From Erysipelotrichaceae bacterium (GTDB taxonomy: Bacteria; Bacillota_I; Bacilli_A; Erysipelotrichales; Erysipelotrichaceae), in contig JAUMYM010000013.1 in NCBI GenBank assembly GCA_030528645.1, positions 1-38,820 of the forward strand: a DNA stretch of 38,820 nucleotides, read 5' to 3'. The notes under the pieces are model-generated. The model did not search any database. It was not told where the DNA came from and worked only from the letters and a program-made list of their open reading frames with translations. A program made the translations under genes and the position numbers. Of the stretch, positions 1 through 38,820 are shown piece after piece; position 1 is the stretch's first letter, and each line of letters begins with the position of its first letter.

Positions 1-798
1 ATGCAACATTTGTCCTTGTGTTTCCAATGTTTTTTTATAACCATAACGAGGATCACCAACAATAGGATATTTAATATATTGCATGTGTACACGAATTTGA
101 TGTGTACGTCCAGTTAATAATTCACATTCTACCAAAGTATACTTATCATAACGTTTTATCACTTTAAAATGTGTAATAGCATTTTTTGAATTATGTTGTG
201 TTACCGTCATTTTTTGACGATCCTTACTATCACGTCCGATGGGAGCATCAATAGTACCATAATCATGAGGAATAACTCCATGGACCAACGCAAGATATTT
301 ACGCTTACATGTTTTTTCTTCAAGTTGTTTCGCAATGGCTTGATGTGTAAAATCATTTTTACAAACAATTAATAAGCCGGATGTGTCTTTATCAATACGA
401 TGCACAATACCTGGTCTTAATACCCCATTAATACCACTTAAATCTTTACAATAATAGAGTAATCCATTGACAAGTGTATTATCGTAGTTTCCATTTCCCG
501 GATGAACTACTAAGCCTTTTTGCTTATTGATTACTAATAAATCAGTATCTTCATAAACAATATCCAAATCCATTTTCATAGGCTTAGCAACAGCTTCCAC
601 GATTTCTGGAAGTTTTATTTTAATTTCATCCTTTAATTTTAACTTATAATTCGCTTTTACATTCGTATCATTCACATAAATACAATCTTCATCAATGAGC
701 TGTTGAATACGACTGCGAGAAAATTCAGTATGTAAGGCTAAATACTTATCTAAACGAATACAATCCAGTTCCTGTTCAATTTGTAATTCTTTATACAT
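1..798 (-). CDS. rluD: RluA/RluD-family 23S rRNA pseudouridine synthase (3' end cut off)
   Basis: Isomerises specific uridines in large-subunit rRNA to pseudouridine. The reading frame starts at ATG 798 and runs off the left edge, giving 266 residues without a stop. Residues about 10-60 look like an S4 RNA-binding domain, followed by the pseudouridine synthase core with the family signature HRIDKDTSG at 133-141, where D136 is the expected catalytic aspartate. A later RTHQIRVHM segment is also typical. The gene overlaps the end of lspA by 8 bases, the same lspA-rluD order seen in Bacillus, so the two are probably translated together. Which of the RluA, C or D specificities applies cannot be told from sequence alone; the S4 domain and the lspA linkage favour the RluD/YlyB group. 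Confidence 0.9.
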   Translation of the reverse strand, partial: MYKELQIEQELDCIRLDKYLALHTEFSRSRIQQLIDEDCIYVNDTNVKANYKLKLKDEIKIKLPEIVEAVAKPMKMDLDIVYEDTDLLVINKQKGLVVHPGNGNYDNTLVNGLLYYCKDLSGINGVLRPGIVHRIDKDTSGLLIVCKNDFTHQAIAKQLEEKTCKRKYLALVHGVIPHDYGTIDAPIGRDSKDRQKMTVTQHNSKNAITHFKVIKRYDKYTLVECELLTGRTHQIRVHMQYIKYPIVGDPRYGYKKTLETQGQMLH

Positions 799-1261
799 AA
801 CTACCCTCTTTTTTTAGTAACATAGAAAGAATTAAACAACCTACCCCAATGACTAAAAATGAATCTGCTAAATTAAATACCGGGAAATGATAACTTCCAA
901 ATTGAAAAGATAAGAAATCAATCACATATTGAAAACGTAAACGATCAATGAAATTACCAATCGTTCCACCAATCATAAGTACTATACCAAATTTAGATAA
1001 TCCATCATTATGATATGTTTTTAGATACATAAAAACTAAGACTCCCAAGGCAATAACACTAATGATGTAAAAGAATATAATTTGTCCTTTTAATATAGAC
1101 CAAGCTGCACCATCATTTAATACATAAGTAATATCAAAAAAATTAGGTATAACCTCAATTGTTTCATATAATTTGAGATTTGTACTAATGTAATGTTTTG
1201 TTAAAAAATCTGATAAAACTGTAAATAACAATAATAGAATGTGACTTATTTTAATGTTCAT
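791..1261 (-). CDS. lspA: Lipoprotein signal peptidase (signal peptidase II)
   Basis: Membrane aspartyl protease that cuts the signal peptide from prolipoproteins after the lipobox cysteine has been lipidated. At 156 residues it has the usual length and four hydrophobic segments. The family motifs are present: NDGAAWS (49-55), GGTIGNFIDR (98-107) and FNLAD (129-133). By family knowledge the catalytic pair should be D115 (in VIDF) and D133. Its substrates in this window would include the two predicted lipoproteins, the reductase ending at 26758 and the CBM9-like protein ending at 32525. The stop overlaps the start of rluD. A promoter with an extended -10 lies just upstream, so lspA-rluD can be its own transcript. 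Confidence 0.96.
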   Translation of the reverse strand: MNIKISHILLLLFTVLSDFLTKHYISTNLKLYETIEVIPNFFDITYVLNDGAAWSILKGQIIFFYIISVIALGVLVFMYLKTYHNDGLSKFGIVLMIGGTIGNFIDRLRFQYVIDFLSFQFGSYHFPVFNLADSFLVIGVGCLILSMLLKKEGSYV

Positions 1262-1281
1262 GTAAACTCCAATCTTTACTC

Positions 1282-1310
1282 ATTATAACAAATATAAAAT
1301 CAATATTAAA
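1282..1310 (-). promoter_or_regulatory. Candidate promoter for lspA-rluD
   Basis: On the minus strand a perfect TATAAT (1282-1287) is preceded by TG plus one base, an extended -10. A weak -35 of TTTAAT (1305-1310) sits 17 bases upstream, overlapping the stop codon of the preceding small gene. Transcription would start about 15-20 bases before the lspA start codon. Confidence 0.55.
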
Positions 1311-1773
1311 TTAAACTACTTGAAAATGTTGCGATAGCATCTTCTTCTAATTCAAACGGTTCATATCTTTGATAAATTCGATGCAAAACCAAATCAAATT
1401 CTTCAAATGGATAAGAAGCTTTTTGATCTTGAAGATAATCTTCTTTAAGTATATCCATAAAACCTTTTGGCAATGTTAAACGACGACTAGCCATTACTTT
1501 CCCTTTTGTTTCAAAGAGGATTTCTAAAACATTGTTATGTAAGAAATCATGGATGTTATCTAAATCTTGATAAGAAAATGGAATATCACTGGTTTCAAGA
1601 CAATCATTAATCTGTATTAAAAACAGCTTTACCATACCTTTACTTATAAAATGAATGTTGATTGTATGATGTTTTAATGCCGTTATTTCATAGTTGGTAA
1701 ATACATCATCTACAATACGTATCATTAAATGTTGTTTAAAATCAAGATAAATGCCATTATTCAAATGCTTCAT
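1306..1773 (-). CDS. Small cytosolic protein of unknown function
   Basis: A 155-residue protein with no membrane segment or signal peptide and no domain I recognise. I chose ATG 1773 rather than the in-frame GTG at 1782: AAAGGTG lies six bases before this ATG, whereas the GTG would overlap the ribosome binding site. The start lies inside the end of the upstream ABC transporter gene (17-base overlap), so it is probably translationally coupled to the exporter pair. The N-terminal half alternates hydrophobic strands; the C-terminal half is acidic (segment FELEEDAIATF near the end). The context suggests a co-expressed accessory protein of the exporter, but nothing in the sequence shows that. Confidence 0.75.
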   Translation of the reverse strand: MKHLNNGIYLDFKQHLMIRIVDDVFTNYEITALKHHTINIHFISKGMVKLFLIQINDCLETSDIPFSYQDLDNIHDFLHNNVLEILFETKGKVMASRRLTLPKGFMDILKEDYLQDQKASYPFEEFDLVLHRIYQRYEPFELEEDAIATFSSSLI

Positions 1774-3613
1774 GTTTAACACCTTTCATTAGTTCATCTT
1801 GTAACTGTTCATTAAATTGATTTGTATATAAACGGTAATAATGTTGTTTTAAATTCATCAATGTCTCATGATTACCTTGTTCTATAATTTTACCATTTTG
1901 GATTACTAAAATAACATCAGCATTTACAATGGTACTCAAACGATGAGCAATAATAAATGTTGTTTTATCTTTCATGACCTGTTCGATCGTATATTGAATA
2001 ATCTTCTCTGTTTCACTATCAATAGAAGACGTTGCTTCATCTAACACATAGATACTTGGATTCGCTACAATTGCTCTTGCAAAAGAGATTAATTGTTTTT
2101 GTCCTGTAGAAAGTTTATTTCCACCTTCTCCAACATCACTTTGATATCCTTTATCTAGTTTTTCGATAAACTCATCTGCCTTTAATAATTTACATGCACG
2201 ATATACTTCTTCATCGTCAGCACTTAAATTTCCATAACGAATATTTTCCATAATCGTGCCTGAAAATAGATGTGGAGCTTGTAAAACATACCCTATTTTA
2301 CTATGTAACCAACCGATTGATCGTTTACGATAGTCAATACCATCAATTAATACTTCCCCAGAAATAGGTTCGTAGAAACGACATAGTAGATTTACAATTG
2401 TACTTTTCCCACTTCCTGTTTCTCCAATTAAAGCCACCGTTTGTCCGGCTTGAACCTTTAAATTAAAGTCTTTTAAAATTGGTTCCTTTTGATTATAGTA
2501 AAATTCAATGTCTTTAAATTCAATATCACCTTTTATATCTTCATAATTTTCTGTTTTAGGTTGTAAAATTGTACCATATTTTTCAATGACTTCCTTGGTA
2601 TCTACAATTGCAATTTCTTCATCTAATAAGCTAAAAATACGCTCTGCATTTGCAGAAGCATTCTGTGCTTCCGCATAAATATTTGCAAAATTACGCAATG
2701 GTTGGAAAAATTGATTTGCATACTGTAAAAATAATAGTAGTGTTCCAAATGAAATTATACCTTGAAATACTTGATGTCCTCCTTGCCAAATTACTAATGC
2801 AATGGCCAAAGAAGAGACAAAATTAATCAATGGACGATAAATATTCGAAAACAAACCAGCTTTAATGCTTGTATATTTCATATTTAATGTATCAACTTTA
2901 AACTCATCTAGATTTAAAGTTTCAATCCCTAATGTTTTAGTTGTTTTAGCTCCTTGAATCCCTTCGTTAAAACGTCCGGTAATAATGGAGTTCAAACGAC
3001 GTATTCCACGGTAATTCTTTAATATACGAATTTGAAACCAATAACTAATATAATAAATAAATGGAACTACAATCAATACAAGTAGTGCCAATTTATAATT
3101 AACAATTAACATGATGGTTGTAGCAAAGACTAAATATCCTAAACCTGAAAACAAATCAATCAATGCCCACGACATGATTTCAGCTAAACGGTTTACATCA
3201 CTGGTAACACGACTAATAATCCATCCAACCGGAGTTACATCAAAATAAGAAAAAGACATTTTTTGTAATTTATGAAACAACTCTTGTTTTAAGGAATAAG
3301 CAAAAAACATTTCTAATTTAGCACAATATTTAAAGAATAATAAAAATCCAATATTGGCAACAATAATAATGAAAAAAGATACACCAATAAACAATGGCAT
3401 TTTACCTAAATCACCATTTTTAACTAAGAAATAATCAATAGCATAACTATTTATTAAAGGAAATAAGATTTCTGATAAAGGAGTAATTGTATTAATAATC
3501 AATGCCGATAATAATGTTTTTTTAATTGGCAAATAAACTTTTGCTAAGCGCAACCAGTTACTAAATTTAAATTTCGTATTACTAAAATCTTGTTCTTGAA
3601 AACGATTAGTCAT
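1757..3613 (-). CDS. ABC exporter half-transporter with the catalytic ATP site (BmrD/TM288-like)
   Basis: Second subunit of a heterodimeric ABC exporter: an N-terminal six-helix membrane domain (about 30-310) and an ATPase domain (about 360-600). Numbered from ATG 3613, Walker A GETGSGKST is at 397-405, the signature is LSTGQ (501-505) instead of LSGGQ, the Walker B glutamate is E526 (VLDEA) and the switch histidine is H557. ATG 3613 is preferred over GTG 3622 because AGGAGGTG lies correctly before it. It overlaps the upstream subunit by 8 bases. The altered signature pairs with the degenerate Walker B of the partner, so the complex has one active and one weak ATP site, as known for BmrCD and TM287/288. 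Substrate unknown; multidrug or lipid export is typical. Confidence 0.93.
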   Translation of the reverse strand: MTNRFQEQDFSNTKFKFSNWLRLAKVYLPIKKTLLSALIINTITPLSEILFPLINSYAIDYFLVKNGDLGKMPLFIGVSFFIIIVANIGFLLFFKYCAKLEMFFAYSLKQELFHKLQKMSFSYFDVTPVGWIISRVTSDVNRLAEIMSWALIDLFSGLGYLVFATTIMLIVNYKLALLVLIVVPFIYYISYWFQIRILKNYRGIRRLNSIITGRFNEGIQGAKTTKTLGIETLNLDEFKVDTLNMKYTSIKAGLFSNIYRPLINFVSSLAIALVIWQGGHQVFQGIISFGTLLLFLQYANQFFQPLRNFANIYAEAQNASANAERIFSLLDEEIAIVDTKEVIEKYGTILQPKTENYEDIKGDIEFKDIEFYYNQKEPILKDFNLKVQAGQTVALIGETGSGKSTIVNLLCRFYEPISGEVLIDGIDYRKRSIGWLHSKIGYVLQAPHLFSGTIMENIRYGNLSADDEEVYRACKLLKADEFIEKLDKGYQSDVGEGGNKLSTGQKQLISFARAIVANPSIYVLDEATSSIDSETEKIIQYTIEQVMKDKTTFIIAHRLSTIVNADVILVIQNGKIIEQGNHETLMNLKQHYYRLYTNQFNEQLQDELMKGVKHEAFE

Positions 3614-5396
3614 CTTGGTCACCTCCTAAAATCATCTGGCTTTGAATTTCATAGATACGTTTATATAATCCCTCTTTTAAAATTAATTCTTGATGAGTTC
3701 CCATTGCTGTAATGTTTCCTTCTTCTAAAACAACAATGAAATCTGCATCCATACAAGTATTGATACGTTGTGTAATAATTAACTTTGTAGAATCTTTCGC
3801 AGTTTCTTTTAAAGCACGACGGATATTCTTTTCTGTCATATTATCCACCGCTGATAAAGAATCATCAAAAATTAAAATAGGATATGGATGAATAATCGTA
3901 CGAGCAATTGCAACACGTTGTTTTTGACCACCGGATAAAGTAACTCCTTTTTCACCTACTAAAGTATGAAATCCTTGATCAAATTGTTGGATTACATCAT
4001 AAATAGATGCAGCCTTCGTTGCAGAATCAACATAACTTGAATCTTGATGTTCGTTGTTTAATGCAATGTTATCATAAATACTTTTTGAAAAAAGAAAAGG
4101 TTCCTGTAACACAATACCAATATGTTTACGTAAGTATCTTTTACTAAACGTATTGATATTATGACCATCAATATAGATAGCTCCTTCACTTACATCATTT
4201 AAACGACATAATAAATGAACTAAACTACTTTTTCCACTTCCTGTAGGTCCAATAATAGCTACACTACTTCCAACAGGTATCGTTAAATCAATGTTTGATA
4301 AAATTGTTTGATTACTATCACCATAATGAAACGATACCTGATGAAAAACAATTTCTCCTTTAATTGGATATTCTTCTCCTACATCAATATCTTCAATCGG
4401 ATAAGCAAAAATTTCATTGATACGCTTCGCTGCAATATATGCTTTACCGGCATCTCCAATTAATCTGCCTAAATTCGTAATTGGCCATACAATGGAAGAA
4501 GAATATGTTACAAATAAAAATAATTGTCCAAGTGTTAAGGTTTGATTACGGACTTGAAAAATACCAAAACCAACAATAAACATAATTTGAAGAAAAGCAA
4601 TTAAGCTGGCACTTGACCAGTAAATACCAATTAATTCAATTAATTTTTCTGTCACTTTACGATATGCCATATTTTTTTCTTCAAATTTTTGCATTTCATA
4701 TTGCTCACGATTAAACGCTTTTACCACACGAATACCGGTAAGAGATTCTTGAACAACGGTATTTAATTCACCATCCGCTTCATCACTGATTAAAAAAGAT
4801 TTCGCAATATTTTTAGAATAAATAACAACCAATACAATTAGCAATGGAATAGCGATTAAAGAAACAAAAGCCATTTTAAAATTAATACTAAACAAAATCG
4901 CAACTGCAATAAATGGAATGGAAAGAGCATAGATTAATTCTGAAAATGTAGATCCTATAAAACGTTTTAAAGTGTCTACATCAGATGAACAACGTTGCAC
5001 AATATCACCGGTTTTTAATTCATTGTATGTAGCATAAGGTATTAATTGTAAATGTTCAAACAAAGCATTTCTTAAATGAAATGTTGTATGTTCACTAACA
5101 ATGGTTTGTAAACTATCTTTTAAAAATTGTAAAAGATATACACAGCCATAAATACTAATCATTAAAATAGCTGTAATCCAAAAATGTTGTTGTATAAATT
5201 CTACACCATAAAATAAAGATGCAATAAATCGAATGATTGGATTATGCACTGGTTGATTATTGATGACATGATCAATCACAAAATTATAGACTAAACCTGA
5301 TAATAAAGATGCTAGTGTAAATAATACCGTAAACAATATCACTAATAACATAAGATATTTATATTTATGCATGTGTTTATATAGTAATTTAAACAT
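3606..5396 (-). CDS. ABC exporter half-transporter with the degenerate ATP site (BmrC/TM287-like)
   Basis: First subunit of the heterodimeric exporter, 596 residues from ATG 5396 (AAAGGAGGG precedes it; an in-frame TTG three bases upstream is less likely). The membrane domain covers about 1-315 and the ATPase domain about 345-590. Walker A GPTGSGKSS is at 383-391 and the signature is canonical, LSGGQ at 487-491. The Walker B region reads FDDSLS, so the catalytic glutamate is replaced by D512, and the switch histidine is replaced by glutamine (Q543 in ITQR). Both changes mark the non-catalytic site. The normal signature completes the active site carried by the partner encoded directly downstream. 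Confidence 0.93.
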   Translation of the reverse strand: MFKLLYKHMHKYKYLMLLVILFTVLFTLASLLSGLVYNFVIDHVINNQPVHNPIIRFIASLFYGVEFIQQHFWITAILMISIYGCVYLLQFLKDSLQTIVSEHTTFHLRNALFEHLQLIPYATYNELKTGDIVQRCSSDVDTLKRFIGSTFSELIYALSIPFIAVAILFSINFKMAFVSLIAIPLLIVLVVIYSKNIAKSFLISDEADGELNTVVQESLTGIRVVKAFNREQYEMQKFEEKNMAYRKVTEKLIELIGIYWSSASLIAFLQIMFIVGFGIFQVRNQTLTLGQLFLFVTYSSSIVWPITNLGRLIGDAGKAYIAAKRINEIFAYPIEDIDVGEEYPIKGEIVFHQVSFHYGDSNQTILSNIDLTIPVGSSVAIIGPTGSGKSSLVHLLCRLNDVSEGAIYIDGHNINTFSKRYLRKHIGIVLQEPFLFSKSIYDNIALNNEHQDSSYVDSATKAASIYDVIQQFDQGFHTLVGEKGVTLSGGQKQRVAIARTIIHPYPILIFDDSLSAVDNMTEKNIRRALKETAKDSTKLIITQRINTCMDADFIVVLEEGNITAMGTHQELILKEGLYKRIYEIQSQMILGGDQDD

Positions 5397-5416
5397 CAAA
5401 TCCCTCCTTTAAATAG

Positions 5417-5441
5417 AAAAATGCACGAATGTGCCTATTTT
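5417..5441 (-). terminator. Weak candidate terminator after ktrA
   Basis: A four-base-pair GCAC/GTGC stem (5423-5426 with 5431-5434) with a four-base loop is flanked by an A run and a T run on the minus strand. It overlaps the ktrA stop codon. The stem is short, so some readthrough into the ABC exporter genes is likely. Confidence 0.35.
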
Positions 5442-6103
5442 GCTAGAATATCATCTAACTTTGAAAATAACGCTTTATCAGCAATAACTAAAAGACGATC
5501 ATTTTCTTCAATAACATATTGTGCATTTGGTGATATCGATAAATGTTCTTTGGGTTTTTTGCGTATACCTAATACGTTAATTCCAAAACGCTTACGTAAA
5601 TCCAATTCAATTAATGACTTATTAACCCATGTTTTGGGAGCTATAATCTCCACAACACTATAATCATCATCAATATCAATAAGATCAACGATATTGCTTG
5701 AAACCAACTGTTTGGCAACACGTTCTCCCATTTCACGTTCAGGTCGAATAACCCTATCTGCACCGATTTTTAAAAGAACCTGCATATACTTCTTATTTTT
5801 AGCTTTCGCAAGAATGTAAGGAACCTTTAATTCCTTTAAATTCATAATAGCCATAATACTTTCTTCTAAATGTGACCCTGTTGCAACCACAGCAACATCC
5901 GCGTCTTGAATATCAATGGCCTTTAATTGCTCAATATCTGTAAAGTCAGCACGAATTGCTTGTACTACTTCATTTGAAATACGTTCTACACATTCCATAT
6001 TTTTATCAATGGCAATTACATCATGATTTAACTCCGAAAGCTTTGTAGCAATCGTTGAACCAAATATTCCTAAACCTAAAATTACATACGTTTTTCTTTC
6101 CAT
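5435..6103 (-). CDS. ktrA: Potassium channel regulatory subunit KtrA/TrkA (RCK domain)
   Basis: Cytosolic ring-forming regulator that gates the KtrB membrane channel in response to nucleotides. It has 222 residues, as usual for the family. The N-terminal RCK domain has the nucleotide-binding turn GLGIFGS (10-16) and an acidic residue D33 at the end of the second strand (VIAIDK). A C-terminal TrkA_C domain follows from about 145. In other Firmicutes this domain binds cyclic di-AMP; the binding residues cannot be judged here. The gene starts three bases after the ktrB stop, so the two subunits are made from one message. KtrC is an equally good name. Confidence 0.95.
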   Translation of the reverse strand: MERKTYVILGLGIFGSTIATKLSELNHDVIAIDKNMECVERISNEVVQAIRADFTDIEQLKAIDIQDADVAVVATGSHLEESIMAIMNLKELKVPYILAKAKNKKYMQVLLKIGADRVIRPEREMGERVAKQLVSSNIVDLIDIDDDYSVVEIIAPKTWVNKSLIELDLRKRFGINVLGIRKKPKEHLSISPNAQYVIEENDRLLVIADKALFSKLDDILAK

Positions 6104-6106
6104 ATT

Positions 6107-7501
6107 CTAACCTATTAATAGCTCTGCCTGAGGATACTCTAAAGCATTGACCTTTCTATTACGTGCATTTTTTATAATCGACAATGTAATGGTAATAGGA
6201 CCTACACGCCCTATAAACATCAGTAATATTATAACAATTTTTCCTATACTTGTTAATAATGAAGTAATGCCTACTGATAAACCAACTGTACCAATCGCAC
6301 TAAATGCTTCAAATAATACGGTCATCGTTGGTAATGTTTCACTTTGCAATAATATAACAATCGCTATAAAAATAATCATCATATAAATAAAGAAAATAGC
6401 GAAAGCCTTACGAAATTGTTCCATTGAAATTTCTTTTTTGTAAGTATGAACGTGATTATAACCTCTTAATTGCTTAAATAATGAAGTTAAAATAATAAAG
6501 ATGGTTGATGTTTTAATACCACCGGCTGTACCGCCACTTGATCCGCCAATAAACATAAATACACACATAATTGCCAATAAACCTCGATTTAATAATCCAT
6601 AGTTTAACGTTGCAAAACCTGCTGTTCGTAAGGTAACCGAATTAAAGAAAGCGATTAAGAAACGATCTGCAATTCCATAACTACCTAATGTATTGGGATT
6701 ATTCCATTCTAAAATGAGTATTAAAACCATACCTGCAACAATTAAAGTAAACGTCATAAATAAAACTATTTTAGTATGAATCTTTAATTTATCAAAGAAA
6801 AAAGCAATGGGATATTTATCCTTATAAAAACGACGAATTTCTTCTTTTATATTAATCCAAACAGCAAAACCAAGACCACCTGTAATAATTAAACATGCAA
6901 TCGTAAGATTAACAACGACATGTTGACTATACGACATTAAACTATTGGTATACATATTATCAATTCCAGCATTACAAAAAGCTGAAATTGCTAAGAAAAT
7001 GGCATTAAACATACCTTGTCCCCATCCATACTTTGGTATAAAGACAAACATTAAAATACATGCTCCAATACTTTCAAATAGAAATGTATACATGAACAAA
7101 CTACGTAAAAAAGAAGGAATATTTTGTAAATCTAATTTATTCAAGGCATCTTGCATCATAATCTTTTCATTATGATGGAGTTTATTACGTAAAAATACGA
7201 TAAACAAAGCAATAAAACTCATCAAGCCCAATCCACCTACCTGAATTAAAACTAATAAAATAAACTGTCCAAAAAAAGTATACTGTTCTACAACCGGAAC
7301 AACGACTAATCCTGTTACACAAGTTGAAGTGGTAGCCATAAATAAGTTATCTAAAAAAGATAAAGGCGCTTGTTTGTTGCTGATGGGTAAGCTTAAAAAG
7401 AATGTACCAGTTAAAATAACAAGTATAAAAGATAAAGACAATAACCTTGCCGGTCCAATTTTACGTAAAAGATTACTTAACGAAATTTTTTGTTTTAACA
7501 T
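6107..7501 (-). CDS. ktrB: Potassium uptake membrane subunit KtrB/TrkH
   Basis: Membrane subunit of a Ktr-type potassium uptake system, 464 residues from ATG 7501. I chose this start because AAGGTAG precedes it by a normal distance; an upstream in-frame ATG at 7555 would lie over the promoter region. The four pore-loop repeats are visible: TTSTCVTGL (about 57-65), SAFCNAGIDN, LRTAGFATL and SAIGTVGLSVG, each with the glycine of the selectivity filter. The third membrane repeat is followed by a GGSSGGTAGG stretch, the flexible gate loop of this family. It is followed immediately by ktrA and is divergent from the helicase gene. Confidence 0.95.
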   Translation of the reverse strand: MLKQKISLSNLLRKIGPARLLSLSFILVILTGTFFLSLPISNKQAPLSFLDNLFMATTSTCVTGLVVVPVVEQYTFFGQFILLVLIQVGGLGLMSFIALFIVFLRNKLHHNEKIMMQDALNKLDLQNIPSFLRSLFMYTFLFESIGACILMFVFIPKYGWGQGMFNAIFLAISAFCNAGIDNMYTNSLMSYSQHVVVNLTIACLIITGGLGFAVWINIKEEIRRFYKDKYPIAFFFDKLKIHTKIVLFMTFTLIVAGMVLILILEWNNPNTLGSYGIADRFLIAFFNSVTLRTAGFATLNYGLLNRGLLAIMCVFMFIGGSSGGTAGGIKTSTIFIILTSLFKQLRGYNHVHTYKKEISMEQFRKAFAIFFIYMMIIFIAIVILLQSETLPTMTVLFEAFSAIGTVGLSVGITSLLTSIGKIVIILLMFIGRVGPITITLSIIKNARNRKVNALEYPQAELLIG

Positions 7502-7526
7502 ATAACTACCTTCTTTATAAAGTATA

Positions 7527-7555
7527 ATAATACTACATAATATTATAATATACAA
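7527..7555 (-). promoter_or_regulatory. Candidate promoter for ktrBA
   Basis: On the minus strand TTGTAT (7550-7555) is separated by 17 bases from TATTAT (7527-7532). The region is very AT-rich and contains other TATAAT-like words, so the exact placement is uncertain. Confidence 0.4.
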
Positions 7556-7584
7556 TTTACTTTTAAAATATATAATGTTATACT
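7556..7584 (+). promoter_or_regulatory. Promoter for the DEAD-box helicase
   Basis: TTTACT (7556-7561), a 17-base spacer and TATACT (7579-7584) with TG one base before the -10, an extended -10. Transcription would begin near 7590, giving a leader of about 20 bases. It lies back to back with the ktrBA promoter. Confidence 0.65.
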
Positions 7585-7609
7585 ACACGGGTTATAGAAA
7601 GAAGAAACT

Positions 7610-9313
7610 ATGAAATTTAATGAATTAAACTTATCGAAACCTCTATTACGTGCAATTGAAGATGTTGGCTATAATGAAGCAACCTATATTCAAGCAGCAT
7701 GTATACCATCCATTTTAAATAATGCGGATGTGATTGGACAATCACAAACGGGAACAGGAAAAACAGCAGCCTTTTCGATTCCATTAATTGAAAAATTAAA
7801 CAATGAACCAGTAAAGCATCCCTATGCAATCATTTTATCTCCAACAAGAGAATTAGCTTTACAAGTTGAAGCTGAACTAAAAAAATTTGCAAAATACAAA
7901 GAAGAAATAAGAACCACTTGCATTTACGGAGGAAGTCCCATTGCAAAACAAATCAGTGAACTAAAAAAGGGATGTCATGTTGTTGTGGGAACTCCAGGAA
8001 GAATTATTGACCACATTCATCGTAAAACATTGAAATTACATGAATGTAATACGATCATTCTTGATGAAGCAGATGAAATGCTAAATATGGGGTTTCGTGA
8101 AGATATTGAAGAAATCCTTAAGAATCTAAAAGAAGAACATCAAACAATTCTATTTTCAGCTACTATGCCTCAGCCAATCTTAGATATTACACATCTATAC
8201 CAAAAACATCCATTACACATCAAGACACCAATTCATGAAATTAGTGCCACTACCATTAAACAACTTTACTATGTTATGAATCAAAGTCAAAAGAAAATGG
8301 CATTGATGCAATTAATGCAATTATATAATGCAAAGTTATCAATGATTTTCTGTAATACCAAAAAAATGGTTGACGATTTATGTCAAGACTTAGTATCCAA
8401 AGGCTACCCTGCAGCAGCCATCCATGGTGACATGAAACAAGAAATGCGTTTAGCTGTTTTAAATAAATTTAAAGAACGTAAGATAACTATTTTAATCGCT
8501 ACTGATGTTGCTGCTAGAGGAATTGATGTCAACGACATGGATGTTGTCTTTAACTATGATTTCCCACAAGAAGATGAATATTACATACATCGTATTGGTC
8601 GTACTGGACGTGCTGGAAAAGATGGACTTGCCATTACTTTAGTTACACCAAGACAACGACATCTTATTAAGAATATCGAAAAGAAAACAAAAGCGACCGT
8701 AACTTATCAACAGCTGCCAAATAAAGAAGAAATGAAAACACTACGCTTTCATCATGTCAAAATGGAACTTGAACATGCTGTAGCTAAGAAAATACCAAAT
8801 GATATCAAAGACTTAGTAGAACAGATGATTCAGGATGGCTATACATATCAAGAACTTGCAGAAGCTTTAATCTATAAATTAGTTGATCATGATTTATTTG
8901 AGGAAATAAAAACGGAAGAGAAACCACAATTAAAAGTATCTCATAAAGGTTATAGTAAAATTGAACTTTCAATTGGACAAAAAGATAACCTTCAACCTGC
9001 CTTCATTGTAGGAGCGATTACGGAAGCTACAGGTCTTAGTGGAAAAGATATTGGAAAAATAAAGATTAAAGACCATTATTCCATTGTAGAGGTTCCAAAG
9101 CAATACGAATCCTTAATCTTAAATGAATTAAAACAAACTACTATAAAAGGTTTACAGTTTAAAGCTAAGAAAGTAACTGAAAGTAGCACAGAAAAGAAAC
9201 GTCGTAATAAAGCAAAGAAAGATAGTGATATTACATCAAAAGATCGTAGAATCGCAAAAGAAAAAGCATTTGGTAAAAAAGAAGTAAAAAAGAAACATAA
9301 AACAAAGAAATAA
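7610..9313 (+). CDS. DEAD-box RNA helicase with DbpA-type RNA-binding domain
   Basis: ATP-dependent RNA helicase, likely acting in ribosome assembly or mRNA handling. All core motifs are present: Walker A SQTGTGKTA (45-53), PTREL (78-82), DEAD (152-155), SAT (183-185) and HRIGRTGR (327-334). Residues about 446-522 resemble the RRM-like DbpA RNA-binding domain that in DbpA/YxiN targets 23S rRNA, and the last 45 residues are a lysine-rich tail. At 567 residues it is longer than DbpA/YxiN (about 460-480) because of the tail and a linker, closer to CsdA/DeaD. The ribosome binding site is a modest AAGAAG. CshA, DbpA and DeaD are alternative labels. Confidence 0.93.
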   Translation: MKFNELNLSKPLLRAIEDVGYNEATYIQAACIPSILNNADVIGQSQTGTGKTAAFSIPLIEKLNNEPVKHPYAIILSPTRELALQVEAELKKFAKYKEEIRTTCIYGGSPIAKQISELKKGCHVVVGTPGRIIDHIHRKTLKLHECNTIILDEADEMLNMGFREDIEEILKNLKEEHQTILFSATMPQPILDITHLYQKHPLHIKTPIHEISATTIKQLYYVMNQSQKKMALMQLMQLYNAKLSMIFCNTKKMVDDLCQDLVSKGYPAAAIHGDMKQEMRLAVLNKFKERKITILIATDVAARGIDVNDMDVVFNYDFPQEDEYYIHRIGRTGRAGKDGLAITLVTPRQRHLIKNIEKKTKATVTYQQLPNKEEMKTLRFHHVKMELEHAVAKKIPNDIKDLVEQMIQDGYTYQELAEALIYKLVDHDLFEEIKTEEKPQLKVSHKGYSKIELSIGQKDNLQPAFIVGAITEATGLSGKDIGKIKIKDHYSIVEVPKQYESLILNELKQTTIKGLQFKAKKVTESSTEKKRRNKAKKDSDITSKDRRIAKEKAFGKKEVKKKHKTKK

Positions 9314-9315
9314 CA

Positions 9316-9344
9316 TTTTATTTTAAATGCTAAAGTTATATAAT
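9316..9344 (+). promoter_or_regulatory. Candidate promoter for gltX
   Basis: A perfect TATAAT (9339-9344) lies 17 bases after TTTTAT (9316-9321) in the 52-base gap between helicase and gltX. The -35 is poor. No terminator is seen after the helicase, so gltX may also be read from the helicase promoter. Confidence 0.4.
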
Positions 9345-9365
9345 TAATAATATTGGAGGAATACT

Positions 9366-10820
9366 ATGAAAAAAGTTCGTACTCGTTTTGCGCCAAGTCC
9401 AACGGGATATATGCATATTGGTAATTTACGTACTGCTCTTTATGAGTATTTAGTAGCAAAGAAAGATAATGGAGATTTTTTACTACGTATTGAAGATACA
9501 GATCAAGAACGTTTCGTTGAAGGTGCTACGGATATTATTTATGAAACATTAAAACAATGTAAATTGTACCATGATGAAGGACCAGACATTGGTGGACCAT
9601 GTGGACCTTACGTTCAAAGTGAACGTGTACATAGTGGTATTTATAAAACTTATGCGGAAGAATTAATTAAGAAAGGAAAAGCTCACTATTGTTTCTGTAA
9701 CCAAGACGCTATTAATCAACAACGTCAACTAGCGGAAGCGAAAGGCATTTCTTTTAAGTACGATGATCCTTGTAAACATTTGCCAATGGAAGAAATTGAA
9801 CGAAGAATTAAAGAAGAAGCTTATGTTATCAGACAAAATATTCCATCTACTGGTACTACCAGTTTTAAAGATGAAGTCTATGGAACAATTACAGTTGAAA
9901 ATGAAACGTTAGATGAGTCTATTTTATTAAAAAGTGATGGTTTCCCTACTTATAATTTCGCTAATATTATTGATGATCATTTAATGGGTATTACGCATGT
10001 TGTTCGTGGTAATGAATATTTATCAAGTACACCTAAATACAATTTAATCTATGAAGCATTTGGATGGGATATTCCAACTTATATTCACTGTCCACCTGTA
10101 ATGAAAGATGAACATCAAAAATTATCAAAACGTAACGGTGATGCTTCTTTCCAAGATTTAGTAGCCAAAGGTTATTTGCCGGAAGCCATCTTAAATTACA
10201 TTGCATTACTGGGTTGGGCACCTGAAACAACACAAGAAATCTATAGTTTAGAAGAATTAACTCAAGCCTTTAATGTAAAACGTATTGGTACATCAGGAGC
10301 TATCTTTGATATTCAAAAGCTTACATGGATGAATGGAATGTACTTACGTAATATGGATGAAGAATCATATTATCAACTTGTTCTTCCTGCTTTAGAAAAA
10401 GCAGTAAAAAAAGACTATAACTTAAAAGATATCTCTAAAATTTTGCAACAAAGAATCAATTTATTATGTGAAATTGAAGAAGCTGTTGATTTCTTTGATG
10501 AATTACCAAGCTATCCAAATGAATATTTCATAAATAAAAAAATGAAAACAGATGAAGCTATCTCATTAAAGTCATTACAAGCAGTTAAAGAACTATATAC
10601 ATCATTAGCACAATGGGATTTTAATACCATTCACGATGAAACCATAGCATTAGTTAGCAAGTTGGAAATTAAAAATGGACAATTACTATATCCAATTCGT
10701 GTTGCCTTAAGTGGTAAATTGTTTACACCAGGTGGTTCTATTGAACTAGCACATATTCTAGGAAAAGAAGAAAGTTTACGTCGTATTGACTTAGCGATTT
10801 CACAATTACAATCAAAATAA
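9366..10820 (+). CDS. gltX: Glutamate--tRNA ligase
   Basis: Class I aminoacyl-tRNA synthetase charging tRNA-Glu in the cytosol; in Firmicutes the enzyme commonly also charges tRNA-Gln for later transamidation, which cannot be tested here. At 484 residues it has full length. The HIGH-type motif is [11 protein letters not shown] (10-20) and the KMSKS-type motif is KLSKR (252-256). A zinc-binding-like set C109, C111 and C136 occurs in the connective insert. GGAGGA lies six bases before the ATG. A strong hairpin terminator follows directly. Confidence 0.97.
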
Positions 10821-10848
10821 AAAATGCTTGAAATTCAAGCATTTTTTT
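10821..10848. terminator. Bidirectional terminator between gltX and the antiterminator gene
   Basis: A ten-base-pair perfect stem (10821-10830 with 10836-10845) and five-base loop. It is flanked by a T run for the rightward gltX transcript and by a T run on the minus strand for the leftward ptsG-antiterminator transcript. The antiterminator stop codon lies in the flank. Confidence 0.85.
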
Positions 10849-11659
10849 ATATTGTACTTCTTATACGTTCTAAATGAATCGCCAAATACCCTATTTCAGT
10901 ATACGGTATTTTTAAAGAAGCTTTTTCTTCTATACTATGACAAATCGCTTTGGCAATCTCGTAGGATTTGGTAAAATTAGTACTTACGTATTCATCCATA
11001 TCTAATTTTAGATGTTCATTTTTCTTTAAACGAGCAAACATATACTTTAGATGAATTAACATACGTGAATAAGATAAACAGTCTTTATTTAAATGTAAAT
11101 GATATAAATCCTCAATCATAGCCATTGTTTCATTAATGATGATGGTATTTTTCATAGATTCCGCAACACTATTTTTATCTAAAGCGCTATGAATATGCAA
11201 GGTAATATAGCTTATTTCATCATCATTAAATCTATAGCCAGTTTTATTATAAATTAAATCTCTACTATTTAATGCAAGGTAATGTTCGTTAGGAAATAGT
11301 AAAGATATATCTTTAGAGAAAGGATTTAAAATATCAATTCCTTTTTTCATACGATCAATTGCAAAGGCTATATGGTCTGCTAAGGCAAGCAAGACGGTTT
11401 GATTTGCATCAGGATTCAATTTTAATACTTCATCTAAAATAGAACTAGCAATGTCAAGGTAAATTGGATCTACTTCATTTATTGAAGTTTTTATCTCTTC
11501 ATTTAAAGTATATACTTTTGCATCACCAATATCCATCAACACTTCATCTACTTTACAATGAAAGCCAATCCCTTTCCCTAATAAAATGGTTTCGGCATTG
11601 TTTTCTTGATTGATTACTAATAATGCATTATTATTTAATACTTTCTTTACCTTAAACAT
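10847..11659 (-). CDS. glcT: BglG/GlcT-family transcriptional antiterminator
   Basis: RNA-binding protein that stabilises a RAT hairpin and so prevents termination in the leader of a PTS operon. The N-terminal RNA-binding domain (about 1-55) has the family opening with KVLNNNALLV at 6-15. Two PTS regulation domains follow, with the expected phosphorylatable histidines H96, H155, H203 and H262; the spacing closely matches that of LicT as I remember it. It starts 10 bases after the PTS gene with GAGG before the ATG, so it is in the same operon and depends on its own antitermination. GlcT is the likely subtype because the neighbour is a glucose-type EIICBA. Bacillus has glcT upstream instead. 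Confidence 0.92.
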   Translation of the reverse strand: MFKVKKVLNNNALLVINQENNAETILLGKGIGFHCKVDEVLMDIGDAKVYTLNEEIKTSINEVDPIYLDIASSILDEVLKLNPDANQTVLLALADHIAFAIDRMKKGIDILNPFSKDISLLFPNEHYLALNSRDLIYNKTGYRFNDDEISYITLHIHSALDKNSVAESMKNTIIINETMAMIEDLYHLHLNKDCLSYSRMLIHLKYMFARLKKNEHLKLDMDEYVSTNFTKSYEIAKAICHSIEEKASLKIPYTEIGYLAIHLERIRSTI

Positions 11660-11669
11660 TCATATACCT

Positions 11670-13733
11670 CTATTTTATTTCTAAAATTTCTTCTAAAGCA
11701 TTCACCTCACCCATCTTTTTAACTATAATCGTTTCTTCCGGTTTCAATGATGTAAATACTAAAGGTGTAGCTTCACTCTTTGCATGTTCTTTAATATATT
11801 GTAAATCAATTTCTACTAAAAGGTCACCCTTTTTAATCTTTTGACCAGCTTCTACATAAACATGAAAGCCTTCACCTTTTAAATGCACAGTATCAATACC
11901 GATATGTAACAATACTTCCGTTTGATTTGATGTAGTTAGCCCTAAAGCATGTTTCGTATCAAAGACAAATTGCACTTCACCATCAAATGGTGCATAAAAT
12001 TTAGTATCCGTTGGGAAAATAACAATTCCTTTACCAAGCATTTCTTTAGCAAAAGTATCATCTGGTGTTTCAGATAAATCACCCACTCTTCCTTTACAAG
12101 GAGCATAAATGACTTCTTTGACTTCTGTTGCAGCATCCTCGATTGCTCCATGATCTAAATATTCTTCTAAATTTGATTTAATAACTGAAACGTGTGGTCC
12201 ATAAATAATCTGTACACCATTTCCTTTTTTTACAATTCCTTTGGCACCAGATTCAGTTAAGAATTCATCTTTAACCTCTTCAATGTTATGTACAGTACAA
12301 CGTAATCTTGTTGCACAACAATCCACATCACTAATGTTTCCTTTACCACCTAAACCCTTAGTAATCAACGCACTTACAAGGCTTTGTTCTTGATTAACCG
12401 AAGCCACTTGTTTTGCTTCAACATCTTTTCTTGTATATAATTTAACTTCTTGATCATCATCTTCTCTACCAGGTGTTTTAAAATTATATTTTTTAATAAT
12501 ATAGCTAAAAATACCATAATAGAATAAGAAATATAAAATACCGGCAACAACGATCATGAACCAATTTGTTTTTGCATTTCCTTGCATGATACCAAAGAGT
12601 GTTAAGTCAATAATACCACCTGAAAACGTCATACCTACGCCTACTTTTAAAATATGCATAAACATATAGGCTAAACCGGCACCCACAACATGAATACCAT
12701 ATAGTACTGGGGCAACAAATAAGAATGTAAATTCAATTGGTTCTGTAATACCTGTAAGCATACTTGTTAAGGCTGCAGATAATAATAATCCACCAACCAA
12801 TTCTCTTTTTTCTACTTTGGCACACTTATACATTGCATAAGCAGCACCAGGTAAACCAAAAATCATTAATGGGAACTTACCAGACATAAATCTTGTTGCT
12901 TCGGTATTAAATACAACTGTTTCCGGACAAGCCAGTTGAGCAAAGAAAATGTTTTGTGCCCCTTCCACTGTTGTATTACATACTGTGGCAACTCCACCAA
13001 CAGCTGTTTGCCAAAATGGTATATAGAATACATGATGTAACCCAAATGGAATCAGTGCACGCTCCATTACTCCGTATAAGAATGTTCCACCATAACCTGA
13101 GTTACGCACTAACTCTCCTACTGCATAAATTCCTTGTTGAACAAATGGCCAAATAAAGAACATTAAAATACCAACGAAGACATATACGATAGTACTAACG
13201 ATTGGAACAAAACGTGAACCACCAAAGAAGGATAATACTTGTGGTAATTGGATTTTATAATATTTATTATGTAAACTACTTACACCAAGACCTACAATAA
13301 TACCACCAAATACACCCATTTGTAAGGATTCAATACCCACTACAGATGTAATTGATCCAGCAGGTAAAGTAGAAGCTATGTTTGTTAGTTGTAACATGAC
13401 ATTAATGGCAGAATGCATAACAAAAAATGCAATTGCACTAGCCAATGCTGCAACTTCTTTTTCTTTTTTTGCCATACCAATGGCTACACCAACAGCAAAA
13501 ATAATTGGTAGATTTGCAAAAATGATGTTACCACTTCCATTTAATACCATTAATAACGAATGCAATAAGGTACCATCACCTAAAATAGATTGTAAACCAT
13601 AAGCTTCAATCATGGTTTTGTTTGTAAATGATCCACCTATTCCCAACAATAAACCGGCAACAGGTAAGACAGCAATTGGCAGCATGAATGATCTACCAAC
13701 ACGTTGTAAAACACCAAAAATCTTGTCTTTCAT
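11670..13733 (-). CDS. ptsG: PTS system glucose-type EIICBA component
   Basis: Membrane transporter that imports and phosphorylates a sugar, most likely glucose. Domain order is IIC (about 1-420, many membrane helices, TGITEPIEF near 327-335), IIB (about 450-525, active cysteine C473 within the DCCATRLR motif) and IIA (about 540-685, histidines H595 and H610, the latter the phosphate acceptor in LLHIGIDTV). Start ATG 13733 has AGAAGG before it; an in-frame ATG further upstream at 13772 would lie inside the terminator hairpin and is rejected. The 687 residues match Bacillus PtsG in length and architecture. N-acetylglucosamine is a less likely alternative. Leader-controlled by the RAT/terminator upstream. 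Confidence 0.93.
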   Translation of the reverse strand: MKDKIFGVLQRVGRSFMLPIAVLPVAGLLLGIGGSFTNKTMIEAYGLQSILGDGTLLHSLLMVLNGSGNIIFANLPIIFAVGVAIGMAKKEKEVAALASAIAFFVMHSAINVMLQLTNIASTLPAGSITSVVGIESLQMGVFGGIIVGLGVSSLHNKYYKIQLPQVLSFFGGSRFVPIVSTIVYVFVGILMFFIWPFVQQGIYAVGELVRNSGYGGTFLYGVMERALIPFGLHHVFYIPFWQTAVGGVATVCNTTVEGAQNIFFAQLACPETVVFNTEATRFMSGKFPLMIFGLPGAAYAMYKCAKVEKRELVGGLLLSAALTSMLTGITEPIEFTFLFVAPVLYGIHVVGAGLAYMFMHILKVGVGMTFSGGIIDLTLFGIMQGNAKTNWFMIVVAGILYFLFYYGIFSYIIKKYNFKTPGREDDDQEVKLYTRKDVEAKQVASVNQEQSLVSALITKGLGGKGNISDVDCCATRLRCTVHNIEEVKDEFLTESGAKGIVKKGNGVQIIYGPHVSVIKSNLEEYLDHGAIEDAATEVKEVIYAPCKGRVGDLSETPDDTFAKEMLGKGIVIFPTDTKFYAPFDGEVQFVFDTKHALGLTTSNQTEVLLHIGIDTVHLKGEGFHVYVEAGQKIKKGDLLVEIDLQYIKEHAKSEATPLVFTSLKPEETIIVKKMGEVNALEEILEIK

Positions 13734-13762
13734 CTTGACCTTCTTTCTATCTATGAGGAAAT

Positions 13763-13813
13763 AAAAAAGCATTACCTCAAAAGAATGTTATCTTCTTCTT
13801 ACGGTTAATGCTT
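13763..13813 (-). terminator. Conditional terminator in the ptsG leader
   Basis: On the minus strand AAGCATTAACC (13803-13813) pairs with GAGGTAATGCTT (13767-13778), with one bulged A, followed by a T run (13763-13768). The large loop holds a small inner AAGAA/TTCTT stem. Its 5' arm is also the 3' part of the RAT element, so the two folds exclude each other. Confidence 0.8.
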
Positions 13814-13834
13814 GAATTTAATCAGTTACACGCC
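13803..13834 (-). promoter_or_regulatory. RAT-like antiterminator site for the BglG-family protein
   Basis: A 32-base minus-strand element that begins GGCGTGTAACTGATT and ends AAGCATTAACC. It can pair its ends (GG with CC, TAA with TTA) into an imperfect hairpin and resembles GlcT-type ribonucleic antiterminator sites. It overlaps the 5' arm of the terminator just downstream. The cognate binding protein would be the antiterminator encoded after the PTS gene. Confidence 0.75.
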
Positions 13835-13855
13835 ATTAAGTTTTATAACGTCCAT

Positions 13856-13884
13856 ATAATAACAACATTCTTTTTATTTGTCAA
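13856..13884 (-). promoter_or_regulatory. Promoter of the ptsG operon
   Basis: Consensus TTGACA (13879-13884), 17-base spacer, TATTAT (13856-13861) and a TG one base before the -10. The start near 13849 gives a leader of about 115 bases that contains the RAT and the terminator. I see no catabolite-response (cre) site. Confidence 0.8.
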
Positions 13885-13906
13885 CATTCATCTTATTGTA
13901 TAAATT

Positions 13907-15283
13907 TTAAGAAAATAAAGATAATATTTTTTTAATCCAAGGAAACTTATTTGTGTATGGAGGATAACGTAGAGGAACATCAAATAACGTTGTTTTTGAT
14001 ATCATACCTTTATAATGACTAAAGGTTTCAAAACTATATTTTCCATGGTAGCGACCTAATCCACTTGTACGAAGTCCTCCAAAAGGTAGATTGTGATCAG
14101 AAACATGAATTAATGTATCATTGATACAACCACCACCAAATGGTAAATTCTTCAATACATTATCAATGTTCGTTTTATTTTGCGAAAATATATAACATGC
14201 TAAAGGAGTTGGTTGTTCATAAATGGTATCTATCACTTCATCCAGATACTCATAGCTTATAACAGGGATAATGGGTCCAAAAATTTCTTCCTGCATACAA
14301 GGATGATTCCAATCTTTACAATTCACTAGGGTAAATTCAAGCTGTAACGTATCAGGATTTGATCTTCCACCATATAAAATATCTGTATCTTTTAATAATG
14401 CACATAAACGATTAAAATGGTTTTCATTTATTATTTTAGGATAATCCATATTCAAATATGATTGTTCTTTCCAAAATTGCTTTACATACCTACTACACGC
14501 TTTAACAAAGTCGTCTTTTAAAGAATGATGAATATAGATGTAATCAACTGCAACACAAGTTTGTCCGGCATTGATTAATTTACCCCATACGATACGTTTT
14601 GCAGCTAAATCAATCTTTGCACTTTCATCAATGATACAAGGAGATTTCCCACCTAACTCTAAAGTAATTGGCGTTAAATGTTTAGAAGCCTTTTCCATAA
14701 CCACTTTTCCCACTGCAACACTACCGGTAAAAAAGATATAATCAAAAGCTTGGTCAAGCAAATCTTGATTTACGACTCGATTACCAAGACAAGTGGTAAC
14801 ATAGTCATCTATAAAACACTCAGTAATTATTGTTTTTATCACTAAACTTGAATGCTGTGCATAATTTGATGGTTTTAATACAACACAGTTTCCAGCAGCA
14901 ATCGCTCCTATCAATGGCACAAATGACAACTGAAACGGATAATTCCACGGTGATAATATCAATACGCATCCATGGGGTTGAGGCATAATTATATTTTTAG
15001 AGTAAAAATGTACCAAAGAACCCATAGTATTTTTAGTTTTCATTAAAGATTTTAACTTCTTTTTAAAGAAAGACAGTTCACCATAAATCAATGATAACTC
15101 CGTCATAAAAGATTCTGTATGTGACTTATTTAAATCTTTCTTTAGCGCATCCAATATATCTTGTTCATATTTTTTTAAGGTTTCTTCCAGTTTATGCAAT
15201 TGTTGCATACGAAAGGTATAACTATGTGTTACATGTGTTTTAAAATAAGCTTTTTGTTTATTTAATACTTCTTTACCATTCAT
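13907..15283 (-). CDS. NAD(P)-dependent aldehyde dehydrogenase
   Basis: Oxidises an aldehyde to a carboxylate. It has 458 residues, as usual for the short class-3/fatty-aldehyde type lacking the longer N-terminus. Visible landmarks are PWNYPFQL (112-119), FFTGSVAVG (about 184-192), the general base E209 in LELGGKSP and the nucleophile C243 in NAGQTCVA. The C-terminal end is hydrophobic and basic, which might help membrane contact. AAAGGA precedes the ATG at 15283. It overlaps the upstream iron alcohol dehydrogenase by 11 bases, so the pair probably carries out alcohol-to-aldehyde-to-acid conversion or its reverse; the substrate is not known. Confidence 0.9.
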   Translation of the reverse strand: MNGKEVLNKQKAYFKTHVTHSYTFRMQQLHKLEETLKKYEQDILDALKKDLNKSHTESFMTELSLIYGELSFFKKKLKSLMKTKNTMGSLVHFYSKNIIMPQPHGCVLILSPWNYPFQLSFVPLIGAIAAGNCVVLKPSNYAQHSSLVIKTIITECFIDDYVTTCLGNRVVNQDLLDQAFDYIFFTGSVAVGKVVMEKASKHLTPITLELGGKSPCIIDESAKIDLAAKRIVWGKLINAGQTCVAVDYIYIHHSLKDDFVKACSRYVKQFWKEQSYLNMDYPKIINENHFNRLCALLKDTDILYGGRSNPDTLQLEFTLVNCKDWNHPCMQEEIFGPIIPVISYEYLDEVIDTIYEQPTPLACYIFSQNKTNIDNVLKNLPFGGGCINDTLIHVSDHNLPFGGLRTSGLGRYHGKYSFETFSHYKGMISKTTLFDVPLRYPPYTNKFPWIKKILSLFS

Positions 15284-16472
15284 ATTCTCTTCCTTTAATT
15301 TGATTTAATAGATGGCTAAATTCTTTTTTTGTTACTATTTTTGGTACAGGATATAAGGGATGAGCTTCTTTATAGGCTCTATAAATTAACATATCAAAAT
15401 CCTTATCATCAAGAATTGGTATATGTTTAGGAATATTTAATGCTTGATTTAAAAGTCTAATTTCTTTGATAAAAGATGTTGCTTTTTCAGAATTGGAAAG
15501 CTGTTGTTCAGGTTTAATCACATCATATAGTGCACTTAATTTATCTATTATTGCATCTTTACAATAATCTAATACATATGGCAAAACAATAGCATTAACA
15601 TATCCATGCGCTAACTGATAATGACCACCAATAGCGTGTGATAAAGCATGTACATATCCTACATATGCTTTTGTAAAAGCCAATCCAGCCTGATAAGATG
15701 CCAGTAACATTTCCCCTCTTGCTTGTATATCTAATGGATGATGATAACATGTAAGTAAATTGGAAAATACTTTTTTTACTGCCTTTTTTGCAAGAGCATT
15801 CGTTTCTTGATCTCCCCCTTTTCCAATATAAGCTTCAATCGCATGGGTCAATGCATCCATACCCGTTTCAGCAGTAATATGTTTTGGTAGAGTTAAGGTT
15901 AAATTTGGATCTAAAATAGCATAATCTGGTGTTAAGGAAGGATCAATTATAAAATATTTTTCATGAGTTTCTTCATCGGAAATCACAGCTGCCACAGTTA
16001 CTTCACTTCCTGTACCAGCCGTTGTAGGAATCGCTAATAAAAATGGTATTTTCTTTCGTATCGTTAATAATCCTTTTAACTTTAAAATACTCTTATTTGG
16101 TCTAACTACTTTCGCTGCTACTCCTTTTGCACAATCCATGACAGATCCTCCACCCAGAGCAATAATTCCATCACATTGTTTTGATAAATAAATAGAATAA
16201 GCCTCCATAACATTTGTAGTTGTTGGATTTGCTACAGTATCAGAATATATGGCATACATATTTAATTGATCTGTAATTTTATTTGATAGTTTTAACTTTA
16301 CCATCGTATTATCCGTAATGAATAGTGGATGATGAATCTTTTCTTTCCTTAATATTTCTGATACTTCTTGAATTCCATTTACTTTGTTTAAAAGTTTTTG
16401 CTTCTTCCAAGGCAACAGTTTCGATACTACTTTCATCATACTTTGATACATTCGACAATATAATTTAAACAT
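15273..16472 (-). CDS. Iron-containing (group III) alcohol dehydrogenase
   Basis: NAD(P)-dependent dehydrogenase interconverting an alcohol and an aldehyde with a bound metal, usually iron. It has 399 residues. The nucleotide-binding GGGSVMD is at 107-113, TTAGTGSEVT at 150-159, and the family metal ligands are all present: D206, H210 (GMDALTH), H275 and H289, with H279 as the extra catalytic histidine. AAAGGAG lies before ATG 16472. Only about 20 bases separate the start from the terminator hairpin of the preceding transcript and no convincing promoter is visible there. It overlaps the aldehyde dehydrogenase downstream. Substrate unknown. Confidence 0.92.
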   Translation of the reverse strand: MFKLYCRMYQSMMKVVSKLLPWKKQKLLNKVNGIQEVSEILRKEKIHHPLFITDNTMVKLKLSNKITDQLNMYAIYSDTVANPTTTNVMEAYSIYLSKQCDGIIALGGGSVMDCAKGVAAKVVRPNKSILKLKGLLTIRKKIPFLLAIPTTAGTGSEVTVAAVISDEETHEKYFIIDPSLTPDYAILDPNLTLTLPKHITAETGMDALTHAIEAYIGKGGDQETNALAKKAVKKVFSNLLTCYHHPLDIQARGEMLLASYQAGLAFTKAYVGYVHALSHAIGGHYQLAHGYVNAIVLPYVLDYCKDAIIDKLSALYDVIKPEQQLSNSEKATSFIKEIRLLNQALNIPKHIPILDDKDFDMLIYRAYKEAHPLYPVPKIVTKKEFSHLLNQIKGREYEW

Positions 16473-16492
16473 AAATACTCCTTTGTCTTTTT

Positions 16493-16523
16493 AAATAAAA
16501 AACTAGATTAAAACAATCTAGTT
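16493..16523 (-). terminator. Terminator after the alpha/beta hydrolase gene
   Basis: A nine-base-pair perfect stem (16501-16509 with 16515-16523) with a five-base loop, followed on the minus strand by a TTTTTT-type run and further T-rich sequence. It closes the unit that ends with the hydrolase at 16537. Confidence 0.85.
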
Positions 16524-16536
16524 CTTACACTATCAT

Positions 16537-17457
16537 TTAGCTATGTCTTTTAATAAATTTCATGACTTTATCAAAATAATCTTCGTTATTTAAGCAACTT
16601 AAATGATCATTATTCTTATATGTAATAATTTCTTTTAAACTATTATTAGCATAATAATTATCATACGCATAATCCACATGAACTATTGGATCATATTCAC
16701 TATGAATAAACAACATCGGTATATAATTATTTGCTAAAGAATGACGAACATCTAATTGATTCACGTCAAATTTTAAACGATTTTTAATAATGAATTTCAA
16801 ATACGGAAGAAATAACTTACCTCCAAATTTAAGATTACGATTTACTTCTTCAACCATTAAATCACTTAAGCTTGTAAAACCACTGTCTACAATACATACT
16901 TTTACATTGTCACAAACAATATTGCTACTTGCCATCATAATGGTAACTGCACCATAGCTTAATCCATACAATACAATATTCGCTTTTGGATAAGAAGCTA
17001 CTAAATCATCAATCCATGTTAATAAATCAAATTGTTCATACCAACCAAGTGTTGTGTATTTTCCTTCTGATTGACCATGACCACGACCATCAACCAATAG
17101 GCAATTATATCCAAGTTCATCGAATTTCATTGTCGCCTTCAGCATCTTTGTTAAATCTGTCCCTAAAGGATGTAGCAAAATAACCCATTGATTACTTTCA
17201 GGGTGATTAATAATACGTTTACCATGTAAATTCAAACCATCATTTGACTTAATCCAAGTTTCATAGACATTACTAGAGTTATACCAATCTAAAATCGATT
17301 GATATTCATCAATATTTACACCTAAATCAAAGCCTTCTTTCTTTTGGATAAAGAAATCATTGAATACTCTTTCTGCAATTGCTACATATGTAGCTCCTGC
17401 TGCAACTGTTGTAAGAGCACCAGCAACCATTAAACCTCTTTTAACATTTTTATTCAT
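16537..17457 (-). CDS. Membrane-anchored alpha/beta hydrolase
   Basis: Predicted serine hydrolase of 306 residues. An N-terminal hydrophobic segment (about 8-27, basic residues before it) suggests a membrane anchor or uncleaved signal. The catalytic triad is readable: nucleophile S167 in GLSYG (165-169), D256 in HSEYDP and H285 in NNDHLS. Other fold landmarks are HPLGTD (96-101), the oxyanion region, and VDGRGHGQSEG (122-132). The start codon overlaps the stop of the upstream gene in an ATGA junction (17454-17457), so the two are translationally coupled. Similar proteins are often annotated as lysophospholipase- or Bem46-like; the substrate cannot be inferred. Confidence 0.85.
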   Translation of the reverse strand: MNKNVKRGLMVAGALTTVAAGATYVAIAERVFNDFFIQKKEGFDLGVNIDEYQSILDWYNSSNVYETWIKSNDGLNLHGKRIINHPESNQWVILLHPLGTDLTKMLKATMKFDELGYNCLLVDGRGHGQSEGKYTTLGWYEQFDLLTWIDDLVASYPKANIVLYGLSYGAVTIMMASSNIVCDNVKVCIVDSGFTSLSDLMVEEVNRNLKFGGKLFLPYLKFIIKNRLKFDVNQLDVRHSLANNYIPMLFIHSEYDPIVHVDYAYDNYYANNSLKEIITYKNNDHLSCLNNEDYFDKVMKFIKRHS

Positions 17458-18281
17458 AAGTCTAACCTATTTATTCCTAAAATCCTTTCTTTTATTAACT
17501 GACGATGATCTTGATTGATACTAAACTTATTATATAATTCTTTTATCATTTCTACAAATGATACTTTATATTGTGTAGGTATCGATTTACGTAATAGTAA
17601 ACGATACATTGCATCAAAATGCTCTGGATACTTTTCTTCAACAAATGTTAATATCGCAGAAGCATTCTCTTTATTCACTTTTAAAAGCATTACTTCTAAA
17701 TAATCAGCACGGTATTTTACTGCATGCTGAAAAATCAATTCTAAGTTTTCTTTGGAATCTAACAAATATGGAATCACCGGATTAATGGTAATGCCAACCA
17801 CGACATCCGTATTCTTTTTTATCGTATCAATACACTCAAAACGACTTAGAAAACTATTGCCCATTTGATCAATAATTTTTTCATGTTCTAAATGACTACA
17901 CATAACATTCATATTTAAACCTACATAAGTCAATGTTGAAAGTTCTTTAATATAGTTTAAATCATTTAGTATATAGTTTGTTTTTGTATAGATTACAATG
18001 GGTTGACGATATTTTATCAGTACTTTTAAAATACGGCTAATTAAAAATTCAGCATGAAACATAGGATGATACACATCTATAGTTTTTCCTAAAGCAATGA
18101 TACCAATACGCTTTGCTTTTAATATCTCTTCTAATGTATGTGCCACCTGTGGATTTAATGTGTAATGTTTGTAATCTTCTTCACTACTCAATACAACTTC
18201 CTGTAATGGCTCTTGAAAAATATTAAGTTCATAAGCATAAGGGTATTTTTTATTTGTTGGAATTAAAATATCTTGATTCAT
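17454..18281 (-). CDS. SPL-like radical-SAM-fold protein lacking the iron-sulfur cysteines
   Basis: A 275-residue protein whose whole length follows, by my recollection, the pattern of the spore-photoproduct-lyase-like radical-SAM proteins common in Firmicutes. Examples are TIDVYHP (67-73, normally like TDPYQP), the ISRIL helix (81-85), IYTKTNYILNDLNYI (97-111, normally TKS with RD), SRFECID (146-152) and NPVIPYLLDSKENL (167-180). The N-terminus, where the CxxxCxxC cluster motif belongs, aligns colinearly but carries P25, V29 and S32; the only cysteines are C128 and C150. It should not bind a 4Fe-4S cluster, so it is a pseudo-enzyme or has a new role. It follows valS by 25 bases and is coupled to the hydrolase. 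No frameshift or stop disrupts it. Confidence 0.7.
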   Translation of the reverse strand: MNQDILIPTNKKYPYAYELNIFQEPLQEVVLSSEEDYKHYTLNPQVAHTLEEILKAKRIGIIALGKTIDVYHPMFHAEFLISRILKVLIKYRQPIVIYTKTNYILNDLNYIKELSTLTYVGLNMNVMCSHLEHEKIIDQMGNSFLSRFECIDTIKKNTDVVVGITINPVIPYLLDSKENLELIFQHAVKYRADYLEVMLLKVNKENASAILTFVEEKYPEHFDAMYRLLLRKSIPTQYKVSFVEMIKELYNKFSINQDHRQLIKERILGINRLDL

Positions 18282-18306
18282 ACCATCACCTTAAAGTAAT
18301 CATATA

Positions 18307-20910
18307 CTATTTTTTTAGTTCAAGCAAACGATTTGTAATTACATCATATTGCATTTGGTAATTTGATAATTTTATCTCTTCACTCTTTACTTTATCAGGA
18401 CTCGCTTTTGTCTTGAAATTTGGATTTTGAAGCATAGTTGTACAACGTTGTATTTCTTTTTGAAGTTGTTCCTGCTCTTTCATTAATTTCTTAATTTCTT
18501 CTTCTTTATTAACAATTTTATTCATTTCAAATCCAATAGAACCTTGTTGAATAGGACGAATCATTAACTCACCATCTAAGTTTGAAACCCAATGTACTTT
18601 ACACATCTTATATAAAATGGCAGCTTTAATTTCATCTGGTTGCATACATACTTGTTGAGCATTAAAAACAACCATATCTAATTCTAATGAAGGTTTTAAT
18701 TGATTGTCTACTTTAATTTGACGTACAGTAGAAATAATTTCAATTAATTGATTTACTTCAAATACATCTTTCATCATTTCTTTTTGACAAATTGGATACT
18801 CACTAATAGAAATTGATGTTTTATTTGGATATAACGTTAAAAATATTTCTTCTGTTACAAATGGCATAAATGGATGAAGCATCTTAATAATGTTATCTAA
18901 TACATATACTAATACAGAAATTGTTGTATGTTTAATTGTTTCATCTTCACTTTGTAAACCGGACTTACTAAATTCAATATACCAGTTACAGAAATCATCC
19001 CAAACAAAACGATATAATTCATTGCCAACTAATGCAAATTCATAACGTTCCATATTTGTTGTGACATGATCTAATGTATGATGCAAGGATGCTAAAATCC
19101 ATTCGTCTGTAAGCGACAACTGCTTTAATTCTAAATTTGTTAAATCAAAGTTTTCAGGAATATTCATAATGACATAACGTGCTGCATTCCAGATTTTATT
19201 AATAAAGTTCCAAGATGCTTCTACTTTGGTAGGTATATAACGCATATCTTGACCAGGTGTTGAATTGGTTGTTAAAAAGAAACGTAAGGCATCTACACCA
19301 TATTGATCAATAACATCCATTGGATCAATTCCATTGCCAAGTGATTTACTCATCTTACGACCTTGTTCATCACGAATCAATCCATGAATCAAAACATCTT
19401 TAAATGGAATTTGCTTTGTAAAGTAACGAGCTTGAAACGCCATACGAGCAACCCAGAAGAAAATAATATCATAACCTGTAACCATGCAATCGGTTGGATA
19501 ATAACGCGTGAAGTCTTCTGTAATTTCTGGCCATCCTAAGGTTGAAAACGGCCATAAAGCACTTGAGAACCATGTATCCAATACATCTTCATCTTGAATA
19601 TAGTTTTCCATATCTTTAGGAGGAACTTCACTAACAAAAACCTCTTTTGTTTCCTTATGATAGTATGCAGGAATACGATGTCCCCACCACAATTGACGTG
19701 AAATACACCAATCTTCAATGTTTTCTAACCAACCAGTAAATGTTTTTTCAAAGCGTGCTGGATAGAAATTAATTTTTTCATTCCCTGCTTGATGTTTAAG
19801 TACATCATCAGCAAGTGGTTTCATCTTCACAAACCATTGTTTCGATAAGTATGGTTCAACAATAACATCCGTACGCTCACTATGTCCTACTTGATGGATA
19901 TGTTCTTCAATAGAAATTAAATTACCTTCTTCTTTAATTTTTTCAACAAGAAGTTTGCGACATTGAAAACGATCTAGTCCTTTAAATTCCAAAGCAAGTT
20001 CATTCATTGTACCATCTTCATTCATACATATAGGCATATCTAATTGATGACGCAAAGCAATTTGATAATCATTTGGATCATGTGCCGGCGTACATTTCAT
20101 GGCACCAGTACCGAATTCCATATCAATATAACTATCTCCAATGATAATTAACTCTTGATGATTAGCAGGGTTAATCGCTTTTTTACCAATTAAATGCATA
20201 AAACGTTCATCTTTTGGATGTACAACTAAACATACATCACCAAACATCGTTTCTGGGCGTGTAGTCGCAACTGCTAATGTTTCATCGCTACCAACAATCG
20301 AATATTTAAATGTATAGAAATTGCCTTTCACTTCTTTATGAATTACTTCAATATTACTTAATGCTGTTTTAGCTTGAGGATCCCAGTTAATAATACGATA
20401 GCCTTGATAGATTAAACCATTATTATATAAATCCACAAACACTTTATTGACAGCTTTATTTAAACCATCATCTAAAGTAAAACGTTCACGAGAATAATCT
20501 AACGAGTTTCCAAGTTTTGCCCATTGACTACGAATAAAAGTTGCATATTCTTCTTTCCAAGCCCATGCTTGTGTTAAAAAACCATCACGTTTTAAATCAT
20601 AGCGTGATAAACCTTGTTCCTTTAAGCGTTGTTCAACTTTAGCTTGTGTAGCAATACCAGCATGATCCATGCCCGGCAAATACAACATATCATAGCCCTG
20701 CATACGTTTATAACGCGCAATAATATCTTGCAACGTATTATCCCAAGCATGTCCTAAATGCAATTTCCCGGTAACATTGGGAGGAGGAATCACAATTGTA
20801 TATGGCTTTTTATCTGATTCATAAGCCTTAAATAAATCTAAGTCTACCCATCGTTGATACTTCCCTTTTTCTACTTCTAAATGATTGTATTTTGTTTCTA
20901 GATTTTTCAT
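18307..20910 (-). CDS. valS: Valine--tRNA ligase
   Basis: Class I synthetase charging tRNA-Val, 867 residues from ATG 20910. This start has AAGGAG six bases upstream; an in-frame TTG at 20925 lies within the leader before that site and is rejected. The HIGH-type motif HLGH is at 51-54 (in PNVTGKLHLGH) and KMSKS at 519-523. The editing domain is present between (TTRPETMFGD, about 216-225, and the GTGAMKCTPAHD region). The last 65 residues form the coiled-coil arm typical of ValRS. Expression is controlled by a T-box leader with a valine specifier. The two downstream genes may share its transcript. Confidence 0.97.
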   Translation of the reverse strand: MKNLETKYNHLEVEKGKYQRWVDLDLFKAYESDKKPYTIVIPPPNVTGKLHLGHAWDNTLQDIIARYKRMQGYDMLYLPGMDHAGIATQAKVEQRLKEQGLSRYDLKRDGFLTQAWAWKEEYATFIRSQWAKLGNSLDYSRERFTLDDGLNKAVNKVFVDLYNNGLIYQGYRIINWDPQAKTALSNIEVIHKEVKGNFYTFKYSIVGSDETLAVATTRPETMFGDVCLVVHPKDERFMHLIGKKAINPANHQELIIIGDSYIDMEFGTGAMKCTPAHDPNDYQIALRHQLDMPICMNEDGTMNELALEFKGLDRFQCRKLLVEKIKEEGNLISIEEHIHQVGHSERTDVIVEPYLSKQWFVKMKPLADDVLKHQAGNEKINFYPARFEKTFTGWLENIEDWCISRQLWWGHRIPAYYHKETKEVFVSEVPPKDMENYIQDEDVLDTWFSSALWPFSTLGWPEITEDFTRYYPTDCMVTGYDIIFFWVARMAFQARYFTKQIPFKDVLIHGLIRDEQGRKMSKSLGNGIDPMDVIDQYGVDALRFFLTTNSTPGQDMRYIPTKVEASWNFINKIWNAARYVIMNIPENFDLTNLELKQLSLTDEWILASLHHTLDHVTTNMERYEFALVGNELYRFVWDDFCNWYIEFSKSGLQSEDETIKHTTISVLVYVLDNIIKMLHPFMPFVTEEIFLTLYPNKTSISISEYPICQKEMMKDVFEVNQLIEIISTVRQIKVDNQLKPSLELDMVVFNAQQVCMQPDEIKAAILYKMCKVHWVSNLDGELMIRPIQQGSIGFEMNKIVNKEEEIKKLMKEQEQLQKEIQRCTTMLQNPNFKTKASPDKVKSEEIKLSNYQMQYDVITNRLLELKK

Positions 20911-20926
20911 ACTTTTCTCCTTCAAT

Positions 20927-20954
20927 AAAAAAATCGTCCTATCATAAGGACGAT
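20927..20954 (-). terminator. T-box regulated terminator
   Basis: An eight-base-pair stem (20933-20940 with 20947-20954) and six-base loop followed by seven T on the minus strand (20927-20933). It alternates with the antiterminator formed by the T-box sequence just upstream. Confidence 0.9.
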
Positions 20955-21141
20955 TATCGCGGTACCACCTTAATTCATATCAAAAGATATGCACTTCCTT
21001 GTTTAACGCACTTCACGGATTTTCCTATTTACTTAGAAAACCAACTCCTAGACTACATTCACCTACCGTACGATCCTTTTCCATCCACCAAGAATTTTCT
21101 ATATGTCACCAATAGATTACTACCTTCTATTCACAGTTATT
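20927..21141 (-). promoter_or_regulatory. T-box riboswitch of valS (specifier GTA, valine)
   Basis: Leader RNA that senses uncharged tRNA-Val and lets transcription continue into valS. The conserved T-box AAGGTGGTACCGCG is on the minus strand at 20958-20971, followed by a terminator. Stem I occupies roughly 21035-21135, with a GGTGG motif near 21085-21090 and an AGTAATC segment near its 5' side. In the segment GAATGTAGTC (21051-21060) the triplet GTA (21054-21056) is a valine codon followed by a purine, the normal specifier layout, and agrees with the gene downstream. The exact Stem I pairing was not computed. Confidence 0.93.
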
Positions 21142-21147
21142 AAATGA

Positions 21148-21175
21148 ATTATATCAAACCTTATTCAGATGTCAA
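21148..21175 (-). promoter_or_regulatory. Promoter of the valS leader
   Basis: TTGACA (21170-21175) and TATAAT (21148-21153) with a 16-base spacer and a TG one base before the -10. The -35 lies inside the last codons of engB. Transcription would start near 21141, exactly where the T-box leader begins. Confidence 0.85.
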
Positions 21176-21748
21176 TAATTCTTCCAATTTTTTCCAAACA
21201 ACATCAACACCCATTGATGTTACACTTGAAAATGGAATAATACTATCTTTGGAAACATTTAATGTTTCTGCAATTACTTTTAAGTTTGTATGCCATTGGC
21301 TATTCTTAATTTTATCTGCCTTTGTAGCTACTATAAACGTAGCAATGTGATTACTTCTAGCATACTCAATCATTTCAACATCATCTTTCGTTGGTTTATG
21401 ACGAAAATCAACAATCATAAATAATGCTTTTAATTCTTTACGCAATGAAAAATATTCATCCATCATTTGACCAAAAGCAATAAATTCTTTTTGACCTCTT
21501 GTAGCATAACCATAACCGGGAACATCCACTAACATAAAACGATTATCAACTTTAAAGAAGTTTAACAAACGTGTCTTTCCTGGCATTTTACCAACATAAG
21601 CTAAATTCTTACGATTTACCAATGTATTAATAAAACTACTTTTACCAACATTACTACGTCCAGCTAGCACAAATTCAAAACAACCATCCTTTGGCCAAGC
21701 ACTTTTTTCTTTTGCACTGGTTACAAATTCTACGTCATGATACTTCAT
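21161..21748 (-). CDS. engB: Ribosome-assembly GTPase EngB/YsxC
   Basis: Essential TRAFAC GTPase that takes part in late assembly of the 50S subunit. The 195 residues match the family. G1 is GRSNVGKSS (30-38), G2 is around KTRLLNF (58-64), G3 is DVPGYGYA (75-82), G4 is TKADK (about 142-146) and G5 is FSSVTSMG near 175-182. It starts one base after the lon stop, and lon-ysxC adjacency is also seen in Bacillus, so the two are probably cotranscribed. Its 3' end carries the valS promoter. Confidence 0.96.
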   Translation of the reverse strand: MKYHDVEFVTSAKEKSAWPKDGCFEFVLAGRSNVGKSSFINTLVNRKNLAYVGKMPGKTRLLNFFKVDNRFMLVDVPGYGYATRGQKEFIAFGQMMDEYFSLRKELKALFMIVDFRHKPTKDDVEMIEYARSNHIATFIVATKADKIKNSQWHTNLKVIAETLNVSKDSIIPFSSVTSMGVDVVWKKLEELLTSE

Positions 21749-21749
21749 A

Positions 21750-24068
21750 TTAACTCACCAATGCAACTTTAATAACTTCACTTACCTCTTCTACCGGTAT
21801 AAACTCAATAGTTTCTTTAACAATGCTTGGTACATCTTCTAAATCTTTAAGATTTGCTTTAGGGAAACAAATTTTCTTAATACCACTACGATGAGCAGCC
21901 AGTGATTTTTCACGTAAGCCACCAATAGCTAAGACATTCCCACGTAAAGTAACTTCACCAGTCATAGCGATATTGCTATCGACCTTACGATTTGTAATCG
22001 CTGATACTAAGCATGTGGTAATTGTAATCCCTGCACTTGGACCATCTTTTGGAATTGCGCCTTCTGGAGCATGAATATGAATATCATGTTTATCAAAGAA
22101 AGTTATGTCAATCTTATATTTATTTGCATTTGCCTTAATATAGTCCAGAGCAATTGAACATGATTCTTTCATAACATCCCCTAAAGAACCGGTAATAACC
22201 AAACGACCTTTACCTTCAAAATAATTTACTTCAATTGGTAATACATCACCACCAAAGGCTGTATACGCTAAGCCGGTAACAACACCAACTTGATTTTTCT
22301 TTTCTTTTTGTCCATGGTCGTATAATGGTTTACCCAACCATTCACCAATTAATTTGATAGTAATCTTAACTGATTTTTTACCATCTTTTAAAATAGCAAG
22401 AACAGATTTACGGCATAATGTAGCAATCACTCTTTCTAATTGACGCACGCCAGCTTCTCTTGTATAGTGACGAATTAAATAAATAATCTCTTTATCTGTA
22501 ATTTTAAATTTCTTTACATCTAAACCATTTAAAGCGGCTTGTTTAGAAACTAAATGTTCCATGGCAATGTTTACTTTTTCAAGTTCTGTATACGAAGATA
22601 AATTAATAATTTCTAAACGGTCTTTTAAAGCACTTGGAATATTTTCAAGATAATTTGCAGTCGCAATAAATAATACTTTACTTAAATCATATGGTTCTTC
22701 TAAGTAATGATCAGAGAACATTTTATTTTGTTCCGGATCTAATACTTCAAGCATCGCACTTGATGGATCTCCTTTATAATCAGATGCCATCTTATCGATT
22801 TCATCAATTAAGAAGACAGGATTGATTACTTCTGCCTTTTTCATACCTTGAATGATACGTCCGGGTAAAGAACCTAAGTATGTTCTACGATGCCCTCGGA
22901 TTTCAGATTCATCTTTGACTCCACCTAAACTCATTTTTACAAACTTACGATTTAATGCATGTGCAACAGATTTTGCAAGTGAAGTCTTCCCTACTCCCGG
23001 AGGACCCACTAAACATAAAATAGGTGCATTTAAAGACTTTGTCATACTCTTGACTGCTAAATACTCTAAAATACGTTCTTTTACTTTTTCAAGACCATAA
23101 TGTTCTTCATTTAATATATCACTAGCAACATTTAAATCTTCATTATCTTCACTTTCTTGATACCAAGGTGTTTTTAATAACCAATCTAAATATGTGCGAA
23201 CAACACCACTTTCTCCTGCTCCACTTGGAAGCATTTCATATTTAGCAAGTTCTTCAAGTGCTTTCGCTTTTACATGTTCCGGATATGGATTATCCATAAT
23301 CATTTGACGAATTGTGCTACTATCATCATTTAGATTTGGAACATCCCCTAACTCTTCTTTAATAACTCTTAATTTTTCACGCAAATAATATTCACGCTGT
23401 CCGGTTTCAATTTTATCTTTAACTTTACTATTAATTTCATTTTCAATTTTAGATAACTCTTTATCACGAGCTAGTTCTTCTAAAATTAATAATAGACGTT
23501 CATTTACATTTAATGTTTCTAACAATGTTTGACGTACAGGTAATTTAAAATTATAGTATTGAGCAAATTGATCACTCAATGTTACTGCCGATACACCTTG
23601 TGTTAACTTACTAATTAATTCAGGTGGAAAAACATTGGATAAGTTACCAATGTTTTCAAACTCTTTGGCAAGACTTGTAATAAGAGCCATCTCTTTCTTT
23701 TCATCACCCTGTATATTATTTAAACACTTAACATTTGATACAATAATTTGCCCATCATCTTCATACGTTAAGATTTTAGCGCGTTCTAAGCCTTCAAAAC
23801 GAACACGCATAAAACCATTTTTACGCTTCACATTTTTAATGCGACATAATGTACCAAATTTATAAATATCATCCATCGTTGGTTCATCTACAAGAGGATC
23901 TATTTGACTCACCAATAAAACAAAATTATCAAATTTATGCATCGATTCTTCAATCGAATTAATACTCTTTGTTCTACCAACTTCAATCACCAACTCTTGT
24001 GATGGGAAAATAATAATACCACGAGTACATACGACTGGAACATGAACTTCAAACTTTTCTTTTTCCAT
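21750..24068 (-). CDS. lon: ATP-dependent protease Lon (LonA)
   Basis: Cytosolic AAA+ serine protease that degrades misfolded and regulatory proteins, 772 residues. The substrate-binding N-domain covers about 8-200, followed by a coiled-coil linker (200-290), the AAA+ module with Walker A GPPGVGKT (355-362) and Walker B VFLIDEIDK (418-426), and the protease domain with catalytic S678 (KDGPSAG) and K721 (LREKSLAAH). Start ATG 24068 has a perfect AGGAGGTAAC ribosome binding site. A hairpin terminator stands 20 bases before that site, so lon either depends on readthrough from tig or on a promoter I could not find. I see no CtsR or HrcA (CIRCE) site. Confidence 0.97.
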   Translation of the reverse strand: MEKEKFEVHVPVVCTRGIIIFPSQELVIEVGRTKSINSIEESMHKFDNFVLLVSQIDPLVDEPTMDDIYKFGTLCRIKNVKRKNGFMRVRFEGLERAKILTYEDDGQIIVSNVKCLNNIQGDEKKEMALITSLAKEFENIGNLSNVFPPELISKLTQGVSAVTLSDQFAQYYNFKLPVRQTLLETLNVNERLLLILEELARDKELSKIENEINSKVKDKIETGQREYYLREKLRVIKEELGDVPNLNDDSSTIRQMIMDNPYPEHVKAKALEELAKYEMLPSGAGESGVVRTYLDWLLKTPWYQESEDNEDLNVASDILNEEHYGLEKVKERILEYLAVKSMTKSLNAPILCLVGPPGVGKTSLAKSVAHALNRKFVKMSLGGVKDESEIRGHRRTYLGSLPGRIIQGMKKAEVINPVFLIDEIDKMASDYKGDPSSAMLEVLDPEQNKMFSDHYLEEPYDLSKVLFIATANYLENIPSALKDRLEIINLSSYTELEKVNIAMEHLVSKQAALNGLDVKKFKITDKEIIYLIRHYTREAGVRQLERVIATLCRKSVLAILKDGKKSVKITIKLIGEWLGKPLYDHGQKEKKNQVGVVTGLAYTAFGGDVLPIEVNYFEGKGRLVITGSLGDVMKESCSIALDYIKANANKYKIDITFFDKHDIHIHAPEGAIPKDGPSAGITITTCLVSAITNRKVDSNIAMTGEVTLRGNVLAIGGLREKSLAAHRSGIKKICFPKANLKDLEDVPSIVKETIEFIPVEEVSEVIKVALVS

Positions 24069-24088
24069 TGTTACCTCCTAACTTTAGG

Positions 24089-24111
24089 CAAAAAGACGCA
24101 AAGCGTCTTTT
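24089..24111 (-). terminator. Terminator between tig and lon
   Basis: A nine-base-pair perfect stem (24091-24099 with 24103-24111) with a three-base loop and a TTTTT run on the minus strand. It lies directly before the lon ribosome binding site, so it may act as a partial terminator that lowers lon relative to tig. Confidence 0.75.
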
Positions 24112-24117
24112 AATAAA

Positions 24118-25386
24118 TTATTTACCTTTAATAAAATCTAAAGCTTTCTGTAATTTTACATCATAAGCTAAATTTTCGCTAGGAATAATATTCTTAACTT
24201 GGTTAATATCCATTGAATATTGATTAGCAATTGCTTGATATTGAGCTTCAATATCTTCTTCTTTTACTTCTAATTCTTCCGCAGTCGCAATCGCTTCTAA
24301 CACTAAGCGTAATTTAACTTTATTTTCTGCATCTTGTGCCATTTGTTGACGCAATGATTCTTCACTTTGACCTGTCATATTAAAGAATTGTTCTAAAGAG
24401 AAACCTTGTTGTTGTAAACGATAGCCATAATCTTTAATCATATCGTCTGTTTCACTTTGAATCATAGCATCAGGAATTTCAACCGTAGCATTTTCAACTA
24501 CCTTTGTTATTAAATCATTTGTTGCTTTATTATCAGCATCTGCTTGTTTTTGAGCCAATAATTGATTCTTTAAATATTCTTTTAATTGTTCAACTGTAGT
24601 AACATCCTTAATATGAAGTTCACTTACAAACTCATCATCTACTTCCGGTACACGTTTTACTTTAATTTCATTTACTTTTACTTTAAAGACAACTGCTTGT
24701 CCCTTTAAATCAGTAACATGATAGTTTTCAGGGAAGCTAAGTTCAATATCTTTTTCTTCATTTACTTTCATACCGATTACTTGATCTTCAAATCCAGGAA
24801 TGAATGAGTTTGAACCAATCACTAATGGATGATTTTCACCTTTACCACCATCAAAAGCTACACCATCTTTGAATCCTTCAAAATCAATAACGGCAGTATC
24901 TCCAGTTTCAACTGTTGCATCTTCCGCTTTCACTTCAAGATCCGCATATTGTTGTTGTAAACGATCTAATTCTACATTTACCGCTTCATCATCAACACTT
25001 ACTTCTTCCACTTCAAATGGTAAGTCTTTATATTGTCCTAATGTAACTTCAGGTTTTACAGTAACAACAAATGTTAAATCAACCTTAGTTTCATCAATAT
25101 GTTCAACTTTTAATTCAGGACGAGCAACTGGCCATAAATTATGTTCTTCAATACCATTTCTTAATGCTTCATTTGCAACTACATCAATTGCTTCCATTAG
25201 AATTTGTTGAGGATTGATGGAACCACGAACTAATTTTTCTGGAGCTTGTCCTTTTCTAAATCCTTTAATTTCTACGTTTTTTGCTAATTTATCAAATGCT
25301 TTCTTTTGTGCATCTAACCAAACTTCACCTTCAATCGTAACTTGTAATTCACCTTGTGATTTTTCTTTTAACGTCCAATTCGACAT
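24118..25386 (-). CDS. tig: Trigger factor (ribosome-bound chaperone and prolyl isomerase)
   Basis: Binds at the ribosomal exit tunnel and assists folding of new proteins. It has 422 residues. The ribosome-binding domain (about 1-145) contains GFRKGQAP (41-48), the tail-contact signature; an FKBP-type isomerase domain follows (about 155-245, starting DTAVIDFEGFKDG); the C-terminal chaperone arms (about 250-422) are helical and rich in Q and E. AGGAGGAAAAGT precedes the ATG. It has its own strong promoter. In Bacillus tig is followed by clpX before lon; clpX is not between them here. Confidence 0.97.
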   Translation of the reverse strand: MSNWTLKEKSQGELQVTIEGEVWLDAQKKAFDKLAKNVEIKGFRKGQAPEKLVRGSINPQQILMEAIDVVANEALRNGIEEHNLWPVARPELKVEHIDETKVDLTFVVTVKPEVTLGQYKDLPFEVEEVSVDDEAVNVELDRLQQQYADLEVKAEDATVETGDTAVIDFEGFKDGVAFDGGKGENHPLVIGSNSFIPGFEDQVIGMKVNEEKDIELSFPENYHVTDLKGQAVVFKVKVNEIKVKRVPEVDDEFVSELHIKDVTTVEQLKEYLKNQLLAQKQADADNKATNDLITKVVENATVEIPDAMIQSETDDMIKDYGYRLQQQGFSLEQFFNMTGQSEESLRQQMAQDAENKVKLRLVLEAIATAEELEVKEEDIEAQYQAIANQYSMDINQVKNIIPSENLAYDVKLQKALDFIKGK

Positions 25387-25416
25387 ACTTTTCCTCCTAT
25401 TTTTACTAGCCTATTA

Positions 25417-25444
25417 ATTATATCAAATATGAATTAAATATCAA
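25417..25444 (-). promoter_or_regulatory. Promoter of tig
   Basis: TTGATA (25439-25444), 16-base spacer and TATAAT (25417-25422) with TG one base before the -10. The -35 overlaps the end of the preceding gene. The layout is nearly the same as the valS promoter. Confidence 0.8.
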
Positions 25445-26144
25445 TATTTAAGCATATCAGCTTACCCTCTAATAAACGATATTGAGAAAAATGATCATTC
25501 AATTCTTTTAATGCTTCATCCTCTTTAAACATTTCATATAAATATTTAAGAATAGAATACCCTATTGCTTCACCTTCTTTTTCCTCATATGTAATAGGTA
25601 GTGATAACATACATTCCTGTATCAATAAATCCATTGCCATCTTATGTAATGAGGGATTATGATTTAAATATATATCAAACATTGACTTAGCCTTTTGATA
25701 ACCATCCGATTGGGCAGGTTGTTCCACAAAGCATGGTATAAAAGTATAAGATATATCCTCTATACAGTACGTTACTTCATAATCTACACCTTGCATAATC
25801 AAAGACTCAATTAACAAACTCGCTACAAGTCGATTGGGTTGATGAGTTAAGTAGGTATTAACCATATCTTGATAATGACGTAAGTTTAATTTATCTAATA
25901 CTGTAACAGCCTTTAACTGTTTATCATACGAACTATGAAGATACTCTTCCAACTCTTCATCGGTAAGTGAAAAAGAACGAGGATTCTTTTCAATGGATGC
26001 AGATAATGCTTCTAACTCCTTCTGATAAACAAGAGGAATATAAGGCATGGATAATTCTTCTTTTAATATAGAAGATGCTTCTTGATGTTTATCTTCTTTT
26101 AATAAGGTTTTAATTCTATCAATAATTTCATCATAATAATTCAT
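25434..26144 (-). CDS. Helical repeat-like protein of unknown function upstream of tig
   Basis: A 236-residue cytosolic protein, acidic and mostly helical, with no signal peptide or membrane segment. The opening resembles a TPR-like helical pair (YDEIIDRIKTLLKEDKHQEA at 4-23, then ILKEELSMPYIPLVYQKEL), and the pattern of alternating helices continues to the end. From memory it may belong to a family annotated as DUF3196, found mainly in Mollicutes and relatives; this needs a profile search. The tig promoter starts within its last codons. AAGGGTG lies before ATG 26144. A role linked to the ribosome or chaperones is only a guess from position. Confidence 0.8.
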   Translation of the reverse strand: MNYYDEIIDRIKTLLKEDKHQEASSILKEELSMPYIPLVYQKELEALSASIEKNPRSFSLTDEELEEYLHSSYDKQLKAVTVLDKLNLRHYQDMVNTYLTHQPNRLVASLLIESLIMQGVDYEVTYCIEDISYTFIPCFVEQPAQSDGYQKAKSMFDIYLNHNPSLHKMAMDLLIQECMLSLPITYEEKEGEAIGYSILKYLYEMFKEDEALKELNDHFSQYRLLEGKLICLNIDI

Positions 26145-26159
26145 ATAATCACCCTTAAA

Positions 26160-26188
26160 ATCATACCATATTTATAGTATTAAAAAAG
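26160..26188 (-). promoter_or_regulatory. Candidate promoter for the gene upstream of tig
   Basis: TATGAT (26160-26165) with TG one base before it, an extended -10. The -35 region 17 bases upstream (26183-26188) is only a T run and overlaps the preceding terminator. Confidence 0.35.
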
Positions 26189-26210
26189 AAACAATCTAAT
26201 TTGTTTCTTT
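26182..26210 (-). terminator. Terminator at the end of the 156-residue unknown gene
   Basis: A ten-base-pair perfect stem (26185-26194 with 26201-26210), six-base loop and T-rich tail on the minus strand. The stop codon of the gene lies in the loop and 3' side of the hairpin. Confidence 0.85.
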
Positions 26211-26666
26211 ATGATTACTGTTATTTCTTTCATCCATAACTTTATAAACGGTATATTTTGTTAAATCATAGATATAATCCTTTGGAAATGGAATATCGTT
26301 TTCCAACTTATCAAATATCAGCTCGATACTTTCTAATTCTTTCTTTAGTTGTTCATCGTTTAATGTAATCGCATGACTATAAATAGTATCTAATAATTGA
26401 TAATGGTCTTTTATTGGTAATAGTGTTGGAAATGCTTGTTTGATTGCAGCATAACGATCATTATCTATTTCATATCCATATGTAACACTTTCATCAGTAA
26501 TCCAATATTTACGATTAAACTTTAATAATTTAATAAAAAACAAACTGACATAACTATAATTTACAGATAAATATTGCGGTAACAGTCTCATGGTTTCATA
26601 GTTTGGTTTAAAGCATACAAAGCCTACCAAATCTGTTTTCCTTCCTGATCCAACTATAAAAAACAT
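26196..26666 (-). CDS. Protein of unknown function, monocistronic
   Basis: 156 residues that I do not recognise. The N-terminus (FFIVGSGRKTDLVGFVCF, 2-19) is strand-rich with a cluster of glycines. The middle holds aromatic residues (NYSYVSLFFIKLLKF, 36-50) and the C-terminal third is a likely amphipathic helix with a charged end. No convincing transmembrane helix or signal peptide. It has its own promoter, a strong GGAGGAG ribosome binding site before ATG 26666, and its own terminator, so it is expressed alone between two well-terminated units. Confidence 0.75.
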   Translation of the reverse strand: MFFIVGSGRKTDLVGFVCFKPNYETMRLLPQYLSVNYSYVSLFFIKLLKFNRKYWITDESVTYGYEIDNDRYAAIKQAFPTLLPIKDHYQLLDTIYSHAITLNDEQLKKELESIELIFDKLENDIPFPKDYIYDLTKYTVYKVMDERNNSNHKETN

Positions 26667-26685
26667 ATTTACTCCTCCGAATAAT

Positions 26686-26714
26686 ATTATGACGAAGTTA
26701 TATTAAACATTCAA
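26686..26714 (-). promoter_or_regulatory. Promoter of the 156-residue unknown gene
   Basis: TTGAAT (26709-26714), 17-base spacer and CATAAT (26686-26691), ending about 20 bases before the start codon. Confidence 0.6.
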
Positions 26715-26720
26715 TTTAAT

Positions 26721-26753
26721 AAAAAAGAAACAATGTACTTGCATTGTTTCTTT
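26721..26753 (-). terminator. Terminator after the flavin reductase gene
   Basis: A twelve-base-pair perfect stem (26724-26735 with 26742-26753), six-base loop and T-rich tail on the minus strand. It follows the reductase stop at 26758. Confidence 0.9.
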
Positions 26754-26757
26754 TATT

Positions 26758-28569
26758 TTATTTTGCTTCAGATACGTTTTTATCGCTTGCTGCATTTTTA
26801 CCAGCAATACGTCCAAAGACTAAAATGTCTCCTAAAGCATTACCACCCAAACGATTTGCCCCATGAATACCACCAGTTACTTCACCAGCAGCATATAAGC
26901 CTTGGATTACGTTTCCATTTACATCAATCACTTGTGCTTCTTTATTAATTTTAATACCACCCATTGTATGATGTACTGTAGGAATACGTGGAGCTGCGTA
27001 GAATGGTCCTTGATTGATTGGATCTTTAAATAATGTACGTCCAAATGGATCTTTAATTTCTCCACTTACTGCTTTATTATATTCTTCAATTGCCTTTACA
27101 AGATTATTTGGGTCAACCTTAATTTGAGCAGCTAACTCTTCTAATGTTTCTCCTTTAAATGCACGACCTTCTTTAATCAATGCATTGACTGATTCATTAA
27201 AGTTATTCACTTCATCACCAGTAGGATAATCATGACTATCTAAAATTACCCATAGCAATGAATCCGTTTGTTCCATAAGCGCCGCTGTCATAACATCACG
27301 TCTAGCACCTTCATCTACAAATCGATTTCCTTCTTTATTTACAAAAATACGATTTTCAACCGCTTTTTCAATATTACCACTTAATGAACCTGTTTTTGGA
27401 TCTCCCATTGGCAATAATTGAATATATTCCATACCAACTAATTCCGCATTTACTTCCTTAGCCATTAAGATACCATCTCCGGTAGCACCAGGATGATTTG
27501 TAGATTTAATATTTTCACCTAAATCTTTCCAAATTGTATTGTATTCTTGGCGCATTTGCACATTAGCACCAAAACCACCTGTAGCAATAATTACAGCATT
27601 ATTAGCATTTAATGTAACTTTATTACCCGATTTACCAGTAGCCACAACACCTGTTACACGATTATCTTTTACAATTAATTGTTCTGCTTTTGTTTCTAAT
27701 AAAACTTCAATATTTTCATTAGCATCAATATATTTTTGATATGTATTAAAGAAACCTGTACCAACCGGATCAGAAGGTTTGTGCGCTCTTGGCCATAAAC
27801 CACCTAAAACTGTAAATGTACCTGGTTCAAACTTCATACCTAAGCTTTGTAACCATTCAACGCCATCCCATACATTATCCACATATGTACGAATAAGTTC
27901 TGGATCACCTTTTTTATCTCCACCTTCATAAGTTTGTTGAAAGTGTAATTCTGTAGAGTCTTTATTTGCCTTTGCAGTTTCACTTCCATCATCGACAGCA
28001 TTTAAAGCACCGCCTGACATAATGGTATTTCCACCCACTTTTGGCATCTTTTCAATAACGATAACACTTGCACCTTCTTGATGTGCAGTAACAGCTGCCG
28101 CTAAACCAGCTCCACCTGCACCAATCACAATAACATCCGCTGTTAAAGTTACATCTTCTTCTTTTTTAACAGTATCTTTTACTTGTTTTAATGCTTCTAC
28201 ATCATAACCAGCTTCTTTCAATGCTTCCGCAGCAGCAGCTAAAATAGCGTTACTCGTTACTGTTGCTCCTGAAATAGTATCTACACCTAAACCTTGAATC
28301 GCAACGATTCTTTCAGGAATCGAAGAGATAGCTAAATCACTGATGTTTGGTGTTTCTTGGTGTTCAACGACTTTAATCGTTTTAATTTTTTCACCTTCTA
28401 CCACAGCTTCAAGTTTAAGTGGCCCATTATGTCCATCTACTGTTGCTGTGTAAGTTCCATCCGTTACTTTCTTAGCAACATCTGTTTCTTTTGGCTTATT
28501 ATTACAAGCGACAAGTGAAATTGATAAAAAAGTAACAATTAGAAATGTCAAAATCCTTTTAAGTCTCAT
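26758..28569 (-). CDS. Exported FMN-binding, fumarate-reductase-like flavoprotein (lipoprotein)
   Basis: Predicted extracytoplasmic reductase of 603 residues. It begins with a lipoprotein signal peptide, lipobox LVAC with C22. An FMN_bind domain (about 36-120) carries SGATVTS (100-106), the motif to which ApbE attaches FMN, probably at T105. The FAD domain starts at 144 with GAGGAG (150-155). Fumarate-reductase-type residues are readable: R423 (ARRDVMT), H532/H533 (VHHTMGG) and R572 (ANRLGGN). The QxHPT segment of fumarate reductases reads QLLPMGD here (383-389), so the acceptor may be urocanate or another enoate. Controlled by a MerR-type promoter; the regulator gene is directly upstream. 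No ApbE gene is in the window. Confidence 0.92.
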   Translation of the reverse strand: MRLKRILTFLIVTFLSISLVACNNKPKETDVAKKVTDGTYTATVDGHNGPLKLEAVVEGEKIKTIKVVEHQETPNISDLAISSIPERIVAIQGLGVDTISGATVTSNAILAAAAEALKEAGYDVEALKQVKDTVKKEEDVTLTADVIVIGAGGAGLAAAVTAHQEGASVIVIEKMPKVGGNTIMSGGALNAVDDGSETAKANKDSTELHFQQTYEGGDKKGDPELIRTYVDNVWDGVEWLQSLGMKFEPGTFTVLGGLWPRAHKPSDPVGTGFFNTYQKYIDANENIEVLLETKAEQLIVKDNRVTGVVATGKSGNKVTLNANNAVIIATGGFGANVQMRQEYNTIWKDLGENIKSTNHPGATGDGILMAKEVNAELVGMEYIQLLPMGDPKTGSLSGNIEKAVENRIFVNKEGNRFVDEGARRDVMTAALMEQTDSLLWVILDSHDYPTGDEVNNFNESVNALIKEGRAFKGETLEELAAQIKVDPNNLVKAIEEYNKAVSGEIKDPFGRTLFKDPINQGPFYAAPRIPTVHHTMGGIKINKEAQVIDVNGNVIQGLYAAGEVTGGIHGANRLGGNALGDILVFGRIAGKNAASDKNVSEAK

Positions 28570-28589
28570 AATTTTTTCCTCCTAATAAG

Positions 28590-28620
28590 ATTATAAAGAT
28601 TAGAGTAACACTAAGGTCAA
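28590..28620 (-). promoter_or_regulatory. MerR-type promoter of the flavin reductase gene
   Basis: TTGACC (28615-28620) and TATAAT (28590-28595) are separated by 19 bases, longer than the 16-17 of the other promoters in this window and typical of promoters activated by MerR-family proteins through DNA untwisting. A palindrome fills the spacer. AGGAGG follows before ATG 28569. Confidence 0.8.
28600..28614. promoter_or_regulatory. Probable MerR operator palindrome
   Basis: Fifteen bases TTAGAGTAACACTAA with symmetric half-sites TTAGnGT and ACnCTAA (six of seven pairs match). It is placed inside the 19-base spacer, where MerR proteins bind. Its form resembles operators of the AdhR/NmlR type of MerR regulators. 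Confidence 0.7.
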
Positions 28621-28631
28621 GTAAATTTTTA

Positions 28632-29438
28632 CTATGTTAATTTTAAGAGTAAATAATGATAATTTAAATAATGGTCGTTATGGGCAATTGAATGCACAAT
28701 ACTACTATAACAATCTAAATGTGAGCTAATACCATGTTTTTTTAGATAATCCTGTAAACGATGAAACGAATCAAAACCAAATGGATCTCGATTTTTCTTT
28801 TCATAAATGGTAATTAAATATTTTCCTTTTGGTATCATCTGAAATTGTGTGACATCTAAATTCAACTTTAATGCATGTTGATAATTTATATTTAAACCGA
28901 AATGATATTCTAACTCTCCTTCTTTTAAATCGACAATCGGACTTGGTATTCTACTAACCCATTGTACAAGTGGAGAATACTTTAATACTTCATTTCTTAA
29001 GTGAATTAAGTGTTCATTTTGTTCAATGATTTCTTGATTTGAAAATTCTAAACGAAGAATATCATCCAATTCAATTTCAATTACCTCATCTTTTAATCTA
29101 TCAAAAATTGAAAAGAAACGATTAAATTCATCTATTTTCTCAAGACATAATTGTTTAAATAAAATCTCTTTTGCAATCACTTCTTTTTGTAAGTTAAGTT
29201 TTTCAATTAATTCATCACTCTTAGAATTCTTTAAGATTTTAATCGTTTCATTTAACGAAAATCCTAAATCTGTATACATGCAAGCTAAATTAAAACGTCT
29301 AGTATCTAACACTGAATAATAGCGATACCCATTTTGTGTATCACTAACCGGACTAATAATATCTAGTTTTTGATAATAGCGTAGCTTATGAGTTGTAGTT
29401 CCTAGTAAATTTGCCATTTGCTTAATTGAATAACGCAT
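28632..29438 (-). CDS. MerR-family transcriptional regulator
   Basis: 268 residues. The N-terminal winged helix-turn-helix (1-70) shows the MerR pattern SIKQMANLLG (4-13), LRYYQKLDII (19-28) and GYRYYS (37-42). A coiled-coil dimerisation helix runs from about 75 to 125. The C-terminal half (about 150-268) is strand-rich like GyrI/BmrR-type effector domains, so it may sense a small molecule. It lacks the cysteine pattern of metal sensors. GAGGGA lies before ATG 29438. It sits 12 bases after the antiporter gene and directly before the reductase gene, whose promoter has the matching 19-base spacer and palindrome; the reductase is the likely target. Confidence 0.9.
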   Translation of the reverse strand: MRYSIKQMANLLGTTTHKLRYYQKLDIISPVSDTQNGYRYYSVLDTRRFNLACMYTDLGFSLNETIKILKNSKSDELIEKLNLQKEVIAKEILFKQLCLEKIDEFNRFFSIFDRLKDEVIEIELDDILRLEFSNQEIIEQNEHLIHLRNEVLKYSPLVQWVSRIPSPIVDLKEGELEYHFGLNINYQHALKLNLDVTQFQMIPKGKYLITIYEKKNRDPFGFDSFHRLQDYLKKHGISSHLDCYSSIVHSIAHNDHYLNYHYLLLKLT

Positions 29439-29450
29439 ACAAATCCCTCT

Positions 29451-31046
29451 TTAGTCTTTCATAATAACAATATCATCTTCCATAATCATCGTTTTACCAT
29501 TGGGTATTACCAATTTATCATCACGAATAATAAAGATAACCAGTTGATTCTTTTTAAATAAAATTTCAGATAACGTTTTATTTACCCAACGATGCTCTCT
29601 ATCTATAATTACTTCTTCTAAATGGATTGGTTTGGTATTAGTAACAACTTTTGTCACTAATATTACTATATCATTTACTTCTATTTTAAAATTTCCATCC
29701 GGCGTAATTTCTTCATTGTTACGATTAACACTAACTAATAACGTATCCATAGGCAGGATAATATCTTTAACCAATTGATTTTTCCAACTATGATTTTCTT
29801 TGATTTTAATTGGAATCGATTGTACCGGTAATTCTTCAACATAATCATTAAATGTTTTTAAAACATCACTACTATCATCAAGCATATGATATTTTTTGCT
29901 AGCGTACGGTAAAATCATACCTTGAATCAAAATAGAATACAAAACAATTAAAAAGACAATATTAAATAAAAACTGAGTATTAAATGTTGTACTAACCGCA
30001 ATCATGATTGCAAATACAATCGAAGATGCTCCTTTTAAACCAGCAAGTGAGATGATAAACATTTGATTCCAATGCAATTGAAATCTATGTATTAATAACC
30101 ATACAATAATTGGTCGAGCAAAAAAAGTTAAAAAAAGAAAAATGAAAAATGAACTATATAATACACTACCTAAGCTAGATGGTGTTGCTAATAAACCAAT
30201 CATAAAAAAAGTTAGCATCTGCATTAAAGCGGTAATACCATCAAAGAAATTAACCAGAATTTTTTTATTGGGTAACATTTGATTCCCTAACAATAGACCC
30301 ATCAAATATACACTTAAATAGCCATTTCCTTGTACATACAACGGTAATACATAGGCAATTAATACCATGGCAAAAACAAAAATAGTATCAAAGCCATCGC
30401 TGATAAATTCAACATGATTTAAAATATATTTTGTTAAATAAGCAAAAACAACACCTAAAATACATCCAAATATCAGTTGTAAGCCCAACAACTTTACTAT
30501 ATCAAATAATTTAAAAGTACTGTATTGTGCAATATTCAAAATTAAAATGGTAATTAAATAGGCAAATGGATCATTACTACCACTTTCTAACTCAAGTAAA
30601 GATGCTGTATTATATTTTAAATTTAATTTACGTTGCTTTAAAATAGCAAAAACGGAAGCTGCATCGGTAGAACTGATAGCAGCTCCAATCGCATAGCTTA
30701 ATAAGCGATCCATGTTTAAAACATACTCACAAAATGCACCTACAAACAACGCTGTAAAAACAACACCTAACGTTGAAAGCAGAACTGATTGTTTTACGAC
30801 CGGTTTCGCCATCTTCCAATTCGTATTAAATCCACCATAAAAAATAATAAAAATAAGGGCTATTGAAGATAGCTCTTTCACTAACTTATAATTTTCAAAC
30901 TGTATTTTAAAAATACCATCACTACCAAATAATAAACCCAAACTAATAAAAATAATTAACGTTGGTAAGCCTGATTTTTTTGATAGTTTTGAAAAAGCCA
31001 AACAAGCAATAATTATAAAAGCAAAAACTAAAATATACAGTTCCAT
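29451..31046 (-). CDS. CPA1-family cation/proton antiporter with two TrkA_C domains (NhaP2/CvrA-like)
   Basis: Membrane antiporter exchanging potassium or sodium for protons, 531 residues. About twelve membrane segments span 1-385. The CPA1 ion-site motifs are STDAAS (126-131) and ESGSNDP (154-160). Two TrkA_C-like cytosolic domains follow (about 405-465 and 475-531), the second a divergent copy; such domains bind nucleotides, cyclic di-AMP in several Firmicutes. AAAAGGAG precedes ATG 31046. Upstream a TATAAT (31100-31105) is present but without a recognisable -35. The merR gene follows 12 bases later, so they may be cotranscribed. Together with ktrAB it can balance cell potassium. Confidence 0.9.
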   Translation of the reverse strand: MELYILVFAFIIIACLAFSKLSKKSGLPTLIIFISLGLLFGSDGIFKIQFENYKLVKELSSIALIFIIFYGGFNTNWKMAKPVVKQSVLLSTLGVVFTALFVGAFCEYVLNMDRLLSYAIGAAISSTDAASVFAILKQRKLNLKYNTASLLELESGSNDPFAYLITILILNIAQYSTFKLFDIVKLLGLQLIFGCILGVVFAYLTKYILNHVEFISDGFDTIFVFAMVLIAYVLPLYVQGNGYLSVYLMGLLLGNQMLPNKKILVNFFDGITALMQMLTFFMIGLLATPSSLGSVLYSSFFIFLFLTFFARPIIVWLLIHRFQLHWNQMFIISLAGLKGASSIVFAIMIAVSTTFNTQFLFNIVFLIVLYSILIQGMILPYASKKYHMLDDSSDVLKTFNDYVEELPVQSIPIKIKENHSWKNQLVKDIILPMDTLLVSVNRNNEEITPDGNFKIEVNDIVILVTKVVTNTKPIHLEEVIIDREHRWVNKTLSEILFKKNQLVIFIIRDDKLVIPNGKTMIMEDDIVIMKD

Positions 31047-31143
31047 GATTAGCTCCTTTTCACTATAAATGATCTCAAATGAATAAAATACGTATATCCA
31101 TTATACCTTTTTTTACTGCCATTTCCTATAGATAAAATAGATA

Positions 31144-31638
31144 TTACTTCTCTTTTTTTAATGGAAACCAAGGTATACAACGATTTACATGTTTGGAATA
31201 AGAAAGATATTCATTTGGGTATCGTTGAAGCAACCATTTTTCTTCTGTATTGATTAATAACAAAGATAGAATTAGCCAATGAATAACAAGGAGTGGAAAT
31301 AACATAATATTTCCATTTATAAGTAATATAGCAAAATGTACAAGCAAAAAAGAACTATAAATTGGATGACGCACATAACTATATGCACCGGTTGTAACCA
31401 ATTGGTTTTGTTTAATTTTACTACTAATTCGATTAAAAAAGACAGCTGATATCCATAAAACAATGGCTAAGATGATGAATATAAGTGAAAATATTTTAAA
31501 TAATAAACTGAAGGATGGTAGATAATAGATAAACGATTTACTATTTGTATAATAAATACTAAAAAACGTCAAAGAAAAACTAAATAGAATATAATATGGA
31601 CCCACACCAAAAAGAGGTAAATTACCTTTAGTTTTCAT
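31144..31638 (-). CDS. ICMT/PEMT-like membrane methyltransferase
   Basis: 164 residues with about four to five membrane helices. The C-terminal half carries the isoprenylcysteine-methyltransferase-like pattern: TTGAYSYVRHPIYSS (about 81-95), then NTEEKWLLQRYPNEYLSYSK (130-149) and RCIPWF (152-157), the segments that bind S-adenosylmethionine in this superfamily. The substrate in bacteria is mostly unknown; phospholipid or isoprenoid-linked molecules are possible. It overlaps the ADP-ribosylglycohydrolase gene by 11 bases and has only a weak ribosome binding site, which suggests translational coupling. Confidence 0.85.
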   Translation of the reverse strand: MKTKGNLPLFGVGPYYILFSFSLTFFSIYYTNSKSFIYYLPSFSLLFKIFSLIFIILAIVLWISAVFFNRISSKIKQNQLVTTGAYSYVRHPIYSSFLLVHFAILLINGNIMLFPLLVIHWLILSLLLINTEEKWLLQRYPNEYLSYSKHVNRCIPWFPLKKEK

Positions 31639-32446
31639 TATGCAGTTCTTCTTTCTTAACTAAGATATAAGTATCTATAAATTCAAAAATAATTTGACGT
31701 AAAAAATCATCTAGATACAACAATCCTTGATCTTTCATTTCTTGTGGTATTCCATAATATGCTTCCGCTACACTTCCAGCAATTGCAGCCACCGTATCAC
31801 TATCTCCACCGATGGAAATTGCATTACGTATTGTATCTTCATAACTATTTGATTCAAAGAAAGCCATTAACGCTTGTGGAACTGTATCTTGACATGTTTC
31901 ATTAAATTTATAAGTAGCACGTATCGAATCTAATGTAAACTCCATTGGATAGTAGTGGGTATGAATATAATCTTTTATATCTGACATCGAAGAACCATTT
32001 TTAGCCATGTATATTGCAACTGCAACCGCTTCTGCACCTTTAATTCCTTCTTGATGATTATGAGTAACTGCTGTTACCTTATAGGATAATTCTTTAACTT
32101 CTTTCAAACTTTTTGCAACATACGCCACAGAACTAATACGCATTGCAGCACCATTTCCATAACTATGATATGGTTTGGGATGGCTTTGCATTAGCCATTG
32201 TGCAAAATAACCACCGTAACCACCATACGGATAGCTTCTTCCTATTTTTTGCATCCAATAAACTGTTTTATCTTCTAAATCCCTATAATCTTCTTTAGAC
32301 GTTAAAAATGCTTTAGCAATCGCAATGGTCATTAAGCTATCATCTGTAAAGAAACAATTAGAATGAAAAAAAGTAAAATCTTTCTTTTTATAATTATGAA
32401 ATTCAAATCTTGAACCAACAATATCTCCAATAATTGCACCTAACAT
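31628..32446 (-). CDS. ADP-ribosylglycohydrolase (DraG/ARH family)
   Basis: 272-residue enzyme of the family that removes ADP-ribose from proteins or small molecules using a two-magnesium centre. The metal-binding residues are clear: T34-D35-D36 (FFTDDS) and GGDSDT at 213-218 with D215, D217 and T218. SYGNGAAMR (95-103) is the conserved substrate loop. AAAAGGAGAG precedes ATG 32446. Its promoter overlaps the terminator of the preceding gene, and the methyltransferase gene follows with overlap. No ADP-ribosyltransferase is seen in the window, so the target is unknown. Confidence 0.92.
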   Translation of the reverse strand: MLGAIIGDIVGSRFEFHNYKKKDFTFFHSNCFFTDDSLMTIAIAKAFLTSKEDYRDLEDKTVYWMQKIGRSYPYGGYGGYFAQWLMQSHPKPYHSYGNGAAMRISSVAYVAKSLKEVKELSYKVTAVTHNHQEGIKGAEAVAVAIYMAKNGSSMSDIKDYIHTHYYPMEFTLDSIRATYKFNETCQDTVPQALMAFFESNSYEDTIRNAISIGGDSDTVAAIAGSVAEAYYGIPQEMKDQGLLYLDDFLRQIIFEFIDTYILVKKEELHNEN

Positions 32447-32471
32447 ACTACTCTCCTTTTACCATACCTTT

Positions 32472-32500
32472 ATTGTATATAAAAACATGTTTGCTGACAA
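32472..32500 (-). promoter_or_regulatory. Promoter of the ADP-ribosylglycohydrolase gene
   Basis: TTGTCA (32495-32500), 17-base spacer and TACAAT (32472-32477). The -35 is built from the loop and 3' arm of the upstream terminator hairpin. Confidence 0.6.
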
Positions 32501-32509
32501 ACATGTTTT
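32479..32509 (-). terminator. Terminator after the CBM9-like lipoprotein
   Basis: A twelve-base-pair perfect stem (32482-32493 with 32498-32509), four-base loop and T run on the minus strand, 16 bases after the lipoprotein stop. Confidence 0.88.
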
Positions 32510-32524
32510 ATGATTCCTACATTA

Positions 32525-33331
32525 TTATTTTAAGCCTAAAAATCTAAATTGACCAAATGCACTATCTACATGGAAATCAGGAACTTCTGTTTTAGGATCT
32601 ACCCATGAAATCCATTGCATAATCAATTCATCATTATTCTTTGTAAACTCTGCTCTAAATACACCTACACGTATCATTTGATCTTCTGAGAATAAATTTA
32701 AAGCCTTTAAAGTCGCTAATGGGATATAACCTTCTACAATGTATCCATCCTCAACGATAGTAGCAGCATTTTTAGCCCCTTCAAAGTTAAATTTTGAATC
32801 AAACTCACGATAATACTTAATCGAATAATCATGAGCTCTTCCTAATGGATCTACTTCTGTTGCATAGTATAGAGGAATCTTATATTCTACCGGTTTATCG
32901 ACTGAACCACTTGCAAAGAATAATTCTACACGATCTTCATTATCGACCGTACTTTCATCCTCTTTCCATTGTTCTTCTGATACAACAGCTTGATCTTTTA
33001 CTACAAAACTAAAGTAAAAGTTTGTATTATCATGATATGCTTTAAATTCAGTAAATGGAGCTTCTACTTTTTCCCATGGATACAAGAAACTTCCTGAAAT
33101 AGCTCCTAAAGGTTTCCACACTTCTTCCTCTAAAACACCATCAATGGTAGCAGCAACTTCACGATAATTAACATCATAATTGCTTGTACTTAGCTGTGCT
33201 TGACTAACGGTCTTAACAGTTACTTCATTATTATTTGATGTTGTAGAAGGTTGTGTGGAAGTTGTATTGTTTACAGATGGAGTGGCACAAGAAACTAGTA
33301 GAAAAGCAGCGATTAGAACAAATAGTTTCAT
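32525..33331 (-). CDS. Lipoprotein with CBM9-like domain
   Basis: Predicted surface lipoprotein of 268 residues from ATG 33331. This start gives a clean lipoprotein signal peptide with lipobox LVSC (C15); an in-frame TTG at 33364 would add eleven charged residues ahead of it. After a serine/threonine/asparagine-rich linker (about 18-40), residues 55-265 resemble a family 9 carbohydrate-binding module: ATIDGVLEEEVW opens it, with FYFSFVVKDQ, a VELFFA strand and a GYIVEGYIPL strand later. Such modules bind sugars or are domains of unknown ligand in lipoproteins. The ribosome binding site AAAGGA is about 12 bases from the ATG, a long distance. Ligand unknown. Confidence 0.82.
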   Translation of the reverse strand: MKLFVLIAAFLLVSCATPSVNNTTSTQPSTTSNNNEVTVKTVSQAQLSTSNYDVNYREVAATIDGVLEEEVWKPLGAISGSFLYPWEKVEAPFTEFKAYHDNTNFYFSFVVKDQAVVSEEQWKEDESTVDNEDRVELFFASGSVDKPVEYKIPLYYATEVDPLGRAHDYSIKYYREFDSKFNFEGAKNAATIVEDGYIVEGYIPLATLKALNLFSEDQMIRVGVFRAEFTKNNDELIMQWISWVDPKTEVPDFHVDSAFGQFRFLGLK

Positions 33332-33383
33332 ATAAAATCTTTTCCTTTCTGATTCATATTCCAAATAGTAAGTATTCTTTTAA

Positions 33384-33389
33384 CCTCCT
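33384..33389 (-). other. Strong Shine-Dalgarno sequence without a start codon
   Basis: AAAGGAGG on the minus strand, stronger than the site used for the lipoprotein gene, has no ATG, GTG or TTG at a normal distance; the nearest in-frame start is TTG 33364, 19 bases away. It may mark an RNA structure, a very short lost leader peptide or chance. Confidence 0.35.
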
Positions 33390-33461
33390 TTCTTTATTAA
33401 ACTTACTATACATGATACTTAAAACAATACTTATCTTAATTTCAGTGTAAAACAAGCTAAT

Positions 33462-34355
33462 TTAATTGTCAATTGAAGTACGTTGTTCATGAAGATAGTT
33501 ATAAAAACAATCTTTTAAATATTTCATCTCTTCACTAGCATTTATAGAATGTTGATACATAAAACGATGACCGAAGGAACTAGCATAAAGAAACGAAAGA
33601 ATAATCATAATGATACTTTTAGGTAAAAATAGAAAATAATTCATTTTTTTCGGTAACAAACGATGATGTATCTCTTTAATCTGCTTAAAATTATCTTTTA
33701 ATTGCTTAACGGTTTTATTCAAAACTTTAAAATTAGTTCCAACCCGTTTTGGATTATCACTTATATAATATGCATTCGCTAAAGGAACTACCATAGCCAA
33801 ATGACATACTTGCCATACATGCATATCCTCTACTATTTCATATGGAATTTTAGATGTTTTAAAAATCTGTTCCAACTTTTGTAAATCTAGCATATTTATG
33901 TTCTTTGTTCTTCCAAACGTCGTTTTTTGAATATAACTAGGTGTTAAACTCGCTTTTAAAACTCCATGTTCATCTAGATTACCACCTGCTCCCGGAAAAG
34001 CAGGCAAGATAGTTTTACCACACAATTCTTGCCAAAATGAATACGCATCTGCTGTATTAACCATTGTTACAATCGTTTTACTTACATTAGGTTTCAGTTG
34101 TTTCAATGCATCATGAATTTGATAAGCTTTTACTACTACAAAAATATAATCATAAATATCATAATCATGCAGTTGTTCAATCACCGTTACATTCGCTTTT
34201 TTTATTACTTTATGTTCTTCATACAATAAACCTTGATTTATAAGCTGTTGTAGACGTTTTCCTCTTGCTAATACTGTTACTTCATATCCGGCATTTGAAA
34301 AGTAAACCGCATATAAAGAACCAATAACACCGCAACCTACTATCAATAGTTTCAT
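33462..34355 (-). CDS. Ketopantoate-reductase-like (ApbA/PanE) protein with altered active site
   Basis: 297-residue NAD(P)-binding protein. The N-terminal Rossmann domain fits the PanE/ApbA family: GCGVIG (7-12), VTVLARG (26-32) and the strand VVVKAYQ (73-79) that normally holds a binding lysine. The C-terminal domain should contain the catalytic lysine in a WxKL segment; here it reads WQVCHLA (181-187), so that lysine is absent. Residues 246-270 form a hydrophobic segment (FLFLPKSIIMIILSFLYA), unusual for PanE, and may contact the membrane. It is probably an oxidoreductase of another function. AAAGG precedes ATG 34355. No promoter is visible; it lies after the surface-protein terminator. 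Confidence 0.8.
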   Translation of the reverse strand: MKLLIVGCGVIGSLYAVYFSNAGYEVTVLARGKRLQQLINQGLLYEEHKVIKKANVTVIEQLHDYDIYDYIFVVVKAYQIHDALKQLKPNVSKTIVTMVNTADAYSFWQELCGKTILPAFPGAGGNLDEHGVLKASLTPSYIQKTTFGRTKNINMLDLQKLEQIFKTSKIPYEIVEDMHVWQVCHLAMVVPLANAYYISDNPKRVGTNFKVLNKTVKQLKDNFKQIKEIHHRLLPKKMNYFLFLPKSIIMIILSFLYASSFGHRFMYQHSINASEEMKYLKDCFYNYLHEQRTSIDN

Positions 34356-34380
34356 TATGATTCATCCTTTCTATTTAAAA

Positions 34381-34410
34381 GAAAAATGAGTGTATCTCTA
34401 TACACTCATT
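34381..34410 (-). terminator. Terminator after the surface-protein gene
   Basis: A ten-base-pair perfect stem (34385-34394 with 34401-34410), six-base loop and T-rich tail on the minus strand, eight bases after the gene's stop codon. Confidence 0.88.
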
Positions 34411-34417
34411 GTATCAT

Positions 34418-36649
34418 TTAATTTACTTTATATCCTTGTTTATAGTTTAGTACTACTACCAGTGTTACTACCGTAGTTAACAGTAACCATTGATATAACG
34501 TTGTACTGCTTGAATCTTGCGTCTTTGGGATGCTTGGTTTATAAGGTGTCGATACAACTTCTTCCTCTACATCACTTGGTTTTGAAATAATTTTTGTGTT
34601 AATCACTGTAAACCCTGTTGCATCTGGTTGTATGACAGTCATATAGCCAAAGATTGGTTCTTGTTTTACAGTATATACAATTGGATGTCCATCTCTTTGA
34701 TCATATATCAATAAATTATTGAATGCACCTTGCCAAGCAGTTGTATTATCAACTCTTATCACTTGTCCGGTATCTTGATTATCAGCAAATAGTCTAAGGA
34801 TACTATGACTTGAAACAGCCCCAATCCAGTTTACTTTTACCGAAATATTCTTAGTTTCTTGAGAAATATTTTTTACTGTAACCCCATTTGGATTATTTTG
34901 AACCACAGAAGTATATCCGACAATTGGCACTTCTTGTACTGTATAACGAATTTCCGCATGAGTAACAAAATCATATTTATGTAAGTTAGCAAAAACACTC
35001 TTCCAATTTGTTGATTCATCAACTGTTATCGTGATACCTTGATCTACACCATCCGCAAATAATTTAAACGTTGCAGATGCTTGTTTAGGTCCAACCCATT
35101 CTTTCGTCACTTCAAGGTCAAACACTTCGTAATTTAATACATCAAATTCATTAGGCATTGGATTTAAAATCGCATTTTGATATCCGTCAACAACAACTTC
35201 TTCAACATTATATACATATTCATGATGATCAACAGGATCATATTTCAATAAATTTTCAAAACTATCTTCCCATCCCATGGCTTTTGTTAATATTAGTTTT
35301 TTACCTGTATCTTGATCATCTTTTAAAAGTTTAAATGTTGCACTATCTAACTCTTTTCCTAGCCATTTTTTCTTAACAACAACTTTTACTTTTTCATCCG
35401 CACGTTTATTTAAAACGGTTTTAACGGCTAGTTTTTGATCATTGAAATCACTTACAACTACTTTAATTGGTGTTGCATCTAACAAATATCCTGCTGGAGC
35501 CGTTACTTCTGTAAGCGTATAAGCATCTTTTAGCAAATTATCAAAAAGAATTTCTCCTTGATTATTTGTTGTTAAACGTGCAATCTCTAATCCAGTTGCA
35601 TCACGAACCAATTTAAACTCTGCACCAGGTAAAACTGTTCCATTTTGATCTGTTTTAACCACTTTAATCTTATATTGATAGCCAATCACTTCACTACCAC
35701 CTACATTGTAAGTAAGCACTGATGTTACAGGTAAAACGTTAATGTTATCACCTGTTAAAGAAGCGGTATTGGTAATCTTTTCTCCTTGTATCGGGTCATA
35801 ATTTGTTGTGGCACGATAACGAATACGATAGCCTTCCGTAGGTAAAACAGTACCTAAATCAATACGAAAACCTTTATTATCCGGATCCATATGAATCGTA
35901 AATTGATTACTTACATCCACAGATGGATCTAATTTAAATGTACCATCTCCTGCATCTACCCATGTTCCTTTAGAAATAATGATATTACTAATATTTAAGT
36001 TAACATCATCTGCGAAACGATCTTTAAGTACCGCATTCTCTATTTGTAATGATTTTTGATTTAAATCAATACGATAATCAAGCGAACGCTTATCTTCTCC
36101 CCCTACTTTCCATCCAACTTTCTGTATATCAAATGGTGTTGCAGCAGGAGCACCATTATAATGAATCATACCATTATAGATAGTTGTTCCATTTGAAACT
36201 AATGTTACCGGAACATCTTGTTCACCAATTACATTCGCATTTTCAACACGTACTAAAAAGAAAAAACTTCCTTCAATATCATTAAAATTAACAATTTCAT
36301 CTGTATATGTAAGCGTAATTTGATTTGTCTGTTTATTAAATCTTACATTTGCAAATGTTTTGTTATCTTTTTTTATTTCAATTGGTACTTCTTGGGTAAA
36401 AGTAAGCTCCGGATTCATTTGAATGGTTGTTGTATCTCCTGGAGATACAGCTCCATTTGGAATACTAAAATTCAATGAAAACTTTAATTCTTGCCAAATA
36501 TCTACATTACCAATAGGAGAACCGTCCCTTTTGGTTAAAGTGACTTGATGAAATGTTATTTCTTTTTCTGCAGCAAATACTTGAATCCCTGTAAGTAAAA
36601 AGCAAAAAATGCTACAGAGTAAAAGAAATGATTTTACTATTTTTTTCAT
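34418..36649 (-). CDS. Cell-wall-anchored collagen-adhesin-like surface protein with Cna-B repeats
   Basis: 743-residue surface protein. A Sec signal peptide (1-26, ending VFAA) is followed by an adhesin region of paired immunoglobulin-like domains like the collagen-binding MSCRAMMs (about 28-315), a SpaA-type domain (about 323-415; K332, E381, N414) and three Cna-B repeats (about 420-507, 509-595 and 598-685). Repeats 1 and 2 have the isopeptide set K427/E484/N506 and K516/E573/N594; repeat 3 has V606 and Q663 instead of lysine and glutamate. The C-terminus has the sorting motif IPKTQ (707-711), a hydrophobic segment (about 717-735) and a basic tail. The ligand is unknown; no sortase gene is in the window. 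Confidence 0.9.
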   Translation of the reverse strand: MKKIVKSFLLLCSIFCFLLTGIQVFAAEKEITFHQVTLTKRDGSPIGNVDIWQELKFSLNFSIPNGAVSPGDTTTIQMNPELTFTQEVPIEIKKDNKTFANVRFNKQTNQITLTYTDEIVNFNDIEGSFFFLVRVENANVIGEQDVPVTLVSNGTTIYNGMIHYNGAPAATPFDIQKVGWKVGGEDKRSLDYRIDLNQKSLQIENAVLKDRFADDVNLNISNIIISKGTWVDAGDGTFKLDPSVDVSNQFTIHMDPDNKGFRIDLGTVLPTEGYRIRYRATTNYDPIQGEKITNTASLTGDNINVLPVTSVLTYNVGGSEVIGYQYKIKVVKTDQNGTVLPGAEFKLVRDATGLEIARLTTNNQGEILFDNLLKDAYTLTEVTAPAGYLLDATPIKVVVSDFNDQKLAVKTVLNKRADEKVKVVVKKKWLGKELDSATFKLLKDDQDTGKKLILTKAMGWEDSFENLLKYDPVDHHEYVYNVEEVVVDGYQNAILNPMPNEFDVLNYEVFDLEVTKEWVGPKQASATFKLFADGVDQGITITVDESTNWKSVFANLHKYDFVTHAEIRYTVQEVPIVGYTSVVQNNPNGVTVKNISQETKNISVKVNWIGAVSSHSILRLFADNQDTGQVIRVDNTTAWQGAFNNLLIYDQRDGHPIVYTVKQEPIFGYMTVIQPDATGFTVINTKIISKPSDVEEEVVSTPYKPSIPKTQDSSSTTLYQWLLLTTVVTLVVVLNYKQGYKVN

Positions 36650-36682
36650 GTTACTACCTCTTTACTTCATTATCTATCACAC

Positions 36683-36711
36683 ATTATAACATAAATTTTA
36701 AAAATATAAAA
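36683..36711 (-). promoter_or_regulatory. Promoter of the surface-protein gene
   Basis: TATAAT (36683-36688) with TG one base before it, an extended -10, and a poor TTTTAT -35 (36706-36711) 17 bases upstream within the pepA terminator tail. GAGGTAG lies before ATG 36649. Confidence 0.6.
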
Positions 36712-36742
36712 AGATTATTTAAAAATGAATGAATAATCTTTT
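36697..36742 (-). terminator. Terminator after the leucyl aminopeptidase gene
   Basis: An eleven-base-pair perfect but AT-rich stem (36709-36719 with 36732-36742), twelve-base loop and long T-rich tail on the minus strand. It lies about 48 bases after the aminopeptidase stop codon. Confidence 0.7.
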
Positions 36743-36789
36743 CAAAGTTCTTAAATAACTTAAAAATTATAGAAAATGTTTAGAAACTT

Positions 36790-38211
36790 TTATTTATTTA
36801 ATAAATGGAATAATGTTTTAACCATTGATCCAGTTGCACCCTTTTTGTTGCAATCATACGGTGTAGAAATATAGGCTGTACCAGCTATATCAATATGTAA
36901 CCATGGCATTTCTTTCGCAAGGAATGACCCTACAAATAAACCGGCTGTAATTGCACCACCATATTTACCACCAGCATTCTTAATATCAGCAACTTCAGAA
37001 TGATTCATTTTTTCATAATATGGTAGATTTGGGAATAAATGGATGTATTCTTGTGCTTGAATACTTGCCTCTTCTAATTGTTGATAGAATTCTTTATTAT
37101 TGGTTACAACACCACTTACTTGTTCTCCTAATGCACTTAAACAAGCTCCTGTTAAAGTTGCAATATCAATTACTTTACTACATTGTAAATTGTTCGTAGC
37201 ATAATAAATCGCATCTGCCAATGTCAAACGACCTTCCGCATCTGTATTAATGATTTCAATTGTTTTCCCACTCATAGATTGAATAATATCCCCATTGCGG
37301 TATGCATCTCCATTAATCATATTCTCACATGCTGCAACTACCCCAACAACATTACATTTTGCTTTTGCTTTTGCTAATGCTTTAATGGTTCCAATTACTG
37401 TTGCAGAACCACCCATATCATCAAACATCGTTACCATAGATGCTGCCGGTTTGATTGCTAATCCACCACAATCATAAGTAACCCCTTTACCAATTAATCC
37501 TACTTTTTCTAAAGAATCCGAATTATTCATATATTCCATCACAATCAATCTTGGTTCTTTCGCACTTGCACGTGCAACATTTAAAAAGGCATGCATATGT
37601 AATGCTTCAATGTCTTTTAAGTCATATACAGTTACTTTTACATTCTCTTTTTCCAATTCTTCTAAAGCAATGTTTGCTAGTGTTTCAGGATAAATAACAT
37701 TTGCAGGTTGATTGATTAAATCACGTGTTAAAAACATCCCTTCTACTACATGTGTTGCATCTAAAATTCCTTCTTCAACTTTTTGTTGTTTCTCTGGATT
37801 AACATTGTAATTAACTGTTAATTCAGCTTTACTTGTTTTTTCAGATTTAAACTTATTAAATTCATATTCACTACATAACATTCCTTCTGCAATATTAAAT
37901 GCTGTTTTATAAGAACATAATCCATTAAACTTTAAGACTTCAAAACTAATTTCATTGATATTCAGCTTACTTACTTCATTTGCTAATTGATAGAATGTGA
38001 CACGTAAGTCTTTCAGAGTTAAGTCTTTTTCCTTACCTAAACCTAAATAAATTTTAAATGACTTATCTTCTAATAAACGAATATAAATTTGTCCTAACTT
38101 TCCTTCAAATACTTTAGATTCCACTAAAGCCTTTAAGCATGGGCAAGTAGTCTTATCTTCAAATACAAGTTTTACTTCCACACCTTGTTTTACATTTACA
38201 TTAAATTTCAT
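36790..38211 (-). CDS. pepA: Leucyl aminopeptidase (peptidase M17)
   Basis: Cytosolic two-metal aminopeptidase that removes N-terminal residues from peptides; it forms hexamers in this family. 473 residues. The N-terminal macro-like domain (about 1-150) is divergent; the catalytic domain carries the metal ligands K242 and D247 (GKGVTYDCGG), D265 (MFDDMGG), D324 and E326 (NTDAEGRL), with R328 as the expected catalytic arginine. GAGGGA precedes ATG 38211. A TATAAT without a good -35 lies just upstream. Confidence 0.95.
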   Translation of the reverse strand: MKFNVNVKQGVEVKLVFEDKTTCPCLKALVESKVFEGKLGQIYIRLLEDKSFKIYLGLGKEKDLTLKDLRVTFYQLANEVSKLNINEISFEVLKFNGLCSYKTAFNIAEGMLCSEYEFNKFKSEKTSKAELTVNYNVNPEKQQKVEEGILDATHVVEGMFLTRDLINQPANVIYPETLANIALEELEKENVKVTVYDLKDIEALHMHAFLNVARASAKEPRLIVMEYMNNSDSLEKVGLIGKGVTYDCGGLAIKPAASMVTMFDDMGGSATVIGTIKALAKAKAKCNVVGVVAACENMINGDAYRNGDIIQSMSGKTIEIINTDAEGRLTLADAIYYATNNLQCSKVIDIATLTGACLSALGEQVSGVVTNNKEFYQQLEEASIQAQEYIHLFPNLPYYEKMNHSEVADIKNAGGKYGGAITAGLFVGSFLAKEMPWLHIDIAGTAYISTPYDCNKKGATGSMVKTLFHLLNK

Positions 38212-38233
38212 AATTCCCTCACTTTTCTAAATT

Positions 38234-38239
38234 ATTATA
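38234..38239 (-). promoter_or_regulatory. Possible -10 element of pepA
   Basis: A TATAAT on the minus strand, 22 bases before the pepA start. The sequence 17 bases further upstream (GAGATG) is not a recognisable -35, so the call is weak. Confidence 0.35.
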
Positions 38240-38271
38240 CAACATTTATTGTTTAACATCTCATCAAAACT

Positions 38272-38820
38272 TTAATATTGATATTGATCTGTTAATTCTG
38301 ACTTCTTAACTAGATTTTGATAAAGTTTCGATGTTTTCAATAACTCTTTATGGGTTCCAATCGAATCAACTCGACCTTGATTTAGTACCACAATTTTATC
38401 TACATCTTCAATGGACTTTAAACGATGCGTAATCACAATCACGGTCTTATCTTTTATTAATTGATTAATACTTGCTTGTATTTCAATCTCATTTTCAACA
38501 TCTAACGATGATGAAATTTCATCTAACAATATAATAGGAGCATTCTTCAAAAAGGCACGTGCAATAGATATTCTTTGACGTTGACCACCTGACAACTTAG
38601 AACCATTTTCTCCAATCATTGTGTGATAACCATCTGGTAACTTTTTAGCAAAACAATCCACATTAGCAAGTTTAGCTGCCACTAACACTTCTTCATCCGT
38701 GGCATCCTGTCTACCAATACGAATGTTTTCTAAAATAGATTGATTAAATAACTCTACATTTTGAAAAACAATTGAGATATGTTCAAATAAAGTTTTTGTA
38801 CTAATTTCTTTTACATCATA
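38272..38820 (-). CDS. ABC transporter ATPase domain (5' part cut off by window edge)
   Basis: The frame is open from the right edge, giving 182 residues plus stop, the C-terminal part of an ABC ATPase. Visible in order are the Q-loop (FQNVELF), the signature LSGGQRQ, Walker B with catalytic glutamate (LLDEISSSLD) and the switch histidine (ITHRLKS). The wording of the Q-loop to signature segment is that of exporter-type half-transporters with a fused membrane domain, so the missing part probably includes that domain. About 60 bases separate it from pepA, with no clear terminator. Unlike the pair at 1757-5396, this ATPase looks fully canonical. Substrate unknown. Confidence 0.9.
   Translation of the reverse strand, partial: YDVKEISTKTLFEHISIVFQNVELFNQSILENIRIGRQDATDEEVLVAAKLANVDCFAKKLPDGYHTMIGENGSKLSGGQRQRISIARAFLKNAPIILLDEISSSLDVENEIEIQASINQLIKDKTVIVITHRLKSIEDVDKIVVLNQGRVDSIGTHKELLKTSKLYQNLVKKSELTDQYQY

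Follow-up and report, generated by a model that had tools for sequence, protein, structure and literature searches.

Behind the valyl-tRNA synthetase gene of an Erysipelotrichaceae bacterium, probably one of the dog mouth, we find an intact gene for a protein whose ancestry and fold place it in the radical SAM superfamily and which has none of the three cysteines of the cluster motif. The most probable account, which we hold with some confidence, is that it is a cluster-free pseudoenzyme, descended from a cysteine-bearing SplB-type enzyme, that has kept the barrel and would now serve in binding or regulation. The window analyzed, a stretch of 38,820 nucleotides, comes from a 1.38-Mb genome assembled into 28 contigs.

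The gene is encoded on the minus strand (17454 to 18281, read from 18281 to 17454), starts with ATG about 26 nucleotides past the valS stop, is preceded by the ribosome-binding site AAGGTGA, and encodes 275 amino acids; the plus strand across the same interval carries many stops. We found no insertion or frameshift in it, and C128 and C150 are the sole cysteines of the protein, both as the original prediction from this DNA had stated. No alternative three-cysteine motif was found in the 275 residues. In the start region, the remaining reading frames contain no cysteine motif either, and an independent genome carries the same sequence; on these grounds, we reject a sequencing error or hidden frameshift.

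Profile searches place the protein in a recognizable family. It matches two NCBIfam models, NF033668 (rSAM_PA0069; E value of 1.5e-18, 67 bits) and NF038135 (rSAM_Rv2578c; E value of 1.4e-16, 60.5 bits), and more weakly TIGR04470 (rSAM mobile pair protein B; E value of 3.8e-8). These matches begin at residues 44 to 62, downstream of the cluster loop. A profile of 20 relatives that have the cysteines gives 142 bits over residues 11 to 263, which shows that the strand at the N terminus, ahead of the loop, is also preserved (PYAYELNIF versus PYxYDLNIY in relatives). The Pfam Radical_SAM model on its own is marginal (15 bits against a cut-off of 29.5), and the PA0069 and Rv2578c scores miss the curated cut-offs of 360 and 430 bits, respectively, as do those of an intact relative, L004 (176.7 and 197.7 bits). 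Together, these profile matches clearly indicate a kinship with SplB-type (COG1533; PA0069/Rv2578c) radical SAM proteins that goes far beyond chance.

A structure prediction agrees with this assignment. The AlphaFold model, built on a shallow alignment of 10 rows (the window protein plus related loci), has a mean pLDDT of 71 and a pTM of 0.73 and shows the six strands of the radical SAM barrel in order (residues 16 to 18, 61 to 64, 95 to 99, 120 to 127, 161 to 167, and 194 to 197). The N-terminal 41 residues, including the loop region, are modeled poorly (pLDDT mostly below 50). Spore photoproduct lyase structures rank first in Foldseek, with an E value of only 2e-3, and VIA-align gives Z scores of 12.6 to 13.2 to spore photoproduct lyase over about 220 residues and of 12 to 14 to many radical SAM enzymes; a sequence search for relatives of solved structure returned none. 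Checks by profile search and by structure prediction had been proposed with the original prediction. With its six-stranded partial TIM barrel and profile homology, the protein is a member of the radical SAM superfamily; it lacks the three-cysteine motif (CxxxCxxC) that binds [4Fe-4S] in functional radical SAM enzymes.

How the motif was lost depends on the alignment used. In alignments to distant spore photoproduct lyase (SPL)-like proteins, P25, V29, and S32 occupy the three cysteine positions, which bears out the original reading. Set against the closest subfamily, the protein also lacks about 10 residues between N20 and N43; the former cluster loop (residues ~24 to 44; 18150 to 18212, minus strand) is shorter than that of relatives by this amount. 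The third cysteine and the adjoining YCYA stretch may thus have been deleted rather than substituted. The claim that the SPL-like pattern runs along the whole length therefore stands for the later barrel segments, G65xxxD69xY71xP73, T99-K100-T, and P168xxP171, all of which are present, and fails at the loop with its deletion. We defined conserved positions as those with at least 90% identity of the residue among 18 cysteine-bearing relatives. By this measure, all such positions in the loop are lost and about half of the remainder are kept. The kept barrel positions read GxxxDxYxP, TK, D, R, G, PxxP, D, and DY, and they include G65, D69, Y71, P73, T99, K100, D107, R147, P168, P171, D175, D193, and Y194.

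In SPL, mutation of any one of the three cysteines drastically destabilizes the cluster and deactivates the enzyme; within the loop, Y96 contacts the adenosine of SAM and Y98 takes part in relaying the radical (PMC3742179). The protein described here lacks the aromatic residues at both places. It is a strong inference from the lost loop that the protein holds no canonical [4Fe-4S] cluster and does not cleave SAM reductively.

Radical chemistry could have been retained if the protein, lacking a cluster itself, worked as a subunit alongside another radical SAM protein of the cell. The genome does encode nine proteins above the Pfam Radical_SAM cut-off; however, none of the nine lies within the window, none is recognizably SPL-like, the query matches only itself in its own genome, and in its operon it is accompanied by valS and a hydrolase gene. 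We consider such a subunit very improbable.

To place the protein among its relatives, we searched three overlapping genome sets: 273 from the family, 316 from the order, and 392 drawn from across the phylum. They yielded one other near-identical protein, in the single further species of the genus covered, Erysipelotrichaceae bacterium OH741_COT-311, the nearest species found. COT stands for canine oral taxon, and the label COT-311 occurs in dog-mouth papers. This sister species carries a 97% identical cysteine-less protein in the same gene order. Every other homologue is at most 32% identical, and CxxxCxxC is present in each homologue read from outside the genus; no further cysteine-less member appeared among those read in the family, order, and phylum searches, in which divergent ones could be missed. 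The original prediction had held that close homologues with the motif would point to a sequence error or recent pseudogene. Motif-bearing homologues do exist, at no more than 32% identity, whereas the one close homologue lacks the cysteines as well.

The dN/dS between the two copies is 0.080 (8 nonsynonymous versus ~22 synonymous changes; P of ~3e-10 for so few nonsynonymous changes under neutrality), inside the range of 0.02 to 0.18 for the segment's other genes, a range that omits two short open reading frames, one opposite lon and one opposite the T-box leader, both in antisense orientation. There are no indels between the copies, and the ribosome-binding site and start are intact. Residues 1 to 46, including the former loop, are identical. 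Within this two-genome lineage, residue conservation in general is inseparable from shared recent ancestry. Codons 1 to 44 (18150 to 18281) are also identical at the DNA level: the 21 codons that changed synonymously are scattered through codons 45 to 275, and about three would be expected in the unchanged part. Chance may explain this, or a constraint on the nucleotide sequence close to the start.

The low dN/dS and the unchanged residues 1 to 46 show that the cysteine-less protein is maintained under selection and make decay and sequencing error very unlikely; we reject a recent pseudogene on the dN/dS. That the gene is decaying and a stop codon has yet to arise might be argued from its long branch and its restriction to a single genus, whose genomes are small (1.38 and ~1.5 Mb). 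Set against the dN/dS, the lack of indels, and the intact start signals, this idea is hardly credible. The preference for an intact, evolved pseudoenzyme over a decaying gene, already voiced in the original prediction, is supported by the occurrence of the same form in a second species.

The tree unites the two cysteine-less proteins in one clade (support of 100/100), whose stem is 2.59 changes per column long, compared with a median end branch of 0.3; so long a stem is expected after a change of function. The exact place of the clade is weakly supported (48/83). With identities of 32% or less to all others, long-branch attraction could have drawn the protein to its present neighbors from another SPL-like lineage. 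We give this a small chance, as the best scores go consistently to one subfamily (L065, L093, L041, and L003), which shares the PYxYDLNIY-type segment before the motif.

The cysteine-less gene is the middle one of three on the minus strand, where the order is promoter, T-box, valS, cysteine-less gene, hydrolase, and possible terminator. An extended -10 sigma-70 promoter (21148 to 21175; TTGACA-16-TATAAT with TG) matches the consensus at 12 of 12 positions and is the sole such match in 6.6 kb. The T-box leader (20943 to 21143) fits Rfam RF00230 over the full model (1 to 219; 114.7 bits), and a terminator-like hairpin lies at 20955 to 20932. An 83-amino-acid TTG open reading frame antisense to the leader (20892 to 21143, plus strand) is almost certainly no gene, given its high dN/dS (0.65). 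The 872-amino-acid valS (18307 to 20925; probable internal ATG start) was identified from its HLGH and KMSKS motifs and the T-box, without a profile search. The third gene (16537 to 17457) overlaps the cysteine-less gene by ATGA and encodes an alpha/beta hydrolase (S33/Hydrolase_4; PF12146, E value of 1.7e-12) with an N-terminal hydrophobic segment and a GLSYG nucleophile motif. An A+T-rich 13-pair hairpin followed by a T run (16498 to 16526, minus strand; shuffle z of only -1.4) may be an intrinsic terminator that closes the unit; its A+T content put it beyond the reach of the scan that found the leader hairpin.

T-box, valS, cysteine-less gene, and hydrolase thus form one apparent unit, and the operon context originally described is confirmed. 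Conservation of the pairing with the hydrolase beyond this genus is not supported. The linkage of the three genes was found only in this genus: none of 15 cysteine-bearing relatives read with ~1.5-kb flanks adjoins either valS or such a hydrolase, a family common in the order (matches in 47 of 60 genomes). The position behind valS may mean no more than that the gene inserted at a convenient place. Neither the cysteine-less protein nor the hydrolase matches a defense-system profile. Downstream lie alcohol-dehydrogenase-like and aldehyde-dehydrogenase-like genes (13907 to 16472), and the end of a similar aldehyde dehydrogenase occurs about 1.1 kb from an intact radical SAM relative (L006). Elsewhere in the window, positions 34418 to 36649 encode a secreted surface protein of 743 amino acids that has SpaA/Cna-B-like repeats and whose C-terminal end is hydrophobic.

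What the barrel does now is a guess. Because the barrel and about half of the most conserved non-loop positions are kept, its cavity probably still binds a ligand, either the old substrate or a nucleotide- or SAM-like molecule. SplB-type genes are SOS regulated in several bacteria (PMC8565304), which makes nucleic acid a reasonable first candidate, no more; the relationship to a DNA- or RNA-modifying enzyme suggested originally is compatible with the family.

The main rival, which we regard as unlikely, is that the barrel has been repurposed for a nonradical reaction (e.g., acid/base or metal dependent) on D69, K100, D175, and R147, making the protein a new catalyst rather than a pseudoenzyme. 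It would fit the strong purifying selection, the retained polar core, and the presence of DRE-TIM lyases and other TIM barrels in the list of fold matches. However, these four residues are already ancestral to the radical SAM family, so their retention is no pointer to a new reaction, and we saw no metal-binding motif new to this lineage.

Under the pseudoenzyme reading, a PA0069/Rv2578c-like ancestor with its cysteines would have lost the cluster loop through cysteine substitution plus the ~10-residue deletion. Its descendant would be a partner that binds or regulates, produced alongside ValRS in response to uncharged valyl-tRNA and linked to the membrane-anchored hydrolase by translational coupling; the tie to valine-tRNA charging holds only if the three genes are cotranscribed. 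That the protein is a ligand- or nucleic-acid-binding regulator, its synthesis tied to that charging, which controls or is controlled by the hydrolase, is a speculative and rather doubtful proposal.

Among kinases and proteases, relatives without catalytic activity are well known. In the radical SAM superfamily, membership is normally defined by the cysteines, and searches that demand CxxxCxxC will overlook proteins of this kind. A limited literature search, which is weak evidence of absence, found no description of a catalytically dead member. A case under selection, with intact relatives for comparison, lets one ask what a radical SAM barrel does without its cluster.

Three known systems frame the comparison. 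Spore photoproduct lyase (4FHC to 4FHG, 4K9R, and 4RH0) has the same barrel and, unlike our protein, the three cluster cysteines and the tyrosines Y96 and Y98; it has four conserved cysteines in all (C91, C95, C98, and C141 [PMC3742179]). Its model, TIGR04070, is not among the NCBIfam matches of the window protein, which therefore falls outside that family. The PA0069/Rv2578c family is homologous over residues 11 to 263 and shares the G-D-Y-P, TK, PxxP, D, and DY barrel positions; in contrast, our protein lacks CxxxCxxC, has the shorter loop, and scores far below the equivalog cut-offs. Viral contigs yielded only distant intact homologues and no member of the near subfamily. Several phage-like ones (L107 to L110 and L112 to L118) carry two adjoining CxxxCxxC genes, the second related to the SPL-like family, in what looks like a radical SAM mobile pair of the TIGR04470 type. 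The window protein is a distant homologue of mobile pair protein B, whose members in these contigs, unlike it, keep their cysteines and adjoin a second CxxxCxxC protein.
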